A DNA stretch of 64,000 nucleotides. It comes from an uncultured Kordiimonas sp. (GTDB lineage: Bacteria; Pseudomonadota; Alphaproteobacteria; Sphingomonadales; Kordiimonadaceae). Positions 1-64,000 of the stretch are shown here, piece after piece. The first letter of the stretch is position 1. Every line of letters begins with the position of its first letter. Below the pieces are notes generated by a model. It had not been told where the DNA came from. It saw only the letters and a list, made by a program, of their open reading frames with translations, and did not search any database. Location: contig CANNDZ010000001.1 of the NCBI GenBank assembly GCA_947503575.1, positions 2,232,001 through 2,296,000 of the forward strand. Reading direction: 5' to 3'. A program made the translations under genes and the position numbers.

Positions 1-2547
1 CTGCGTACTGGCACTGTTACCCAGCCGTAGGTAAACTATTGCCAATTTTGCGACAACGTTGGCGTCGGCAATGCCAGTTTGCAAGAGACGTTCATATTGC
101 AACGCCGCGTCGGCAAAACGTTCTGTCTGTTCGTATCGCAGGGCAAGCTCTGTACGCGCAAGCCGCGCAACATCGACAGTCGCAACATATTGCTCCAACT
201 GCTGGATAGCGGCCTCAGGCAACCCCATTGCATACATTGCCCGAGATAACCCGATGGCCAACCGATCTGTAGCCTTAACCTGCATTGCTTCCCTAAACGC
301 GGTTGCCGCAAGTTCTGGCTCACCCTTATCCAGAAATACCTGCCCAATAAGGCTTGCAGGTATGTCTTCCGGTCGTTTGGAACGATTAAGAGTGGGCAAG
401 CGTTGCTCTGCTTCGTCCAGCTTCTGACCCATCGCTTCAGTCGCAAATAAATACCAATCCAATACAGATGGGTCGATGGGGTCGATTTCCGCCAGCGCAG
501 CTCTTTGGAATGCTAAACGCGCACCAGAATATAGACCAGTCAGAAGGAGAGAGCGGCCATGCAGAACGTGGGCTTCACCGCTATTATAGCGGTACGCAGC
601 AAAGCGCGATAATGGCCGTTCGGCTGCACGCGGTTGATCAAGCGACAATAAAAGCACGCCCATACGTTTCAAAACATCTGGATTGTCCGCCGCGCGTACC
701 GCAGTTGCCCGTGCTTCCTCGATAGCGCGTGTCGTGTTGCCGGATTCCGCCAGAGCTTGCGAGTAATCAGCCCAAAGAACAACTGACTGAGGCACCAACC
801 GAACAGCTTCCCTAAAATATGGTACAGCTTCTTCTGCTTTGCCATTCTCCAAAAGCACTTTACCTAGTGCGGCTTTTGCACGGGTATCTGTTGGTTCTTC
901 CTCAAGCAAACGTTCCAAATCTGTTTCTGCGCGATCATATTGTTTCAGGTTAAGCGCAGCCAAAGCCCGGTTCCTAAGGGCAGTATAGTAATCCGGTTTT
1001 CGGGTCAGTGCCTGCGTGTAAGACTGCATGGCACCTTCAAAGTTACCTTGTTGAAATTCAAGTGTACCACGCATATTATAGCCAAGCGCACGATCAGGCG
1101 CATCTCGCAATATCTTGTCAATAGTGATACGTGCACCCTCATAGTCTTTTGTCCGCAATTGCATACTACCCATTACGCCAAGATCGCGAAGTTGCGCCGC
1201 CTGGGAAGCCGTTACCACCGAAAGGGTATTTAAAGCATTTGCAGAGTCACCAGCAACAAACTGGGCAAGAGCGAGCTTTGTATCCAAGCCCTGGACCGCC
1301 GGGTCACCACCTTGCTGCCCTGAAATAACGGCAACCCTCTCATACATGGCTCTGCCACGCTCCGTCTCGCCCTGCGCAATAAGAGCAGCAGCTGCCATCG
1401 CCAGCACACCCGCATCCTCTTGCCCCTGATCGATTAAGGGTAAAAGCGTGTTGTATGCATTGGTGGGTTGTTGCAAGCGAAGGTATGAAGCAGAAAGTGC
1501 CAAGCGTGCAGTTCTGTTGGCTGGGCGCGCTTGCAGCACCTTTTCAAGGAGTTCAATGGCAACTTCGTTGTTTTCAAGTTGGTAAGCCACCAGACCGCGA
1601 ACATAAAGCGCAGGGAGATAATTTTCAGTAACAACCCTAGCCCTATTCAGAAGCGCTTCGGCCTCTACATATTCACCTCGGCTGGACAAAATTACGCCAG
1701 ATAAATATAGCGCCATGGGGTTTTTCGGATTGGCATTATAAACGGTATCCAAATACTGCTCTGCTTCAGCGTAGCGTTGCTGATTGATCCGTATACCTGC
1801 AACTTCCAGATTTGCCATAAGGTTGCCCGAAAACAAGCGAATAGCATCCAGAAAATACTCTTCTGCCTTGGCGTCATCACCAGCATATCGCGCCAACAAC
1901 CCGCGTGTATACTGAACCATCGTGTTATCTTGAGATCGTTCGTAGGCGTCATCTGCGAATTGCTTCGCCTCCACAAGGCGGCTCTCTTTCAACGCTAGCC
2001 TGGCAAGACCAAGGTAAGCCTGAAAATCATCCGGGTATTGTTCGATAGCAAGATTATAAGCCCGGCGAGCATCCTCATAGTCTCGTGTGGCAAAATGCGC
2101 GTCCCCCGTAATAATTAGTGCATCACCACGCGACTCTTCAGGAATGGTTACCCCTCTCAAAGCAGATAGTGCTCTGGAAAATTGTCCCTGAATAAGCAGG
2201 CTTTTCGCAAATGGCACGGCAGTAGCCGCATAATCAGCGCCCAATTGTCTGGCACGGTCAATCGCTGCTTCTGCCGGTATGCCGCTCCCCAAGTTAAGAT
2301 AAGCATCGGCGAGAATCATGTAACTCTCAGCATCCGCCTGCCCACTTTCATGCGCTTGATTAATAAGCGCTAAAGCACTTTCGAAGCTCTTTTCTGCTAT
2401 TAGGTCTCTAGCCTGCGCTTTAAAATCAATTTGAGCAACAACCGGGTTGGTAGAAAGCGTCAAAAAAATCGCAAACAACGCCGCCATTAAATTGGCCGAC
2501 AAAATCATCAAAATTTTGGAATGCGCATTGCGCGGTCTGTATACCAT
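1..2547 (-). CDS. prsT: PEP-CTERM system TPR-repeat protein (PrsT type), C-terminus outside window
   Basis: An open frame runs without a stop from the ATG at 2547 to base 1, about 849 codons; the last part lies outside the window. The N-terminus has a hydrophobic segment (about residues 11-36) ending in a VVA signal-peptidase-like site, followed by almost continuous degenerate TPR units rich in Ala/Leu/Tyr (AEAAIDRARQLGADY, SALRGV and similar). Length, export signal and TPR content match the PrsT family, periplasmic TPR proteins found beside exopolysaccharide genes in PEP-CTERM/exosortase genomes. The sugar-transferase gene ends immediately upstream (2573), with a 25-bp gap, so the two are probably cotranscribed. 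The role is thought to be in exopolysaccharide or surface-protein assembly. Confidence is good for a secreted TPR protein and fair for PrsT. Confidence 0.75.
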   Translation of the reverse strand, partial: MVYRPRNAHSKILMILSANLMAALFAIFLTLSTNPVVAQIDFKAQARDLIAEKSFESALALINQAHESGQADAESYMILADAYLNLGSGIPAEAAIDRARQLGADYAATAVPFAKSLLIQGQFSRALSALRGVTIPEESRGDALIITGDAHFATRDYEDARRAYNLAIEQYPDDFQAYLGLARLALKESRLVEAKQFADDAYERSQDNTMVQYTRGLLARYAGDDAKAEEYFLDAIRLFSGNLMANLEVAGIRINQQRYAEAEQYLDTVYNANPKNPMALYLSGVILSSRGEYVEAEALLNRARVVTENYLPALYVRGLVAYQLENNEVAIELLEKVLQARPANRTARLALSASYLRLQQPTNAYNTLLPLIDQGQEDAGVLAMAAAALIAQGETERGRAMYERVAVISGQQGGDPAVQGLDTKLALAQFVAGDSANALNTLSVVTASQAAQLRDLGVMGSMQLRTKDYEGARITIDKILRDAPDRALGYNMRGTLEFQQGNFEGAMQSYTQALTRKPDYYTALRNRALAALNLKQYDRAETDLERLLEEEPTDTRAKAALGKVLLENGKAEEAVPYFREAVRLVPQSVVLWADYSQALAESGNTTRAIEEARATAVRAADNPDVLKRMGVLLLSLDQPRAAERPLSRFAAYRYNSGEAHVLHGRSLLLTGLYSGARLAFQRAALAEIDPIDPSVLDWYLFATEAMGQKLDEAEQRLPTLNRSKRPEDIPASLIGQVFLDKGEPELAATAFREAMQVKATDRLAIGLSRAMYAMGLPEAAIQQLEQYVATVDVARLARTELALRYEQTERFADAALQYERLLQTGIADANVVAKLAIVYLRLGNSASTQ

Positions 2548-2572
2548 GAGGGACTTCCGGGGTTGCATACTT

Positions 2573-3964
2573 TTAACGCACTCCATGTGGAAACAATACG
2601 ACCCTCAATGTCTGCAGTATAATGAGTAAATCCAGAAAGATCGAATAGTTCTTCACGTAATATAAATCATATTCCAGTTTTCGGCGTGAGTCTTCAAATG
2701 ACGCACCATAAGGATACCGTATTTGAGCCCACCCTGTAATGCCGGGTTTTAAACAATGTCGTTCCCTGTAAAACGGGACTTTTTCACGTAATTGTTCAAC
2801 GAAATACGGTCTTTCAGGTCGAGGGCCAACAAAACTCATGTCACCCCTGAGGACATTTATCGCTTGGGGGATTTCATCTGCCCGGGTCCGCCGCAAAAAA
2901 CGTCCAACCGGGGTCACACGAGGATCGTTTTCAGCAGCAAATTTAGGTCCGTCCTTAACTTCAGCATCTACTGTCATGCTCCGAAATTTGAGCACATTAA
3001 AGGTCTTGCCATTCAATCCCACCCTCTCCTGGCGGTACAGAACCGGCCCTGGACTGGTCAGTCTTATTGCGGCCGCACAGGCAAGAAATAAGGGAAAAGT
3101 AATGATCAAAAACAAAGTGCTAGTGACAACATCCATCAAACGCTTCAGAGCCCTCTCGATAATTGACCCACCTTTGAAACCTTCGGCAAACACAATCCAA
3201 TCGGCTTTTACAGATTCGAGATCAACATACCCGCGAACTTCCTCATAGAAGGTTAGTCGGTCCATAATGGCAATACCGGCCAGTTTACAAGCAATCAGCG
3301 CGTCAATGGGAAGTTGAGCTGTTTCATACTTATCGCCAATTACAATCAGGTCACAATGGACAGACACAGCGTGGTCTGCAAGATCACGCATATCAGACAG
3401 TGATGTCGCCTGGACTAATACCTGCTCGCCGCCGGGAACAGCGACAACATCAATAATTTTCAGCCCAGCATCAGGTGTTGCTTCCGCTTCTTCCATCAGG
3501 TCCACCGCACCCTGCCCGGCACCAAGGATTATCACCCGCCTGCCAAGAAAGCTGTTAGCTGCAAAAAGGGAGAAAAGGATATGAGCTAAAAGCAAAGAAA
3601 GCGCAGCAAAGCCGAATGAGAGCAACATAATTGAGCGCCACAAGGGAATAACCGGCAATAAATACGCCAATGCTGCAAGCACAAGTATACTTGTTAAAAT
3701 CGCGGTAAGCAGGCGGAAGCCGAATACCCGCAAATCGCCCATTGCGTCAGACTGATATGCGCCGAACCCCAACAATATGGGAAAGGTGACAATCGGGATC
3801 ATGATCTTGGACGCGAGGGCAACAGGGGTTTGCACAACTGGCAAATCCAGCATGTGAAAGCGCAACGCCTCGGCAATAAAGGCACAGGCTGTAATTAGAG
3901 CTACGTCGACGGCTGCTAAAGTAAGCTTAACCGGAGAAACATGATGGCGAAAAATGCGCGCCAT
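2573..3964 (-). CDS. Exopolysaccharide polyprenyl-phosphate sugar-1-phosphate transferase (EpsB_2/PEP-CTERM type)
   Basis: 463 aa. The N-terminal half has four to five membrane helices (residues about 10-150), then a Rossmann-like CoA-binding-type domain (RVIILGAGQGAVDLMEEAE). The C-terminal half is a bacterial sugar transferase domain with the family signatures RLMDVVTS, TSPGPVLYRQERVG, FNVLKFRSM, RADEIPQ and LRGDMSFVGPRPE. These enzymes load the first sugar phosphate onto undecaprenyl phosphate at the inner membrane and so start a repeat unit. The full-length architecture and the adjacent PrsT-type gene fit the sugar transferases associated with PEP-CTERM/exosortase loci (EpsB-like). A 172-bp upstream region separates it from the CobT-like gene and probably holds its promoter. 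No exosortase gene lies in the window. Confidence 0.9.
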   Translation of the reverse strand: MARIFRHHVSPVKLTLAAVDVALITACAFIAEALRFHMLDLPVVQTPVALASKIMIPIVTFPILLGFGAYQSDAMGDLRVFGFRLLTAILTSILVLAALAYLLPVIPLWRSIMLLSFGFAALSLLLAHILFSLFAANSFLGRRVIILGAGQGAVDLMEEAEATPDAGLKIIDVVAVPGGEQVLVQATSLSDMRDLADHAVSVHCDLIVIGDKYETAQLPIDALIACKLAGIAIMDRLTFYEEVRGYVDLESVKADWIVFAEGFKGGSIIERALKRLMDVVTSTLFLIITFPLFLACAAAIRLTSPGPVLYRQERVGLNGKTFNVLKFRSMTVDAEVKDGPKFAAENDPRVTPVGRFLRRTRADEIPQAINVLRGDMSFVGPRPERPYFVEQLREKVPFYRERHCLKPGITGWAQIRYPYGASFEDSRRKLEYDLYYVKNYSIFLDLLIILQTLRVVLFPHGVR

Positions 3965-4136
3965 AAAAGCTAGCCTTCATTGGTCTCAACCCATACCGAA
4001 ACGGCAAGGATAGATGCTTCCCCCGATCACACTGTCCCCTTAAACAAGGTGGCCAGAGTGTTTGTGCAGCGGACGTACCCTAATAGGGGAATGCCACATG
4101 CGCAAGATGTCGTTCCTGTCTGGTTATGGCGCGCCA

Positions 4137-5012
4137 TTACATTAATGCGGTTAAAGGCGCTAATACTGATACAGCAAGAGCAACGCCACTTCCTGGCGCG
4201 ATATCATTGAGTGCACTAATCACGGGGCTTTTATTCATTTTCAACACTACATCCCGTTGTGCTTCGCATTCAACGGATGCAATTTTAACATGGCCAACAG
4301 CCATCGGCTCAATGCGCCAAAGCAAGTAAGCAGCGGCAATTGCTGACCAGCCCTCCAATAGCACCGGCAATCTGCGGCTGCGAGCTGCGATTATTGCCCC
4401 CACCATTGCTGCAATCTCCCGTCCGGCATGGGGGATCATCAGCTCAATCAACGCCTTGGCTGACAGAGTGCTTAGGGCATCAGCCTCATTATATTCATTG
4501 TCTATTGCTTGAATGAAGCGCTGAGCCGCATCACCAGATCCTGGCGCCAAAGCACTTAGACCCAACAAATCGCCGCCCGCTGCGGTAGCTTCCATACCAA
4601 AAGCACAAGCTGCCATACACTCACGTTCCGACCATGTGTTCGGGACATGTGGCATACTTGGAGCTAACTCTAGTACCCTCAAACCCAAGCCCCTGTCTTT
4701 ACACAAGTGATTCAATTTGGTTTCACCGCGACCAGCATGATCCGAAAACGCAATAGCTTCGTCCAACTTTCCTGCCCCTGCATAACTGCTGACAAAAATG
4801 CACAAATGGCTTTCTTTAACAGCAGGCGCAGGTTTTCCCTGCCAACTTGCAAGCCACGCCAAATGTTGCCCAAAGCTGGGTTGCGCTGCCCTTTCATCAA
4901 CAGGAAATTCAGCAGTAACAGCTTTCGCACTCGCTACGTCAGCAGCTGGAAGCTGTGAAAGAAGTTCACACAAATCGTCGAATGGGGTTCTTTTTGACAC
5001 TATTGTCAGCAT
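4137..5012 (-). CDS. Divergent CobT-like (nicotinate-nucleotide:DMB phosphoribosyltransferase fold) protein lacking the catalytic Glu
   Basis: 291 aa, shorter than usual CobT (about 340-350). The recognisable region is HAGREIAAMVGAIIAARSRRLPVLLEGWSAIAAAYL (about residues 190-230; quoted in parts: GREIAAMVGAIIAAR, LPVLLEGW), which parallels the CobT block GGFDIAALAGA...PVVVDGF, and the tail APGSGVALAV, which parallels the CobT end GEGSGAALA. In characterised CobT the Glu of GEGSG is the catalytic base; here that position is Pro273. The GIGNTT-type phosphate block is also altered (AAGGDLLGL). So the fold is likely CobT, but lower-ligand activation activity is doubtful. No other cobalamin gene is nearby. 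It sits between PEP-CTERM surface genes. Function unknown. Confidence 0.65.
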   Translation of the reverse strand: MLTIVSKRTPFDDLCELLSQLPAADVASAKAVTAEFPVDERAAQPSFGQHLAWLASWQGKPAPAVKESHLCIFVSSYAGAGKLDEAIAFSDHAGRGETKLNHLCKDRGLGLRVLELAPSMPHVPNTWSERECMAACAFGMEATAAGGDLLGLSALAPGSGDAAQRFIQAIDNEYNEADALSTLSAKALIELMIPHAGREIAAMVGAIIAARSRRLPVLLEGWSAIAAAYLLWRIEPMAVGHVKIASVECEAQRDVVLKMNKSPVISALNDIAPGSGVALAVSVLAPLTALM

Positions 5013-5204
5013 CCTTAGAGAGAGGTTGCGTTGTTATGCGAGTAAAGAAATCTCTCAGAACAAACAAATAAGGTCCGAATTTCTTGCATATCTGGCAGTC
5101 TTCGGGCATATAAATAGAGATTAGGGGTCGAAACAGATAACTCCAGCTATAAACTGTGCGTGTGGGTTAAGATACGTAGGTTATTAATGAAGGTCGACAC
5201 CTAG

Positions 5205-7481
5205 ATGGCTTCTAGCAACAAAACCCTTATAATTTCAACCCTTCTTACTGGCACTGCTGTGGCCACAGGAACGTTGTTATATGGTGCCTACTCCAACCGC
5301 GCACCGGAACTGGTTATCCTGGATGACACTCTTCCTCCAGTCTTAAGTAATGGCCTACTGCCCCCGCCTGCTACATATCGCATGCGCACACCGCCACCTG
5401 TGGAAATTCCCGGTATACGGCGACTTCAGATTGCACGCCCCAGCCTTTCAGATGAAGGGGTAGACGACGGTGGAGACGCTGACTTCTATTTGACCGGAAC
5501 GCGCAGCGCTGAACTTATTCGAGCACCTGTTGAAGCCAGGATTGAAACATTTCCGACTGTCACACTAGATGAGGCCGTTGAAGGCGCTCTGGCTGTTGAT
5601 GAGTGGGGCTTCCAGGTAGTTCAATCTTACTTGAATCAAGCCATGGGTGACAGCGAAATCCTGAAAGAGCGCATGGACGCCTTGCTGAACCGGATAGAGG
5701 CTGCAGCAGGCGATTATGACCTTGCGACCATATCAGATGCTGCCAACCTGATCATTGAGGCCGGTGCCAGAACACACTGGACTGCCTTCATGGCGCCATT
5801 TGTACTCGACGAAGGTTTTGAACTGGCGGATGGCGCAATCGGCTGGGACCTAGGCCCCAACGAAGATAAACCCTATACGGACTTTATTCGCGTCTCCTCT
5901 GACAGTAAAATGTTGGAAGGCAACAATATGCAAGCGGAGGGGGCTCAAGCAGGGCCTTCTATCATGTCCAAAGGTGTCCGCAACATTGAGCAATTTGTTG
6001 CAAATGGCCTGAAAAATGGTCGATATCGGGTTGTTATTTTGACGGCACCCAGACCCAACGGCCAGTCTCCACTTTATCCCTTCGGCGTCGATCTGAAGCG
6101 CAACGGTGCAAAGGTCAATATGGTGGATGCTCGAGCTACCGATGATCTCGTCCCCGTCATGAAGCTCTCGACTGAAGGAGTAGGAAGACTGTCGGATGGT
6201 GGCGGTATAGACCCTTCTCAGATTACTATGGATGCTGGCGAAGCACTATATAGCATGAGCGCCTCCGCAGCTGGCGATATTGTCCAGACTTCTAACTACA
6301 CGTCCGGCATTGATGCGGCGGTAACCGCAGGTGCATACGCAGCGCTATCCAACACTCTGGGCGGCACCAATGTACCAGATGTGGCACCCTTTGCCCAGGC
6401 AACCGGGTCACAGTTCACTGGACCATCAAGTGGCCATATGTTGGTAACCAGGGCGGAAATTGTAGACGGAACGTTAAGGATCAACTTTCGCCAGCTTGGT
6501 GGCCAAGATACATACGTTACGGCAGTTATCATTTATCCTGAACCGGACAATGACATTGAGCAACAGCTCGCCGAGGAAGTTGCTGAGTTTATTAACCGTG
6601 TAGCTCCGGCCGCTGGTCAGAATGTTTCTGTTGAACAGATTTTGGGCCTTGATGTTCCTATCATTGACCCAGTTATCGTGTTTGCGGATAACGAGAGTGG
6701 ACTTCCAACCACGGAAGCGGTTGCTGCCACACCAATAGGTGACCCAGAGCCAGCCCCAGATACAGAGGCTGATCCAGACCCTGAGCCGGAGCCAGAACCT
6801 GAGCCAACACCTGAGCCAGACTCTGCTGATGACTCTGTTACCAATGACCCACCAGCGGCACCTACGCCAGATGATCCTGTGGGCGACACGATTGGTGCGC
6901 CCAATGAACCTGAACCAGAGCCGACGCCTGAACCAACGCCAGAGCCGACGCCTGAACCAACGCCAGAGCCGACGCCTGAACCAACGCCAGAGCCGACGCC
7001 TGAGCCATCGCCCGAACCGGAGCCAGAATTGTTGGCCGAGGCGGGTATATACGATCCGCAGCCCTTGGGCAGTGACTTTGTACTGGATGGATGTGCGTCT
7101 ACCTTTGAGGCAGAACTATTCTGCAACTTGGTCGACACCGGGGCGTTTGAGCTAACGTGGATTTTAGACGGCGAGACAATTGGTACCGGCGAAACCCTCT
7201 TGGTAAACACTGGCGAAGGCACGCTGTTTGACCAGGGTGGTAGCTATAATGTGACCTTGTCAGTTAGATACGACGGCAACATTGGCGATGACAGGTTCTT
7301 GAATTTGGTTACCGGTGGAAGTCTGTTCCTACCAGGCGACTTCATATTAACAAGCGTCGATACAGCCATTCTTCGGCTAACAACAGTACCAGAGCCTTCT
7401 GGCTTACTGTTACTGGCCCCCGGCTTACTTTACGTTGTCAGGCGCCAGCGTAAGAAGGCAAAAAAGGCTGATACTATTTAA
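5205..7481 (+). CDS. PEP-CTERM sorting-domain surface protein with Pro-Glu-Thr repeat
   Basis: 758 aa. An N-terminal signal/anchor (residues 6-28) precedes a long extracellular part with no family I recognise. At about residues 520-610 is a low-complexity Glu-Pro-Thr/Ser region, encoded at its core by a 24-bp tandem repeat (6918-7004). It is followed by a domain with two possible disulfide cysteines (DGCAS, LFCNL) and Ig/PKD-like strands. The C-terminus is a textbook PEP-CTERM signal: VPEP, a hydrophobic helix ([14 protein letters not shown]) and a basic tail (RRQRKKAKK). Known biology: exosortase cleaves at the PEP motif and the protein goes to the surface or biofilm matrix. Translation starts at ATG 5205 with a distant AAGG; a Rho-independent terminator follows. 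Confidence 0.9.
6918..7004 (+). repeat. 24-bp tandem repeat, about 3.5 copies, inside the PEP-CTERM gene
   Basis: The unit GAGCCGACGCCTGAACCAAC plus GCCA occurs at 6918, 6942 and 6966 with no mismatch, followed by a partial copy from 6990. Each unit encodes EPTPEPTP, so copy number can change in frame and alter the length of a rigid Pro-rich stalk. Related but diverged Glu-Pro codons extend upstream from about 6780. Confidence 0.9.
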
Positions 7482-7503
7482 GTCTGCAGACGATAAAAAA
7501 GCT

Positions 7504-7543
7504 AAAAAAAGGGCCGCGGCTAACTAACCGGGGCCTTTTTTTT
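7504..7543 (+). terminator. Rho-independent terminator after the PEP-CTERM gene
   Basis: An A7 run and GGCC pair with GGCC and a run of eight T (7536-7543) across a 16-base loop. It lies 23 bp past the stop at 7481. The A/T symmetry may let it work on both strands, but the XRE gene on the other strand ends at 7606. Confidence 0.8.
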
Positions 7544-7605
7544 GTATGCCGTGTTGTTCAACTAGCTAAGTAAGGGTCTATGCCAGCATCCTATTGTTGA
7601 TGTGG

Positions 7606-8007
7606 CTACATGCCGTATTCATCAACACCAGATGATAGCAACCTCGCTAGGCCTAACACTTTTTTCCGAATTCTGGGATCAGCAATACGGTAATATGCAT
7701 CTACAAGTTCTTGGGTCTCTTCACGTTCAAAAACGCCTTCACCCATCATGTCTGCCGGCGCACTATAACCCGGCATTTTCGTTTCTGCGCCTTCAAAAAA
7801 GTAAGCTACAGGAACGTCTAGCGTCGTCGACATCTTAAACAGCCGGCTAGAGCCAATTCTGTTTGTACCACGCTCATACTTCTGAACCTGCTGGAATGTG
7901 ACACCCAATTCCTGACCAAGCTGGGTTTGCGAGAGGCCGAGCATTTTCCTCCGGGCTCGAACCCTATGACCAACATGAACATCAATTGGATCTGGACCTG
8001 TAGTCAT
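7606..8007 (-). CDS. XRE-family helix-turn-helix transcriptional regulator
   Basis: 133 aa. The N-terminal HTH_XRE domain (residues about 10-65) shows RVRARRKMLGLSQTQLGQEL, GVTFQQVQKYERGTNRI and SRLFKMSTTLDVPVAYFF. The C-terminal part (GEGVFEREETQELVDAYYRI) is the Glu-rich helical tail usual in short alphaproteobacterial XRE proteins of this type. It is monocistronic: there is a terminator on one side and a 245-bp gap before pepN on the other. The target is unknown. The start at ATG 8007 is preceded by GGGGAG at a rather long spacing. Confidence 0.85.
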   Translation of the reverse strand: MTTGPDPIDVHVGHRVRARRKMLGLSQTQLGQELGVTFQQVQKYERGTNRIGSSRLFKMSTTLDVPVAYFFEGAETKMPGYSAPADMMGEGVFEREETQELVDAYYRIADPRIRKKVLGLARLLSSGVDEYGM

Positions 8008-8252
8008 TTTCCATTCTCCCCGTTTGCAATAACATTATAAGCTGCACACTATACTATCTGGAGTATATCACAGCCCTACTCAACCGAAAATGTCATATTT
8101 CGGTAAAGAAAGAGTGAAGCCCACAATTTATTCAGCGAATTCAAACTGTAAGAAGACACCTTTTGGGGCCATACAAGAAAATGAGATGCGTATTATCAGT
8201 TCACACAAGAATAAGAAATCGAAAAAAGTTATAAAAATGCCGAATCACACAG

Positions 8253-10907
8253 CTATCTCAATGACTTCTCGGCCAACTCTCTGACATCATCACTCAACAT
8301 AGAAGATGACAGAAGGCTTCGCAGGCTGGCTTTCATCATTTCCTGGCGACATCCGTCAACGCGCATCCAACGTCCCAGCGGAGCAATCATTCTTGCCGCA
8401 GTCTGAGGATTTATTTTGTCCACTTCACAAATGATATCAGACAATAAGTTGTACCCACTGCCGTCAAAAGCATGGAAATTGCGCTGATTTGTCATCGCAA
8501 ATACAGAAACCAACGACCTCAGTCTATTTGGATTGTTCAAAGTAAAAGCAGTGTGCTTCATAAGCGGCTTGATCCCGGTCTCAGCATCAACAAAAGGACT
8601 TTGCGCTTGTACGGAGAACCACTTGTCGATGACTAAGTCTTCATGCTTCCACTGGTCATAAAAAGACGCAAGTGCCTGCTTTTTTTCCTTCCAATCTCTG
8701 TTGCACAAAATAGTCAGCGCCGCGAATTGATCGGTCATATTAGATGCAGAACTATAGTGATCGAAAACAAGAGACTTTGCCTCGCTTGTATTCAGCTTAC
8801 TGTGCGCTAGAAATGAAAGTAGAAGATTGTACAATTTTCTGAGAGGCCTGTTGCCCTTACCCAAGTCGGCCAACTGTTTCTGCAAGTCTTCCATTTTTTG
8901 AAGTAAAGAGCCCCAACACTCATCTGCGACCTGTTCTAGAAAGGCTTGTCTAACCCGATGTAGACCATCAGGTTCCAGTACATCCTGCTGTTGACCTAAT
9001 TGAGTTTCTGTCGGCACCGAAATCAATTCCGCTGCAAAAGCAGGATCAAGAGTGGTGTCTTCGAGGATAGATCTGATAGATACCAAAAACGCGTCCAATC
9101 CGTGCGGTTGGTTAGCCGCATCAAATCCGTCATCAGACAAACACGTAAGCAGATAATTTGAAAACAACTGCTGCCCGGCTTCCCAGCGTGCATACTCATC
9201 TTTATCAGACCGGAATAGCACGGCTCGTTCATTGTCATTCAGGTCAGATTTTAAATGAACGGGGGCACTGAAACCACGGAGTAAACTTGGTATTGCTGAA
9301 GGTGGGCAGTTGGCGAACTCAAACGTTTGCTCACATTGCGTCACTGACAGGCAGATGCCGTTTTCTGCAGGGTAACAGTCACCCTGCGCCTGCACTTCAA
9401 CTGGTTTGCCCTTGTCATCCAGCCACCCTAATACGAGAGGGATATGCATTGCTTCCTTACGAGGTTGGCCAGGTGTTGCTGGGCAAGATTGGCGAACCGT
9501 CAAAAACATTGTTCCGTTTTTGTATGATCGCTCGCATTCGAGCGTAGGAGTACCCGCCTGGGAATACCACAGGCGGAATTGCCCCAAATCCTGACCACTT
9601 TCCTCTTCCATGCAGCATACAAAATCTTCGCATGTTGCAGCCTGACCGTCAAAGCTCTGCAAATACCGCTTCACACCGTTCACAAAAGTTTCCGGCCCCA
9701 ATATGCGGGCCATCATACGGATGACCTCTGCCCCTTTGTTATAAACAGTTGTGGTGTAAAAGTTGTTGATCTCAAAATAGCTTTCGGGGCGAACTGGATG
9801 TGCAAGTGGCCCCGCATCCTCAGAGAACTGCAACATGCGCAACAGTTTTACATCGTCGATCCGCTTGACCGCCCGAGAGCCCATATCCGCTGAGAATTCC
9901 TGATCACGGAATACTGTCAATCCTTCTTTTAGGCTCAACTGAAACCAGTCGCGGCATGTGACGCGATTACCTGTCCAGTTGTGGAAATATTCGTGCCCGA
10001 TCACCCCTTCTACATGATCGTAATCGCTGTCTGTGGCCGTTTCTGGACGCGCCAACACATACTTGGTGTTGAAAATATTCAAGCCTTTGTTTTCCATGGC
10101 CCCCATATTGAAATCGGAAACAGCGACAATATTGTAAACATCCAGATCATATTCCAATCCGAACACATCTTCGTCCCATCTCATCGCTCGTTTAAGCGAA
10201 GCCATGGCGTGTTCGCATTTGTCGAGATCATGATCACGGACATATATGTTCAATGAAACCTGGCGGCCGCTCTGCGTTTTGAACGTATCAGAAAAAGGTG
10301 AGAGCTGCCCGGCAACAAGGGCAAACAAATAGCAGGGTTTGGGATAAGGGTCATGCCACTCTGCAAAATGGCGACCGTTACTCAACGACCCTGCCCTTGC
10401 CGGGTTGCCATTAGACAAGAGTACAGGATACGTGCCTTTATCAGCTTCAATGCGAACATCGTAAACCGCCAGAACATCAGGCCGATCCAAAAAATATGTA
10501 ATATGGCGAAACCCCTCGGCTTCGCACTGAGTGCATAAATTGCCACCAGATGCGTATAATCCTTCTAGCCTTGTGTTATCAGAAGGCGACAAACTGGTAG
10601 TAATTCGAAGTGTAAATTCGTCGGGAACGTCAAAAATCTGTAGTCCTGTTTCTGACAGGACATAATCGTTTTCGCTCAGCTTCTGGCCATCCAGAATAAC
10701 TTCCTCAAGAGCCATATAAGGCCCGCCATCAAGCCATAAGGCACTTTCGACCCCATTGCGACGATACTCGCCAGTTGCTTGGACCACTGTTCTGTCATCG
10801 TGAATCTGGAACAACAGATGAACACGATCGATCAAAAAAGCCGAGGGCTTATAATCCGCTAGTCGCGTTTCTTTTGCGTTCGCTACGCCTGCGTTACGGG
10901 CATCCAT
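8253..10907 (-). CDS. pepN: Aminopeptidase N (M1 zinc metallopeptidase)
   Basis: 884 aa, the normal length for bacterial PepN. The substrate-binding GAMEN is at residues 269-273, the zinc site HEYFH at 305-309, and the third zinc ligand Glu in LKEGLTVF at 328. The first 200 residues form the beta-rich N-terminal domain; the C-terminal 350 residues are the helical PepN cap (DUF3458 regions). It removes N-terminal residues from peptides in the cytoplasm. It starts 3 bp after the stop of the Lrp-type regulator, so the pair is likely one transcript; there is no clear Shine-Dalgarno, which suggests translational coupling. Confidence 0.97.
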   Translation of the reverse strand: MDARNAGVANAKETRLADYKPSAFLIDRVHLLFQIHDDRTVVQATGEYRRNGVESALWLDGGPYMALEEVILDGQKLSENDYVLSETGLQIFDVPDEFTLRITTSLSPSDNTRLEGLYASGGNLCTQCEAEGFRHITYFLDRPDVLAVYDVRIEADKGTYPVLLSNGNPARAGSLSNGRHFAEWHDPYPKPCYLFALVAGQLSPFSDTFKTQSGRQVSLNIYVRDHDLDKCEHAMASLKRAMRWDEDVFGLEYDLDVYNIVAVSDFNMGAMENKGLNIFNTKYVLARPETATDSDYDHVEGVIGHEYFHNWTGNRVTCRDWFQLSLKEGLTVFRDQEFSADMGSRAVKRIDDVKLLRMLQFSEDAGPLAHPVRPESYFEINNFYTTTVYNKGAEVIRMMARILGPETFVNGVKRYLQSFDGQAATCEDFVCCMEEESGQDLGQFRLWYSQAGTPTLECERSYKNGTMFLTVRQSCPATPGQPRKEAMHIPLVLGWLDDKGKPVEVQAQGDCYPAENGICLSVTQCEQTFEFANCPPSAIPSLLRGFSAPVHLKSDLNDNERAVLFRSDKDEYARWEAGQQLFSNYLLTCLSDDGFDAANQPHGLDAFLVSIRSILEDTTLDPAFAAELISVPTETQLGQQQDVLEPDGLHRVRQAFLEQVADECWGSLLQKMEDLQKQLADLGKGNRPLRKLYNLLLSFLAHSKLNTSEAKSLVFDHYSSASNMTDQFAALTILCNRDWKEKKQALASFYDQWKHEDLVIDKWFSVQAQSPFVDAETGIKPLMKHTAFTLNNPNRLRSLVSVFAMTNQRNFHAFDGSGYNLLSDIICEVDKINPQTAARMIAPLGRWMRVDGCRQEMMKASLRSLLSSSMLSDDVRELAEKSLR

Positions 10908-10910
10908 GGA

Positions 10911-11402
10911 TTAACTGCGCTTACGGCGTTGCCGACCGCTGTCCGCAGCATAGTCCAGCGGTAATGCTGTGGTATACTTGATGCGCTCCATCGCAAAAGA
11001 TGAGCTGACATCGGTCAATTGCACCTTTTTTATCAATTCTTTGTAAAAGCTGTCATAGGCGGTCATGTCTGGGACGACGACCCGCATCAAATAGTCAACT
11101 TCGCCGCTCATACGATACAATTCGACCACCTCGGGAAACTCGCATACAATGCGGGCGAACTCATCAAGCCATTCGAAATTGTGCTCGTTGGTTCTAATAG
11201 CAACAAACACATCAAGCGGTACATTGACTTTGTTGCGATCAACAAGCGCGACACGCCTTGTGATGTATCCTTCCTGTTCAAGGATTTGAATACGGCGCCA
11301 ACAGGGGGTGGTGGAAAGCCCCACCATTTCCGCCACTTCTGCCGTGCTGAGCGTAGCATCTTTTTGCAACAATCCTAGAATTTTACGATCAATATCGTCC
11401 AT
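10911..11402 (-). CDS. Lrp/AsnC-family transcriptional regulator
   Basis: 163 aa. The N-terminal winged HTH (residues 1-60) begins DDIDRKILGLLQKDATLS and continues with STTPCWRRIQILEQEGYI, the Lrp signature. The C-terminal RAM ligand-binding domain includes VVELYRMSGEVDYLMRVVV. Lrp/AsnC proteins respond to amino acids and bind DNA as dimers to octamers. The tight link to pepN suggests control of peptide or amino-acid use, but this is inference. The last residues are basic (GRQRRKRS). Confidence 0.93.
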   Translation of the reverse strand: MDDIDRKILGLLQKDATLSTAEVAEMVGLSTTPCWRRIQILEQEGYITRRVALVDRNKVNVPLDVFVAIRTNEHNFEWLDEFARIVCEFPEVVELYRMSGEVDYLMRVVVPDMTAYDSFYKELIKKVQLTDVSSSFAMERIKYTTALPLDYAADSGRQRRKRS

Positions 11403-11464
11403 TATGAACCCTTATGTGATACCAAAAACCAATACAGGCCTTTTTTTTAGCAGATTTTGTCGAC

Positions 11465-11503
11465 AAAAAAAGAAAAAGCCGCACCTGAGTAGGCACGGCT
11501 TTC
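11465..11503 (-). terminator. Rho-independent terminator downstream of the bufferin operon (doxX)
   Basis: Reading on the minus strand, GAAAGCCGTGCC and GGTGCGGCTTTTTC form a hairpin with about a 6-base loop, followed by a T-rich tract. It lies between the doxX stop (11522) and the Lrp gene start (11402), separating the two units. Confidence 0.8.
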
Positions 11504-11521
11504 GTATTTTATAACCAGAAA

Positions 11522-11968
11522 CTACTGCAAAGATTTCGATACCGCAGAATCGAGGGCTACTTTACCGGGACCCACCATTATGATGCCAATTAGCGCGGCA
11601 GCCCATAAGATATGGTCTGGCCACAACTGGGGCATCACCATCTGGATTACACCTGTCATCACCAGCAGACCCGCAGCCGCAAATCGTGAAGCAAAACCAA
11701 AGACTAGCATCAAGGGTAAAATGGTTTCTCCGTACAATGCCAACTGGGCAGCTGTTTCTGCCTCAAGGCCGGGCACTGGATGTTCGTATTCGAACAGGTC
11801 AGGCGTAAAACTGTTAAGTTCCAAAAAGCCCTCGCCTGCTTTGGTGCGACCAGACTTGTAAAAGATACCTGCAATCCACAACCGCAACCATAGCACCATG
11901 ATATCTTGAACAGAGACCATACCGCTCATTTTTTGATAAAAACCGTTAATTTTTTGAATAATATTCAT
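11522..11968 (-). CDS. DoxX-family membrane protein of the bufferin operon
   Basis: 148 aa with four predicted membrane helices (about residues 20-37, 65-90, 95-112 and 118-138) and the DoxX features RLWIAGIFYKSGRTKAG and LMLVFGFASRFAA. DoxX proteins are small quinone-associated membrane proteins of uncertain reaction. This gene follows bufC at 36 bp in the same direction, with a good ribosome site (AAGGGACC) before ATG 11968. DoxX genes are frequent partners of DUF2282-DUF692-DUF2063 (bufferin) operons, where an electron-transfer role for peptide maturation has been suggested. Confidence 0.88.
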   Translation of the reverse strand: MNIIQKINGFYQKMSGMVSVQDIMVLWLRLWIAGIFYKSGRTKAGEGFLELNSFTPDLFEYEHPVPGLEAETAAQLALYGETILPLMLVFGFASRFAAAGLLVMTGVIQMVMPQLWPDHILWAAALIGIIMVGPGKVALDSAVSKSLQ

Positions 11969-12004
11969 AGTTGGTCCCTTTATAAATTTGGTGTGGATCG
12001 CTCT

Positions 12005-12736
12005 TTAATTGCCGTAAGGCGACACAATAATCTTCTTCGCGTTCAATGACTTAAAAATATCCTCGTCACTAATTTCACTAAAATATGCGGGTATGCCTTC
12101 TTCTGCGATTTCTTCAAGGGCATCTGCCTCAGCTGGACTGAGCGCGATAAGGCTAACCTCTCCACTCGCCAATAAAACAGCGACAGTTTGACCACCCTGA
12201 TCCAAACTAATGGCTTCCGGTGGAAGGTGACCGTTTGCAACGCTCCAAAAACCAAGCAGAGGGTACTCGCTGCTGATAATTCTGGTATTGGGATTTATTT
12301 CCCAGCTTGCAGCAGAAACGGCCTCTTGCACCTCTTGCTCGTTAACAAGCTGCAACTCATGTAGGGCCCACTCAAGCTCTGCGATATCTGCGGCATATGG
12401 CACCTGTTCACTAGCCTTGTGTTCAGCAAGAAATGGCCCAAACATAGCGCCATATCCGGCAAGAGAGGCATCTTTCGGCGGGTGCTTGAGGCAAAATTCC
12501 CCAAGAGCTCCTTTTAAAAAAGCTGGGCCAACAAATGCTTCAAGGGTCGAAAAGACACCTGCCAAACTTGTTGTCAGGGTCTCTCTGAAATTGTTGTGAT
12601 GGATATTCAAGCGCTGCGCCACTGGTACGCCGCCAGCTTTAACCAAATCTTTGACAAGAGCGGGATCCGAACTACCAGTTAAAACAGCCGTCTTCATTAG
12701 TTCTTGAAAATGAACGAGTTCATCAAGCGGCTCCAT
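12005..12736 (-). CDS. bufC: BufC/HvfC-type DUF2063 partner protein
   Basis: 243 aa. The N-terminal DUF2063 (putative DNA-binding domain by old name) region has RLNIHHNNFRETLTTSLAGV and FPTLEAFVGP-like segments (VFSTLEAFVGPAF), then the typical ADIAELEWALHE block. In MNIO systems this protein acts as a partner that presents the precursor peptide to the DUF692 enzyme. The ATG at 12736 has a GGGAGG ribosome site and overlaps the end of bufB by 14 bp, indicating translational coupling. The C-terminal half is a variable domain and carries no recognised motif. Confidence 0.88.
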   Translation of the reverse strand: MEPLDELVHFQELMKTAVLTGSSDPALVKDLVKAGGVPVAQRLNIHHNNFRETLTTSLAGVFSTLEAFVGPAFLKGALGEFCLKHPPKDASLAGYGAMFGPFLAEHKASEQVPYAADIAELEWALHELQLVNEQEVQEAVSAASWEINPNTRIISSEYPLLGFWSVANGHLPPEAISLDQGGQTVAVLLASGEVSLIALSPAEADALEEIAEEGIPAYFSEISDEDIFKSLNAKKIIVSPYGN

Positions 12737-13613
12737 GGACCGCCTCCCTACCCGCTGTGTTTAAAGCGGTTTGCATTGCAGAACGCGCTTTATCAGCCTC
12801 ATCAATCAGTGTCGTAAAATCAGGGACATTGGTATCCCATTCAACTAGCGTGGGGCGTTCCCCAAAACGTCGGATCGTATGGTCATACAACGCCCATACA
12901 TCATCAATAACGGGGCTACCGTGGTCATCTAGCCGGAGTTCTGCACCGTCGATACTTTTGACAGTATGGCCCGCCAAATGGATCTCCCCGACCAGTTCCC
13001 CGGGTATATTGTTGATATAGTCTTTGGCATCAAAACCGTTGTTGCGCGAAGAGACATAAATATTGTTCACATCCAGCAGAATACCGCAATTGGTCGCGTC
13101 AGCGACGCGGCCCAAATATTCAGGTTCAGGAATGTCAGTAGACTGAAAAGCTACATAAGTAGACGGGTTTTCGATTAAAATCCGTCGGCCAATCGCATCT
13201 TGCATACGGTTCACATTGTCACTGACAACCGCCAACGTCATCGCGTTCAGCGGTAAAGGTAACAAATCATTCAAATACGTCCCGTCATGGACAGACCAGG
13301 CAAGATGTTCAGACACCAACCAAGGGTCAAACCGGTCAACAACATTGCGGAACCTTTGCAAGTGGTTCTTATCCAAGCCCTCGGCAGAACCGAGAGACGT
13401 ACCAACACCATGGATAGACAGTGGATACTTGTCACCGATAGCTTCAAGAAACCGCAGATGGTTACCGCCCGGCATCATGTAGTTTTCAGCATGCACCTCA
13501 AAAAAGCTGAGGCTATACTGACCTTCAAGGGCTTCAGCATAGTGTTGGGCCTTTAGCCCAACACCAATATGATGAAGCGTCCCAGCTTGGTTGACAGAAT
13601 GGATATTCGCCAT
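12723..13613 (-). CDS. bufB: BufB/HvfB-type MNIO (DUF692) iron-dependent peptide-modifying enzyme
   Basis: 296 aa from ATG 13613 (MANIHSVNQ). Longer in-frame starts reach 13709 but would overlap bufA and lack homology. The DUF692 TIM-barrel is complete: HIGVGLKAQHY, FFEVHAENYM, SIHGVGTSLGS, SEHLAWS, ENPSTYV, ILLDVNNIYVS, GEIHLAGH and VEWDTNVPD. The His/Glu/Asp residues in these blocks bind the two or three iron ions of multinuclear non-heme iron oxidative enzymes. In bufferin systems this enzyme converts Cys residues of the precursor to thiooxazole-type heterocycles. It lies 26 bp after bufA. Confidence 0.93.
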   Translation of the reverse strand: MANIHSVNQAGTLHHIGVGLKAQHYAEALEGQYSLSFFEVHAENYMMPGGNHLRFLEAIGDKYPLSIHGVGTSLGSAEGLDKNHLQRFRNVVDRFDPWLVSEHLAWSVHDGTYLNDLLPLPLNAMTLAVVSDNVNRMQDAIGRRILIENPSTYVAFQSTDIPEPEYLGRVADATNCGILLDVNNIYVSSRNNGFDAKDYINNIPGELVGEIHLAGHTVKSIDGAELRLDDHGSPVIDDVWALYDHTIRRFGERPTLVEWDTNVPDFTTLIDEADKARSAMQTALNTAGREAVHGAA

Positions 13614-13639
13614 TGGCCTATGTCCGGAACGCAGCTGGA

Positions 13640-13918
13640 TTAGGCTTTTTTCGGAGCCTTCGCACCACCAGCAATACGGTCGCACAGGCCTTTTGCAACG
13701 TAAATCCACTCTTCACCGTGGTTGTCCACTTTGGCTTGGCCGGCGCAGCTGTGTGTAGATGTGGCACAGTCGTTCATGCCTTTAGCAACTATGCCGTAGC
13801 ATTTTTCTTTTTTTGCTTTTTTGTCTTGAGCAACAGCAGTGCCAGAAATAACAGTCATCGCAAACGCGAGAGCGCCAGTAGTGGCAACAGCGGTTTTAGC
13901 AACACGATTGAGTTTCAT
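13640..13918 (-). CDS. bufA: Bufferin precursor peptide (DUF2282, BufA1 type)
   Basis: 92 aa from ATG 13918, which has an AGAAGGA ribosome site; a longer frame to 13975 has no such site. A Sec signal peptide (residues 1-30, ending GTAVA) precedes a small basic mature peptide with four Cys at 40, 51, 58 and 79 ([27 protein letters not shown]). This Cys pattern is the DUF2282 signature. Bufferins are RiPPs whose central Cys are modified by the DUF692 enzyme and which sequester copper in the periplasm. First gene of bufA-bufB-bufC-doxX. Confidence 0.93.
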
Positions 13919-13988
13919 AATATCAGTCCTTCTGTTCATTTTTCCCTGCCTCGCGGCTCGCCCCCGTAAAGGCATAGACCCCGGGGAG

Positions 13989-14003
13989 GACGGTTGATCC
14001 GTC
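13989..14003. promoter_or_regulatory. Inverted repeat in the bufA upstream region, possible operator
   Basis: GACGG-TTGAT-CCGTC, a perfect 5-bp inverted repeat, about 70 bp before the bufA start; an adjacent CCCCGGGG palindrome lies at about 13979. Bufferin operons are copper- or ECF-sigma-controlled in studied bacteria. I could not identify a convincing ECF promoter here, so the role is open. Confidence 0.3.
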
Positions 14004-14210
14004 TGAGCACTATATTACGCCGGATGGTTCAGATAAAAAGTGATATAGCCATCACGAGTTAGTGAGACATATGTCAAAAAGAAAAAAGTACTTGAAAACA
14101 GTGGACTAAAGCGCGTTTGGGCCTTTGAGAAGTTTAAGTCCGCTCGAGTGAATGACGTTCAATACAGCGCTACCCGCCATCATTTGACACAACCGTGAAC
14201 GATTTGAGGC

Positions 14211-17200
14211 TTACCCGCCCATAAAATCGCCGCGATAATCTTTCATAAAACTCTGGAATTTTTCGACACTCGCGATTTCAGTAACGATGGCCCCTAGCTC
14301 GCGGCCACTTAATTCCTGATCATTCGTCAACAGCTCAAAGGCGGTTGCAAAATCACCAGACCTCATCTGCGTTCCATAACGGCGACGAAGCTCGATCAAG
14401 CCGGCCCTGTCTTCCGTAAAGGTCATAGAAATTGCTAGTCGCACCAGATTTAACCGCTGCAATTCCGTAAGCGCGGCGTTTCGTCGCCAACCATCGCCCA
14501 ACAGCCGCCTGATAGTCGGCACCAATTGCGTCCAGCTTTTACCACCCCAGAAGATATCTGCACGAAGCACCTCTGCGTCTGCGCTACGGTCTTCTTCCAC
14601 CAACACTTCAGCTTCCTCAAAGCGTTCCATTTCTATAAGCGCACGCGCTTCGACATGTCGCCTGTTTGCCAGGATATCTTGCGGCAGTCTTGGCTCCCGA
14701 GTAGCCCGCAGGATTTCAAGCGCCGCTTCCGGTTTTCTATTCAGAATGTGTATCTTGGCAAGGTTTGCCGCAATTTGGGCGCGGGCAGCACCTTCTGTAC
14801 GTGCTTTAACCTGATAATCTAGCAAGTCTGCCGCGCGGTCTAATAAATCGACCGACACCAACCTGTCCGCAAGGCGGCGGATCATCAAGTCCCCTTCTGC
14901 ACCCAACGGCGTCAGTTCACGGAACTTATAGTAAAGGCTAATAGCGGAAACAGGTGTTAACTCCTCGGCCATACCATCAAGGAACAATGAGCGGAAAACC
15001 TGACCCATTTTCTGTGACATGCGCTTTTCGCGCGCGACCTCCGGGTAATAGGAAACACCCTGGCGAAGGGTTTCCAACCCAATTTCATATTGCTTGGTTT
15101 CAAAATAAAGATCAGCGAGGTCATTCAGCAACAAGCTCTCAAAACGGTCTCCGCGCCAAGCATAACGCAAACGCTCCAGCTGATCGATTGCAATTTCAGC
15201 ACTAATATCACCATTATCAAGGTTAAAGAGTGTCCTTGAATATCTCGCTCGCGCAGAAATCCAGCGCTCTGGAGAGGCTGTTAAATCATCAAACTGCGTT
15301 TGCGCTATGTCTGTTTGACCCTGAATTTCGGCAATCCGCGCGCTCTGATAAACCGTCTCTGATAACTGACTTTCGGTCAATGTCAGACCATTCATCAAAT
15401 CAATTTCCTCTTGTGCCAATTCCAGGTCACCAATCTCAATGGCAGCGCGAATAACAGCCAGTTGCAGCTCGGCACGATCAAACTCGTCATACGTGCCCAT
15501 GACATCCTTGCCGCGACGGTAATACTCCAGCGCGTCTTCATGTTTTCCGCGCGCTTCGGCAATCATAGCGCGCCATAGCTCAGCGTCCTGCTCGGATGCA
15601 AGCTCAGGCACCGCCAAATCTGCGGCAGCTTCATCAAGTCTGCCCTGCTTAAAATTAGCTACACCACGAACCGCGCGGAACTCGCCGTTTTGTTCCAGCA
15701 GTTCATCGCTATTCAGCATCACCTTCAGAACACCCAGTGCCTCTGCTGCCCGGCCATGAGCAAGATAATAACGAGCCAGTTTCCAGCGTACATCGTTGGC
15801 GTTTCCATGCGACGACAAAGATAGCTCGTACAACAGGCGACTTTTGTTTTTCCGGTATTCCCAAGGTTGTCCAATCCTCCAGGACTCAAAATCAATTAGA
15901 CGAGCAAAGCCAATTTGGGCATCATTTCCAATGCCAGTTGACCGCGACAAACGTGACGCTGACAGGAGACTATTGCCTGCCGACCGGATGGCAACACCGT
16001 CACGGAACCTATCAATCAGCACCCCATCCGACAGTGGACTAATGGCAATCCCTTGTGATGTTTCCAGTACCTCAGCTGCGGCATAGCTGTATTTCTGAGC
16101 AACACCTGTGCTTTGTCGCAAAATTGGTAACACGACCAACAGGTCACCAATGTCAGGGTCTTCAAATTCTATCTTACGTCCCAGATCAGATGCCTGAATA
16201 AAAATCTGTTGCCCCTGAGCCTGATCATCTCGGCGTGTCGGTCGCAAAGGAAAACGTGGTTTCGCAGGTGTGTCTTTTAGGAAAACATGCCAAGTCGTCT
16301 CTTCGCGCTCCACAACAAAATTCTGGTTTGCTCTTATCGACATTCTGAGGATAAGGGCATCAGGGTCACGAAGCTGCTCCATTCTTCTTATGCGTCGCGA
16401 AACCTCATTGCCGCCTTGGCGTAAGCCCGTAGTATCCAGTTGAAACGGCTTATCAAAAACGGTCCAAAGCGCACCACCCCGCTCGAAAACTGCAATCGCA
16501 GCGTCTTCTGGGATATTGAAACTAATTTTTACACTTTCCTCGAACGCTTCAGTGCGAACCGTAACAGCATTTTCAGAATCAGCGACAGCTTCCATATCAC
16601 CAAATTCAATTGCACTGGTTTGTTCACGGATACTGGGATCAACGTCTGTCGGAGACGTCGACCTAGGCCCCGTACTTTGTTGGTTATCGGCACCAGCGTT
16701 GTTACGGTCAACAAGCGGTTCATCGTCGCGATCGGTATTTGCGACGCTATTCATGGGCGTGTCTGTTGTTGCCGATGTATTATCTGGTGTTGCCCCTTGA
16801 CCCTGAGCGTTGTTATCGCCGCTGCCAGCCGCAGTTTGTTCAGGTTTGGCCGACGACTGGTCCTGCACCTGGTCAGGAGCAGTTCCAGCAATGTCTTGTT
16901 GCTGTGCCGCGTTGGTACCATCAGGTTCGCCCGACCCATTGGTGTTTTCATCTGCAGAGGTGCGTGTTTGCTGAGCGCCTTGGCCTGCAGGCGTATCTGC
17001 AGCATCCGCAGTGCCTGCGCTTTCCTGTGCAGGCCCGGCATTTCTTGCAACGCGACGTGCAGCGTTTCTTATAGTGGCATTAAGATCGCCACCATATACG
17101 TCTACCACGACAAAGCCGCCGGAGCGGAAATCCCGAAATGTCACACCAGGTAGGACATCAAAAACTAACCGAGTTTGGCCACCCAACTGGCGGATTGCCA

Positions 17201-17489
17201 CGCTGCCAACGCGCTCAAGGTCTGTATTTTCAAATGCTGATGAATTGATAGCAAACTGACCATCAAGGTTAATGGTCAGGATCCGATTGCGCTGCGATAA
17301 CGAATAGCCGACGTCGGCCGGTAAATCGATAACGATCCGGCTGTAATTTGCCTGCATTGCACCTTGTAATTGAAGCGGTGTCTGATCTTGTGCACTCGCT
17401 GCATAGGAACATAGTGCCACCAATAGGCAGGCATGCAGCGCAACCATTGAGCACCTGAATATTTTCTGGACATACTTTTTAAAAAACAT
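14211..17489 (-). CDS. Large periplasmic protein with N-terminal AMIN-like domain and C-terminal TPRs, motor-operon member
   Basis: 1092 aa from ATG 17489, chosen because it gives a standard signal peptide (hydrophobic residues about 16-32, then YAASAQ); TTG 17519 and ATG 17501 are in-frame alternatives. Residues about 35-130 form a beta-rich region resembling AMIN-like domains (RIVIDLPADVGYSL, RLVFDVLPGVTFRDF). Residues 135-285 are a Gln/Thr/Asn/Asp-rich linker. From about 540 onward many TPR-like helical pairs run to the C-terminus (RWKLARYYLAHGRAAEALGVL, AELWRAMIAEARGKHEDALEYYRRG). It overlaps the preceding MotB-like gene by 11 bp. Position and periplasmic TPR content suggest a stator or rod-associated assembly factor, but I know no characterised homologue. 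Confidence 0.8.
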   Translation of the reverse strand: MFFKKYVQKIFRCSMVALHACLLVALCSYAASAQDQTPLQLQGAMQANYSRIVIDLPADVGYSLSQRNRILTINLDGQFAINSSAFENTDLERVGSVAIRQLGGQTRLVFDVLPGVTFRDFRSGGFVVVDVYGGDLNATIRNAARRVARNAGPAQESAGTADAADTPAGQGAQQTRTSADENTNGSGEPDGTNAAQQQDIAGTAPDQVQDQSSAKPEQTAAGSGDNNAQGQGATPDNTSATTDTPMNSVANTDRDDEPLVDRNNAGADNQQSTGPRSTSPTDVDPSIREQTSAIEFGDMEAVADSENAVTVRTEAFEESVKISFNIPEDAAIAVFERGGALWTVFDKPFQLDTTGLRQGGNEVSRRIRRMEQLRDPDALILRMSIRANQNFVVEREETTWHVFLKDTPAKPRFPLRPTRRDDQAQGQQIFIQASDLGRKIEFEDPDIGDLLVVLPILRQSTGVAQKYSYAAAEVLETSQGIAISPLSDGVLIDRFRDGVAIRSAGNSLLSASRLSRSTGIGNDAQIGFARLIDFESWRIGQPWEYRKNKSRLLYELSLSSHGNANDVRWKLARYYLAHGRAAEALGVLKVMLNSDELLEQNGEFRAVRGVANFKQGRLDEAAADLAVPELASEQDAELWRAMIAEARGKHEDALEYYRRGKDVMGTYDEFDRAELQLAVIRAAIEIGDLELAQEEIDLMNGLTLTESQLSETVYQSARIAEIQGQTDIAQTQFDDLTASPERWISARARYSRTLFNLDNGDISAEIAIDQLERLRYAWRGDRFESLLLNDLADLYFETKQYEIGLETLRQGVSYYPEVAREKRMSQKMGQVFRSLFLDGMAEELTPVSAISLYYKFRELTPLGAEGDLMIRRLADRLVSVDLLDRAADLLDYQVKARTEGAARAQIAANLAKIHILNRKPEAALEILRATREPRLPQDILANRRHVEARALIEMERFEEAEVLVEEDRSADAEVLRADIFWGGKSWTQLVPTIRRLLGDGWRRNAALTELQRLNLVRLAISMTFTEDRAGLIELRRRYGTQMRSGDFATAFELLTNDQELSGRELGAIVTEIASVEKFQSFMKDYRGDFMGG

Positions 17490-18210
17490 CCAAAACACCA
17501 TTTGCCCGGCTCTCGCCAAGAATAACCAAATCTACCCGGTCTTGGGCGGCCAGTTGCTCAACGGTTGCACGGGAACCGCGATCAGAAGAAAACTTGCTAT
17601 CTCCGTGCCCTACCACTGTTATCGGCTGCAAATACCCGGCATCCACTAACACACCAGCAACCAATTGAGCACGTGCAACCGACAGCTCCCAATTGGAGCG
17701 AAATTGTCCGTTCGATACTGGCAGATTATTTGTGTGACCCGCCAGCAAAAGCCTGTTTTTAATCTGTAGCAATGAGCCTGCCAATCGGGCCAATAGGCGC
17801 GGAGCGCCATCAACAAAACGACCAGATTTTGGCTGGAAAAGAAGATTTGACGGTATGGAAATAACAACCCTGTCGCTTTCGCGCTTTACAACAACGTCGA
17901 CCAATCCGGGGTCTGCCGATACATCACGTTGAATAAGAGCCTGCAAATAATTCAGGTTCAGTCCTCGAACAGATCGACGGGCAACCGCCTGAGTATTATC
18001 GAATTCCTTTATCGTAATTGCGCGAAACTGCGGATTAAACTCATCGCGCATTGTCTCGACGACATCCTTCCAGCTATCGAACTGAATGCTACTCATAGAA
18101 AATACCAAAACAAAGAAGGTCAGCATCAACGATAAGAGGTCGGCAAATGTTAGCATCCAGCCCGCATTACTCGCCCCTGCAACCCCTTTTCTATGAACGG
18201 ACATCGTCAT
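17479..18210 (-). CDS. MotB-like stator protein with OmpA/MotB peptidoglycan-binding domain
   Basis: 243 aa. A short cytoplasmic N-terminus is followed by one membrane helix with the plug-type motif MLTFADLLSLMLTFFVLVFS; Asp24 is at the position of the proton-binding Asp of MotB. The periplasmic C-terminus is an OmpA-like domain with LLLAGHTNNLPV, SNWELSVARA and VVGHGDSKF. MotB anchors the stator to peptidoglycan and conducts ions with MotA. There is no motA in the window. ATG 18210 overlaps the upstream stop by four bases (ATGA). It is second of a pair of MotB-like genes. Confidence 0.85.
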   Translation of the reverse strand: MTMSVHRKGVAGASNAGWMLTFADLLSLMLTFFVLVFSMSSIQFDSWKDVVETMRDEFNPQFRAITIKEFDNTQAVARRSVRGLNLNYLQALIQRDVSADPGLVDVVVKRESDRVVISIPSNLLFQPKSGRFVDGAPRLLARLAGSLLQIKNRLLLAGHTNNLPVSNGQFRSNWELSVARAQLVAGVLVDAGYLQPITVVGHGDSKFSSDRGSRATVEQLAAQDRVDLVILGESRANGVLDVF

Positions 18211-18854
18211 GACCCACCTCGCAGCGAGGCATTCCTGAATACAAGCATCACTTCATCCACCGCGATATCAGCGAAACCGGCGGAAAAATTTGAAAAACCA
18301 CCATCTTCCATGTATCGGGCAAACGAACCCGCACGGCGAACCGCAATTTCCTGTGTACGGGTCAATTCACGATCAACCATGCCGGGACCGCTACCAAACA
18401 ACAGGGTGAGCTCCTGTTTTTGTGTAGTGGGCGCAGTACGTAACAACGACAAGAGTTCATCCAGCGTAGAATGGATTGTGCCCCGGACCCGGTATGATCC
18501 AGGCTCGAACAAATAGTCTAATGGCAACTTAACCTGATAGATGTTTCCCCCAGCCACAGCATACTGGCCCTTCACATCAAAGGCACTGGTGAACGCTTTT
18601 TCAATCTCTATCAATACGGGATCAGACGCAGCGCTTCGCATAGCTTTCAGATTTGAGCCATTGCGGGTATCACCGGCTTCTTTAAACGCCGTGTTAACAC
18701 TTTCCATAGCCGCAGAGGCCCGCGAGGCAGACTGTTGGGAAACAGCGGTCAGAACGATAAAAAATGCCAGCAAGATAAGGTACAATGCAACAAACAGACC
18801 CATGGTACTGTCGCTACCAAAGACCTTTCTTGTTTGTTGTTCCTCAATATACAT
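18207..18854 (-). CDS. MotB-like protein lacking the membrane Asp (degenerate partner)
   Basis: 215 aa from ATG 18854 (TTG 18860 is an alternative). One membrane helix, TMGLFVALYLILLAFFIVLT, aligns with the MotB helix of the next gene, but the position of the proton-binding Asp is Ala23. The periplasmic part ends in a degenerate OmpA-like domain (ELTLLFGSGPG, RTQEIAVRRAGSFARYM) that keeps the RAxxxARYM-type helix but lacks the GHTDN block. It probably works as a non-conducting partner of the other MotB-like protein, by analogy with paired stator subunits. Genes upstream (cheZ, 27 bp) and downstream are in one operon. Confidence 0.75.
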   Translation of the reverse strand: MYIEEQQTRKVFGSDSTMGLFVALYLILLAFFIVLTAVSQQSASRASAAMESVNTAFKEAGDTRNGSNLKAMRSAASDPVLIEIEKAFTSAFDVKGQYAVAGGNIYQVKLPLDYLFEPGSYRVRGTIHSTLDELLSLLRTAPTTQKQELTLLFGSGPGMVDRELTRTQEIAVRRAGSFARYMEDGGFSNFSAGFADIAVDEVMLVFRNASLRGGS

Positions 18855-18880
18855 GATCAATGCCGACGCTTTGCTCTGTT

Positions 18881-19531
18881 TTAATCGAAAGCTGCAAGGA
18901 TGGCGTCAATATCCGCCTGACTGTTACCCTCGCCTTCCAGTTGGGGACCATGGAGAAGATCATCATCATTGACGGCAATACCTTCATCATCCACTTCAAT
19001 GTCGTCCTCTGCTGGGGCAATAAAATCATCGCCAATAGCATCTGCTAGAGCCGACAAGCGTTCTTCGAGGTGATTGAGGGTTCGGGTCACTTTTGTAACA
19101 CGCTGGCCTGTAAGATCCTGAAAACTGGACGCTTGGAACAAGTTAGTAGACACTTCTTCAAGCTTCGCAGCAGGCTCGCCATCTATCTCGCCAGCGATTG
19201 TACTGATTGTGTCAGCTGCATCCATAATGGCCGAAGCGGCATCTTCCGTCGTTGCCACAATTGCATCCAACTGGTCACCGGCATCAGGAATATCCCGATG
19301 GGACAAAGACTTGGGTTGCATTCCTACCAGCTCAGACTTTGCCGAACTGATAAAGTCTAGAAGCTCGCGCAATTCAGAAGCAACCCTGTCAATATCGTCA
19401 TTTTGAGTTGTTCCCTGGACAAGAGACAGAACGACATTGCCAATGTCGTCTACAGCAACAGCGTCGCCGCTTTGCTCGCGAAGACTTGCAGTCCGCTCTT
19501 CCATTGTCACTGCCATTGCTTTTTTGGCCAT
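18881..19531 (-). CDS. cheZ: CheZ-type CheY-P phosphatase
   Basis: 216 aa, mostly helical. The central motif SSFQDLTGQRVTKV contains the D-x-x-x-Q pair (DLTGQ) that is the CheZ catalytic signature. The C-terminus ends in SQADIDAILAAFD after an acidic linker, similar in place to the CheY-binding tail of CheZ and to the FliM-type EIDxLL peptide. It would remove phosphate from CheY-P and reset motor switching. A good ribosome site (AGGAGTAGG) precedes ATG 19531. Clustering with fliM and stator genes supports the call. Confidence 0.82.
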   Translation of the reverse strand: MAKKAMAVTMEERTASLREQSGDAVAVDDIGNVVLSLVQGTTQNDDIDRVASELRELLDFISSAKSELVGMQPKSLSHRDIPDAGDQLDAIVATTEDAASAIMDAADTISTIAGEIDGEPAAKLEEVSTNLFQASSFQDLTGQRVTKVTRTLNHLEERLSALADAIGDDFIAPAEDDIEVDDEGIAVNDDDLLHGPQLEGEGNSQADIDAILAAFD

Positions 19532-19580
19532 TGGCCTACTCCTGACTTCTAGTATCTGACGCGTGTCATCATTGGGCTGA

Positions 19581-20264
19581 TCAGTTGCCTTGCACTTCTG
19601 TCATGCTAGGTGGTTGAGCCTTTGTCGCCAGCTCTGTGGTCAAAACAGATGCCTTTTGAGGCGTCATTTTCTCCATCAGGGCAGCAACTTTCCGGGGATT
19701 CATAAGTTGCACCAAATCCAGTTGAGTCTGTAATGACAGAGCCTCAAAACGTGGTGCTGCCTCTTTCGGCTTCATAGTCTCATAAATACTGACAATACTT
19801 TGTAATTGCTCGGTCTCTTTTTCTTCAAAAAGTCTTAGATGACCTTTGATCCGATCTTCGAGTTCCTGCAGTTGCGTGATTTTATCATTGATCCGCTTTT
19901 CCGTGCTTTGAAGTAGTTGCTCCTGCAGATCAAGCTGTGTGGCCCGTGTTTCAAGTGTTTCACGTCTTTGCCGCAACTGGGTAATAAGCTCCATTTCCTC
20001 GTCATCCGGCAAACCAACAACAATAGGCGGCCTTGGGTTGGCAACGGGGGCTAAGGCATTAGCTTCATCCTCAGGGGCATCACCCTCCGTCTCATCAGAA
20101 TCCTGATTATCACCTTCCGGTTGCTCTTGCTCTTGCGCCCGAACAGGCGCAGTCAACAGCTCCAGCCCCGCGTAAACGTCAAAAGCCCGTATGCTCAACG
20201 CCACTGCCGCAACGACCATCAACAAAGGGAATAGCTTTAAACGACTTATAACATTCGCACTCAT
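19581..20264 (-). CDS. motE: MotE-family flagellar protein
   Basis: 227 aa. An N-terminal membrane/signal segment (residues 10-32) is followed by an acidic Gln/Glu/Asp linker (45-70), a coiled coil (about 85-150, LRQRRETLETRATQLDLQEQ), and a C-terminal MgtE_N/FliG-like helical domain (SIYETMKPKEAAPRFEAL, LMNPRKVAALMEKMTPQKAS). This is the MotE architecture known from rhizobia, where MotE is a periplasmic chaperone for the stator-associated protein MotC. The gene lies 28 bp after the DUF6468 gene. The large TPR protein three genes downstream could be the client here (inference). Confidence 0.8.
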   Translation of the reverse strand: MSANVISRLKLFPLLMVVAAVALSIRAFDVYAGLELLTAPVRAQEQEQPEGDNQDSDETEGDAPEDEANALAPVANPRPPIVVGLPDDEEMELITQLRQRRETLETRATQLDLQEQLLQSTEKRINDKITQLQELEDRIKGHLRLFEEKETEQLQSIVSIYETMKPKEAAPRFEALSLQTQLDLVQLMNPRKVAALMEKMTPQKASVLTTELATKAQPPSMTEVQGN

Positions 20265-20292
20265 TCCGGTTTTCCCATACTTTCGGTTTTAC

Positions 20293-20718
20293 TCAGCGTG
20301 CTTCACGTAGCGCTGATAAAATTGCTTTTTGTTGCTTTTTTTCTTTGGTTGGTTTTGAAGTACTGGCCGTCGCTTCTCTCTGGGGTTGCGCACCAGCACC
20401 GGTCAGACCCCTTTCAATGCGGTCCGCCAAGTTGTTGCCGGCTTCGGTAATCATACCAAGCTCATCGGAAAGCGAATTGGCTTTACGGATTTCGGCCTGA
20501 AGTCGACCCTCAACCTCTGCCGCGGACTGCTTCAGGTTCGCAACACTGCGCTGTGCTTCGACAACTGCGCCGTTGAGTTGATCGACCAAAACTCTCAGCT
20601 CCGCCTGCCCTTCTTTGATTGTGCCAAGTCGTCGATATACGAAGGCGCACACAATTATTACCGCCAACAGCAACAGCGCCAAGATACCGTCAACCATGAG
20701 TGTAGACATGCCATCCAT
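20293..20718 (-). CDS. DUF6468 single-pass membrane protein of the motor operon
   Basis: 141 aa. One membrane helix near the N-terminus (GILALLLLAVIIVCAFVY) is followed by a coiled coil (EGQAELRVLVDQLNGAVVEA; QSAAEVEGRLQAEI) and a basic tail with KPTKEKKQQK. This matches DUF6468, a family found in alphaproteobacterial flagellar operons beside fliM and motE; its function is unknown. ATG 20718 overlaps the fliM stop by one base (TGATG), so it is translationally coupled. Confidence 0.82.
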   Translation of the reverse strand: MDGMSTLMVDGILALLLLAVIIVCAFVYRRLGTIKEGQAELRVLVDQLNGAVVEAQRSVANLKQSAAEVEGRLQAEIRKANSLSDELGMITEAGNNLADRIERGLTGAGAQPQREATASTSKPTKEKKQQKAILSALREAR

Positions 20719-21896
20719 CAGCCTAACCCCGCCATTGTTTCATCTTCGATAGTCAGACGATCAGCAGTATGACGGACCATCACTGCAACATGTTGACCAG
20801 ACCGACCAATGGCACCACTGACCATCGGCACCTCACCGCATTTGAGGACAACTTCGTCATTGGGCGTTTTGTTAAACAGGATGGTTTGCCCGACTTCAAA
20901 ATTCATAACGTCACCCAATGACATGCTGACTTCATCCATAATGGCACTCAGGTCAACGTCGGCTCGCCATAGTTCTGTCGCCAAGTGTGTTTCCCAAATC
21001 GTATCCCGGCCAAATTTTTCGCCCATAAACCGCTGCAACAGCAGCTCACGAACTGGTTCAAGGGTCGCATAAGGGAACAAAACTTCCAGTCGTCCACCCC
21101 GGTCTTCCATATCTACCCGAAGCTTGATCAGCACCGCCGCATTTGGCGGACGAGCAATCGTTGCAAATCTGGGATTGGTCTCTAAGCGGTCAAAGGTGAA
21201 ATTAACAGGCGACAAGGGTTCAAACGCACCGCACATATCCTTGAGAACCACTGAAATCATGCGCTCGACTAAGGTCTGTTCAATGGTTGTGTAGGGACGC
21301 CCTTCAATACGCATTGCAGCTGTGCCTCTACGGCCCCCAAGGAGCACATCAACGATTGAATATATCAGGCTGGAATCAATGGTCATTAGGCCATAATTAT
21401 CCCATTCTTCTGCTCTGAACACGCCCAGCATTGCAGGCAAAGGAATAGAGTTCAGATAATCACCAAACCTCACTGACGTGATGTTATCCAACGAAACTTC
21501 AATATTATCTGACGTAAAATTACGCAGCGATGTAGACATCATGCGAACCATCCGGTCGAATATGATATCAAGCATGGGCAGGCGTTCGTAGGAAACCAAC
21601 GCACTATTGATCAGCGCATGAATGCCTGTCATTTCACCAGAGTCAGCGTCCCCGTCAAATCCCAGTAAACTGTCAATTTCGTCCTGATCCAGAACACGCC
21701 CAGACGAAGGACCATCATCGTCGTCACTTTCGCCAGCGTCTGAATCTGCCATGGCTTCCCATTCGGCAGCCATTTCTTCGTTGTCATCAGAGTCAGCACT
21801 AGCGGCTTTGGTGTCGTCCTCTTCACCCTCGGCTGCCATGGCCTCCCACTCAGCCATCATGGCTTCCTCATCAACGGGTTCGTCATCATCCGCCAT
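20718..21896 (-). CDS. fliM: Flagellar motor switch protein FliM with acidic N-terminal extension
   Basis: 392 aa. The CheY-binding peptide (LDQDEIDSLLGF) lies at about residues 70-81 instead of the very N-terminus. Before it is an acidic stretch with two copies of AEWEAMA. The middle CheC-like domain follows (LPMLDIIFDRMVRMMSTSLRN, MLGVFRAEEWDNYGLM), then the C-terminal SpoA/FliN-like domain (NFEVGQTILFNKTPNDEVVL). FliM is part of the C-ring and binds CheY-P to switch rotation. The ATG has a GAGGA ribosome site. Located after fliL in the operon. Confidence 0.96.
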   Translation of the reverse strand: MADDDEPVDEEAMMAEWEAMAAEGEEDDTKAASADSDDNEEMAAEWEAMADSDAGESDDDDGPSSGRVLDQDEIDSLLGFDGDADSGEMTGIHALINSALVSYERLPMLDIIFDRMVRMMSTSLRNFTSDNIEVSLDNITSVRFGDYLNSIPLPAMLGVFRAEEWDNYGLMTIDSSLIYSIVDVLLGGRRGTAAMRIEGRPYTTIEQTLVERMISVVLKDMCGAFEPLSPVNFTFDRLETNPRFATIARPPNAAVLIKLRVDMEDRGGRLEVLFPYATLEPVRELLLQRFMGEKFGRDTIWETHLATELWRADVDLSAIMDEVSMSLGDVMNFEVGQTILFNKTPNDEVVLKCGEVPMVSGAIGRSGQHVAVMVRHTADRLTIEDETMAGLG

Positions 21897-21941
21897 GAAC
21901 AGGTCCTCGGTTTTGCCTATGTGCTGTACGTGTCATCATGA

Positions 21942-22514
21942 TTACCCTTGCACCAGGAACTGCTGGAACAGAACATCTTTCACACGGGTCGGTGCAACCG
22001 CTTGGTTGATCCGCATCAGTAGTTCTTCTTTAAGTCGAAAAATCCCGGCAGACCCATCTAGATCTTCAGGCCTTAGCTCCCGCATGTAAGTGTTAAATTC
22101 ATCAAGAATTCTTGGCATCTTGGCCTCCAAGTCAGACCGATAACTCTCCCGGTCAACTTCCAGCACAATCTTGGCACTTAAAAAACTGCTGCCTTGCCCA
22201 CCTGTATTCAGATTAAATCGCTGCTCATCCAACTCGACAAAAAGCAACTGCAATTCCTCATTGGAGCGATCCTTCTCAAGTTGAGCGGCCTGCTCCTGCC
22301 GGTCAGCAGCTTCCTGGGCAAGTCTCTCAATTTCAGGATCATCGCCAAGATCTTCTGTGTCGCCGCCAAACATGCTGGACACACCTACGATCACCAGCAA
22401 CGCAACCACGGCACCAGCGGCAATAACAACAAGTGTTTTCCCGCTAAATCTTTTTTTCTCAAGCCCCTCTACCAGTTCCGCTTCGCCGAGGGTTTCCTCA
22501 AGATTGTCTGCCAT
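21942..22514 (-). CDS. fliL: Flagellar basal body-associated protein FliL
   Basis: 190 aa from ATG 22514, preceded by AAGGA at good spacing; the in-frame TTG at 22520 is less likely. The cytoplasmic N-terminus, one membrane helix (VVIAAGAVVALLVIVGVSSMF) and a charged helical linker are followed by the FliL domain (KIVLEVDRESYRSDLEAKMP, MRINQAVAPTRVKDVLFQQFLVQ). FliL surrounds the stator and supports torque. It is the first gene of the motor operon. The 390-bp region shared with flgF has sigma-54 and ftr-like elements. Confidence 0.93.
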   Translation of the reverse strand: MADNLEETLGEAELVEGLEKKRFSGKTLVVIAAGAVVALLVIVGVSSMFGGDTEDLGDDPEIERLAQEAADRQEQAAQLEKDRSNEELQLLFVELDEQRFNLNTGGQGSSFLSAKIVLEVDRESYRSDLEAKMPRILDEFNTYMRELRPEDLDGSAGIFRLKEELLMRINQAVAPTRVKDVLFQQFLVQG

Positions 22515-22739
22515 AATCAAATGTCCTTAATGGGATTTGGGCCACCAAGTTTGGATAAAGCTGATATCGAAACTGTAATTGCTAACTCACAAACTGCCAT
22601 TTGCCAGCCATCCCACGTTCCACTGTTTGATCAGCAATAAGCCAATATGGTTAACAAGCTGTGAAACTTTATCGATGCACCACTGAAAAATGTAGCATTT
22701 TCGTATCATTTGGCGAAACCAGAACAAACCTGCCGAGTA

Positions 22740-22760
22740 CGGCAATTTTGACACGGCATA
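22740..22760 (+). promoter_or_regulatory. CGGCAA-type elements between fliL and flgF (ftr/FlbD-like)
   Basis: CGGCAATTTT (22740-22749) and CGGCATATT (22754-22762) lie 80-90 bp before the flgF sigma-54 promoter. The same CGGCAA(A/T) core recurs before the other sigma-54 flagellar promoters of this window. It resembles ftr enhancers bound by FlbD in Caulobacter. A possible minus-strand sigma-54 match for fliL (GG and GC ten bases apart at about 22600-22613) is weak. Confidence 0.45.
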
Positions 22761-22829
22761 TTCTGTCACGATAGCCGAAAGACATTCACATAAATCCCAT
22801 AAGTATTTGAATTTATTTATTTATTTTTC

Positions 22830-22845
22830 TGGCACACTTGCTGCA
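22830..22845 (+). promoter_or_regulatory. Sigma-54 promoter of flgF operon
   Basis: TGGCACACTTGCTGCA has the invariant GG and GC separated by ten bases and a perfect TGGCAC -24 box. It lies 59 bp before the flgF start. Rod genes are class II/III sigma-54 targets in Caulobacter-type flagellar hierarchies. Confidence 0.85.
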
Positions 22846-22904
22846 GTTAGAGAGCCAACTATACCCGTGCTAAACGGGATGTCTGCAAACGCAGGAGAAA
22901 AACA

Positions 22905-23651
22905 ATGGATACCGCATTATTTGTCGGGTTGGCTCACAAAGCAGCTCTTAAGAGGCGCATGGATGTCGTAGCGCACAATATCGCAAACATGTCGACGACG
23001 GCATTCAATAAAGAAAAAGTCGTTTTCAGGCAGCATCTTGTCGATGCGCCCGGAGCAGCAGCCACACGAGGAGGTAAAATCTCCTACGTTATGGATCACG
23101 GCGTGCTTCGTAACCTGGAACCGGGCACTATGATTCCAACCAACAATCCTTTGGATGTCTTTATCAATGGGCGTGCCTACCTATCGGTCACAGCCAATGA
23201 CGGTGAGACGCTTTACACGCGCAACGGTCGTATGGCGATCAACTCTGATAAGTTCCTTACTTTGCTTAGCGGAGAAAAGGTTCTCGATGATAGCGGACAG
23301 GAAATACAGTTTGACGATGATGAGGTAGACATCAGCATCGCCGACGATGGAACAATATCCACCAACAATGGTGAAAAAGCCAAACTCGGGCTCGCCAAGT
23401 TCAGTAACGAGCAAGACATGAAGCGCCGCGGTTCGTCTTTGTATGAAACCAGCCAGGCACCAAGTGAATCAGAAGATGTGACAGACATCTCTGTACGCTC
23501 AAAAGCATATGAAAATTCAAATGTTAACGCCATTGAATCGATGACTGAAATGATTGACGTGATGCGCGCCTATCAAAACGCAAGCCGTCAATCGAGTGGG
23601 TATGAAGATATGCGGGAAGACGCCCTGAAACGCCTTGGTCGCGTCAACTAA
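22905..23651 (+). CDS. flgF: Flagellar basal-body rod protein FlgF
   Basis: 248 aa. The N-terminal flg_bb_rod motif is MDTALFVGLAHKAALKRRMD...NIANMSTTAFNKEKVVF (given in parts), the middle has the hook-basal domain (NGRAYLSVTANDGETLYTRNG), and the C-terminal helix SNVNAIESMTEMIDVMRAYQ-type (VNAIESMTEMIDVMRAYQNA) closes the family pattern. FlgF is the proximal rod protein next to FlgG. CAGGAGAA ribosome site. First gene of flgF-flgG-flgA-flgH. Confidence 0.96.
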   Translation: MDTALFVGLAHKAALKRRMDVVAHNIANMSTTAFNKEKVVFRQHLVDAPGAAATRGGKISYVMDHGVLRNLEPGTMIPTNNPLDVFINGRAYLSVTANDGETLYTRNGRMAINSDKFLTLLSGEKVLDDSGQEIQFDDDEVDISIADDGTISTNNGEKAKLGLAKFSNEQDMKRRGSSLYETSQAPSESEDVTDISVRSKAYENSNVNAIESMTEMIDVMRAYQNASRQSSGYEDMREDALKRLGRVN

Positions 23652-23682
23652 TGTCTCCGCAAGATAACCAAAGGATTATATC

Positions 23683-24468
23683 ATGAAAGCTCTTAGCACA
23701 GCAGCAACAGGTATGTTGGCCCAGCAGCTTAATATTGAAGTTGTTTCAAACAATATCGCCAACATGAACACGACCGGTTTCAAGCGCCAGCGCGCTGAAT
23801 TTCAGGATCTGTTGTATCAAAATGTAGAACGTGTGGGTGCCAACTCATCAGATGCAGGTACGGTTGTGCCAAGCGGCATTCAAGTTGGCGTAGGTGTTCG
23901 CACGGCAGGTATTTACCGAATAACAGACCAAGGAAGCCTTCAAAATACGGGCAACATGTTTGATCTGGCGGTTAACGGACGCGGGTTCTTCAATATCCTG
24001 CTGCCGGACGGGCAAGAGGCATATACGCGCGCTGGCTCTTTCCAAATTGACCAAACAGGTCAACTTGTTACGCCGGAAGGTTACGTTGTTCAGCCAGCCA
24101 TCGTGATCCCGCAAACAGCCACCGATGTTACAATCAATGAACAGGGCCAAGTCGAATTCATGGAAGACGGCGCTCCACAGCCTGCGGCTGCTGGCGTTCT
24201 CAACCTGGTGATTTTCCCCAATGAAGTCGGCTTGGAGGCAATCGGGGGCAATTTGTTCCTTGAAAGCCAGGCATCCGGAGCCCCAGTAATCAGCACACCC
24301 GGCCAGCCAGGATACGGTGCTATTCTGCAGGGCTTCCTGGAACAATCCAACGTGAATGCAGTGTCTGAAATCACCTCCATGATTTCTGCGCAACGCGCTT
24401 ACGAACTGAACTCAAAGGTAATCCAAACAGCCGATGAGATGCTGCAGGCGGCGAATAACCTGCGCTAA
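23683..24468 (+). CDS. flgG: Flagellar distal rod protein FlgG
   Basis: 261 aa, the usual FlgG length. It begins MKALSTAATGMLAQQLNIEV with NNIANMNTTGFKRQRAEFQD, contains the FlgG-specific segments VGVGVRTAGIYRITDQGSL and AVNGRGFFNILLPDGQEAYT, and ends with the classical SNVNAVSEITSMISAQRAYE and DEMLQAANNLR. FlgG builds the distal rod. It follows flgF by 31 bp, with AAAGGA as ribosome site. Confidence 0.98.
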   Translation: MKALSTAATGMLAQQLNIEVVSNNIANMNTTGFKRQRAEFQDLLYQNVERVGANSSDAGTVVPSGIQVGVGVRTAGIYRITDQGSLQNTGNMFDLAVNGRGFFNILLPDGQEAYTRAGSFQIDQTGQLVTPEGYVVQPAIVIPQTATDVTINEQGQVEFMEDGAPQPAAAGVLNLVIFPNEVGLEAIGGNLFLESQASGAPVISTPGQPGYGAILQGFLEQSNVNAVSEITSMISAQRAYELNSKVIQTADEMLQAANNLR

Positions 24469-24497
24469 TCGCTATTGAGAGTATCTGAGGAAAGATT

Positions 24498-25460
24498 ATG
24501 ACACACACAACCAAATGGCTAAAAGCTATCGGCATTGCAACGGCCCTATTAGGCAGTTTAACGACCCAAGCGGCGGAACTGAAGCCCGAGCTGATGGTTG
24601 TTGAACGTGTTGTTCGCCTAAGCGACTTGTTTTATGACGCCGGTGAAAACGCAAGCCAAATTGTGTTTGAGGCCCCTGCCCCCGGAAAATCAAAGTCCAT
24701 CTCGGCAAAAGACCTTGAACGGATTGCCATTCGCTTCGGAATAGATTGGGAGCGCCCTACCTACCTTAAGCGGGTCAACTTAATGCGTTTGTCATCGACA
24801 ATTGCAGCGTCTGAATTGTCAGAACTGGTGCACCAGCGTGCCATTGACGAAGGGGCAAATCCGGATACACAGGTCCGTTTTTTTGGTCGTAATAATGGTG
24901 TTATTGTACCGGTAGACACCGACATCAGCGAACTCGACTTTGAGCAATTTTCGCTGAACGAGAAGAAAAATCGCTTCAACTCCATAGTGCTTGTACCATC
25001 GGGCGGTGATCTACCAACACGATTAAGCATCAATGGCACCCTCGAAGAAGTGCGCGAAGTACCGGTTTTCAGCCGTAGCATCCTACCCGGTGAGGAAATC
25101 ACGGAAAAAGACATTAACTGGATCAGCTATCCAGCGAACCGGCTTACCAATCGTACCGTTCTATCGAGCAACCAACTGGTTGGCATGACCGTCCGGCGCC
25201 CAATACGCGCGGACAAACTGGTCAATTCAAACGATGTTACGCCGCCTGTTGCTGTAGAAAAAGGATCTGCCGTTACCATGCTCGTCAGGTCCAATCTTAT
25301 GATCCTGACGGCAACCGGGCGCGCTTTGGAAAATGGTGGAGTTGGCGATACCATCCGCGTGATCAACGCGAAATCAAGACTAACTGTTGACGCCAAAATC
25401 TTGAGTGCGGGCCAAGTAGAAATCATTTCAGCGCCAAGCCTTACGCTTGGTTCCCGATGA
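24498..25460 (+). CDS. flgA: Flagellar P-ring assembly chaperone FlgA
   Basis: 320 aa. A signal peptide (residues about 8-26, ending TQAAE) is followed by an N-terminal domain (VRLSDLFYDAGENASQIV) and a C-terminal SAF domain (RSILPGEEITEKDINWI, RTVLSSNQLVGMTVRRPIRA, LENGGVGDTIRVINAKSR). FlgA assists FlgI ring assembly in the periplasm. The protein is longer than enterobacterial FlgA (about 220 aa), which is usual in alphaproteobacteria. The ATG is preceded by GAGGAAAG. Confidence 0.94.
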   Translation: MTHTTKWLKAIGIATALLGSLTTQAAELKPELMVVERVVRLSDLFYDAGENASQIVFEAPAPGKSKSISAKDLERIAIRFGIDWERPTYLKRVNLMRLSSTIAASELSELVHQRAIDEGANPDTQVRFFGRNNGVIVPVDTDISELDFEQFSLNEKKNRFNSIVLVPSGGDLPTRLSINGTLEEVREVPVFSRSILPGEEITEKDINWISYPANRLTNRTVLSSNQLVGMTVRRPIRADKLVNSNDVTPPVAVEKGSAVTMLVRSNLMILTATGRALENGGVGDTIRVINAKSRLTVDAKILSAGQVEIISAPSLTLGSR

Positions 25461-25537
25461 CCAGCACCGCCGCAAATAATATTCAGGTGCATGGACACCG
25501 CGCCAAACGAGAAACAACGAAGACCCAGGAGACAAAA

Positions 25538-26320
25538 ATGAGTGGCAGACTAGTAACATCAGCGACTATCGCTATCGCCCTCGTCGGCCTTACGGCATGC
25601 GGCGCACCTGGTCGGGTTGCCAATATTGGCAAAGCACCAGAAATGACACCAATAAAGGATGTCAAAGCGCCGCTAACACAGCGATCAATCAGTTTACCTA
25701 TGCCGTCTTTGGCTCCTGCCAGGCACGAAGCCAACTCTTTGTGGCGGACAGGCGCCCGTGCCTTCTTCAAAGACCAGCGAGCCGCACGTGTCGGTGATAT
25801 TCTCACTGTTAATATCGCAATTTCCGACAACGCACAGATCGGTAATACGACCACACGTGCCAGAACATCAGCCGAAGACGCAGGGTTGAACAACTTTCTT
25901 GGATTTGAGCAAAAATTAAGAGGTCTTTTGCACGGAAGCGCTACAGATCCAGATAACGACACACGCCCTACGGTAACACCTGGTACACTCATCGGCTCGG
26001 ACTCGACTTCAACCTACAACGGCTCCGGTACTGTAAACCGCAGTGAAGCCATTAACATGACGGTTGCTGCAATCGTCACGGACGTCCTGCCCAACGGCAA
26101 TATGGTCATTCAAGGCCGGCAGGAAGTGCGGGTAAACTTTGAAAAGCGCGAATTATTGCTCGCCGGTATCGTCCGGCCTGAGGATATTTCCTCAACAAAC
26201 GTAATTTCTCATACCCAAATCGCTGAAGCGAGAATCTCGTACGGCGGTAAGGGCCAAATAACCGATGTCCAACAGCCACGTTATGGGACCCAACTGTACG
26301 ACATCGTGTTCCCATTCTAG
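25538..26320 (+). CDS. flgH: Flagellar L-ring lipoprotein FlgH
   Basis: 260 aa from ATG 25538, preceded by CAGGAGA. An in-frame ATG at 25457 overlaps the flgA stop but would put 27 polar residues before the signal peptide. The lipobox is LTAC (Cys about 20). FlgH signatures: SLWRTGARAFFKDQRA, VGDILTVNIAISDNAQ, VTDVLPNGNMVIQGRQEVRV, RELLLAGIVRPEDIS and ISYGGKGQI. It forms the outer-membrane L ring. Last gene of this operon; a strong terminator follows. Confidence 0.96.
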   Translation: MSGRLVTSATIAIALVGLTACGAPGRVANIGKAPEMTPIKDVKAPLTQRSISLPMPSLAPARHEANSLWRTGARAFFKDQRAARVGDILTVNIAISDNAQIGNTTTRARTSAEDAGLNNFLGFEQKLRGLLHGSATDPDNDTRPTVTPGTLIGSDSTSTYNGSGTVNRSEAINMTVAAIVTDVLPNGNMVIQGRQEVRVNFEKRELLLAGIVRPEDISSTNVISHTQIAEARISYGGKGQITDVQQPRYGTQLYDIVFPF

Positions 26321-26407
26321 CAACATCAGGAGGTGACTACTTAAGGAAACTACTTACCGAATTATCGAATAAAGCCAACTTGAATTCTGCAGCGGTATGT
26401 TTGCAGT

Positions 26408-26443
26408 GGCCGGCGACCCAAATATGGGGCCGGCCTTTTTTTT
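26408..26443 (+). terminator. Rho-independent terminator of the flgFGAH operon
   Basis: GGCCGGC and CCC pair with GGG and GCCGGCC around a 6-base loop, with a two-base GA bulge, followed by T8. About 90 bp after the flgH stop. Confidence 0.9.
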
Positions 26444-26454
26444 GCGCGGCCAAC

Positions 26455-26477
26455 AAAAAAGGGAGCCGAAGCTCCCT
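26455..26477 (-). terminator. Rho-independent terminator of dksA
   Basis: On the minus strand GGGAGC-TTCG-GCTCCC is followed by T6 (A6 at 26455-26460 on the plus strand). It sits 25 bp past the dksA stop and faces the flgH terminator. Confidence 0.9.
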
Positions 26478-26501
26478 GAAACTAGATCAAAATGACACTT
26501 T

Positions 26502-26933
26502 TTAGTCGTCGCGGTGGACTTTTTCAGCTCGTTCATGAGCTTCCTGCGCCTCAATGGTCATCGTCGCTATAGGTCGTGCATCAAGCCTGCGCAGACTAAT
26601 GGGTTCGCCAGTTACTTCACAGTACCCATATTCACCCTCTTCAATACGCCTCAGAGCAGAGTCTATTTTTGACACCAGCTTGCGCTGACGGTCACGTGTA
26701 CGCAGTTCCACTGACCAATCTGTTTCCGAAGAGGCCCTATCCGCAATATCCGGCTCACGCAGATTGTCTTCTTGCAAGTTATGAAGTGTTTCAGCGGACT
26801 CTCGAAGAATGTCGTCTTTCCAATCATTTAACTTGCGGCGAAAATATTCAAGCTGCTTTGAGTTCATAAACTCTTCGTCAGATGACGGCATGTATCCTTT
26901 AGGTAACTTAACCCCCGAATTTGTGTCGGACAT
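26502..26933 (-). CDS. dksA: RNA polymerase-binding transcription factor DksA
   Basis: 143 aa. The N-terminal coiled coil contains EYFRRKLNDWKDDIL and the tip DRASSETDWS; the C-terminal zinc-finger region reads GEYGYCEVTGEPISLRRLDA followed by ATMTIEAQEAHER. Three of four zinc Cys are replaced (one Cys kept), the common pattern in alphaproteobacterial DksA, whose fold does not depend fully on zinc. It modulates transcription with ppGpp. It lies convergent to flgH and upstream-oriented against fliX. Confidence 0.93.
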   Translation of the reverse strand: MSDTNSGVKLPKGYMPSSDEEFMNSKQLEYFRRKLNDWKDDILRESAETLHNLQEDNLREPDIADRASSETDWSVELRTRDRQRKLVSKIDSALRRIEEGEYGYCEVTGEPISLRRLDARPIATMTIEAQEAHERAEKVHRDD

Positions 26934-27091
26934 AGTAACTCCCTAACAAACGTACTTCTTGATGCCTCTAAGGTTCCCCCCGAAAGGCTGCGCGCTTTAT
27001 AAAGACTTATAGCTTGTGAAACAAGTCGAATTATATGACCATTTTGATCAGTTTATTTGGGGGAAAGGCGCGACAAACTAAGCCTCTGGCA

Positions 27092-27526
27092 CTAAAGGCC
27101 TAACTTGGCTAATTCGACTTCAGATCGAAGTTCAATTTCTGATAGAATCTCGCGTAAGCGCGGATCACTTTTCAGTGACTCGTTTTGAGCCAGGCGCTGG
27201 TTTCGAGCAAGATCCGCCAAGACACGAAGTTTTGGGCCGCTGACCGCTCCCAGAAGAATGCCTTTCCTGACCTCTTCTAAAAGGTCCAGCATTTCGTTTG
27301 CACGCGCCAACCCCTTAGAACGACCATCCGCGGCATCGGGGGCTTCCTGCAACGACAACAAAGCATCAATCGGCGCAAGCGGTGCTGCACCACCGACATT
27401 CTGAGGTGCCTCGGTCGCTTCAGCGCCACCAAGGTTTTTTGTGAAAACACCGGCATCGCCGCTTTGCTGCCGTGATGCCTTTTTAATGGTTTTCGATTGA
27501 ATTTGGCCTGGGCCTGTAATTTTCAT
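27092..27526 (-). CDS. fliX: Flagellar assembly regulator FliX
   Basis: 144 aa from ATG 27526 (MKITGPG); the GTG at 27532 is an alternative. It has the FliX layout: a short beta-like N-terminus, a Gly/Ala/Pro linker (about 20-60) and a C-terminal helical domain (LLSLQEAPDAADGRSKGLA, ANEMLDLLEEVRKGILLG, LREILSEIELRSEVELAKLG). In Caulobacter FliX couples early flagellar assembly to the sigma-54 activator FlbD. No FlbD gene is in the window, but the sigma-54 promoters and CGGCAA elements around suggest that the pathway exists. Confidence 0.88.
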   Translation of the reverse strand: MKITGPGQIQSKTIKKASRQQSGDAGVFTKNLGGAEATEAPQNVGGAAPLAPIDALLSLQEAPDAADGRSKGLARANEMLDLLEEVRKGILLGAVSGPKLRVLADLARNQRLAQNESLKSDPRLREILSEIELRSEVELAKLGL

Positions 27527-27666
27527 GACCACAATCTATTCGCTGAGAGAGTAGAGAGCAAGTCTTGCAGGCCTTGAGCGGTAAAATATTCCGCCACCAC
27601 AGATCATATGGGTACCTTAATTCAATTTACTTAAATAATTTCAATACTTTAAACCTAGATACGGGC

Positions 27667-27682
27667 TGGCATGGTTTTCGCT
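27667..27682 (+). promoter_or_regulatory. Sigma-54 promoter of flgI operon
   Basis: TGGCATGGTTTTCGCT keeps GG-N10-GC, 62 bp before the flgI start. An ftr-like palindromic element GCGGTAAAATATTCCGCC lies about 85 bp upstream, at about 27578-27595. Confidence 0.75.
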
Positions 27683-27743
27683 TAAGTAACAGCGAACGTA
27701 TGAAAGAAACACCTGCCTGATACAGGCATCCAAGGAAAACATC

Positions 27744-28871
27744 ATGTGTGCAGTAAGCAATAGTTTCCGTATCGTCCTGACACTAATTGTCAGCTTTTTC
27801 GTCCTTGAGGTGCAAGGGCTGGCCAGCCCATCCCGGATCAAGGACATCGTGTCCATAGAAGGTATTCGGGAAAACCAGCTAATTGGATATGGCTTGGTTG
27901 TTGGCCTGAATGGCACAGGTGATGTTTTCCTTAACGTTCCTTACACTCAACAAAGCTTGACCGCGATGCTGGAACGCTTAGGCGTCAACGCAAAAGAAAT
28001 CATCATGCGACCTGAAAATGTTGCCGCAGTTATGGTCACTGCAAACTTACCAGCGTTTTCACGGCAGGGTACAAAAATTGATGTTTCGGTTAGCTCTTTG
28101 GGCGATGCTGAATCTTTGCTAGGCGGCACATTGATTGCCACTCCCCTACTTGGTGCTGACGGTGAGGTCTATGCAGTGGCGCAAGGCGCGGTCGCAGTAG
28201 CCGGTTTTTCGGCACAGGGCGACGCGGCTTCAGTTGTTCAGGGCGTACCCACCAACGGGCGTATCGCAAATGGCGGTATCGTGGAACGTGAACTACCGTT
28301 TGAACTAACAAATATGAACGCGGTAAAACTGTCGTTGCACAACCCAGACCTGACCACAGCGCGCCGGATTACTGCCGCGATAAACGGACAGATGGAAATG
28401 GAATTGGCGCGTGCCCTAGATCCTGCGACAATCCAAATTCAGCGCCCTGTGGGGCACCCCTTGGCGCTTGTTGATATTCTGACGGATATAGAACAAATAT
28501 CTGTGGATCCCGACCAAAAAGCCAGAGTGATCATTGACGAGCGAACAGGTATTATAGTGATCGGCGCTGATGTGCGCATCAATTCGGTCGCTATTGCACA
28601 AGGTAACCTGACCATCAGTATTACCGAAGAACCTCAAGTCTCTCAGCCAGGTGCCTTCGCCCAAGGTGGCCAAACCCAGGTAGTTAACCGCACAGGCATC
28701 GAAGTAGATGACGGCAGCGATAATAAGCTTACCGTGCTGGAACCCGCAGTTACCCTGCAAGACCTTGTGGACGGGCTGAACGCCCTTGGCATTGGCCCAC
28801 GCGACATGATTTCTATCCTACAGGCCATCAAAGCTTCGGGCGCAATGCAAGCAGAAATTCAGGTGATGTAA
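27744..28871 (+). CDS. flgI: Flagellar P-ring protein FlgI
   Basis: 375 aa. A Sec signal peptide (residues about 8-27) is followed by the strongly conserved FlgI N-terminus RIKDIVSIEGIRENQLIGYG and LVVGLNGTGD, then DVSVSSLGDAESLLGGTL, DERTGIIVIGADVRI and the C-terminal LVDGLNALGIGPRDMISILQ. FlgI forms the periplasmic P ring around the rod. Ribosome site AAGGAAAA. The stop (TAATG) overlaps the flgJ start by one base. Confidence 0.97.
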   Translation: MCAVSNSFRIVLTLIVSFFVLEVQGLASPSRIKDIVSIEGIRENQLIGYGLVVGLNGTGDVFLNVPYTQQSLTAMLERLGVNAKEIIMRPENVAAVMVTANLPAFSRQGTKIDVSVSSLGDAESLLGGTLIATPLLGADGEVYAVAQGAVAVAGFSAQGDAASVVQGVPTNGRIANGGIVERELPFELTNMNAVKLSLHNPDLTTARRITAAINGQMEMELARALDPATIQIQRPVGHPLALVDILTDIEQISVDPDQKARVIIDERTGIIVIGADVRINSVAIAQGNLTISITEEPQVSQPGAFAQGGQTQVVNRTGIEVDDGSDNKLTVLEPAVTLQDLVDGLNALGIGPRDMISILQAIKASGAMQAEIQVM

Positions 28872-29203
28872 TGCAAGCCGTTACCGTAAACGCAGCACAG
28901 GACCAGATTGTTGAAGCCCAGCTCCGCGCTGTTAAGTCCGGCATGGGCAACGACCAGGTCGCAGGACTTGATAAACAGGCAGCACGAGAGGCCGCCGAAC
29001 AGTTTGAAGCTGTATTCCTGTCACAAATGCTGCAGCCCATGTTTGAAACAATTCCGACAGACAGCTTTATGGGTGGAGGCCACGCAGAAAAAGTTTATCG
29101 CGGTATGATGGTGGACGAAATGGGCAAACAAATTGCCAAACAAGGTGGTGTTGGCATTGCCGACACAGTGTACCGCGAAATACTGAAGCTCCAGGAGGGC
29201 TAA
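28871..29203 (+). CDS. flgJ: FlgJ-type rod-binding protein without muramidase domain
   Basis: 110 aa. It has the rod-binding N-terminal FlgJ domain: EAAEQFEAVFLSQMLQPMFE and GHAEKVYRGMMVDEMGKQIA. The C-terminal glucosaminidase domain of enteric FlgJ is missing, as is normal in alphaproteobacteria, which use a separate transglycosylase (SltF-like). It works as scaffold for rod assembly. One-base overlap with flgI. Confidence 0.9.
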   Translation: MQAVTVNAAQDQIVEAQLRAVKSGMGNDQVAGLDKQAAREAAEQFEAVFLSQMLQPMFETIPTDSFMGGGHAEKVYRGMMVDEMGKQIAKQGGVGIADTVYREILKLQEG

Positions 29204-29686
29204 GTGACAACGTTTGAGTTTACGCCACCGCCAGAACTAAAACCATTTGCGGATCAACTGACTGGTCCAGGTGCCAAGCTTGTCAAGCTAACCAAATCCT
29301 TGTGCGATTTGATAGCCAGGGAAACCAATCTTCTCAAATGCCGCCGTACCCGCGAGGCGCAGCAACTGCATGCTCAGAAAAGCAAGTTGATGGCCGAATA
29401 TAAGGACACAATGAGCCAATTACAGGTAAATGAACATCTGATTGGTGCCAAAGATTCTGGCGAGCGCAAATACATCAGATTCATTACCGATAAGTTGCGC
29501 GAAGTTCTGCGCGATCATGCTCGCGTGGTGCTACGGTTGAAATCCGTCGCCGAGGGCCTCATCAAAAGCGTTGGTGAGGAAGTAGCAAAACAGCAACGTC
29601 CCGTCACTGCCTATGGCCAAAACGCTGCCTATCAGGTTTCCCGGGCCGCAAGACCCATGTCGCTCAGCCTTAACCAGGTTATTTAA
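29204..29686 (+). CDS. FlgN-like flagellar chaperone (FlbY-like)
   Basis: 160 aa from a GTG start at 29204 directly after the flgJ stop, with CAGGAGG as ribosome site. The protein is almost all helix, with a long coiled coil (LTKSLCDLIARETNLLKCRR, AQKSKLMAEYKDTMSQLQ, DKLREVLRDHARVVLRLKSV). Position after flgI-flgJ, size and helical pattern fit the FlgN/FlbY-type proteins of Caulobacter relatives, export chaperones for hook-filament junction proteins. The tail SLSLNQVI resembles the C-terminal peptides of such proteins. Assignment is by layout, not by a catalytic motif. Confidence 0.65.
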   Translation: MTTFEFTPPPELKPFADQLTGPGAKLVKLTKSLCDLIARETNLLKCRRTREAQQLHAQKSKLMAEYKDTMSQLQVNEHLIGAKDSGERKYIRFITDKLREVLRDHARVVLRLKSVAEGLIKSVGEEVAKQQRPVTAYGQNAAYQVSRAARPMSLSLNQVI

Positions 29687-29687
29687 C

Positions 29688-30026
29688 ATGCGCGTAAGCG
29701 GCCTTCCGCCAAGCATCACCACTGGTGCTATGTCACCCGAACAGAAAACGGCCCTGGCAGGGCTGACAGCCGCAACGTCTAAAACCGCAAAAACACTCTT
29801 CGCGACAGAGTTGGCCAAGACCTTCGCCAATCAAGGCAAAAGTGACACCTATACTCCCCAAGTAACCACATCTGTTGCGACTAACACTCGACCAAGTGTT
29901 TTCATGCCGGCGGTAGCTTCAGCAAGTCTGCCAACCAATCCAACAACCTCTACGAGCAGCAGCCGGTCAGCACCAAATCGACGTCAGCGCCGGAAAAACA
30001 ACACCTCCACTGCGCAAAAGCTCTAA
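29688..30026 (+). CDS. Small hypothetical protein at the end of the flgI operon
   Basis: 112 aa from ATG 29688, one base after the preceding stop. No family recognised. The N-terminal 60 residues are Ala/Thr/Lys rich and likely helical (LAGLTAATSKTAKTLFATEL); the rest is Ser/Thr/Pro rich, unstructured and ends basic (RRQRRKNN). The close spacing suggests cotranscription with flgI-flgJ. A longer reading frame starting inside the flbY-like gene (29613) is less likely. A real gene by context only. Confidence 0.5.
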   Translation: MRVSGLPPSITTGAMSPEQKTALAGLTAATSKTAKTLFATELAKTFANQGKSDTYTPQVTTSVATNTRPSVFMPAVASASLPTNPTTSTSSSRSAPNRRQRRKNNTSTAQKL

Positions 30027-30214
30027 AAATTCAATTCCAACAACATTTGCTATCCCAAGCAATGGCACGACAAGCGACCAGCCATCGGCAGAAGTTGCAC
30101 CCTTTTCAGTTTTACAGCGCAAAACATAGGATGAATCTTTTGCCTCACAAATTGCCACTAACCCAAAGTATATTTTTTTTATATATATTTCAGTAGTTTA
30201 TGGCGAATAAAAAC

Positions 30215-30230
30215 TGGCACACCAATTGCT
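30215..30230 (+). promoter_or_regulatory. Sigma-54 promoter of the first flagellin gene
   Basis: TGGCACACCAATTGCT matches the TGGCAC-N5-TTGCW consensus in full. It is 60 bp before the flagellin start. Upstream the reversed motif pair AGGCAAAAG and GGCAATTTG (minus-strand sense, about 30137-30160) resembles the ftr-like elements of the other promoters. Confidence 0.9.
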
Positions 30231-30289
30231 AACATAGGGACAAGCCGGTTAACCGGTGCATTTAGAAACGTCATAACAGGAGAGGTTAA

Positions 30290-31120
30290 ATGGCCTTTTC
30301 AATTAATGTAAACGCCAGTGCACTGAGTGCATTGCGGAACTTGAATCAAACAAGTGCAGACCTGCAGGATACTCAAACCAAGATCAATACTGGTTTGAGA
30401 ATTTCATCTGCAAAAGATAATGCTGCTGTCTTTTCAATCGCGCAAAAGTTGCGTAGTGATCTTCGTGGTTTGTCTGCTGTTACACAGTCTCTGGATCGTG
30501 GCATATCCACAGTGGATGTTGCCCTCGCCGCAGCAAGTGCTGTCTCGGATCTACTTCTTGAGATGAAAGAGAAGGCTGTTGCTGCCGCAGATCAGGGCTT
30601 GGACTCCATCAGTCGTAATGCGCTAAGCCAGGACTTTGAATCCCTGCGCGACCAAATCACGTCTGTTGTCAGTAACGCAGAATTCAACGGCACCAATCTG
30701 ATCGATGGCGGTGACGATGCTATTGTGGCGATCACGAACGCCGACGCAACGCAAACGCTAACTGTCGAGCACCAGCAACTCACGCTGAGCAGCTCCAATA
30801 TACCGATCACGTCAAACCAAACAATTTCCACTCAGGATTCAGCTTCTGCGGCGGTGACAGACATCACCAATGCCATTAACAATCTGAACTCTGCGCTGAC
30901 CAAGTTGGGTTCCGGTTCCACCGCGCTTGAACAAAGCCGCAACTTTACCGGCCAGCTACAGGATGTGATTGAGGTGGGGATCGGTAACCTCGTCGATGCC
31001 GACCTCGCGAAAGAAAGTGCCAACTTACAGGCCTTGCAGGTCAAGCAACAGCTTGGCATTCAGGCACTGTCCATCGCGAACCAGTCGCCGCAGTCAATCC
31101 TCTCGCTCTTCCAGGGCTAG
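30290..31120 (+). CDS. Flagellin 1
   Basis: 276 aa. Conserved D0/D1 N-terminus (NVNASALSALRNLNQTSADL, TQTKINTGLRISSAKDNAAV) and C-terminus (EVGIGNLVDADLAKESANLQ, QALQVKQQLGIQALSIANQS) with almost no variable D2/D3 domain between them, a short flagellin as in Caulobacter. The most diverged of the four flagellins: it is split from the tandem three by the glycosylation operon. The leader is different too: it contains a CCGGTTAACCGG palindrome (30245-30256) in place of A-loop hairpins. AGGAGAGG ribosome site; a terminator follows. Confidence 0.96.
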   Translation: MAFSINVNASALSALRNLNQTSADLQDTQTKINTGLRISSAKDNAAVFSIAQKLRSDLRGLSAVTQSLDRGISTVDVALAAASAVSDLLLEMKEKAVAAADQGLDSISRNALSQDFESLRDQITSVVSNAEFNGTNLIDGGDDAIVAITNADATQTLTVEHQQLTLSSSNIPITSNQTISTQDSASAAVTDITNAINNLNSALTKLGSGSTALEQSRNFTGQLQDVIEVGIGNLVDADLAKESANLQALQVKQQLGIQALSIANQSPQSILSLFQG

Positions 31121-31150
31121 CGGCCTAAAGTCAAGTTATGATGTTTCTGC

Positions 31151-31198
31151 CCTTGATCCCGCACCAACAGGTGCCGGGGTCAGGGGTTTTTCTTTTTT
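31151..31198 (+). terminator. Rho-independent terminator of flagellin 1
   Basis: CCTTGATCCCGCACC pairs with GGTGCCGGGGTCAGGGG across an AACA loop, followed by T5-C-T6. Located 30 bp past the flagellin stop. Confidence 0.85.
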
Positions 31199-31328
31199 GT
31201 GGGGTTATCAGGCGGGATAAGGAACTTGGGTGATGCGATGCTGTTCCTGCTGCAAGCCAACATCCTAGTGCCCCAGAACCCCAGAATCCGAGACCAAGAA
31301 GTCATCAGGTCTAATCAAGGCTAGCGCT

Positions 31329-32531
31329 TTAATCGTTCAAGCAATCTGCCAATGCTTCAACAACGCGCTCTACATCTTCTTCGGTCATGGAGGGGAAAAT
31401 GGGTAAGCTCAGCACACTTTGGTAGTAGCGTTCCGCACCCGGTAGATGTTGCCGACCATAGCGCTCAACATAATAGGGTTGGTTTGATACAGGGGCATAG
31501 TGAACCTGCGTACCTATTCCACGGTCCATCAACAGCTTCATAACGCAAGCGCGGTCTTTACCAACCACATCGAAGTCAATCAAAACGGGATACAGGTGCC
31601 ATGCCGACTGGCAGTCCACTGACCGGCGAACCGGTTGCAGGCGATTGCTCAACCGCTCCAGTCTATCATCATATAAAGTCGCAATGATGCGCCTGCGCTG
31701 AACAAAGTCATCCAGTTTTGCAAGCTGGCTGAGGCCAAGAGCACACTGGATGTCTGTGGCCCGGTAATTATAGGCCAACATTTGCATTTCATAGTACCAG
31801 GGGTTTGTACCGCCATCAGCGGCAGTGCCTGCGCTGGCATCCGCCCATTGTGCAGGATCTTTTTCCATGGCATGGCCGCGTAATTGGCGCATCATATGGG
31901 CTTTTTCTGACGAGTTACTGGTAACAACGCCCCCTTCACCCATAGCAATGGACTTGACCGGATGCAGAGAAAACGTTCCATAAGCCTCAAAGGCACCATC
32001 ACCCGGCTTGCCACCCTCAGTGTAATCTGCGCCCAGCGCATGGCAACAATCTGCAATTATCGTTAGTTCGTTTTCACATGCGAAGGTCGCTATCGAAGCC
32101 ATATGTTCTGACTGACCATTCATATGGACCGGCAAAACCGCCTTGACCTTGCCCTGCGCTCTCTTTTGCGCATCGGCAAGTGTTTCAGGGGTCATCAATC
32201 CCGTTTGGGGATCAACGTCCGCAAAACAGACTTCCGCACCGGTCATACGAACCGCGTTCGCTGTGGCAAGAAATGTAATTGCCGGGACGATTGCTACATC
32301 GCCCTCTCCCAACCCGGCCGCGAGGCAGGCCAAGTGCAAAGCAGCTGTACCGTTAGCGCAAACGACAGCTTCTTTAGCACCAATTTTCTGGGCAAATGCG
32401 GTTTCAAACGCCTCTACTTTAGGGCCGGCTGTCAAAGGCCCATTTTGCAGCACATCGACGACAGCGGCAATATCGGCATCATCAATAAAGTGCCGTCCAT
32501 ACGGTAGGAAGTTATCCGCCAAGACTATCAC
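31329..32531 (-). CDS. pseC: DegT/DnrJ/EryC1-type aminotransferase, PseC-like
   Basis: 400 aa from a GTG at 32531 that overlaps the pseB stop by four bases. PLP-dependent sugar aminotransferase: GTAALHLACLAAGLGEGD, PAITFLATANAVRMTGA, DCCHALGADY, and FSLHPVKSIAMGEGG with the Schiff-base Lys. In the pseudaminic acid pathway PseC aminates the 4-keto sugar made by PseB to UDP-4-amino-4,6-dideoxy-AltNAc. The directly coupled pseB supports the name; LegC-type activity cannot be excluded. Last gene of the glycosylation operon. Confidence 0.85.
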   Translation of the reverse strand: MIVLADNFLPYGRHFIDDADIAAVVDVLQNGPLTAGPKVEAFETAFAQKIGAKEAVVCANGTAALHLACLAAGLGEGDVAIVPAITFLATANAVRMTGAEVCFADVDPQTGLMTPETLADAQKRAQGKVKAVLPVHMNGQSEHMASIATFACENELTIIADCCHALGADYTEGGKPGDGAFEAYGTFSLHPVKSIAMGEGGVVTSNSSEKAHMMRQLRGHAMEKDPAQWADASAGTAADGGTNPWYYEMQMLAYNYRATDIQCALGLSQLAKLDDFVQRRRIIATLYDDRLERLSNRLQPVRRSVDCQSAWHLYPVLIDFDVVGKDRACVMKLLMDRGIGTQVHYAPVSNQPYYVERYGRQHLPGAERYYQSVLSLPIFPSMTEEDVERVVEALADCLND

Positions 32532-33565
32532 TCACCTTCATAAGGAATAGACTTCAATGTCTCGCGCAAGTCGTCGACGGTCATCCACCAATCGTTTTGA
32601 TCGCTTGTATATTCAAACCCCTCGCTGACCAGTGGGTAGCCACCATCTTCGTCGGTCGGCCCCGACCAAAAATTCCATTCCGGCTCAATAATATACCGGT
32701 CCCCTGTGTCACGGGTTGTCGGTGCATTATGTTCGGTTATCATCAATTCATGCAGCTTTTCACCCGGGCGAATGCCAACAATCTTGGTGGCAACGTCCGG
32801 TGCCAGTGCTTCAACCAAGTCGGTAATCCGCATTGATGGAATTTTAGGAACAAAAATTTCACCGCCCTGCATTGTATCAATACAGGTAATGGTAAAGGCG
32901 ACTGCCTGCTCCAGTGTAATCCAAAAACGGGTCATTCGGTCATCTGTAACGGGTAATTCTGTGGCACCCTCTTTCAGTAATTTTCTGAAGAAAGGTATAA
33001 CACTACCGCGCGACCCCAGCACATTGCCATACCTCACAACAGAAAAACGTGTTTTTGTGCCTGCCGCCAAGGCGTTTGCGGCAACAAAAATTTTATCTGA
33101 TGCTAGTTTGCTCGCACCGTATAGATTGATTGGGTTAACAGCTTTATCGGTGGACAAAGCAATCACTTTGGAAACGTCGGCACGTATAGCCGCCTGGACC
33201 ACATTTTCAGCGCCTATAACGTTAGTCCGGATACATTCAAACGGGTTATATTCCGCCAGCGGTACCTGTTTTTGCGCCGCCGCATGGATAACAACATCAA
33301 TACCCCGCATTGCCATCACTGTGCGGTCCAAATCGCGCACGTCCCCAACAAAAAAGCGTACTTTGCGAAGCTGTTCTTCTGTTAGGCTACTTTGCAGCAG
33401 AAAATGATTATATTCCCCCCGCGCAAACACACTGACACGCTTGGGGTTGTGATGCTCCAGCAACTGCTTCAGCATCTGCTTGCCAAATGACCCGGTCCCC
33501 CCTGTGATCAGGATTGACTTGCCTTCCAGTACAACTTGACTGCCGTCGAATACGGGCTGCGTCAT
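32528..33565 (-). CDS. pseB: UDP-GlcNAc 4,6-dehydratase (inverting), PseB
   Basis: 345 aa. SDR fold with the nucleotide motif ITGGTGSFGKQML, DVRDLDRTVMAMRGID, HAAAQKQVPLAEYNP, ALSTDKAVNPINLYGASKL (T, D, K of the PseB/FlaA1 active site) and RYGNVLGSRGSVIPFF. It converts UDP-GlcNAc to UDP-4-keto-6-deoxy-AltNAc, the first pseudaminic acid step. A strong ribosome site (CAGGAGGA) and a 156-bp gap before the GH57 gene suggest that pseB-pseC may also have a promoter of their own. Confidence 0.92.
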   Translation of the reverse strand: MTQPVFDGSQVVLEGKSILITGGTGSFGKQMLKQLLEHHNPKRVSVFARGEYNHFLLQSSLTEEQLRKVRFFVGDVRDLDRTVMAMRGIDVVIHAAAQKQVPLAEYNPFECIRTNVIGAENVVQAAIRADVSKVIALSTDKAVNPINLYGASKLASDKIFVAANALAAGTKTRFSVVRYGNVLGSRGSVIPFFRKLLKEGATELPVTDDRMTRFWITLEQAVAFTITCIDTMQGGEIFVPKIPSMRITDLVEALAPDVATKIVGIRPGEKLHELMITEHNAPTTRDTGDRYIIEPEWNFWSGPTDEDGGYPLVSEGFEYTSDQNDWWMTVDDLRETLKSIPYEGE

Positions 33566-33721
33566 AATACCTGTCCTCCTGAGAGCCTAGTGTTTGAGTA
33601 CCTGGTTCCATATGCGATGATAGTTTCAATCGCTGTGCAATGTCTGTAACAAGAACCGTACCATTTTCAGGATGAATGGCAAAGAATTCTGCAATCGTAA
33701 CCAGTTAGCCCAATATGCGGT

Positions 33722-35701
33722 CTATCGCTCCAATGCGATGGAATAACGTATGCGCAAAGGTTCAATGGCGGATGAAAGGCTATCGGGCGCTTTTCTTGCC
33801 GTTTCATCAGTCTCTCGTAAACTGATCAATCCACGCACAAAAAAACTGTCTTTGACCGGCTGACACGACACCATACCAACACCGGCGGCGTCGGAACGTT
33901 TCATGGTCAAACGAATGCGATGCTGATCGTCACCAAGGACAAGGTCATCGCTCGTCATCCCAAGCGCCATAGACCCTGACACAAGCTTGCTGACCGGCTT
34001 GCCATGATCAAAGCTGGCAAGCTGACCGTTGTGCCAAAGTGCATGTTTTTCGTCGCTCTCTCCGCCATTATGGCAAGCAAAATACAATGACCGCGCATCG
34101 AAGGCGCGCGGGTTTAGCATTACGTGTCCAAGCCGAAGTGACCCCCAAAGCTCCCGTCCCCAACCAAATTTATATTGGACGATAAGGGTATGCGTTTCTT
34201 TGTTAAACTCGATAGACTTTTCAAGCGGACCCATTGCTGTTTGTATTTCTGCTGATACGACAATGACTTTTTTAAAAGAGTCGTGACTGATTGAAGGCAT
34301 GCAACGGCTGAGATCAGAAACTTTGGCGGCGTCAGATGGCTCAAAAACCAAATGTCCTGAGTAAAAATCAGCACCATATTCAATGTTGTCGAAATAGCCA
34401 TGTGCCAGCGTGCCAATCAGACTGTTGCTCATTGGCGCACCCGCAATCGCGCTTTTGTACTGTCCGAAACCAAAGGCTTGTATAGCCATGCCTCGGTAGC
34501 AATTGAGGACCAGATGCCCGGTGCCGGTTTGCAAAATCAGATAACGGCCATCATTGTCCACTCTCACATCATCGGGGATATCGACAATCAGGTCAGGTTG
34601 GCTTTCCACGACTGACTTTGTGTCTGTGAGAAGATCGAATGACTTTTGCAACTTCGCCCAGCGTTTGGTGGTGATGTGGGTGCGAAAATCACTGGCCCAA
34701 GCATGAAGCAATGTGCGCCAATCTTGGTCTGAGAAATCCCCTGTTAGCAAAAGTTTTTCGTATAATCGCCAGCAATGCGTGTTCAGTTTCAGGTCGCTTT
34801 GCCCTGTTACCGCCCAGCGCAAAAGATTGTATTTGCGCTGTTTTTTGACTGTTACAGGGGCAGCGGCGGTTTCAATCACCAACGGTTCGCTGGCTTTATC
34901 AAGCATTTTCAACGCTTCGCTAGGCAGTGCCAACCGGGGCACATTACTGTTACTAACAGCCTGCAGTAAAAGGCGAATTCTCTCATACTCCATCATGCTG
35001 CCAAGATCGGCTTCGCTGGAAAAACGCCCGGGTCGATAATCAAATACTTCCGCGTCGCTGGTGTATAGGGGCAGCGCGAGCACATTTTTTTCAACTTGTA
35101 GCGCCAAAAACTCAAAATACTCACCAGCGCTGAGTTCCCCGTGTGCATAACGCTGGAATTTCTGGAAGCTGATCGCATCAGACCAGATAACCGGCATGAC
35201 GGTGTCGCCCCCTTTGATAAAATGCGGGTGCGCCGCCAGGTCAGATGGCCATTCGGGATGATGGCTCGCCGCTTCGGCCCAGTCCATCATCACGGCCTTA
35301 TAGCCAGCTTCTTTATAAAGCGGCAAAAGACCGGGCGCATAGGCCTGCTCGTTAATCAACGCCAATGTCGGGTGAATACCCAGCAAGCGCTTATAATCCA
35401 TCATGCCCAACCGCAGGTTTTGCCGGGTAGCCTCCGGGGCGACAAGGGGGCCGATAATCTGGAAAGCGCCGCTGCCGACAAACTCAACGTGACCAGCGGC
35501 TATAAGGGCCCTTAGCTTTTCTATCCAGTCCGGTGCCAGACTATTGATCGCATCCAGGGTGTAACCTGTTGCCTCGATACCAACAGGGAAATCCTCCGCC
35601 AGCCGTAAAATCGGCCAGTAGCAGTGTTCGATAACAGCGGATCTTTGTTCTTCCTCAATTGCGGAAAAAGCCATGTTGAGATGGAACACTGTATAGGCCA
35701 T
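33722..35701 (-). CDS. Glycoside hydrolase family 57-type protein in the flagellin-sugar operon
   Basis: 659 aa from ATG 35701; a TTG at 35770 overlapping the oxidoreductase gene is an alternative. GH57 regions in order: FHLNMAFSAIEEEQR, GIEATGYTLDAI, LINEQAYAPGLLPLYKEAGY (E118, nucleophile-type position) and LPLYTSDAEVFDYRPGRF (D216, acid-type position). The C-terminal half is beta-rich and may bind sugar (MPSISHDSFKKVIVVSAEIQ). GH57 members are usually alpha-amylase or branching enzymes, with distant deacetylase relatives. In a nonulosonate cluster the substrate is unknown: glycan trimming or sugar deacylation are both possible. No signal peptide, so cytoplasmic. Confidence 0.72.
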   Translation of the reverse strand: MAYTVFHLNMAFSAIEEEQRSAVIEHCYWPILRLAEDFPVGIEATGYTLDAINSLAPDWIEKLRALIAAGHVEFVGSGAFQIIGPLVAPEATRQNLRLGMMDYKRLLGIHPTLALINEQAYAPGLLPLYKEAGYKAVMMDWAEAASHHPEWPSDLAAHPHFIKGGDTVMPVIWSDAISFQKFQRYAHGELSAGEYFEFLALQVEKNVLALPLYTSDAEVFDYRPGRFSSEADLGSMMEYERIRLLLQAVSNSNVPRLALPSEALKMLDKASEPLVIETAAAPVTVKKQRKYNLLRWAVTGQSDLKLNTHCWRLYEKLLLTGDFSDQDWRTLLHAWASDFRTHITTKRWAKLQKSFDLLTDTKSVVESQPDLIVDIPDDVRVDNDGRYLILQTGTGHLVLNCYRGMAIQAFGFGQYKSAIAGAPMSNSLIGTLAHGYFDNIEYGADFYSGHLVFEPSDAAKVSDLSRCMPSISHDSFKKVIVVSAEIQTAMGPLEKSIEFNKETHTLIVQYKFGWGRELWGSLRLGHVMLNPRAFDARSLYFACHNGGESDEKHALWHNGQLASFDHGKPVSKLVSGSMALGMTSDDLVLGDDQHRIRLTMKRSDAAGVGMVSCQPVKDSFFVRGLISLRETDETARKAPDSLSSAIEPLRIRYSIALER

Positions 35702-35741
35702 CGGCCTGTTGCCGGATGACGTGTGCCCCGATGTATCGGTT

Positions 35742-36896
35742 TCAACTGCTTCGGTTTGCCTTGAGGACAATCTTGCTACTCGACTTTAGGGACTGTTGCA
35801 CAACAGAGAGAACATATTCAGTTTTGACCGCCTCTGACAAGGTTGGTAGTTCATTGCTTTCAGGCCAGTCCGCGCCAGTCTGCACCAAATCCAGAAAATA
35901 CTTTACGCTGTCATACCCATAACCGGTAAAACGACGATGTCCCATGATGTCGCTTGTTTCACAGAAAAAGTAGGGGTTGACCTCTGCAACGCCCTTATCA
36001 CCCCAAGCCTGAACACCGCGTCTGGTTTGATCAAGTTCGACTAGACCGGCTTCAAACTGTACTTTCAGGGTTTGCAGGCTTTTGGCGGGGGACCCCAAAG
36101 GATTAAACCATCCCACATTCATGGGGCAATGCAGCGGGCCATTGCTGGTTTGGAAGGCAAGGTTCGCGAGCACACCGTCAAATTGCCCCGTTTCCTGAAA
36201 CACTTTGCCGCACAAGGGTGTTGCATCAACGGATGTGAGTACCGCTTCTGGGTACAAAAAGAATATCTGATCAACATAATGGCAGCCGATGTAGGTGAAA
36301 ACGTCGACATCAGCAGTCCAGCTAAACACGTCAATAGGCAAGTCACGGGGCTGATGATAGTCGACCGAATAGGCAAGCATTCGGCCCATCTCAGCCTGCT
36401 TCACCTGATGTTTTAACAGTCGGTTGGATGTGTCAAAACGCTTGTGGTAGTCAACCCAGACTTTGCCACCAGTTTCTTTGGTTATTTCAGCTAGTTTTTG
36501 AGCCTCTGGCCAGTTTCCAGTCAATGGCTTGACAATCCACACCGGCACACCGGCCTGCATTGCATGAATGGCATACTCTGCATGTAACTGATCAGGCACC
36601 GCGATAAAACAGGCATCAGGGGTTTGTTTTTCCAAAATAGTACGCGCTTCCGACGAACTTACCAGCGTGACATTAACCAATGCATCGGGCACGCCCAAAT
36701 CACTAAGAATGCTAGTGATTTCCGCCTGTTTTTTTTCTTTCGTTTTAGGGTTGTCAAACGACAGAGTTACGTGATGCGCAGTGCCATTATTAGAGACTTC
36801 ATCGACTAACCATTGCACTACAGAACGCAACACTACACCTGGACCATATTGATCCCCGAGCACATAGGAGCCTGAACCTATTATCAGGATATTCAT
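35742..36896 (-). CDS. Gfo/Idh/MocA-family NAD(P)-dependent sugar oxidoreductase
   Basis: 384 aa. N-terminal Rossmann fold (MNILIIGSGSYVLGDQYGPG; TPDACFIAVPDQLHAEYAIH; VWIVKPLTGNWPEAQKLAEI, with the EKP-type Lys in VKP) and a C-terminal substrate domain with YIGCHYVDQIFFLYPEAV, which supplies the usual DxGxH-type His. It starts inside the ATP-grasp stop (ATGA overlap), so the two are translationally coupled. Likely oxidises or epimerises a sugar, sugar acid or nucleotide sugar in the flagellin glycan pathway; the substrate cannot be read from sequence. Confidence 0.85.
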   Translation of the reverse strand: MNILIIGSGSYVLGDQYGPGVVLRSVVQWLVDEVSNNGTAHHVTLSFDNPKTKEKKQAEITSILSDLGVPDALVNVTLVSSSEARTILEKQTPDACFIAVPDQLHAEYAIHAMQAGVPVWIVKPLTGNWPEAQKLAEITKETGGKVWVDYHKRFDTSNRLLKHQVKQAEMGRMLAYSVDYHQPRDLPIDVFSWTADVDVFTYIGCHYVDQIFFLYPEAVLTSVDATPLCGKVFQETGQFDGVLANLAFQTSNGPLHCPMNVGWFNPLGSPAKSLQTLKVQFEAGLVELDQTRRGVQAWGDKGVAEVNPYFFCETSDIMGHRRFTGYGYDSVKYFLDLVQTGADWPESNELPTLSEAVKTEYVLSVVQQSLKSSSKIVLKANRSS

Positions 36897-38158
36897 CTGC
36901 CATCCTCCGCTATCAGGGCCGCAGCAATTTGTTCCACTTTCGCTCGTGCTAAGGCATCAGCCTCTGCCTGGGTTTCTGATGTACATATGACGTAGCCAAG
37001 TCTGTCACCATGACAGCGAATTTGCGGTGCTTTATCAAGAGTGTGAATATCTTCCCTGAACCAATAACCAACAACAGACGGGTCGATAACTAACGATTGT
37101 ATCTGTTTCATGCGCTTCAGTTTGGTACCGGGCGGGATTAACACGAACCTTTGGGACACTCCCACGTTCCTTGTTGGTTTAAGGTGATTGAGGTCAACAT
37201 TCATATCCAATGCATGCTGAAGCAAGGGGTACAGGATGTTTACGCAGCTGCTTAATGGTACAACTGTGTCGCAAAACCGGCCGCCCGAGGTCCTTACCGC
37301 CATTTCCAATACGACCATTTCGCCCGAATTTGTGATGATAATGTCCCCTTTCAGCACGCCGTCTTCGATGCCAATGGCATTCCTGCATTGGTCGATCAGC
37401 TCTACAAGACTCGCTCGTGTCTCATCGGCTGCAGACCAAGGCATAGAATGGCCATCTTCAATCTGAAACGGCCACAGATTGGCCGTTGTGTCATAATGCC
37501 TGAGGGCGATAGAGGTAACCTCAAGAAGGCCCTTGAACACGACACTTTCAGTGCTGAGCTGCAAACCCTGTACATATTCTTCAAGCTGAAAGCTTTGACC
37601 GCCAAACTCTGTGCGAGCTTCATAGTAGGTGCGCAATTCCTCCATGGATTCAACATATTGCACGCCGCGCGCACCGGCCAGGCGGGTTGGCTTTGCCATC
37701 ATTGGGAATTTTATGGTTTCTGCTGCCCTGCTCCAGGCATCCCAGTCAGCACTGCTCTCAATGGCTGCAAATTCTGGCACACGAATACCGGCTTCCATCA
37801 AACATGCAGACCGCTCGCTTTTCTCAGTGCCGCGTAATGCGATATCAACTGGTAAACCTGGCAGTCCAAAATATTGCGCAACCATTGCAGCTTCGACCGC
37901 TAGTTCCGCTGCATGGACAAAAACAGCATCGATATTGGCCTCTTTAGCCTTCGCGATCAGTTCGTCAGAGTTTTTGATATTAACCTGGTAGAATTCATCT
38001 GCCTCATACGAACAGGCTGCATCTGTGTGCCCGTCAAAGACTATGACTTCCGCGCCAAGTTCCTTGGCAATCCGAAGCGCGTACAACTGCTCAAAACCGC
38101 CGCCCAGCAACAGCAATCGCTTCTTTTTTTGTTCAGTATCAATCGTTGAAAGAGACAT
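36893..38158 (-). CDS. ATP-grasp ligase in the flagellin-sugar operon
   Basis: 421 aa from ATG 38158 (MSLSTIDTEQ), which overlaps the FkbM gene by 20 bp; the frame extends upstream to 38320 without support. Pre-ATP-grasp Rossmann part (RLLLLGGGFEQLYALRIAKE), then ATP-grasp domain with KFPMMAKPTRLAGARGVQYV (ATP-binding Lys and Gly loop) and the metal site LEMAVRTSGGRF. Related to carboxylate-amine ligases of the PurK/CarB type. It could join an amino acid or other acid to an amino sugar, replacing the acetylation step of the pseudaminic pathway (inference). Confidence 0.82.
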   Translation of the reverse strand: MSLSTIDTEQKKKRLLLLGGGFEQLYALRIAKELGAEVIVFDGHTDAACSYEADEFYQVNIKNSDELIAKAKEANIDAVFVHAAELAVEAAMVAQYFGLPGLPVDIALRGTEKSERSACLMEAGIRVPEFAAIESSADWDAWSRAAETIKFPMMAKPTRLAGARGVQYVESMEELRTYYEARTEFGGQSFQLEEYVQGLQLSTESVVFKGLLEVTSIALRHYDTTANLWPFQIEDGHSMPWSAADETRASLVELIDQCRNAIGIEDGVLKGDIIITNSGEMVVLEMAVRTSGGRFCDTVVPLSSCVNILYPLLQHALDMNVDLNHLKPTRNVGVSQRFVLIPPGTKLKRMKQIQSLVIDPSVVGYWFREDIHTLDKAPQIRCHGDRLGYVICTSETQAEADALARAKVEQIAAALIAEDGR

Positions 38159-39200
38159 AATATTCCAGTTCATACACGGCAAGCGGATGATGCCCAACGT
38201 GAATATTAACCCCAGTGAACCGCTGATACAGGAACTCTGCGATCTCGCGCGGATGATCGGCATGATGATAGGCGCTGATTGCAAGGTGCGGCCGGTTGTT
38301 GCGCAGCGTTTTTTCCGCACCCTCTAGAAAGTCCAATTCAAAGCCTTCAATATCAACCTTTATGAGGGAGATATTGTCCAGCTCCAGATCATCCAGCGGA
38401 TACACTTCGATCACCTCAACTTCACCGGGGGTGGTTGTTATGTCGTCGCTTATACGGCTGCGGCTGGACACGCACTCGCGCGGTTGTTCGATGCTGGTAC
38501 GTTCGGCCCCGATAGCAAGCTTGTGAGCTTCAATCGGTACAGCGCCATTTGATGAGGCAGCTGTTTGTGTCAGCAGTTTAAAATTTTCTTCAAAAGGTTC
38601 AAAGGCTACAACCTTGCTAAAATGCCCTGAGCTGGCGAATTCTTTCGACGTAACACCATCGTATGCGCCAATGTCTAGCGCAGTGCCGCCTTCCTTCACC
38701 GTCGATAGCCACGGTTCATGGGCATACTGTTGCCGCATAGACGGCATGGATACCAAAGTAGCAAGATCACCCGTTGATTTAAACGACCGCCAACTCGACA
38801 AAAATCTTTTTTCTTCAACAGTTTGAAGCCCATCTGCAACCCGATCAAGCGTCGGGCAATGGACAAAATCAGCGCCATAAGTGGGCCAAAACATACCATC
38901 TAAAAAAGGAAAGATTCTTTGCGAAAAAATACGATTTTTTATAAGAAAAGTGGCAATTTCAGCCTGATATGCGGAAACAATAATAATGCCGCTATCATTA
39001 TCGTTTTCCGTAAAAAGCGTTTCGGGCGAGATAACAGGAAATCCCAAAAATGCCGATTGCTGTTTTTGCGGGTCCCGGTCAATTACACCGCGGACTGTCT
39101 TGCCGTGTTTTTCCAAAAATTCGAGCGTGCCAACAGCAGCAGGTGTCGCCCCGTACAAGTAAAACGCCTGATACTGCTGAAATCGCTCGACAAGTGTCAT
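38139..39200 (-). CDS. FkbM-family methyltransferase with N-terminal nucleotide-fold domain
   Basis: 353 aa. Residues about 10-120 form a Rossmann-like domain (FYLYGATPAAVGTLEFLEKH, GVIDRDPQKQ) typical of some sugar-modifying enzymes; the C-terminal 200 residues are the FkbM O-methyltransferase domain (TALDIGAYDGVTSKEFASSG, VVAFEPFEENFKLL, ISLIKVDIEGFELDFLEGAE). Probably methylates a hydroxyl of the flagellin sugar. Follows the class I methyltransferase by three bases. Confidence 0.88.
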   Translation of the reverse strand: MTLVERFQQYQAFYLYGATPAAVGTLEFLEKHGKTVRGVIDRDPQKQQSAFLGFPVISPETLFTENDNDSGIIIVSAYQAEIATFLIKNRIFSQRIFPFLDGMFWPTYGADFVHCPTLDRVADGLQTVEEKRFLSSWRSFKSTGDLATLVSMPSMRQQYAHEPWLSTVKEGGTALDIGAYDGVTSKEFASSGHFSKVVAFEPFEENFKLLTQTAASSNGAVPIEAHKLAIGAERTSIEQPRECVSSRSRISDDITTTPGEVEVIEVYPLDDLELDNISLIKVDIEGFELDFLEGAEKTLRNNRPHLAISAYHHADHPREIAEFLYQRFTGVNIHVGHHPLAVYELEYYVSFND

Positions 39201-39203
39201 CTT

Positions 39204-40142
39204 CTACTCGCCTGATTCAAGGGGTTTACAGGCAAATATAATCGCTAGTCGCCCAAGGCCCGCTTGGGCAAGACCACGATAAAAATCCCGGTAAACACGT
39301 TTGTCGCCACCGGCCAGATTAATATCGAGCGCCTTGCGCCAACCATGCAGTTCACGCCCTTTTTCCGGCGCCACCGTATAGTCTTGGCCCATCAGTAAAA
39401 ACAACTCCATGGGGAAATTCGTCAGTTTGTCTTTAACCGTAAAACCTGCTGATGCAATCAGGTCCGACAAACTATCGAAATCATAATAATTGAGGTGATG
39501 ATCAGGTACAATCCACCAAGGATTTTTTTGAAGTCTTTTCTCAACTATAGACTGTAGTGAATTGTAATCATTTGGTGTTGATACACACAAAACACCGCCG
39601 GGCACCAACCGATCATAGGCCAGTTCCAGAAGTTCACACGGCTGCGCCACATGTTCCAAAACTTCACTCATGTGAATAAAATCAAACTGACCAAGTGTTT
39701 CAGCCATGCCGCTGTCAAAAAAGCCAGACCGCACATCAAGCCCACGATCGCGGGCATAGTCACTAGCAACCGGTGATGGCTCCACACCAACACCGTCCCA
39801 GCCAAGGCTTTTCCCTACCGCGAGAAAATCGCCTGGACCACTACCAATATCCAAAACACGGCCAGCCTGGCCTTCCAACAGATCAGACGCCACAGAAAAC
39901 CTGAGTTCACATTCAACAGCTTTCCAGGCAAAATCCTCGTCCGCCTCCTTGAGATATTGGTCTTTCTCTGACTGGTAAAATTCCTCCTGGTAGAATTCTG
40001 CCTGTGTTTCCGACGATGGCAAGGGCACGATATGCTTGAAGCCGCATTGCTCACAGGCAATAACATCTATGCCATCCAAAACCGTCACCGCTGGACCGGC
40101 ATGATGACCGTGTTCGCTGCTATGCCAATCACGCCGCGGCAT
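39204..40142 (-). CDS. Class I SAM-dependent methyltransferase with N-terminal zinc-ribbon-like CxxC
   Basis: 312 aa. N-terminal DVIACEQCGFKHIVPLP; then the methyltransferase fold: RVLDIGSGPGDFLAVGKSLG (SAM-binding GxGxG), VGVEPSPVASDYARDRG, FDFIHMSEVLEHVAQP and PGGVLCVSTPNDYNS. This type is common in lipopolysaccharide and capsule loci, where it methylates sugars. It overlaps the SpsF-PseG gene by 14 bp. Substrate unknown; with the FkbM gene it implies two methylation steps. Confidence 0.88.
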   Translation of the reverse strand: MPRRDWHSSEHGHHAGPAVTVLDGIDVIACEQCGFKHIVPLPSSETQAEFYQEEFYQSEKDQYLKEADEDFAWKAVECELRFSVASDLLEGQAGRVLDIGSGPGDFLAVGKSLGWDGVGVEPSPVASDYARDRGLDVRSGFFDSGMAETLGQFDFIHMSEVLEHVAQPCELLELAYDRLVPGGVLCVSTPNDYNSLQSIVEKRLQKNPWWIVPDHHLNYYDFDSLSDLIASAGFTVKDKLTNFPMELFLLMGQDYTVAPEKGRELHGWRKALDINLAGGDKRVYRDFYRGLAQAGLGRLAIIFACKPLESGE

Positions 40143-41892
40143 CAGATACTTCTTTCAATGACTTTAATCCGTTCTGGATGGCTTGCGCAAAGTTGTATGG
40201 ACCACTGGAAAGCCGGGATACAATGTCATCCATGGCGAGGTTATGGTCCTCATCTAATTGATCACAAAGACGTTTTATCGCCGTATCAGTATCTGGGGCA
40301 ATCAAAGGCGGAACCATCGTTTCTAGGTGTGCCCACTCTTCTTCTGATGCTGCCCCCAAGGGATCAAAAACAACAGCAGGCACGCCGGCCCTTAAACATT
40401 CGTAGAACGTAACACCAAAAACACACAAAGCAGCGTCATAGCCTGCCACCACCTTATAAAGGTCCGGCGGTGATTTCAGGCATGTGAACCGCTCATCACA
40501 ATCAAACACTTCTGGTTCCGCTGCATAAGGCCCCTGCACCCAATCAATTCTTGTATCTTTCGGCAGGGTTTCGAGCAATTGTCGCGGCAAACTAGCGGAG
40601 AGCCCCAAGGGGTCAGCCCCCCCGGTCAACACGATAACCGAACGCTCTGCGTTTTCGCGTTCCAAAGTAACTGCCGCGTCGTCATCAGGTCGCCGAAGCA
40701 GAAATGTATCAAGGCCGAAGCGTAGCCGTTCTCGTTCTGACCGGCTCAATTGATTAGTTTCCAAATGAACTGCCGGAACCCACAATATATCGAACAAACC
40801 GTCCGGGTCTGACAATTCATCAATGCCGACCGTAAGGCATTCTTTGGACCTGATTTCAAGTAGACCAGACAGCTCTTGGTCCAACACCTTCACATCCGTA
40901 ATAATACAATCTGGGGATTTGCCATCCAGACTAAAACGGTCAACCCATTCATGTGGCAATAAATTAAGGCCGGAAAATTCAACCTTTGGACCCTTCACCT
41001 GAATCTGAACAGCCGCACCCAGATATTCCTGAAGGCTATTTGCTGACGCGCAAGCCCTACTAAGGTGCCCTAGCCCAATACCCGGTCCTGCCTCGCATAA
41101 AATCACAACCTCGGGCGCAACTTCTTTTACCGCTTTCTGGCGCACATGCGCGTTGATTGCAGCCAAGTCTTGATCATGCAAAAGCTGGTCAATAACCCAT
41201 TTCAGGTCCACGATACTGTTGGGACTATTTGATCGATACCACCGATCATAAAGTTTCGATGCAAACGCATAATCCTGAGGCGTATCAACGGATAGCCGAT
41301 GTTCAACTTCAGAAAATTTTGCCTGATCTTCTATCCACAGAAGCTGGTCCGGTTCTACCTTATTTAAATGAAAATAGACGGCACCGACATGTTCGCGCTC
41401 GAAGGGCTCCTTGGCAACCGCAACCATCCTGTCCCAAAAACCACGGTTGAAAACGTCAAATCCCTCATGGATCAGCTTACCCACACCCTCCGGGGGGCGA
41501 GCTCTTGCTATGCCAAATGGTGACACTGTGGCTGACGCTTCAATCAACGCAGCAATTGTAGCCGGTTCAATAAATGGACAGTCACCACAAACATAAACGA
41601 AACTGTCTGCATTGGTTGCCCTAAAGGCCGCGTCAACACGCCCAACAACATCGTTTTCATCGCCGTCCCAGGCAAAGCCTGTCACACTGTTTTTATCTGC
41701 CCATTCACACAGCGGTTTGTTAGCGTCATCAACCGTTGTGGCCACGATAATTTCGTCGATAGCCGAGACCTGACGAAGTCGCCGCACGATATGCGTGATA
41801 AGCGGTACACCAGCAAGCGGCAATAGCTGCTTGCGCGGCAAGCGCGAGGATGTAAGGCGTGCGCCTATGATTGCTACTGTTTTGCCGCCCAT
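40129..41892 (-). CDS. SpsF-type cytidylyltransferase fused to PseG-like nucleotide-sugar hydrolase
   Basis: 587 aa with two domains. Residues 1-240: NTP transferase of the SpsF/CMP-sugar type (IIGARLTSSRLPRKQLLPLA, EIIVATTVDDANKP, YVCGDCPFIEP). Residues about 270-570: PseG/SpsG fold (ILCEAGPGIGLGHLSRACAS with the catalytic-type His, VIVLTGGADPLGLSASLPRQ, ALCVFGVTFYECLRAGVPAV). PseG removes UDP from UDP-2,4-diacetamido-trideoxy-altrose, and the cytidylyltransferase activates the finished nonulosonate with CMP; the two reactions flank the NeuB step. Overlaps the NeuB-like gene by 19 bp. Confidence 0.88.
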   Translation of the reverse strand: MGGKTVAIIGARLTSSRLPRKQLLPLAGVPLITHIVRRLRQVSAIDEIIVATTVDDANKPLCEWADKNSVTGFAWDGDENDVVGRVDAAFRATNADSFVYVCGDCPFIEPATIAALIEASATVSPFGIARARPPEGVGKLIHEGFDVFNRGFWDRMVAVAKEPFEREHVGAVYFHLNKVEPDQLLWIEDQAKFSEVEHRLSVDTPQDYAFASKLYDRWYRSNSPNSIVDLKWVIDQLLHDQDLAAINAHVRQKAVKEVAPEVVILCEAGPGIGLGHLSRACASANSLQEYLGAAVQIQVKGPKVEFSGLNLLPHEWVDRFSLDGKSPDCIITDVKVLDQELSGLLEIRSKECLTVGIDELSDPDGLFDILWVPAVHLETNQLSRSERERLRFGLDTFLLRRPDDDAAVTLERENAERSVIVLTGGADPLGLSASLPRQLLETLPKDTRIDWVQGPYAAEPEVFDCDERFTCLKSPPDLYKVVAGYDAALCVFGVTFYECLRAGVPAVVFDPLGAASEEEWAHLETMVPPLIAPDTDTAIKRLCDQLDEDHNLAMDDIVSRLSSGPYNFAQAIQNGLKSLKEVSDAAA

Positions 41893-42743
41893 TCCCGCCT
41901 CATATGCAACAAGGGCCTTAGGCCGTCTGACGGATCCGCCCGCCAGACGCGGTCAGATGCTTCTGCAGCAACGGCCTGCTTTATGCCATCGCCGTCAGCC
42001 TGAAATGCAGCCCGCACATCCTGTATCACCGGGCCAATTTCTTCCGGCAGCCAGCAGTGACCCGTTTGATATTCAGCACCCTGCTCGTCCAAATCCAAAT
42101 GGAATTCAATAATAGGTGCATGAAAACGATGAACTGCTCGCTGGATAACGGCAGGGCTGCGCGAATGGTCGGACCATCCAACCGGCCGGTTGGTTGCCTG
42201 GCCAATAGTTTCTATTGCGGATAGATTACATTCTTCCACGGGGGCCGGATAACCCGAAATGCAGTGCAGCAGCGTAAGGTCATTACCGCCTGCCACCTCA
42301 AAAGCGTCCACTGCAGCTTTGATTTCCTCCAAATCTGCCATACCGGTTGATAAAACTAAGGGCAAACCAGTATTTGCGCAGGCCTTTATCAAATCCAACC
42401 ACAACAGTTCATATGATGCGACTTTGTAAAAATGTACGTAGGGCTGCAATTCATCAACCGCATCCAGGTAAAAGGGTGTGCAAGAAAACTGAATACCATT
42501 GTCGTCACAGGCTTTGCGCAGGTCAGGCAAAAATGCAACCGGCAATTCCCATTGGCGTCGGCGGCGATGTTCTTCGCTGTGCGCGAGAATTTCAGGCGCA
42601 AACAGCTCATCAAGTTTAAACAACTGGAATTTCACTGCATCGCACCCAATGCGAGCAGACTCCTCAATAAACCTGATGCACCGCCCCAGATCTTGAGCAT
42701 GGTTGCTGGATACTTCAGAAATGAAGAAGGGTTTCCTGATCAT
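41874..42743 (-). CDS. NeuB/PseI/LegI-type nonulosonate synthase lacking the SAF domain
   Basis: 289 aa versus about 340-350 for usual NeuB. The TIM barrel is complete: FISEVSSNHAQDLGRCIRFI, GCDAVKFQLFKLDEL, FYKVASYELLWLDLIKACA, LVLSTGMADLEEI, HCISGYPAP, GWSDHSRSPAV and IIEFHLDLDE, which keep the metal His pair. The C-terminal antifreeze-like (SAF) domain is absent; the protein ends soon after the barrel in RPLLHMRREWAAKQ. It condenses PEP with a hexosamine to make a nine-carbon sugar. In NeuB the SAF domain of one subunit covers the partner active site, so its absence is notable. Confidence 0.88.
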   Translation of the reverse strand: MIRKPFFISEVSSNHAQDLGRCIRFIEESARIGCDAVKFQLFKLDELFAPEILAHSEEHRRRRQWELPVAFLPDLRKACDDNGIQFSCTPFYLDAVDELQPYVHFYKVASYELLWLDLIKACANTGLPLVLSTGMADLEEIKAAVDAFEVAGGNDLTLLHCISGYPAPVEECNLSAIETIGQATNRPVGWSDHSRSPAVIQRAVHRFHAPIIEFHLDLDEQGAEYQTGHCWLPEEIGPVIQDVRAAFQADGDGIKQAVAAEASDRVWRADPSDGLRPLLHMRREWAAKQ

Positions 42744-42747
42744 TCCT

Positions 42748-44484
42748 TTATCCGTCTATAAGGTGAGCAGTGCGGGCTGCGACGCGGGTCATAATATCTT
42801 GCCAGTCAGCCACACCATCTGCGCTGAAAAGTTCAGCCTGCTTGGCAAAAGGGACATGGTTTTCATGGCCAAAGCACCACCAGGGTGGCGCACCCGACAT
42901 CAGTAACGTTGGCGTACCGGCAGACATGGAAAACATTCCCGGCGCAGAACAAGATGACACAACCAGGCTGCAATTACAGGCAATCGCTAAATTAGCTTCA
43001 ATATCCGCTTTCAAATCAACGTCAGCAAAATTGCAAACGTCCACACCGTATTGATCTTTTATCGCAGCAAGCTCTTCGGTCACATCGCCGTATTGCAGGT
43101 TAACGAAGTCAACTTTATCCGCCAGCGCCATCAAGGGGCCCAGCTTATCAATGCCCGCGTACAAATACGCACGCTCTGATGCTACGATCCCGCTGCGCCA
43201 TGCCAGCCCGACTTTGGGTTTATCACCAATGGATGACAGCCTCATTTTAAATTCTAAAGCTCGGGTCGGATCGGCCACAAGATAGCCGTCTGGATGCGGT
43301 TGGATAGCTTCAGCGGTGCGCCAGTCGAATTTGGGTGAGCTGGCGACTGGCACATAATAGTCTATTTGTGCTTCGCCGTTTTTCATCAGCTTCTCAATGC
43401 CAGGGAACACACGATAACGATACCCTGAAACCACACGGTCGAGGTATCCGCCAACAACAGCATCAGGAAAACGCCGCTGGTATATACTGATCAATCGAGG
43501 GTCGCACCCAATATAAAGCTTGGCAGTTTTTTCGTATAGATACGGCAGATAGCTGCCCCACATGACTTCGTCACCGATACCCTGCTCTGCGGTAACAAAC
43601 AGGCTTTTGCCGTCAATATCCTCACCCTGCCACAACGGTAGCTTGTGCGTATAATGCTGCGTCTGGTTAGATTTGCGGCGGCTATCAAGCCTAAATTCAT
43701 AATGTTCCCATGCCTCTTCAAGGCGACCTTTTAAGAAAAGGAACTGAGCCGCACCGACCCTTGGCTCTGGCGAATTGGGATCTGACTTAATAGATTGAAG
43801 GGCAAGCTCCAGCGCCCTATCGATATCGTTACGGCGCGTGAAGGATATAGAATAGTTGCTGATAATTCTGGCATCATTGGGACTAAGCTTCAGGGCTTCT
43901 TCAAAAAACACATCAGCAGCATCAACGCCGTCTCGCTCCCGTACTTGCGTTGCCAGCACATTCCATAGGTCTGCATTTGTTGGGAAGTGCGGCAGAACAT
44001 TCTGAAGCATGCTGATACTGACATCATATTTGCGCAGGCCAGAATACGCTGTTGCAAGGTTGACATAGTTACCTGGATTGGTTGGCTCCAGAATTATGAG
44101 TTGTTCGCCCAGTTTGATGGCGATCTCATAAAAGCCCATCTCAAGGGCGAGACGCAGAATAATGCCGATAAGTTCCGCTGTTGGCTCGTGCACCTCAAGC
44201 GCACGCTGCAATACGGAGATAGCATGTTCCCGAACACCCAGCTGGACAAGCGCATGAGCCAGCACCGTTAGAACGGATAAATCCTGCGGCATGGCCTCCC
44301 AGGCAATCAGCAAATGCTTAACGGCGTCAGCCCATTCGCGTTGCTCTGCGTGTTTTTGACCAAGTTTCAGGGATTTCCTGATTTCACTGAGGCTAAGGCC
44401 TGTGTCGACCAAGCCCAGCTTTTCAACTTTACTGCGCTGAGCTTTTTGAGGTGCCTTGCGTGTTTTTTTCCTGCCTGATGCCAC
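42748..44484 (-). CDS. flmG: FlmG-type TPR flagellin glycosyltransferase
   Basis: 578 aa from GTG 44484 (codes VASGRKK), which has GGGAGG seven bases before it; the longer frame to 44601 starts with a hydrophobic stretch and a poor site. A basic N-terminus is followed by TPRs (about residues 35-270: LIAWEAMPQDLSVLTVLAHA, NYVNLATAYSGLRKYDVSIS, DARIISNYSISFTRRNDIDR), then a GT41/GT9-like catalytic half with VTAEQGIGDEVMWGSYLP and GLAWRSG. In Caulobacter FlmG binds flagellins by its TPRs and adds pseudaminic acid. First gene of the ten-gene sugar operon. Confidence 0.85.
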   Translation of the reverse strand: MASGRKKTRKAPQKAQRSKVEKLGLVDTGLSLSEIRKSLKLGQKHAEQREWADAVKHLLIAWEAMPQDLSVLTVLAHALVQLGVREHAISVLQRALEVHEPTAELIGIILRLALEMGFYEIAIKLGEQLIILEPTNPGNYVNLATAYSGLRKYDVSISMLQNVLPHFPTNADLWNVLATQVRERDGVDAADVFFEEALKLSPNDARIISNYSISFTRRNDIDRALELALQSIKSDPNSPEPRVGAAQFLFLKGRLEEAWEHYEFRLDSRRKSNQTQHYTHKLPLWQGEDIDGKSLFVTAEQGIGDEVMWGSYLPYLYEKTAKLYIGCDPRLISIYQRRFPDAVVGGYLDRVVSGYRYRVFPGIEKLMKNGEAQIDYYVPVASSPKFDWRTAEAIQPHPDGYLVADPTRALEFKMRLSSIGDKPKVGLAWRSGIVASERAYLYAGIDKLGPLMALADKVDFVNLQYGDVTEELAAIKDQYGVDVCNFADVDLKADIEANLAIACNCSLVVSSCSAPGMFSMSAGTPTLLMSGAPPWWCFGHENHVPFAKQAELFSADGVADWQDIMTRVAARTAHLIDG

Positions 44485-44733
44485 TTCTGCCTCCCGCGCG
44501 CCTGCTCTCGCTACGTCAATTACAAACGAGATAATCGAGTTACCGCAGCATAGTGCAAAGCCGATGCCAACAAAAATTCTGGCACTATTTCTGCAAAACA
44601 CCTTATGATATAAGCAGAATTTAAAATACGCTATAAGCGAATATTAACATTTCAGTACTAGATTTGGCTTGTCGTCAGTGCTCATTCAGTGGCAACGGCA
44701 TAATTTACCGGGCCAAACGCTTGGGAGGACTTT

Positions 44734-45132
44734 ATGGCGCTGAAGCTATCATTAAAGCCGGACGAACGCCTGGTTATAAATGGCGCGGTTATTGCAAACG
44801 TTGATCGTCGGACGACACTAATCGTCCACAATAAGGCTTCGATCTTAAGAGAAAAGGACATTTTGCAGGAAGAAGATGTGAATTCACCAGCTAAACGGAT
44901 CTACTTTCCGATCATGCTGATGTACATGGACCAAGGCAATACGAACAAATACTATGAAGAGTTTGTTTTGCGCATGACCGAATTCATGAGTGCGATATCA
45001 AGCCCAGAGGCAATTGAGAATTGTGTTCAAATCAGCCGCGACGTAATGGGCAAAAACTATTACAAAGCACTGATGACCTGCAAAAAACTGATCGATTTTG
45101 AAACAAGCCGCATTGGAGACACTGGAAACTAA
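44734..45132 (+). CDS. flbT: Flagellin regulator FlbT
   Basis: 132 aa. Starts MALKLSLKPDERLVINGAVI and continues TTLIVHNKASILREKDILQE and AKRIYFPIMLMYMD, the FlbT signature. In Caulobacter FlbT binds the 5' untranslated region of flagellin mRNA and lowers its stability and translation; in Brucella it is an activator. Good ribosome site (GGGAGGAC). Here it lies directly upstream of three flagellins whose leaders carry hairpins, the likely targets. The 250-bp gap to flmG is a divergent promoter region. Confidence 0.94.
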   Translation: MALKLSLKPDERLVINGAVIANVDRRTTLIVHNKASILREKDILQEEDVNSPAKRIYFPIMLMYMDQGNTNKYYEEFVLRMTEFMSAISSPEAIENCVQISRDVMGKNYYKALMTCKKLIDFETSRIGDTGN

Positions 45133-45150
45133 GGTTAAACGGGAATTTTA

Positions 45151-45573
45151 ATGTCGTATCAAGCATATCAAAAGGCCCAGACTTCAGTAGAGACGCCTAG
45201 CCAAGTCGAATATCGTTTATTCGTCCAGGTTACGAATGCGTTGATCGACGTGAAAGACAAACCCGTTACTGACCCGGATACAATTGCGGCCCTTGATTGG
45301 AACCGGCGTATGTGGTCGGTGTTTTCCAGTGACTGCGGCGCCAAAGGCAATCAGCTTCCTGACGGGCTGCGCGCAGGTGTTATTTCCCTTTCAATATGGG
45401 TATCCAAACACTCGTCTCTTGTTATGAGAGGCCAGGAAAGTATTGATAGTCTCATCAATATCAATAAAACGATCATGGAAGGCTTGGCTGATCAGGCCAA
45501 GCTGCAGGCAAGCGCACACCCATCAAATGATCCAGCGGCTCAGGCACCCAAACCTGTTAACGCCACTTTATAA
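45151..45573 (+). CDS. flaF: Flagellin biosynthesis/secretion regulator FlaF
   Basis: 140 aa, all helical: SYQAYQKAQTSVETPSQVEY, RLFVQVTNALIDVKDKP, ALDWNRRMWSVFSSDCGAKG and GVISLSIWVSKHSSLVMRG. This is the FlaF family, which works with FlbT; in Caulobacter FlaF is required for flagellin synthesis and acts as a flagellin secretion chaperone. Eighteen bp after flbT, so the two are cotranscribed. Confidence 0.94.
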   Translation: MSYQAYQKAQTSVETPSQVEYRLFVQVTNALIDVKDKPVTDPDTIAALDWNRRMWSVFSSDCGAKGNQLPDGLRAGVISLSIWVSKHSSLVMRGQESIDSLININKTIMEGLADQAKLQASAHPSNDPAAQAPKPVNATL

Positions 45574-45736
45574 CGCCTATCCGCTTTATCTATTAGTATC
45601 TGACAGGTTCCACCACTGCTGTGGTCTGTTTTTGAGTGCATAACCATGCTCTTTGGCAGGCGTGCATCATTTTGACCGGACAATAGACCCACGCAAGACC
45701 GTCAAAAGGCATCCGTAGGTAAATTTTGCATACCAT

Positions 45737-45894
45737 CGGCAAATTTTTCCGCCCGTTTCGCAGCGACACTCGGCAAAATTAACCTCCTAGATGCGGCAAG
45801 CTTTACCCACCAATGGCTTCTTGGAAACGGCGCATGCAAAATTTTTAATAAAATTCAATGGATTAACGCGCTAGCGCCAATACCCGGCAAAATT
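45737..45894 (+). promoter_or_regulatory. Cluster of CGGCAAAATT elements upstream of flagellin 2
   Basis: CGGCAAATTT at 45737, CGGCAAAATT at 45771, CGGCAAGCTT at 45794 and CGGCAAAATT at 45885, the last abutting the -24 box. They lie in the 407-bp gap between flaF and flagellin 2, which holds no gene. They look like ftr/FlbD binding sites, which in Caulobacter lie both upstream of and overlapping sigma-54 promoters. Confidence 0.55.
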
Positions 45895-45909
45895 GGCACG
45901 GGTCCTGCT
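45894..45909 (+). promoter_or_regulatory. Sigma-54 promoter of flagellin 2
   Basis: TGGCACGGGTCCTGCT: perfect -24 box, GG-N10-GC spacing kept. A start near 45920 would begin the transcript at the first leader hairpin. Confidence 0.88.
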
Positions 45910-45920
45910 GAGAGGGTTTC

Positions 45921-45974
45921 GGAAGCAAAAGGCCTCCGGGAGCAAAAAGCTCTGAACAACTCTCAGAATGGAGA
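45921..45974 (+). promoter_or_regulatory. Flagellin 2 mRNA leader with A-loop hairpins and masked Shine-Dalgarno
   Basis: Hairpin 1: GGAAGC-AAAAG-GCCTCC (45921-45937, one A-C mismatch). Hairpin 2: GAGC-AAAAA-GCTC (45940-45952). Hairpin 3: TCTC-AGAATG-GAGA (45961-45974), in which the GGAGA Shine-Dalgarno pairs. The same order is found in the flagellin 4 leader and partly in flagellin 3. Likely FlbT or another post-transcriptional regulator target. Confidence 0.65.
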
Positions 45975-45980
45975 TACATA

Positions 45981-46808
45981 ATGGCGTTTTCAGTAAACAC
46001 CAATGCAGGTGCGTTTGCAGCCCTGCAAAACCTGAATAAAACTACCTCTCAACTGAACACAATCCAAACTCAGATCAACACGGGCTTGAAGGTTGCATCG
46101 GCAAAGGACGATGCGGCGACGTTCGCTATTGCGCAAACTCTGCGCGGTGATGTTGCAGGCCTGAACGCAGTTAAGGGATCGCTTGATCGGTCTCAGTCCA
46201 CCATTGATGTGGCGATTGCCGCCGGCGAGGCGGTTTCTGACCTTCTTATCGAACTGAAGGAAAAAGCTGTTGCCGCCAAAGACGCCGGTTTGGATACTGC
46301 CAGCCGGAACTCGCTCAATAATGACTTTGGCCAGCTTCGTGACCAGATCACCTCGATCGTGGCGAACGCTGAGTTCAATGGCACCAATGCCGTAGAAAGC
46401 GGCGGTGACGCTATTGTTGCCATCACCAACGACACAGGCAGCAACAGCATCACGATTGCAGCTCAAGACCTGTCTTTGGGCGGTGCAAACGTTACCATTA
46501 CGGCTACCCAGAGCATTGGCACGGCGGCGGCAGCATCTTCGGCAGTAGATAATATTGAATCGTCTATTGCGAACGTGAACACAGCCCTTTCCGAGCTTGG
46601 TTCAGGCGCATCCCGTCTGGATTTGCAAAGAACCTTTGTGAACCAACTGTCGGACGCAATTGAAGTGGGTGTTGGTAATCTGGTTGATGCTGACCTGGCA
46701 CAAGCAAGTGCGGACTTGCAGTCCCTGCAGGTGAAACAGCAGCTTGGCCTTCAGGCGCTATCCATCGCCAACCAGGCCCCAAGTACAGTCTTGTCCCTAT
46801 TCGGGTAA
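45981..46808 (+). CDS. Flagellin 2
   Basis: 275 aa short flagellin with conserved ends: NTNAGAFAALQNLNKTTSQL, TQINTGLKVASAKDDAATFA; C-terminal LQSLQVKQQLGLQALSIANQ. The D1 part is almost identical to that of flagellin 4; the middle (residues about 155-185) differs (SITIAAQDLSLGGANVTITA). Many Ser/Thr in the central region are possible glycosylation sites for the adjacent FlmG system. A terminator follows. Confidence 0.96.
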   Translation: MAFSVNTNAGAFAALQNLNKTTSQLNTIQTQINTGLKVASAKDDAATFAIAQTLRGDVAGLNAVKGSLDRSQSTIDVAIAAGEAVSDLLIELKEKAVAAKDAGLDTASRNSLNNDFGQLRDQITSIVANAEFNGTNAVESGGDAIVAITNDTGSNSITIAAQDLSLGGANVTITATQSIGTAAAASSAVDNIESSIANVNTALSELGSGASRLDLQRTFVNQLSDAIEVGVGNLVDADLAQASADLQSLQVKQQLGLQALSIANQAPSTVLSLFG

Positions 46809-46833
46809 GTGGTTCCTTAGGAATCGCTACTTT

Positions 46834-46859
46834 AAGGGCCCTTCGGGGCCCTTTTTTTT
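46834..46859 (+). terminator. Rho-independent terminator of flagellin 2
   Basis: GGGCCC-TTCG-GGGCCC hairpin flanked by AA and T8; a UUCG tetraloop terminator. Starts 26 bp after the flagellin 2 stop. Confidence 0.95.
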
Positions 46860-47026
46860 GGCTAGTTATATGGGCCTGCAGGTATTGCGCATTTGTGGGT
46901 CACGACCGCAAACACTACTCGGCAGATTTCTCCAACTCACGGGTACTATTTGCCCTGCCAGGTATCCTATACTTGCCCACTCATCCTAGTTTCAATATTT
47001 TATCCATATTTTACAATATCTTACGG

Positions 47027-47042
47027 TGGCACACTCCTTGCG
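47027..47042 (+). promoter_or_regulatory. Sigma-54 promoter of flagellin 3
   Basis: TGGCACACTCCTTGCG matches the TGGCAC-N5-TTGC consensus. CGGCAGATTT at 46920 and reversed GGGCAAATAG and GGGCAAGTAT motifs at about 46945-46977 resemble the upstream elements of the other flagellin genes. Confidence 0.9.
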
Positions 47043-47055
47043 CTTATGCGGTCGA

Positions 47056-47092
47056 GAGCAGAAAGGCTCATTAATATATTCTCAAAAGGAGA
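47056..47092 (+). promoter_or_regulatory. Flagellin 3 mRNA leader hairpins
   Basis: GAGC-AGAAAG-GCTC (47056-47069) and TCTC-AAAAG-GAGA (47080-47092); the second again includes the GGAGA Shine-Dalgarno. Only two hairpins, compared with three in the leaders of flagellins 2 and 4. Confidence 0.6.
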
Positions 47093-47098
47093 CGACAC

Positions 47099-47926
47099 AT
47101 GACTTTTTCAGTAAATACAAACGCCGCAGCATTGGACGCCCTTCAAAACTTGAACCGGACATCTGCGAAGTTGGAAAAAGTGCAAACTGCAATTAACACG
47201 GGGCTCAGTGTGGCTTCATCGAAAGACAACAGTGCTATTTTTGCCATTGCGCAAACCTTGCGGGCAGACGTGTCCGGCATTCGTGCCGCCACCAGCTCCA
47301 TTGATCGCGCCTTGTCTTCGATTGATGTCGCAATTGCCGCAGGGGAAGCTGTGTCGGATCTTCTGATCGAAATGAAAGAAAAGGCAGTAGCCGCCAAAGA
47401 TGGCGGACTTGATACAGCCAGCCGGACGTCTTTGAACAACGACTTTACGCAATTAAGAGATCAAATTACCTCTATTGTACAAAATGCTGAGTTCAATGGC
47501 ACAAATGTCGTGGAAAATGGGGGCGATGCTATTGTCGCCATTACCAATGATGATGGCAGCAACACCATTACGGTGGGTGCTCAGGATCTGTCATTGGGCG
47601 GCGGCAATGTTACGATTACCGGTACGCAATCGATTGGAACCGCCGCAGCAGCATCTGCCGCTGTTGCAAATGTCGAATCCTCAATCGCAAATGTGAACAC
47701 ATCTTTGTCACGTTTGGGGTCGGGTGCAAACCGTCTTGAATTGCAAGCCCAGTTTGTATCGCGCCTTCGGGACGCGATCGAAGTGGGTATTGGTAACCTT
47801 GTTGATGCCGATTTGGCGAAAGAGTCTGCAAACCTGCAGGCAATTCAGGTGAAGCAGCAGCTGGGCCTTCAGGCTTTGTCTATTGCAAACCAGGCGCCTC
47901 AGGCTGTTACAGGGCTATTCCAGTAA
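47099..47926 (+). CDS. Flagellin 3
   Basis: 275 aa. N-terminus NTNAAALDALQNLNRTSAKL and TAINTGLSVASSKDNSAIFA; C-terminus DLAKESANLQAIQVKQQLGL. It differs from its neighbours over the first 90 residues and in LSRLGSGANRLELQAQFVSR, but its centre (NTITVGAQDLSLGGGNVTIT) matches flagellin 4. Own sigma-54 promoter; a hairpin follows the gene. Confidence 0.96.
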   Translation: MTFSVNTNAAALDALQNLNRTSAKLEKVQTAINTGLSVASSKDNSAIFAIAQTLRADVSGIRAATSSIDRALSSIDVAIAAGEAVSDLLIEMKEKAVAAKDGGLDTASRTSLNNDFTQLRDQITSIVQNAEFNGTNVVENGGDAIVAITNDDGSNTITVGAQDLSLGGGNVTITGTQSIGTAAAASAAVANVESSIANVNTSLSRLGSGANRLELQAQFVSRLRDAIEVGIGNLVDADLAKESANLQAIQVKQQLGLQALSIANQAPQAVTGLFQ

Positions 47927-47936
47927 ACTTGAGCCA

Positions 47937-47954
47937 GGTGGGCTGCGGCCCACC
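47937..47954 (+). terminator. Hairpin after flagellin 3, possible weak terminator
   Basis: GGTGGGC-TGCG-GCCCACC, 7-bp perfect stem 10 bp past the stop, but with no T tract. It may act as a 3' stabiliser or a Rho-dependent stop. Confidence 0.55.
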
Positions 47955-48018
47955 GGGCAATCTTTACCTACTTACCGGCAAAAACTAGGCGCAATCTGCC
48001 TGCCCGGCATATATTGCC
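47954..48018 (+). promoter_or_regulatory. CGGCAA-type elements upstream of flagellin 4
   Basis: CGGGCAATCTTTACC at 47954, CGGCAAAAACTAGGC at 47976 and CCGGCATATATTGCC at 48004, about 90-150 bp before the sigma-54 promoter, the distance expected for an enhancer. Confidence 0.5.
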
Positions 48019-48106
48019 TATAGCTGCACTCCCCAGCCTATCTGCGCCCGGTCTTAATTCCTTATATTTTTCATATATTTAGAAGACAGGCACATTCTGC
48101 CGGTTT

Positions 48107-48122
48107 TGGCATCGATATTGCA
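48107..48122 (+). promoter_or_regulatory. Sigma-54 promoter of flagellin 4
   Basis: TGGCATCGATATTGCA: GG-N10-GC with a full TTGCA -12 box. The transcript would begin near 48133, directly at the first leader hairpin. Confidence 0.88.
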
Positions 48123-48133
48123 TTTTTCGTTTC

Positions 48134-48185
48134 GGGACAAAAAGTCCCTGCGAGCAAAAAGCTCGACATAAACTCCAAAAAGGAG
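48134..48185 (+). promoter_or_regulatory. Flagellin 4 mRNA leader: three hairpins, each with an AAAAA loop
   Basis: GGGAC-AAAAA-GTCCC (48134-48148), CGAGC-AAAAA-GCTCG (48151-48165) and CTCC-AAAAA-GGAG (48173-48185). The last stem contains the Shine-Dalgarno GGAG eight bases before the ATG. Loops are identical, stems differ in sequence, so structure is what is kept. Confidence 0.75.
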
Positions 48186-48192
48186 AAGCAAA

Positions 48193-49020
48193 ATGGCTTT
48201 CTCGGTAAACACTAATGCGGGTGCTTTTGCAGCCCTGCAAAACCTTAACAAAACCACCAGTGACCTGGGTACGGTGCAAAATCGCATCAACACAGGCTTA
48301 AAAGTTGCATCGGCAAAAGACGATGCGGCGACGTTCGCTATTGCACAAACCCTTCGCGGGGATGTTGCAGGCCTGAACGCGGTTAAGTCTTCACTTGACC
48401 GGTCCCAATCTACCATCGATGTGGCAATTGCCGCAGGCGAAGCAGTTTCTGACCTTCTTATTGAACTGAAGGAAAAAGCTGTTGCCGCCAAAGATGCCGG
48501 TTTGGATACTGCCAGCCGGAACTCCCTCAACAATGACTTTGGCCAGCTTCGTGACCAGATCACTTCGATCGTATCGAACGCTGAGTTCAATGGTACAAAT
48601 GTTGTGGAAAGCAGCGGTGACGCTATCGTCGCCATCACCAACGACACCGGCAGCAACACCATTACGGTGGGCGCGCAGGACTTGTCACTTGGTGGCGGTA
48701 ATGTGACCCTGACTGCGACACAAGGTATTGCTTCAGCAGCTGCAGCGTCAGCCGCCGTGGACAATATCGAATCGTCTATTTCTAATGTGAATACAGCCCT
48801 TTCTGAGCTGGGTTCAGGCGCATCCCGTCTGGATCTGCAAAGAACCTTTGTGAACCAACTATCTGATGCCCTTGAAGTGGGTATTGGTAACCTGGTTGAC
48901 GCTGACCTGGCTAGTGAATCTGCGAACTTGCAGGCACTGCAGGTGCGGCAGCAGCTTGGTTTACAGGCATTGTCGATTGCCAACCAGGCTCCGTCGACAG
49001 TTCTCGGGCTCTTCCGATAA
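48193..49020 (+). CDS. Flagellin 4
   Basis: 275 aa. The first 95 residues nearly equal flagellin 2 (LKVASAKDDAATFAIAQTLR) and the C-terminal third also does (SELGSGASRLDLQRTFVNQL), while the middle NTITVGAQDLSLGGGNVT is that of flagellin 3, which suggests gene conversion between copies. Last of the tandem flagellins. Confidence 0.96.
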   Translation: MAFSVNTNAGAFAALQNLNKTTSDLGTVQNRINTGLKVASAKDDAATFAIAQTLRGDVAGLNAVKSSLDRSQSTIDVAIAAGEAVSDLLIELKEKAVAAKDAGLDTASRNSLNNDFGQLRDQITSIVSNAEFNGTNVVESSGDAIVAITNDTGSNTITVGAQDLSLGGGNVTLTATQGIASAAAASAAVDNIESSISNVNTALSELGSGASRLDLQRTFVNQLSDALEVGIGNLVDADLASESANLQALQVRQQLGLQALSIANQAPSTVLGLFR

Positions 49021-49028
49021 GAACGACT

Positions 49029-49057
49029 CTGAGTGAATCCCTCGTGGGTTCACTCAG
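49029..49057 (+). terminator. Hairpin after flagellin 4, possible terminator
   Basis: CTGAGTGAA(T)CCC-TCGT-GGGTTCACTCAG, 12 paired bases with a single bulge; no T run behind it. It separates flagellin 4 from flaG only incompletely, so read-through into flaG is possible. Confidence 0.55.
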
Positions 49058-49170
49058 ACCTTGATTATTGGAATATAATAGTGAGCGCGCTTCGACAGTC
49101 ATGAGTAACCATCCATAGTGAGGATGGAAAAGTATGAAGCAGCACTGAAAATCACGTTCGGAGTGGAACG

Positions 49171-49584
49171 ATGACTGAAATTGGTAGCAGCGGTAATGGT
49201 GCTCAGGTGGTAAACCTGAAAACTAATTCCACGCGTAGCCCAGGGTCAGACAGCGTTGAACGCGGAACGACCCCGGCAGCTACGCCGAAAACAGATGCAA
49301 CAACCCAGCCGATAGGTAATGGTGCTGAGGCCTTGGGGGCCGAAGTAATCAAAGACCCTTTCGAACAGGCAGCGGGGGTTCTGGAAGAATTCATCCCTGA
49401 ATTCGAACAGATACCAAACACTCGTTTGCGCATCGATAAGGACGACGAAACAGGCAGGTTCGTATACTACAGTGTAGACGACGAATCCGGAGAAGTGGTC
49501 AGGCAATTCCCGCCGGAAAACATTCTCAAATTTCTGTCGTATTACAGAGGCTTGGAAGGGTTGTTGCTGGACGATAAAATTTAG
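49171..49584 (+). CDS. flaG: FlaG-family flagellar protein
   Basis: 137 aa. A low-complexity N-terminus (residues 1-60) is followed by the FlaG domain: NTRLRIDKDDETGRFVYYSV, DDESGEVVRQFPPENILKFL. FlaG proteins affect filament length and often follow flagellin genes. Ribosome site GGAGTGG. No sigma-54 promoter seen just upstream, so it is probably read from flagellin 4. Confidence 0.85.
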   Translation: MTEIGSSGNGAQVVNLKTNSTRSPGSDSVERGTTPAATPKTDATTQPIGNGAEALGAEVIKDPFEQAAGVLEEFIPEFEQIPNTRLRIDKDDETGRFVYYSVDDESGEVVRQFPPENILKFLSYYRGLEGLLLDDKI

Positions 49585-49832
49585 GCTGCAAGCCTGAAAC
49601 TTGTAGCCTTTAAACAGGCTGGTACCCTTCGGGTATTGATGCACTTGCTTTGTTCGCCGATCTTGGCACGACGGAGCAAGCTTTTTGCGTTGTCCAAAAG
49701 TAATTGGCATGTGCCCATATTTCTCATGCAGCGGCGATTGCAAGATAGTATTAAATCACTGAAAGTCTGGAAACGTCCAAATATTGCTCTACGTCTGGAC
49801 TAGTTCAAAAACTTTGCAGGAGTATCCCGTTA

Positions 49833-50678
49833 ATGCAATTTGATGGTACCCAAAACTATGTCGCAACTGATGACCTAAAGGTTGCCGTAAATGCTGCAGC
49901 CACATTGCGCCGCCCTCTTCTCATTAAGGGAGAACCCGGGACGGGAAAAACAGTCCTCGCACACGAAGTTGCCGAGGCATTTGGTACCGATCTTATAGAA
50001 TGGCATATCAAATCAACAACCAAAGCACAGCAAGGTCTGTATGAGTACGACGCAGTATCACGCCTTCGGGACAGCCAACTTGGTGATGAAAAAGTAAAAG
50101 ACATTCGCAACTACATAAAAAAAGGCAAACTTTGGGAAGCATTTACCAGCGAACAAACACCTGTATTGCTGATTGATGAAATTGATAAAGCCGATATCGA
50201 GTTTCCGAACGACCTTTTGCTTGAGTTGGATCGCATGGAATTCCATGTGTATGAAACAGGTGAAACGATTAAAGCGGTTAATCGCCCGGTTGTTATTATT
50301 ACTTCCAACAACGAGAAAGAACTACCGGACGCCTTTTTACGTCGCTGTTTCTTCCACTTCATCAAGTTCCCTGATGAAGAAACAATGAAAAGCATCATTG
50401 ATGTCCACTATCCGGACATATCCAACAAATTGGTAAAACAAGCGCTCAATATCTTTTTTGAAATCCGCGAGGTGCCTGGCTTGAAGAAGAAGCCGTCCAC
50501 GAGCGAGCTTCTGGACTGGCTCAAACTTCTGATGGCGGAGGACCTACCGGAAGAAGTGCTTAAGTCAAAAGATCCAAACAGCTTGATTCCGCCGCTTCAC
50601 GGCGCGTTGCTCAAAAATGAGCAAGACGTTCATTTGTTTGAGAAGCTAGCCTTTATGAATCGTCGCAAAACGGTTTAA
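49833..50678 (+). CDS. MoxR-type AAA+ ATPase
   Basis: 281 aa. Walker A GEPGTGKTVLAHEVA, Walker B PVLLIDEIDKAD, sensor TSNNEKELPDAFLRRC (arginine finger). The family works as a chaperone with a VWA protein; the partner gene follows by 17 bp. Ribosome site AGGAG. The pair forms the CoxD-CoxE-like layout but no CO dehydrogenase or other client gene is nearby, so the client is unknown. Confidence 0.95.
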   Translation: MQFDGTQNYVATDDLKVAVNAAATLRRPLLIKGEPGTGKTVLAHEVAEAFGTDLIEWHIKSTTKAQQGLYEYDAVSRLRDSQLGDEKVKDIRNYIKKGKLWEAFTSEQTPVLLIDEIDKADIEFPNDLLLELDRMEFHVYETGETIKAVNRPVVIITSNNEKELPDAFLRRCFFHFIKFPDEETMKSIIDVHYPDISNKLVKQALNIFFEIREVPGLKKKPSTSELLDWLKLLMAEDLPEEVLKSKDPNSLIPPLHGALLKNEQDVHLFEKLAFMNRRKTV

Positions 50679-50695
50679 ACAGGAACGAGCATCCC

Positions 50696-51871
50696 ATGTT
50701 CACAAACTTTTTCTATGCCCTGAAAGACAACGGCCTGCCAGTCAGCATCAAGGAATATCTGATGCTGATGGAAGCAATGCAAGCAGGCTGCGCAGACTTC
50801 AGTATTGATGACTTTTACTATCTATCGCGTTCAACTTTTGTCAAAGATGAGGCAAACCTCGACAAATTTGACCGGGTTTTCGGCAAAGTCTTTGAAGGCA
50901 TAGAGTTTATAGCTGACGATGAAGCCGTTGAAATCCCCAAAGACTGGCTTGAAAAACTAGCAGAACTGTATCTCAGCAAAGAAGAGATGGAGAAGATCAA
51001 GTCCCTTGGGGATTGGGATGAGATCATGGAGACGCTGAAGAAGCGTCTTGAAGAGCAGGAAAAGCGTCATCAAGGCGGCAATAAGTGGATTGGCACAGCA
51101 GGGAAAAGTCCTTTTGGTGCTTATGGCTACAACCCAGAGGGTGTTCGCATAGGCCAAGACAAAGGTCGCCATGGCCGTGCCATTAAAGTGTGGGATAAGC
51201 GCGAATATAAAAACCTTGACGACAGTGTTGAACTTGGCACACGGAACATAAAGATCGCACTTCGAAAATTGCGGCAGTTTGCTCGTGAAGGCGAAGCAAC
51301 AGAGCTTGACCTGGACGGTACAATCCACTCTACGGCCCATAACGGCTATCTCGACATCAAAATGATGCCTGAACGGCACAATGCAGTAAAATTGTTATTG
51401 TTTTTTGATGTTGGCGGCTCAATGGACCCACATATCAAGGTGTGCGAAGAATTATTCTCTGCTGCGCGCACCGAATTCAAGCATCTGGAATTTTTCTATT
51501 TTCATAACTGCCTTTATGAGCGCGTGTGGAAGGACAACAGTCGCAGGCATAATGACTTCAAATCAACAATGGATGTGCTTCATACCTACCCACATGATTA
51601 TAAGGTAATTTTTATCGGCGATGCTTCCATGAGCCCCTATGAAATTACCTACCCTGGGGGGTCTGTTGAACACTGGAACGAGGAGTCTGGTGAAGTATGG
51701 ATGAACCGGGTCACAAACATTTATAACCGGGCTGTTTGGCTGAACCCCATCCCGGATGATCATTGGCGTTACAGCCAATCCATTCAGATTATGAAGTCGT
51801 TGATGCGCGACAATATGTTTCCCCTAACCCTGTCCGGAATAGACAGCGCCATGAAAGAGTTGCGGCGTTAG
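50696..51871 (+). CDS. CoxE-like VWA-domain protein
   Basis: 391 aa. N-terminal helical part (MFTNFFYALKDNGLPVSIKE) and a Glu/Lys-rich linker (SKEEMEKIKSLGDWDEIMET), then a VWA domain with the MIDAS variant LLFFDVGGSMDPHI (D-x-G-G-S, as in this subfamily) and KVIFIGDASMSPYEI. Works with the MoxR ATPase in metal-cofactor or complex maturation. Strong terminator after it. Confidence 0.93.
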   Translation: MFTNFFYALKDNGLPVSIKEYLMLMEAMQAGCADFSIDDFYYLSRSTFVKDEANLDKFDRVFGKVFEGIEFIADDEAVEIPKDWLEKLAELYLSKEEMEKIKSLGDWDEIMETLKKRLEEQEKRHQGGNKWIGTAGKSPFGAYGYNPEGVRIGQDKGRHGRAIKVWDKREYKNLDDSVELGTRNIKIALRKLRQFAREGEATELDLDGTIHSTAHNGYLDIKMMPERHNAVKLLLFFDVGGSMDPHIKVCEELFSAARTEFKHLEFFYFHNCLYERVWKDNSRRHNDFKSTMDVLHTYPHDYKVIFIGDASMSPYEITYPGGSVEHWNEESGEVWMNRVTNIYNRAVWLNPIPDDHWRYSQSIQIMKSLMRDNMFPLTLSGIDSAMKELRR

Positions 51872-51880
51872 CAGAAACAC

Positions 51881-51908
51881 AAAGTGGGGCACCTAAGTGC
51901 CCCACTTT
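51881..51908. terminator. Perfect 12-bp hairpin, bidirectional terminator
   Basis: AAAGTGGGGCAC-CTAA-GTGCCCCACTTT without mismatch. It lies between convergent genes (VWA protein and TonB-domain protein) and ends in a short T run on both strands. Confidence 0.85.
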
Positions 51909-51960
51909 ACATAGTCTTTTTTCGGTCCGTTGAACCAACCGCAATTCAATCTGTCGCTTG

Positions 51961-52506
51961 TTAGTCCGATGCCTGTGCCAAAATCGTGATGCGCCCGGCC
52001 ACTGGTGTACCGCGACCGATGGCTTCGCTTCGAACTTCTGTCTCGCGCATTAGCGCCCTTGCCTCCATCGGCGATCCGGCAATGATGTAATTCAAACGCA
52101 AGCTGAACCGAAGCCGGTCGTCGTCAAAACCTGCTGGCAGCGCCGGGAAGTTGGCGCGTTTGACAACTCGTCGGGCAGCTGCCCGCAACGCGGCATCGCC
52201 AGTGTTTTCGACAAGATCGCTGTCAATGACGTTCCCGTCTCGGTCCACCGTTACATGAAAAACAGAACGGCCAGATTTGCCTCGTTTCACGGCAAAGGAC
52301 GGAAAGTGCATCACCTTGTCGACAGAAGCGTCCGCTGATTTGGCCCAACCGTGTAGGCCTGTATCATCGCCGGCGCTAACGGCAGCCGTAAAGCCACAGG
52401 CGATCAGGACACCAAGTGAAGCAGCAGCGGCTTTCAGCATGGTTCGCTCTAGAGTTTTTAAAGGATTTCTGGTCTGGGTTACTTTTGTTGTCAGTACGTT
52501 GGTCAT
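51961..52506 (-). CDS. Secreted TonB C-terminal-domain protein
   Basis: 181 aa. ATG 52506 has an AGGAGA site. A signal peptide (to about residue 45, ending AAVSA) leads into a TonB-C-like domain: SGRSVFHVTVDRDGNVIDSD, AALRAAARRVVKRANFPALP, LRFSLRLNYI. No N-terminal membrane anchor as in true TonB and no ExbBD nearby, so it is likely a soluble periplasmic relative of unknown role. Confidence 0.75.
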   Translation of the reverse strand: MTNVLTTKVTQTRNPLKTLERTMLKAAAASLGVLIACGFTAAVSAGDDTGLHGWAKSADASVDKVMHFPSFAVKRGKSGRSVFHVTVDRDGNVIDSDLVENTGDAALRAAARRVVKRANFPALPAGFDDDRLRFSLRLNYIIAGSPMEARALMRETEVRSEAIGRGTPVAGRITILAQASD

Positions 52507-52822
52507 GATATTCTCCTCGCTATTGTATACCTGTCGATTTCAGTTTCTCAGCCGGTCTTTAGTGCCAGCCGTATGAGGTATAATGAAGATCCGGAATGCC
52601 AAGCTAAAGGACAATACGATCAGGTGATGACTAAATGCGATTTCCTGATAAACCGATAAACGCATGGTCTATTCCTTTCACGAAAACGTCATCGAACTGG
52701 CTATAATCATGGCCTTTAAGAAAAGAATTGCCTGACCTGAATGATACACCCAATAAAGCTCTTTTAACCCGCAGCGTTCCTTGCTACGGCTATGGCAACA
52801 CTCTCGGCACGGAAAAATTATT
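52507..52822. other. Divergent intergenic region (316 bp)
   Basis: Between the TonB-domain gene and the alkaline phosphatase gene. I looked for a Pho box (CTGTCAT repeats), a sigma-54 or CtrA site and small genes, and found none that I can support. It presumably holds both promoters. Confidence 0.6.
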
Positions 52823-54394
52823 ATGAAAAACAACCAGTCGATCAGCCGTCATACGGCGGCACTCGTGCGATCAGTCGCAGCAGTGGCCTTGCTGAGTGGC
52901 TTTGCCCTCACCGCAGCACAGGATACGCCAGCCCCAGACAACAGACCTGGCGTTCCGTTAACGAATGAAATGTTAGGGACAACTCAGTCTTGGCTAGACG
53001 ATGGTGCAGCCGCAATCCAGAAACGATTGATGGTTAAACCCAATACCCGGCGCGCCAAGAACGTGATTTTGTTTGTTGGCGACGGAATGGGAATTTCCAC
53101 CCTCACCGCCGGAAGAATTTTGCAGGGACAACTGGCAGGCAATTCCGGTGAAGAAAACCTGTTGAGTTTTGAACACTTTCCCCACACGGCTTTGGTGAAG
53201 ACATACAATGTGGATGCACAGGTTCCTGACTCTGCAGGCACCGCTACTGCCCTGAATACCGGGGTGAAAACACGCGTTGGTGCGATCAACACCGGGCCGC
53301 TTCAGGTCCAGGGCTCTTGTGAAAATATCGCCGCAAATAGCCTGACACCTATTGCAGGCTATGCGGAACAAATCGGCATGAGCACCGGCGTTGTTTCGAC
53401 GGCGCGCCTGACCCACGCAACACCTGCAACTGTTTATGCTGTTTCCCCGATCAGGGATTGGGAAAATGATGCTGAAATGCCGGAGCAAGGCACCGAAGGC
53501 TGCCGCGATATCGCACAACAGATTATTGATGACCTTGGCGGCGACGGCCTGGAAGTTGCGCTGGGTGGCGGCCGCAGAAGCTTCCTGCCGGAAACGATAG
53601 AGGGCGGCAGCAGAAAAGACGGCCGAAACCTGACTTCAGAGTGGGTTGCTGCCCGACCAGGCGCAGCCTATGTCGCTGACAAAAACGAGCTTGCTGATAT
53701 CGATATCAGCAGCACCAGCCACCTTCTTGGGTTATTCGATGAAAGCCACATGGATTTTGAGTTGGACCGAACAGAGCGCCCATCCACCCCGGTGGTCCAG
53801 CCGTCTCTGGCTGACATGACAGAAACTGCAATCAAGATGCTATCTAAAGATGACGATGGGTTCTACCTGCTGGTCGAAGGTGGGCGGGTTGACCATGCAC
53901 ACCATGCCGGTAATGCACAGCGCGCCCTGATGGACACTGTGGCACTCTCAGATGCTGTAGAAAAGGCGATGTCCATGGTTGACCTGGAGGAAACACTCAT
54001 CCTTGTCACCGCAGATCATAGCCATGTGTTTACGATTGCAGGCTACCCTCGTCGTGGTAATCCAATTTTTGGTCTTGTCACGCCAATTGAGCTGCGAGGG
54101 AGTGAACCGTCGCTTGCGCGCGACAACAAGCCCTATACTACACTCGGCTATCACAACGGGCCCGGCGCGATTGAAGGGGAACGACCCGCGCTAACAGCAG
54201 ATGAAGCAGAATCGATTGACCACCTTCAACAGGCCTTAGTGCCAACCTGGGGTGAAACGCACGGTGGTGAAGATGTCGCCTTGTTTGGCATTGGGCCTTG
54301 GGCGCACCTGGCGACAGGCACAATGGAACAGAATGTGATTTTTCACATCATAGATCATGCCCTTGACCTGAGAAAGAGAGCGGCAGCGCAGTAG
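52823..54394 (+). CDS. Alkaline phosphatase (PhoA family)
   Basis: 523 aa from ATG 52823 (MKNNQSIS); the ATG at 52781 has no signal-peptide logic. Signal peptide (residues about 12-32). Metal and active-site motifs: VILFVGDGMGIST (Asp87), PDSAGTATALNTGVKT (Ser137 as phosphate nucleophile), EGGRVDHAHHAGNA and LVTADHSHVFT. It releases phosphate from esters in the periplasm. Monocistronic. Confidence 0.93.
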   Translation: MKNNQSISRHTAALVRSVAAVALLSGFALTAAQDTPAPDNRPGVPLTNEMLGTTQSWLDDGAAAIQKRLMVKPNTRRAKNVILFVGDGMGISTLTAGRILQGQLAGNSGEENLLSFEHFPHTALVKTYNVDAQVPDSAGTATALNTGVKTRVGAINTGPLQVQGSCENIAANSLTPIAGYAEQIGMSTGVVSTARLTHATPATVYAVSPIRDWENDAEMPEQGTEGCRDIAQQIIDDLGGDGLEVALGGGRRSFLPETIEGGSRKDGRNLTSEWVAARPGAAYVADKNELADIDISSTSHLLGLFDESHMDFELDRTERPSTPVVQPSLADMTETAIKMLSKDDDGFYLLVEGGRVDHAHHAGNAQRALMDTVALSDAVEKAMSMVDLEETLILVTADHSHVFTIAGYPRRGNPIFGLVTPIELRGSEPSLARDNKPYTTLGYHNGPGAIEGERPALTADEAESIDHLQQALVPTWGETHGGEDVALFGIGPWAHLATGTMEQNVIFHIIDHALDLRKRAAAQ

Positions 54395-54459
54395 CTCTGT
54401 CTGCTCGCTCCACCGTCGGCTTCAACTAGATTACAACTGCCCGCCAAGGTATTGTGACG

Positions 54460-54963
54460 TTACGTGCCTTCGTATTGGGTAATCGCTTGATCAAGGCTGT
54501 TTGAAAGCTCGACACCAATTTCGCCACCATCCCCGGAAACGCGCCCTCTGATAACGGCGCGCATAGCATCCACGTGGGACTTCACCAATTCCACCTGATT
54601 GTCGCTAATCTCGCCTGGTCGTTTGATGGTAAAGCCATATAGGCTGTCCGCAAACTTGGTGATCAGCGGATAGCCAAACGTACCGCCCTGCCCCTTCATG
54701 TCATGAGAGATATGGTTTATCTCTTCAAAAAACTCATGGCGTTTCTCTGGTGTATCGACACACCTGCCATGCTGTTCCTGCAACTTAACGATCAAGCCGG
54801 ATACCCAGTCTGGGTAATCCTCCGACATTTTATTCAGTGCTTTCTCCGCTGCTTCCAGCGCTTCTGCCGATATGGAGGTATTTCCAGGAGCAAGACCGGC
54901 TGTCTTTTCTTTGAGACGGTTTTTAAACCGGTAAAAGCGTACGATAACCTTTTTACTATCCAC
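54460..54963 (-). CDS. Hpt-domain protein
   Basis: 167 aa. The helical central segment INHISHDMKGQGGTFGYPLI carries the phosphorylatable His (HDMKGQGG) of Hpt domains. The N-terminal 50 residues are basic and unassigned. Overlaps the receiver gene by eight bases, which suggests that it passes phosphate to, or takes it from, that protein. Confidence moderate for Hpt, low for the partner. Confidence 0.75.
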   Translation of the reverse strand: MDSKKVIVRFYRFKNRLKEKTAGLAPGNTSISAEALEAAEKALNKMSEDYPDWVSGLIVKLQEQHGRCVDTPEKRHEFFEEINHISHDMKGQGGTFGYPLITKFADSLYGFTIKRPGEISDNQVELVKSHVDAMRAVIRGRVSGDGGEIGVELSNSLDQAITQYEGT

Positions 54964-55507
54964 GGATAATCTCCACGCCTTCGCTTTTATCGTTCAAGAC
55001 GCGCCGCTCCGGGCCTCCATAGTCCAGCTTTTGGCGCCGCCTGTCAGGGCCGAAAAAGTCCGTTGTGTGCACAAACTGCCGTGGCCGCTCGATGATAGAA
55101 ATAAGCTTTTCACCAATGTGCTTAATAGTGAATGGTTTTGCCAGCATGTCGCTGACGCCCATTTCGCGAGCCTGCAAAATCCGCTCGGGTTCCGTGTAGC
55201 TTGTGATCAACATAAAGGGCACAAACCGGTCTGGGCTATCTTTGTGACGACGGACCCAACGCAGGAACATCATGCCGTCAATCGGATGCATGTCCCAATT
55301 GGATATAATGATATCGATTTGCTGAACACCAACCCGCATCGGTTCATTTTTGACCCGTTGCAGGAAATGGATGGCGTCACCGCCGTGCTCTACAGCAAAA
55401 ACATTACCAACACCCAGAACCTTCAACGAATTTACAAGTAGGGAGCGGATAAAAGGGCTATCTTCCGCCAAAAGGATGTTTACGCGATCAAAATCATAGT
55501 CACTCAT
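54956..55507 (-). CDS. Receiver-domain protein with Asn in place of the phospho-acceptor Asp
   Basis: 183 aa. Receiver fold (about residues 8-135): acidic pair AEDS (E15, D16), S/T at ITSYTE, Lys124 in AKPF. The beta-3 end reads IIISNWDMHPIDG; the CheY-like pattern is SDWNM, so Asn70 sits at the acceptor place and Asp72 two residues later. The C-terminus has two DRRR/ERR motifs (FFGPDRRR, GGPERR). No output domain. Between two Hpt genes. Confidence 0.85.
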   Translation of the reverse strand: MSDYDFDRVNILLAEDSPFIRSLLVNSLKVLGVGNVFAVEHGGDAIHFLQRVKNEPMRVGVQQIDIIISNWDMHPIDGMMFLRWVRRHKDSPDRFVPFMLITSYTEPERILQAREMGVSDMLAKPFTIKHIGEKLISIIERPRQFVHTTDFFGPDRRRQKLDYGGPERRVLNDKSEGVEIIRG

Positions 55508-55592
55508 ACAAAACCTTTATGCCGTATCAACGGTGCCGACCCCGGAAGCGATTCTAGCTGTCAATCTGCAGCAGGGTCAAATCTATTATATT

Positions 55593-55949
55593 CTACTTAT
55601 CGTGATCACGGTTTTTAATCACCAAGACAGTCTGCTCCAAACGGGTTAACAATTCTTTGCTAACGCGGGCACGGCGCGGATCATCTACCCCTGGATACCC
55701 CATCTGTTCCGCCCGTTCTGCTTCGCACGCCAGACGCCAAGCGCCAATGCTGCGGGCCGCGCCTTTCAATTTATGCGCATCGGACCGCCAAGTGTCATTG
55801 CCGGAGGCGCACAAAGTCTCCAAATATTTGGGAGCATGCTCCAGAAATATCGCCAAAACCTGCTTCTGGAGATCACGGTCACCGCCCGTAAACTCATTCA
55901 GGTGACTATCATCTAACACGACGGTCTCATCCCAGGAAGACTGTGCCAC
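55593..55949 (-). CDS. Small Hpt-domain phosphotransfer protein
   Basis: 118 aa. FLEHAPKYLETLCA, then SDAHKLKGAARSIGAWRLAC, in which the His of AHKLKGAARSIGA is the phospho-acceptor. A stand-alone Hpt. It lies 85 bp upstream of the receiver gene and three bp after the small gene before it. Confidence 0.88.
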   Translation of the reverse strand: MAQSSWDETVVLDDSHLNEFTGGDRDLQKQVLAIFLEHAPKYLETLCASGNDTWRSDAHKLKGAARSIGAWRLACEAERAEQMGYPGVDDPRRARVSKELLTRLEQTVLVIKNRDHDK

Positions 55950-55952
55950 GCG

Positions 55953-56213
55953 TTACTTCACTTTCAGTATTTTACGCCCTGTGGCGGTAAGCTTGCAGAC
56001 AAGCCAATCAGGTTTGATCGGGTTTCTATACCAGCTTTCAGCCCAGCCATTTTTAATGCAGGACTTGATGGTCTGATCTTTGAAACGCTGCCCTTGTTTA
56101 TCAAACAGCGGGAGCTTGCCTCCCGGCTGTTCCAGCCCACGCTCAAGATAGCGACGCTGCGCAGCAGTGACACCCGCCTTTTTTGTCCGTGCTTTTTCGA
56201 TTGTTTCAGCCAT
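55953..56213 (-). CDS. Small conserved-looking protein of unknown function
   Basis: 86 aa. AAQRRYLERGLEQPGGKLPL, IKNGWAESWYRNPIKPDWLV and CKLTATGRKILKVK give a winged-helix-like pattern with LTxxGR as in MarR-type wings, so it may bind DNA. It is the first gene of the operon with Hpt, receiver and Hpt genes. AAGGGAT site before ATG 56213. No firm family. Confidence 0.6.
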   Translation of the reverse strand: MAETIEKARTKKAGVTAAQRRYLERGLEQPGGKLPLFDKQGQRFKDQTIKSCIKNGWAESWYRNPIKPDWLVCKLTATGRKILKVK

Positions 56214-56405
56214 GGCATTATCCCTTTTGCCAACAGAATGAATTTTTACCGAAAACCTTCATAAACATACAAGAAATCCATGTTTTTGCCATAACTCATA
56301 GGCAAGAGTGGTCTATGACGCCTCTACAAGTGACGCAACAGTTGACGCTGTGTCACGAAAATGAAACTGTTAACCCATGTTTTTTGGGGCTTAGGGGCGA
56401 CAGAA

Positions 56406-59213
56406 ATGTCAAGAGTGGACCTGGATTTTCCGGACGTGAATTCACAAAACGATAGCAGTTCCGATGCGCGACAAACCGCGTCGGACGAAAAACAACAAGC
56501 ACAGACCAATCAGCGGGCCAATCAGCGGGCTCGTAATGCGCGGCGGTTGGTGCCGGTCATTGCCGCTGGTTTGGGGTCTGCGGTATGGACTGGCCTGGCC
56601 TTATATTATGTTTTGTCAGTTGCACCGCTGGACGCCATTACTTTGGAGCCAGTCAGCTTGGCGAGCATGGTTGCCGGTTACAGCACGCCCATCGCAATTT
56701 TTTGGCTGATTGCCCTCGCTTTTCAGCGCACAGACCCCCTTCTTGAACGCCGCCTTGCCATATCCCAAAATCTGGACCGTGCCGTCGCGCCCGTTGAGGT
56801 CGCCGAACGTCGCCTTGCGGACCTGAACAAAGCACTGGTGAAGGAAATCACCAACATTGATGCCGTTGCTGACCTTGCCTCCGACCGGCTGGGTAATCTT
56901 GAAAACAGGTTTCAGGCGCAAATCAGTGACCTGTTTTCTGCCACAGCCGACACGGAAGCACGCACCGCAAGCATCCGCGAGTTGCTGGAGCGGGAACGCA
57001 CGGCCATTCAGGACCTGACAAAAGATGTCGAAACACGCATCACCGGCCTTGAAGCGACCGTGAATAGCATGAGCGACCGGGTCGAAGGTGCCGGATCAGC
57101 AGCTGCAGCAACCGCAGACCATGCTCGTGACCGCGTAAACACCAGTCTAGAAGCGTTTGGCAAAGCGACAGAAGACTTTGAAAGCCGCCTTGATAAAGCC
57201 GGTGACCATGTCAGCAGCCGTGTTAATGAAGTGCAGGATATTGCTGTCGACGTAGAACTGCGCTTACAAGCCGTCACCGACAAAGTTCTCGGGGGTATGG
57301 AAAAATTCCGACATGACGTGGAAGGCTTGGAAGGCCGGTCCGCAGAGCTGTCAGTTCATATGACAACGCAGGGCACCGTTTTGAAGGAACTGGCCGAACT
57401 GGCGGCAGCAGAGTCTGCCAAAATTGAAGAAAGCCTGCGCACCCATGTCGGCGAAGTCCGCACCGCCGCAAACGAAGCACTGGAAAGCACCAATGACGTC
57501 TCGAAAGTCTTCTCGGACCGGGCCCAAGCCATGTCCGACCAGATTATCGAAACGGTGGGGCGTGCCAAATCCATGCTGGACGAAGCAGGACAGTCTCTTG
57601 AAGCCCACAGTACATCTGCCTTGGAAACGAGTGAACGCGTGAATGCGCAAACCCTGGCCACCACAGAACAAACCGGCAAACAGGTGCTGGAGCATGCCAA
57701 ACAGGTTGATCTGGTGTTGGAAGACGGTCTGGAACGCGCGCGGCGCGCTCTGGATGCAACCCTATCCACGATATCGGAGCAAAACAACGCAGCAACACAA
57801 GAAGCAGAGGCAATGGCCGAGCGCACATTACAACATATTCGCCAACTAAGAGCAGGTGTTGAAGACCAGATGGCAGAACTTGCGAAAGCAGGCGAAGAAG
57901 CCGGGCAATCGCTTTCCGGCTCAGCCGAACAAATCGAAGACCGGGCGCGCGCGCTGGCAGAACAATCAGAGAAAACCAAAACTGAAATTGATGCCGTTAA
58001 AGGCAGCATGGGTGAACAAAGCGAGGTTTTATCTGACCTGTTGGGTGACACACGAATGAAGCTGTCACGACTTGAGGAAGATCTGACACGCCAGCGCGAT
58101 GCTTTAAATGCTGCATCCGATGATGCCGCAAATAAGGTAATCGAAGCGGCGGAACGGTTTACCTCCCAAACTGCTGTATTGCAGGAAAAAGCCGGAGAAA
58201 CCGAAGTTTTCTTAAGCGAAAAAACCACCGCTCTCTCGGATGCGGTATCCGACGTTGAAACAAAAGCTATAAATGCCGCTGATTCTGTCATGACTCAAAG
58301 CGATGCGTTAAGCAGAAACGCGGCTATCCTGGACGAGCAACTTCATGAGACAAGCCAGAAATTGGGGCGCGCCGCCGAAGCTTTTGCTGGTGAACGAGAG
58401 CGCATTATTGAAGAAGCTGGCGACGTTATCCAAAGCCTGGATAAATCAACAGAACGTATGGATGCCCAGATCGCTCAGTTTGCCGAAAGCTCCACGGAAG
58501 CAGCGGCACGGCTTGACTCCGCAAGTCAGGCGTTAATGGACCAAACCGAGCGTGCACAAACAGAAATGCGAACATCTGTATCGCAAACTGGCGAGGAACT
58601 CAGCGCCAGCATCGGTGAAATCAGCGACAAGGCGGGAGAGCGCATCACGTACCTTCAAGAACAAATGCAGGCCACGCTAAACCGGGTTCTTTCTGATTAT
58701 GAAGAAAGTGCAGAACGTGCCGAAAAAGAAAGCGCTCTGCTTGCGATGCGCCTGGGCACAGAGTCTGACAAGATCGCCAATCAGGCGGAACAGTTTATTG
58801 AAAAAACTGCTGAAATCGAAAAACGGATCGTATCGGCAACCAAAAATGATTTTGCCCGCACGTCAGCGCTGCTTATGGAAAGCTTGCAGTCTGCTTCCAT
58901 CGACATAAACAAGGCCCTTTCGCAAGATCTGCCTGATGGAGTTTGGGAAGGCTACCTTGAAGGCGATAAATCGATCTTCATGCGGCGTACGCTGAAAATG
59001 GGGGACCGCACCACCCGCAGGGCCATTGCCGAAAAATACAAACTGGATAGCGAGTTCCGCGAGACTGTTGCGCGCTATTGCCGTGATTTTGAAGGATTGA
59101 TGGAACGCGCAATGATTGGCGACAAAGGCAGCGCACTGTCTGTAACACTGATTTCATCAGATATGGGCAAGCTTTACATTCTAATGGGACAATCGCTGAA
59201 GAAATTCAGCTAA
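56406..59213 (+). CDS. TipN-like polarity coiled-coil membrane protein
   Basis: 935 aa from ATG 56406 (MSRVDLDF), preceded by AGGGGCGA. A Gln/Asn-rich cytoplasmic N-terminus is followed by two membrane helices (VPVIAAGLGSAVWTGLALYY; SMVAGYSTPIAIFWLIALAF). Then comes about 600 residues of heptad-type coiled coil rich in Ala/Glu/Gln, and a globular C-terminus VWEGYLEGDKSIFMRRTLKM, FRETVARYCRDFEGLMERAM, SVTLISSDMGKLYILMGQSL. The same order is found in Caulobacter TipN, the birth-scar protein that positions the flagellum and division axis. Name by layout and the C-terminal block; other coiled-coil families remain possible. Confidence 0.65.
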   Translation: MSRVDLDFPDVNSQNDSSSDARQTASDEKQQAQTNQRANQRARNARRLVPVIAAGLGSAVWTGLALYYVLSVAPLDAITLEPVSLASMVAGYSTPIAIFWLIALAFQRTDPLLERRLAISQNLDRAVAPVEVAERRLADLNKALVKEITNIDAVADLASDRLGNLENRFQAQISDLFSATADTEARTASIRELLERERTAIQDLTKDVETRITGLEATVNSMSDRVEGAGSAAAATADHARDRVNTSLEAFGKATEDFESRLDKAGDHVSSRVNEVQDIAVDVELRLQAVTDKVLGGMEKFRHDVEGLEGRSAELSVHMTTQGTVLKELAELAAAESAKIEESLRTHVGEVRTAANEALESTNDVSKVFSDRAQAMSDQIIETVGRAKSMLDEAGQSLEAHSTSALETSERVNAQTLATTEQTGKQVLEHAKQVDLVLEDGLERARRALDATLSTISEQNNAATQEAEAMAERTLQHIRQLRAGVEDQMAELAKAGEEAGQSLSGSAEQIEDRARALAEQSEKTKTEIDAVKGSMGEQSEVLSDLLGDTRMKLSRLEEDLTRQRDALNAASDDAANKVIEAAERFTSQTAVLQEKAGETEVFLSEKTTALSDAVSDVETKAINAADSVMTQSDALSRNAAILDEQLHETSQKLGRAAEAFAGERERIIEEAGDVIQSLDKSTERMDAQIAQFAESSTEAAARLDSASQALMDQTERAQTEMRTSVSQTGEELSASIGEISDKAGERITYLQEQMQATLNRVLSDYEESAERAEKESALLAMRLGTESDKIANQAEQFIEKTAEIEKRIVSATKNDFARTSALLMESLQSASIDINKALSQDLPDGVWEGYLEGDKSIFMRRTLKMGDRTTRRAIAEKYKLDSEFRETVARYCRDFEGLMERAMIGDKGSALSVTLISSDMGKLYILMGQSLKKFS

Positions 59214-59233
59214 ATTTCCAGGTTGGGGGAACC

Positions 59234-60307
59234 ATGACATTGAAGATGCTGACGTTAGCAGCAACAATTTTTGTTGCTGGCTGCACGGAGGAAACTCCGC
59301 GACAAACCGATACGGCAGATACAACCGTCCAGCAGCCTGTGCGCTGGCGCATGACAAGCACGTATCCGTCTACGCTGTTGCAAATAGGCACGCTTGGAAA
59401 ACGGTTATCTGATGAATTGTTGCTAATCTCGCAAGGTGACATAGAGTTGAAATTCCATGAGCCCGGCGTTTTGGCCCCACCCTTTGAGACATTTGATGCC
59501 GTTAGCTACGGCGCGGTTGAAGCAGGCTGGTCAACACCGGGTTACTGGGCCGGTAAGGAACCTGCCCTACAATTATTTGCTTCTGTGCCCTTTGGCCCTT
59601 CCGCGCCGGAATATTTAGCCTGGTTCGATTTTGGCGGCGGCAAAGCCTTGTTTGATGAAATTTATCACAGTCATAACATCCACAGCGTTATTTGTGGCCT
59701 GACTCCACCGGAGGCTTCTGGTTGGTTCAAAAAAGAAATCAATTCAATCGAAGACTTTCGCGGCTTGAAAATCCGGTTTTTTGGTCTGGGCGGTAAAGTT
59801 ATGGAGAAAATCGGCGCTGCGCCTCAGTTGATTGCCGGCGGTGAAATATACCAAGCCCTTGAACTGGGGACTATTGACGCCACTGAGTATGCGATGCCCG
59901 CCGTTGATGAACGTATGGGTTTTTACGAAGTCGCAAAACACTATTATTTACCGGGCTGGCACCAGCAATCTACCTTCTTTGAATTGATGATCAATCTGGA
60001 TGCATGGAACGCCTTATCCAACAACCAGCAGCACCTTATTGAAACCACCTGTTCCGCCAATGTGCGTCACGGTGTTTCCGAAGGCGAGGCTCTGCAGGCG
60101 GATGCAATGGCGCGGCTGGAGGAAAAAGGTGTGCAAATACACACATGGTCGCCAGAAATTCTTTCTGCACTTCGCATAGCATGGAATGACGTTGCCGCTG
60201 ACCTGCAGACTGAGGATGAGGCATTTGCAAGCGTTTGGCAGTCGCTTGCTGCATTTAGGGCAAAATACAAAGGATGGGCCGACCGCGGCTATCTGAAAAA
60301 CGAATGA
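59234..60307 (+). CDS. dctP: TRAP transporter substrate-binding protein (DctP/TakP type)
   Basis: 357 aa. Lipoprotein-like leader (TLAATIFVAGC). DctP fold: MTSTYPSTLLQIGTLGKRLS, GAVEAGWSTPGYWAGKEPAL, PPEASGWFKKEINSIEDFRG, GGEIYQALELGTIDATEYAM and YLPGWHQQSTFFELMIN. The GWxxx/W-K and PGWH pattern is that of the TakP/mannitol-type group, which binds keto or other organic acids. Starts 20 bp after the TipN-like gene and is followed by both permease genes. Confidence 0.93.
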   Translation: MTLKMLTLAATIFVAGCTEETPRQTDTADTTVQQPVRWRMTSTYPSTLLQIGTLGKRLSDELLLISQGDIELKFHEPGVLAPPFETFDAVSYGAVEAGWSTPGYWAGKEPALQLFASVPFGPSAPEYLAWFDFGGGKALFDEIYHSHNIHSVICGLTPPEASGWFKKEINSIEDFRGLKIRFFGLGGKVMEKIGAAPQLIAGGEIYQALELGTIDATEYAMPAVDERMGFYEVAKHYYLPGWHQQSTFFELMINLDAWNALSNNQQHLIETTCSANVRHGVSEGEALQADAMARLEEKGVQIHTWSPEILSALRIAWNDVAADLQTEDEAFASVWQSLAAFRAKYKGWADRGYLKNE

Positions 60308-60882
60308 TGAACCGTTTATTGTCTATTTCTGCGTTTTTAAAGCGCATTGCTGAGACTTTGGGTCGCCTTTCTGCCTGGCTGATTGTTGTGCTTATTATGG
60401 TCATAATCACCGACGTCACGTTACGGCACTGGTTTGTTATCGGCTCCACAAAGTTGCAGGAGCTGGAATGGCACTTACACGGCGCCCTATTTCTGCTGGC
60501 GCTTGGCTGGGCATACAGCCGTGATGCCCATGTGCGGATAGAGCTTGCCAGCGAGCGGTTCGCCCCCAGAACAAAAGCATGGGTGGAGCTATTTGGTTGC
60601 CTTGTTTTCCTGTTACCATACGTCGCTGCAGTCATCTGGTTCGGCATAGACTATGTTGGCTACAGCCTTGAGTATAACGAAGCCAGCCCTTCTGCGACCG
60701 GGCTACCGGACCGATGGATTATCAAAGCCGCTATTCCAATAGGGTTTTTAACCCTTGGTTTTGCTGCGATTGCCCGGATGCTGGAAGCGATTGTGTTTTT
60801 GTTCGGGCCTGACGCGTTGCACGGGCAAACACATTTTGCGGGCCGCTATGCAGCGGATAAAACGCCAGAGGAGACAGTCTGA
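60304..60882 (+). CDS. dctQ: TRAP transporter small permease DctQ
   Basis: 192 aa from ATG 60304, overlapping the dctP stop by four bases (ATGATGA). Four membrane helices with the DctQ motif HWFVIGSTKLQELEWHLHGA and AYSRDAHVRIELASERF. It works as membrane partner of DctM. Its stop (TGATG) overlaps the dctM start by one base. Confidence 0.92.
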   Translation: MMNRLLSISAFLKRIAETLGRLSAWLIVVLIMVIITDVTLRHWFVIGSTKLQELEWHLHGALFLLALGWAYSRDAHVRIELASERFAPRTKAWVELFGCLVFLLPYVAAVIWFGIDYVGYSLEYNEASPSATGLPDRWIIKAAIPIGFLTLGFAAIARMLEAIVFLFGPDALHGQTHFAGRYAADKTPEETV

Positions 60883-62243
60883 TGGATATGTTCATCACCC
60901 TGCTCCCGTTCTTGATGTTCGCCTGCTTAGTGCCACTGTTATTCAGCGGCTATCCAATCGCTTTCATTCTTGGTGGCGTTGGACTGGGGTTTTGGGGCCT
61001 GGCAGTAGCAATAGGCATTGAAAACCCAAACAGCTTTTTTCTGGTCGTCAGCCGCATTTTCGGCGGCGTCGTGAACAAACAAATCCTGGTCGCCATTCCC
61101 ATGTTCATTTTCATGGGCACCATGATGGAACGCAGCGGTATTGCCCGTGATTTATTGAATACGCTTCAACTGATGACGCGGCGCGTGCCTGGTGGGTTAG
61201 CGCTCTCTGTGACGCTTTTGGGGGTTATTCTGGCAGCAACCACCGGCATTATTGGCGCCAGCGTTGTGATGATGACGCTGATGGCTCTGCCCGTCATGCT
61301 GGAGCGCGGGTATGACCGGGCATTGGCAACAGGCACCATAGCTGCATCCGGCACGCTGGGTATTCTTCTCCCGCCATCGATCATGCTGGTGGTGATGGCG
61401 GATTTGCTGGGCACATCCGCGGGCGGGCTGTTCCTTGCCGCTATTGTGCCAAGCCTGATGCTGGCGAGCTTTTACCTCCTGTATATATTTATACGAACCA
61501 GCCTGAACCCTGCGCTGGCCCCTATACAGGAAACAGATGATACTTTACCTGCATTGACGCCAGGCATCATTATCAGGAGCTTTTTACCACCGCTGGTGCT
61601 TATTCTTGCCGTTTTAGGGTCGATTTTTAGTGGTATTGCGACCCCGACAGAAGCCAGCGGTGTCGGCGCGTTTGGTGCATTGGTGCTGGCCCGCCTTCGC
61701 GGAGAACTGCGCTACACCGTGCTGCGGGACGTGGTGGAGCAAGCGACCTTAACGACCACCATGCTGTTCGGACTGTTTGTTGGTGCAACAGCCTTTTCTT
61801 ACGTTTTTGCGTTACTGGGCGGCCATGACCAGATTTTGCATATTATCCAGTCCAGCGGCACGAGTGGCTGGACTGTTCTGCTAATCCTGATGGTGGCCGT
61901 GTTCCTTCTGGGCTTCTTTTTTGACTGGATCGAAATTACGCTGATTATCCTGCCTGTGTTTGCGCCTATCATTGCTCATCTGGATTTTGGTGGACACCTA
62001 CCAGATCCTGGGCTGACAACCATGTGGTTTGCCATATTGATGGCAGTGAACCTGCAAACCAGTTTTCTGACACCACCGTTTGGTTTTGCGCTGTTTTATA
62101 TGAAGGGCGCTGCGGGTAACATGGTAGCATTGAAGGATATATACCGCGGCATTATCCCCTTTGTTATTCTGCAGCTTCTGGGGTTGCTTGCCATCTTGAT
62201 GTGGCCAGAGATTGCTTTGTGGCTGCCGCTTAACGGACGCTAA
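60882..62243 (+). CDS. dctM: TRAP transporter large permease DctM
   Basis: 453 aa with about twelve membrane helices. DctM signatures: LLFSGYPIAFILGGVGLGFW, PMFIFMGTMMERSGIARDLL, GIIGASVVMMTLMALPVML, ATGTIAASGTLGILLPPSIM and ATPTEASGVGAFGALV. Ion-driven uptake of the solute delivered by DctP. AGAGGAGA ribosome site. A hairpin follows. Confidence 0.96.
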   Translation: MDMFITLLPFLMFACLVPLLFSGYPIAFILGGVGLGFWGLAVAIGIENPNSFFLVVSRIFGGVVNKQILVAIPMFIFMGTMMERSGIARDLLNTLQLMTRRVPGGLALSVTLLGVILAATTGIIGASVVMMTLMALPVMLERGYDRALATGTIAASGTLGILLPPSIMLVVMADLLGTSAGGLFLAAIVPSLMLASFYLLYIFIRTSLNPALAPIQETDDTLPALTPGIIIRSFLPPLVLILAVLGSIFSGIATPTEASGVGAFGALVLARLRGELRYTVLRDVVEQATLTTTMLFGLFVGATAFSYVFALLGGHDQILHIIQSSGTSGWTVLLILMVAVFLLGFFFDWIEITLIILPVFAPIIAHLDFGGHLPDPGLTTMWFAILMAVNLQTSFLTPPFGFALFYMKGAAGNMVALKDIYRGIIPFVILQLLGLLAILMWPEIALWLPLNGR

Positions 62244-62263
62244 AAAACAGCATCTGAACAAGA

Positions 62264-62288
62264 AAGAAGCCCAGAAACCGGGCTTCTT
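62264..62288. terminator. Hairpin terminator between dctM and the DUF2336 gene
   Basis: AAGAAGCCC-N7-GGGCTTCTT, 9-bp perfect stem between convergent genes. On the minus strand it runs into TTCTTGTT; on the plus strand no T run follows. Confidence 0.7.
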
Positions 62289-62315
62289 GGGGAAATAAGC
62301 TCTGCAAAAACCTGA

Positions 62316-63443
62316 TTATGCCGCTGAAGCGCTGCTTCCCACATCGGCAGAGCCTAGCTTGCCGATCAGGTAATCAAGGTTTTCTGTGTCAATTTCGTCT
62401 TCAATGCGCGTTAGAACACGCTCAATCATCAATTTGCGGTAGGTTTCGCGGTCATCACCGCCGGTTTCCAGCATTTCGGTTGATAGATCAAGCGCCGCGC
62501 GCGCCATGACGAGAAACTGCGGCGGCATATCAGATACTTCAAACAATCGCTTCAAACCCATTTCGCCGCCATCATGCACCAGCTTGTACGCATTAATAAC
62601 GGGGATACCTGCTTTTTTGGCAAGGGCCACTTCGAAAAAGGTCGTGTCACCCATGCAGAGGGCCCGCAGCATCAGTGTCGGCGTCAGGCGCCCATTGGCT
62701 TCAAGCTGATCAACCAGTTGCTGAACAGTCCGTTGATCGCCACCTTCAACCAGCGATACCGTTGCTTTCTCACGGCTTTCAAGCAACAGGTCGGTTGCGG
62801 TTGTTGGGGAAATTTCATGATGCGTCATGATATGATCGCGCAGTTGCTCCGATACCATGGTGACCAGACGCTCTGACACCCCAACCGGCAAATCCTGGCG
62901 CTGCGCCATCGGGGCATTCACCTTCTGGCTGGTACCAAACTTATCGAGCACACGGTCAAACGTGCCTTCGTTCAAGCTTGCGCCCGTGTTACCAACCAGC
63001 GCTGCAACCACATCCTCATCATCTGTGTCAACCAGCGCGTCGGCAACACGTTCCGACACAATAGAGCGGCCTGCAACCGCCTTCTGATGATCAGCGCTAC
63101 GTGTTTTAACGATTTCGACCAAGTCTTCGTCTGTAAGCACCGAGGACGATTCGATCATCGGCATTGCGACGCTTTCGACATCTTTTGCCAAGGCTGCCGC
63201 AACGTCGTGCGGCACAGACGGGTTATCTTTCAAACTGTCGGACAAGGCCTCGCGCACACGCACGGCGGCATCTTTGACCATGGCACGAAAAATATCTTCT
63301 GCAATGGCGCGCTCCGCCTCACTCAGCGCTTTACCGGCAAAAGTGTTGGCGACTTTCTCCGCCGCCACTGCGCGGTTATCGCTGTTTGGATCTTGCAGAA
63401 GTTTGGCTACATCAGCACTGGAAAGGGTTGTCTCGTCGGACAC
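62316..63443 (-). CDS. DUF2336 domain-containing protein
   Basis: 375 aa from GTG 63443 (AGGGGA site). Helical repeats throughout: AVRVREALSDSLKDNPSVPH, VAGRSIVSERVADALV, DEDVVAALVGNTGASLNE and TPTLMLRALCMGDTTFFEVA. This is DUF2336, a HEAT-like alphaproteobacterial family of unknown function, seen in many cell-cycle- or CtrA-linked genomes. A perfect CtrA-type box lies about 80 bp upstream. Confidence 0.85.
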   Translation of the reverse strand: MSDETTLSSADVAKLLQDPNSDNRAVAAEKVANTFAGKALSEAERAIAEDIFRAMVKDAAVRVREALSDSLKDNPSVPHDVAAALAKDVESVAMPMIESSSVLTDEDLVEIVKTRSADHQKAVAGRSIVSERVADALVDTDDEDVVAALVGNTGASLNEGTFDRVLDKFGTSQKVNAPMAQRQDLPVGVSERLVTMVSEQLRDHIMTHHEISPTTATDLLLESREKATVSLVEGGDQRTVQQLVDQLEANGRLTPTLMLRALCMGDTTFFEVALAKKAGIPVINAYKLVHDGGEMGLKRLFEVSDMPPQFLVMARAALDLSTEMLETGGDDRETYRKLMIERVLTRIEDEIDTENLDYLIGKLGSADVGSSASAA

Positions 63444-63786
63444 AGCGGAAATCCCCTAAATTACAAATTACATGTGTGCTTTGATGCGTTTCCCAAAGCT
63501 TAGCCCGACAATAAAAGGAACAAGTTAACCCGTCGTTAAAAGCTCTCTAAACTTTTAGCGGCACATTTACACAGTGTACCTTGCCTGAAGATGGACTTGC
63601 ACAAGCCTAAAAGAACGGCATTTATCACCGTTTTTTTACTTGAGGCATCTTTCCATTGAGCCAAAGCGCGTTAGCGGCTAGCATGCGCGGCATTTAAGAG
63701 TAGTGGCACCAAAATGCCTCTATTCCCTGTCAAAGCGGCGAAAATAAAGACCGCATAAACAGTATCCTACCGAAGGGGGAATATGT
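63444..63786. other. Divergent intergenic region (343 bp)
   Basis: Between the DUF2336 gene and the AGCS symporter gene. It holds the CtrA-type box at 63524-63539. I see no convincing small gene or RNA element in the remainder. Confidence 0.55.
63524..63539 (-). promoter_or_regulatory. CtrA-type box upstream of the DUF2336 gene
   Basis: On the minus strand TTAA-CGACGGG-TTAAC fits the consensus TTAA-N7-TTAAC in every defined base. It is about 80 bp upstream of the GTG start, the usual place for a CtrA-activated promoter. Confidence 0.65.
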
Positions 63787-64000
63787 ATGAAACGCCTGAT
63801 GGCACGTTTTGCAATCATCGGCGCACTCGCCGCTTTATTGGCACCTGCAGCACTGGCCCAGGATGGAAGCGGCACATTTGCCGAAGCCGTCAACAGTGTT
63901 ATGGCACCCGTAAGCACATTTGTATCCGGCATCATCTTTTTCACGCTGCAGGATATTGTTAGCACCCTCCCTCCCATACCCTTTATCGTGTTATGGCTGT
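63787..64000 (+). CDS. Alanine/glycine:cation symporter (AGCS) family, N-terminal fragment
   Basis: Only 71 codons are in the window. A signal-like N-terminus (LMARFAIIGALAALLAPAAL) is followed by TFAEAVNSVMAPVSTFVSGI, then the start of the first transport helix (IPFIVLWL), as in alphaproteobacterial AGCS amino-acid symporters. Ribosome site AAGGGGGA before ATG 63787. The family call rests on a short stretch. Confidence 0.55.
   Translation, partial: MKRLMARFAIIGALAALLAPAALAQDGSGTFAEAVNSVMAPVSTFVSGIIFFTLQDIVSTLPPIPFIVLWL

Follow-up and report, generated by a model that had tools for sequence, protein, structure and literature searches.

FlbT acts on the flagellin mRNAs of Caulobacter through their 5' untranslated regions (UTRs), a point on which the original prediction for this locus agrees with published accounts (PMC3930126, PMC4347634). 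In one review, its binding motif is left blank and its mechanism is entered as 'Unresolved' (PMC4347634). The window analysed here, 64,000 nucleotides from an uncultured Kordiimonas sp., raises the question of what such a protein would recognise in an mRNA leader. Three flagellin genes lie downstream of flbT (44734-45132; PF07378, E 1.9e-44) and its partner gene flaF (45151-45573; PF07309, E 1.7e-31), all features described here being on the forward strand, and the leaders of these three genes carry short hairpins with A-rich loops. Judged by sequence comparison, the loops are probably docking sites for FlbT, the candidate loop reader.

Hairpins in the leaders of flagellins 2, 3 and 4

The genes for flagellin 2 (45981-46808), flagellin 3 (47099-47926) and flagellin 4 (48193-49020) are open reading frames (ORFs) with a PF00669 match. 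A consensus scan places a sigma-54-like promoter before each: TGGCACGGGTCCTGCT at 45894-45909, TGGCACACTCCTTGCG at 47027-47042 and TGGCATCGATATTGCA at 48107-48122, with predicted starts at about 45920, 47053 and 48133, respectively. Counted from these starts the leaders are 46-61 nt long and consist mostly of tandem hairpins. Flagellin 4 has three: hairpin 1 (GGGAC-AAAAA-GTCCC, 48134-48148) at the predicted 5' end, hairpin 2 (GAGC-AAAAA-GCTC, 48152-48164) and hairpin 3 (CTCC-AAAAA-GGAG, 48173-48185), the 3' arm of which (GGAG, 48182-48185) is the Shine-Dalgarno sequence. The loop starts are spaced by 17 nt, between hairpins 1 and 2, and by 21 nt. Flagellin 2 follows the same plan, with hairpin 1 (GGAAGC-AAAAG-GCCTCC, 45921-45937; one A/C stem mismatch), hairpin 2 (GAGC-AAAAA-GCTC, 45940-45952) and hairpin 3 (TCTC-AGAATG-GAGA, 45961-45974; alternatively an AGAAT loop and a bulged G), which contains the Shine-Dalgarno GGAG at 45970-45973. 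In flagellin 3 a first hairpin (GAGC-AGAAAG-GCTC, 47056-47069) follows the predicted start by 3 nt, and the last (TCTC-AAAAG-GAGA, 47080-47092) includes GGAG at 47088-47091.

The loop core common to these hairpins is A[A/G]AA, closed by C-G. The hairpin positions originally given hold to within a base; the loops, taken there to be AAAAA throughout, also include AAAAG, AGAATG and AGAAAG. The ribosome site does lie in the last stem, as predicted, its GGAG being part of the final 3' arm or directly adjoining it in all three flagellins. The putative masking of the Shine-Dalgarno sequence was likewise correctly located, in a last hairpin that is weak on its own. The first hairpin had been placed at the predicted sigma-54 5' end for flagellins 2 and 4; both placements stand, and the restriction to these two does not, the distance in flagellin 3 being at most 3 nt.

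By fold energy only one leader is distinct. Taken from its predicted start, the flagellin 4 leader has a z of -5.3, with none of 200 shuffles as good, whereas those of flagellins 2 and 3 are unremarkable (z -1.3 each, equalled by 23 and 16 of 200 shuffles, respectively). Hairpin 3 does not appear when flagellin 2 is folded to minimum energy, nor does the centroid structure of flagellin 4 contain it. Fold energy was therefore dropped as sole proof of the arrays and comparison used instead: it is conservation in relatives, not fold energy, that argues against chance. When flagellin 2 is folded from 12 nt before its predicted start, a longer pairing recruits those upstream bases. Between 44000 and 49800 no Rfam family exceeds its gathering score; the only match, a sub-threshold suhB (E 0.15, 23.4 of 41 bits), lies at 46807-46866, outside the leader hairpins.

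Conservation of the arrays and their distribution with FlbT

A sigma-54-like site is found by consensus scan in 71 of 73 flagellin leaders of the family, and 68 of these 71 have at least two A-loop hairpins, the copies per leader ranging from two to four. In 69 of the 73, a stem of at least three pairs carries a C-A[A/G]AAN-G loop. By a broader rule A-type loops occur in 70 of 73 leaders, against 4.0 expected from shuffled leaders, and GGA-type loops in 2 of 73, against 5.0 expected; we infer that these A-type, non-GGA loops are the FlbT targets of the family. Among the 68 leaders with A-loop hairpins, 59 have the beginning of the first hairpin at -3 to +4 nt relative to the predicted sigma-54 start.

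Rows for two leader alignments were chosen by a motif in the final 30 nt: ACTCCAAAA for the flagellin 4 type (A5; 21 of 21 kept) and TCTCAGAA for the flagellin 2 type (A6; 25 of 40 kept, with 15 omitted by eye for another layout, for being cut short or for containing N). Covariation scores are 0.279 for A5 (0.156 shuffled) and 0.203 for A6 (0.108 shuffled), and in neither type is any of 500 shuffles as high. The conservation and covariation looked for in relatives are thus found, and the claim that stems vary while pairing is kept holds for hairpins 1 and 2 of flagellins 2 and 4, whose stems covary around near-invariant loop cores that are more conserved than the stems. It does not extend to hairpin 3, which hardly varies among the 21 A5 leaders, does not vary among the 25 of A6 and is thus uninformative on covariation; the rows were chosen by part of this hairpin in A5 and by its 5' half in A6. 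For A6 the omission of rows with other layouts means that the arrangement of the first two hairpins is a selected one as well.

RNA models R1 and R2, built from A5 and A6, match the rows of those alignments by construction. In the Kordiimonas genome itself, R1 finds flagellin 2 (E 7e-4) and R2 finds flagellin 4 (E 7e-7) and flagellin 3 (E 0.22), everything other than flagellins scoring E 0.79 or worse. Across 29 family genomes the 54 best matches (E at most 0.0072) all fall on flagellin leaders; 24 of these leaders had been used for training, and the other 30 had not. There were 63 matches over these genomes, all inspected but 4 of the weakest; of another 13 matches, all were inspected but 5 of the weakest. 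As far as these searches go, the model appears close to specific for flagellin leaders.

Among genomes outside the family, 25 of 31 with FlbT have A-loop hairpins, as do 3 of 29 without it (Fisher p 2.8e-8, ignoring kinship). Counted by leader they are present in 35 of 60 from FlbT-positive genomes (2.8 expected by shuffling), in a set biased towards flagellins near flbT because some leaders were taken from flbT loci. They are present in 2 of 24 from CsrA-positive genomes (1.1 expected) and in 1 of 11 with neither protein (0.4 expected), the FlbT-negative sample being small at 35 leaders. One FlbT-positive leader shorter than 60 nt was dropped from the loop counts, and the count of stems of at least three pairs also dropped one from named contigs. 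In 25 of the 60 FlbT-positive leaders outside the family an A-loop hairpin was sought and not found, and Emcibacter-type flagellins are without the array though FlbT is present in 12 of 14 such genomes tested. Two named metagenome assemblies (L048 in G172 and L063 in G193) have an A-loop flagellin leader and no FlbT found; both may be incomplete, and because of them the explanation preferred below is rated slightly lower. GGA loops are only mildly enriched in CsrA-positive genomes: 13 of 24 leaders have one, where 5.3 would be expected, and by genome the counts are 12 of 21 CsrA-positive against 10 of 31 FlbT-positive (p 0.09).

The candidate reader of the loops

The original prediction named a CsrA-like protein as an alternative to FlbT. 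A separate CsrA was not found: PF02599 has no match in the Kordiimonas genome itself, and CsrA was rejected as loop binder on that ground. What survives of the idea is that the N-terminus of FlbT is itself CsrA-like by profile. FlbT is predicted to comprise a CsrA-like five-strand domain (residues 1 to ~45) and a helical bundle (50-131). The protein alignments hold 38 of 54 FlbTs (A1), 25 of 30 CsrAs (A2; four on short loci and one near-duplicate left out), and 29 of 32 FlbTs with the FlbT of the window and 11 from flbT loci (A3). CsrA R44 in strand beta5, described as the arginine needed for RNA binding (PMC7652899), aligns with FlbT R39, which is kept in 40 of 41 FlbTs. Fold matches of the bundle are common four-helix structures only. 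One of these is a flagellar export chaperone, 1orj (Z 7.0, rmsd 2.6, 83 aligned), a match too weak to support any claim. A PDB search with a single FlbT sequence gives unrelated weak matches only.

The N-terminal likeness could be convergent or due to chance, in which case FlbT would read the loops and exert the same regulation with another fold, unrelated to CsrA. Several searches agree with this: FlbT matches PF07378 and does not reach the curated family cut-off of PF02599, and when 48 FlbT N-termini are scanned singly against Pfam, just 2 match CsrA (best E 0.055), on a par with other weak family matches. No PDB chain matches the N-terminal profile at E up to 10, and neither Foldseek nor VIA has CsrA among the matches listed for the full and N-terminal FlbT models. 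CsrA R6, moreover, is invariant in 25 of 25 CsrAs, and its FlbT counterpart, position 7, is L or V in 41 of 41. Against it, the profile alignment of FlbT 3-40 with CsrA 2-45 is near end-to-end (hhalign P 6.5e-6), and none of 300 column shuffles scores as high. Among 19,662 ORFs, the five best non-FlbT matches to the N-terminal profile, and 14 of the 16 best, are CsrAs, though single CsrA scores are weak (best E 0.036). The N-terminal model (pLDDT 88, pTM 0.57) has five predicted strands and then three-residue helical turns, in order. FlbT and CsrA-FliW are also mutually exclusive: among 91 flagellated genomes FlbT co-occurs with CsrA in one and with FliW in none, and it is accompanied by FlaF in 48 of 48 FlbT-positive flagellated genomes. 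An unrelated fold is thus rather unlikely, and the profile comparison suggests that FlbT is a distant CsrA relative reading a slightly different loop. We lean slightly towards a fuller account, in which FlbT, fused to a helical bundle, would belong to the CsrA superfamily as a branch that has gone unrecognised, having replaced CsrA-FliW in the role of flagellin checkpoint in Alphaproteobacteria with a shift of target from AGGAN to A[A/G]AAN.

The hairpins might instead be a stability element acting in cis, with a 5'-terminal stem that guards the mRNA from 5'-end-dependent decay, loops that happen to be A-rich and no protein reader. Flagellin mRNAs are abundant, and most leaders of the family do have their first hairpin at the predicted 5' end. 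This account is nevertheless very improbable, as it leaves unexplained the stronger conservation of loops than of stems, the inclusion of the ribosome site in the last hairpin, the presence of two to four copies and the association of the loops with FlbT. Hardly any weight can be given to A-rich loops serving as Hfq distal-face sites or small-RNA seed regions that control flagellin translation: neither near-specificity to flagellins across whole genomes nor the association with FlbT would be expected of them. Hfq generally occupies single-stranded sequence, not closed pentaloops. Sites for such control usually lie near the ribosome site. Hfq is reported to bind poly(A)/ARN stretches (PMC4347634).

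The proposed mechanism and its known counterparts

The reading preferred here, and considered fairly likely, is that the arrays are multi-site FlbT operators on which a CsrA-like FlbT dimer clamps the Shine-Dalgarno sequence until flagellin export. The multi-site target put forward originally gains comparative support in the genome counts, the covariation and the near-specific RNA model. The operators would sit where flagellin mRNAs transcribed from sigma-54 promoters begin, and each hairpin would present a loop with the A[A/G]AA core, typically C-A[A/G]AAN-G, on a stem that need only pair. Using its putative divergent CsrA-like five-strand RNA-binding domain at the N-terminus, a FlbT dimer would hold two loops simultaneously, anchoring on hairpins 1 and 2 and then gripping the weak last hairpin. 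With the 3' arm of that hairpin being the Shine-Dalgarno sequence, the ribosome site would be closed until flagellin is exportable, this being the direction we infer. The C-terminal bundle and FlaF would supply flagellin sensing, as FliW does for CsrA elsewhere.

The known counterpart is CsrA-FliW, acting on Bacillus hag and Campylobacter flaA, where CsrA is a repressor that blocks the ribosome site (PMC7652899). The same source describes CsrA targets as often having several hairpin sites, bridged by the dimer at 10-63 nt with an optimum above 18; the 17 nt between the loop starts of hairpins 1 and 2 in flagellin 4 fall within that range and under the optimum. It gives the CsrB repeat as CAGGA(U/A/C)G, to be set beside CA[A/G]AANG in the Kordiimonas family leaders. 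The core is thus AGGA there and A[A/G]AA here, and in place of CsrA and FliW stand FlbT, with its C-terminal helical bundle, and FlaF. For RsmA on pslA mRNA, a hairpin that pairs the Shine-Dalgarno sequence and is unstable by itself is described as being stabilised when the protein binds in a loop (PMC7652899), which is what is proposed for hairpin 3, except that one loop site is described there and two to four A-loops are found here. FlaF-FlbT has been called in print perhaps an 'analogous system' to CsrA-FliW; the titles and abstract openings listed in searches of open-licence literature make no mention of homology.

If FlbT is a CsrA relative, the CsrA-FliW and FlbT-FlaF checkpoints would be two versions of one system, and an evolving RNA loop specificity could be traced jointly in protein and targets; the change of loop code would then be readable in flagellin leaders across Alphaproteobacteria. 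The hairpin, as a portable unit of 13-17 nt, together with the loop consensus and the candidate residue R39, makes recognition by FlbT directly testable.

Caulobacter crescentus shares flbT-flaF, sigma-54 flagellin genes and 5' UTR control (PMC3930126). The published description in the parts compared contains no repeated covarying A-loop array, and an earlier description of a Caulobacter leader hairpin may exist. One flagellin there, FljJ, has a role apart (PMC7591256). In the Kordiimonas window the corresponding exception is flagellin 1 (30290-31120; sigma-54-like promoter from 30215), which was predicted to be without the array and indeed has a leader without A-loop hairpins. Lacking such loops, it would escape FlbT, and its leader fits separate control. 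The leader has a different hairpin instead (30244-30257), not of the A-loop kind, the loop of which differs among orthologues.

Hairpin arrays ahead of the tandem flagellins

In the window, flbT (44734-45132) and flaF (45151-45573) lie upstream of three tandem flagellin genes, flagellins 2, 3 and 4 (starts 45981, 47099 and 48193); among named contigs, the nearest relatives of flagellin 4 belong to Kordiimonas. A sigma-54-like promoter precedes each of the three, and the leaders are short, at about 61, 46 and 60 nt, respectively. The original prediction placed tandem hairpins with A-rich loops in these leaders, and the hairpins are found where it put them. Their loops (AAAAA, AAAAG, AGAAAG and AGAATG) share a core, A[A/G]AA, and a C-G closing pair; those of flagellin 4 start at 48139, 48156 and 48177, a spacing of 17 and 21 nt. 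The ribosome site had been assigned to the last stem, and a Shine-Dalgarno GGAG does lie within or next to the 3′ arm of the last hairpin in all three. The first hairpin had been set at the predicted sigma-54 start of flagellins 2 and 4 only: this holds for both, but the restriction does not, as in flagellin 3 too the predicted RNA start is at the first hairpin or 3 nt before it. In flagellin 4, hairpins 1 and 2 are stronger than the last, which carries the Shine-Dalgarno. Fold energy alone is convincing for flagellin 4 only (z -5.3).

Comparison with relatives settles that the array is beyond chance. The flbT regions of 27 genomes of the family (some gave none) and of the window's genome yielded 73 distinct leaders. 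A sigma-54-like site is present in 71, 68 of which have at least two A-loop hairpins; the three without any encode proteins nearest to flagellin 1. Among 200 loops counted on stems of at least four pairs in the 73 leaders, with overlapping readings of one hairpin scored separately, AAAAG (50), AAAAA (44), AGAATG (29) and AAAAT (25) stand out, and 168 have the C-G closing pair. The common layout has hairpins at about +1, +16 to +22 and about +40 in a leader of about 60 nt; flagellin-3-type leaders have two hairpins in about 45 nt. The first hairpin called by the script begins at +16 to +22 in 9/68 leaders, including that of the window's flagellin 2, where the first hairpin was missed because a stem mismatch was disallowed. 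Other named-contig leaders, including Maricaulales, have A-loop hairpins in 79 of 142 cases; loops in named-contig leaders outside the family set include AGAA (34), AAAAC (33) and AAAAT (28) among 262. A further flagellin-like gene of the window's genome (G000 C2:346553-346948) has a leader, L005, without a C-A[A/G]AAN-G loop.

Covariation, which was to be looked for in the leaders of relatives, is present and indicates that the leader structure is under selection. In A5, an alignment of 21 flagellin-4-type leaders with pairing in 95.7% of cells, covariation scores 0.279 versus 0.156 for shuffled alignments; A6, with 25 flagellin-2-type leaders, scores 0.203 versus 0.108, and in neither case are any of 500 shuffles as high. 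Sliding the partners reduces the scores to 0.10 or less and 0.08 or less, respectively. Further pair types in A5 do not rise above the shuffles (461/500 as high), and its pairs altered on both sides are equalled by 16/500. The signal is confined to hairpins 1 and 2; hairpin 3, also part of the row choice, is near-constant, as expected if the Shine-Dalgarno must be kept. Unconstrained RNAalifold recovers all three hairpins for A5 and truncated forms of them for A6.

The array is near-specific to flagellins. A covariance model from A5, run against the whole of its own genome, finds flagellin 4, one of its training rows, at E 1.2e-13 and the non-training flagellin 2 at E 7e-4, with nothing else better than E 0.79; the A6 model finds flagellin 2 (training row), flagellin 4 (E 7e-7) and, weakly, flagellin 3 (E 0.22), the remaining matches having E above 7. 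Over 29 family genomes, the A6 model has matches in 28, the other genome being 76% complete with no FlbT found (G014). It gives 63 matches with E ≤ 0.05, 59 of which were inspected, the remaining four being among the weakest: 52 lie at script-found flagellin starts, and of seven more, five are flagellin leaders by translation (some on other contigs) and two are not. Up to E 0.0072, every one of the 54 matches is a flagellin leader (24 training rows, 30 not). Among 144 genomes of the class, the eight best of 13 matches were inspected. The top seven (E up to 0.0035) include six flagellin leaders, all from FlbT+ genomes: window flagellins 2 and 4, two in G136, and one each in G104 and G127. The exception (G043, E 0.0023) comes from a genome without flagellin and without FlbT; a match in G133 (E 0.0039) is again a flagellin leader.

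FlbT, CsrA and the loop type

Two flagellin checkpoints, FlbT/FlaF and CsrA/FliW, can be compared as candidate readers of the loops. The 144 genomes include FlbT in 50, CsrA in 30, FliW in 28, FlaF in 51 and flagellin in 91. In the 91 flagellated genomes, FlaF accompanies FlbT in 48/48 and FliW accompanies CsrA in 27/29; FlbT and CsrA exclude each other, with both in only one (G100), FlbT and FliW never occur together, and 15 have neither FlbT nor CsrA. Sixty of the 144 genomes supplied flagellin leaders. Outside the family, FlbT+ genomes gave 61 leaders (60 long enough, from 31 genomes and partly from loci around flbT), and 35 of the 60 carry A-loop hairpins, as do 2 of 24 CsrA+ leaders (21 genomes) and 1 of 11 with neither protein (8 genomes), against shuffled expectations of 2.8, 1.1 and 0.4. 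By genome, this is 25/31 FlbT+ versus 3/29 FlbT- (Fisher p 2.8e-8, for related genomes with kinship ignored). The commonest of 52 loops in CsrA+ leaders are AGGAT (5) and AGGTA (4), followed by five loops seen twice each, AGGAA among them. The CsrA-type GGA loops occur in 13/24 CsrA+ leaders (5.3 expected) and 15/60 FlbT+ leaders (11.7 expected), a contrast not significant by genome (p 0.09, kinship again ignored). In one FlbT+ genome without CsrA (G151), a flagellin leader at L180 has AGGAT and AGGAA loops, and its neighbour has AGAAC and AGAA loops at matching places; the pair is possibly a snapshot of a loop-code change.

Several observations go against the FlbT link. An A-loop hairpin was not found in 25 of the 60 FlbT+ leaders outside the family. 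FlbT is present in 19 of the 23 genomes behind named loci; the four in which it was not found are metagenome assemblies (L048, L063, L069 and L074), and in L048 (gene at 5001) and L063 (gene at about 204) a flagellin leader nonetheless carries A-loop hairpins, so either flbT is missing from the assemblies or A-loops can occur in its absence. Emcibacter-type genomes have FlbT in 12/14, yet the array is in none of the 22 flagellins seen there, 21 of which are nearest to flagellin 1. Many of their leaders have a single CAGAATG ahead of the ribosome site. Emcibacter-type leaders at ten loci (L052, L053, L056, L061, L064, L066, L069, L074, L077 and L093) share a hairpin-like GGGATAC-type arm and, ahead of the ribosome site, TTCAGAATGCAAC; this may be the A-loop signal reduced to one hairpin.

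Resemblance of FlbT to CsrA

The FlbT N-terminus resembles alphaproteobacterial CsrA (window LKLSLKPDERLVING...NKASILREKD versus L257 LYLTRKVGESVVIND...SASVLRREL). Profile comparison places FlbT 3-40 on CsrA 2-45 with a narrow FlbT set (P 9e-4) and FlbT 3-39 on CsrA 2-44 with a diverse one (P 1.1e-5); the N-terminus alone gives P 6.5e-6, its score of 28.5 lying above all 300 column shuffles (mean 9.9, maximum 18.9). Control profiles (reversed, or the FlbT C-terminal part) reach P 0.02 or worse. When an FlbT N-terminal model is run against 19,662 stop-to-stop reading frames containing 30 CsrAs, CsrA takes non-FlbT ranks 1-5 and 14 of the top 16, matches that are individually weak (best E 0.036) and, as CsrAs are mutually related, not independent. 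In the reverse search of the same frames, FlbTs are among the best non-CsrA matches, not first but third at E 7.2. The CsrA arginine R44, described as required for RNA (PMC7652899), aligns with FlbT R39, kept in 40/41 FlbTs; CsrA L4 aligns with FlbT position 5 (L, I, V or M), and CsrA R6 with L7.

AlphaFold2 predicts four or five strands and then a four-helix bundle for full FlbT; the N-terminus modelled by itself is given five strands. A structure search with both models has no CsrA among the listed matches; a monomer model may fail to match because CsrA is an intertwined dimer, yet the search does not add to the case for kinship. Given the profile similarity and this search, FlbT is called CsrA-like and kept out of PF02599. 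For the C-terminal helical bundle, a weak match to 1orj, a flagellar export chaperone (Z 7.0), is listed along with many ordinary bundles.

Proposed action and the exception of flagellin 1

The CsrA dimer is described as anchoring on one hairpin and bridging to a Shine-Dalgarno site 10 to 63 nt off, best at >18, and RsmA as stabilising the weak pslA hairpin in which the Shine-Dalgarno is paired (PMC7652899). The flagellin 4 leader is alike in geometry but different in its loop. FlbT would probably act on it in the CsrA manner, through the stronger first two hairpins and the last one bearing the Shine-Dalgarno. Because Brucella FlbT has been proposed as an activator (PMC4347634), the direction of regulation in Kordiimonas is one that we infer.

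In Caulobacter, FlbT is reported to bind the flagellin FljJ, a co-repressor of the other flagellins, and FlaF to be an export chaperone (PMC7591256). Flagellin 1, which lacks the array as predicted, has its own sigma-54-like promoter and a leader hairpin of a non-A-loop kind, and is, we infer, a candidate FljJ-like escapee. Its leader (30215-30289) is a second, different leader element: the hairpin, GCCGG-TTAA-CCGG, is mostly kept in orthologues with a variable loop, and is followed in the orthologue leaders by a motif like AGAAACGTCAT and AGGAGAGGTTAA.
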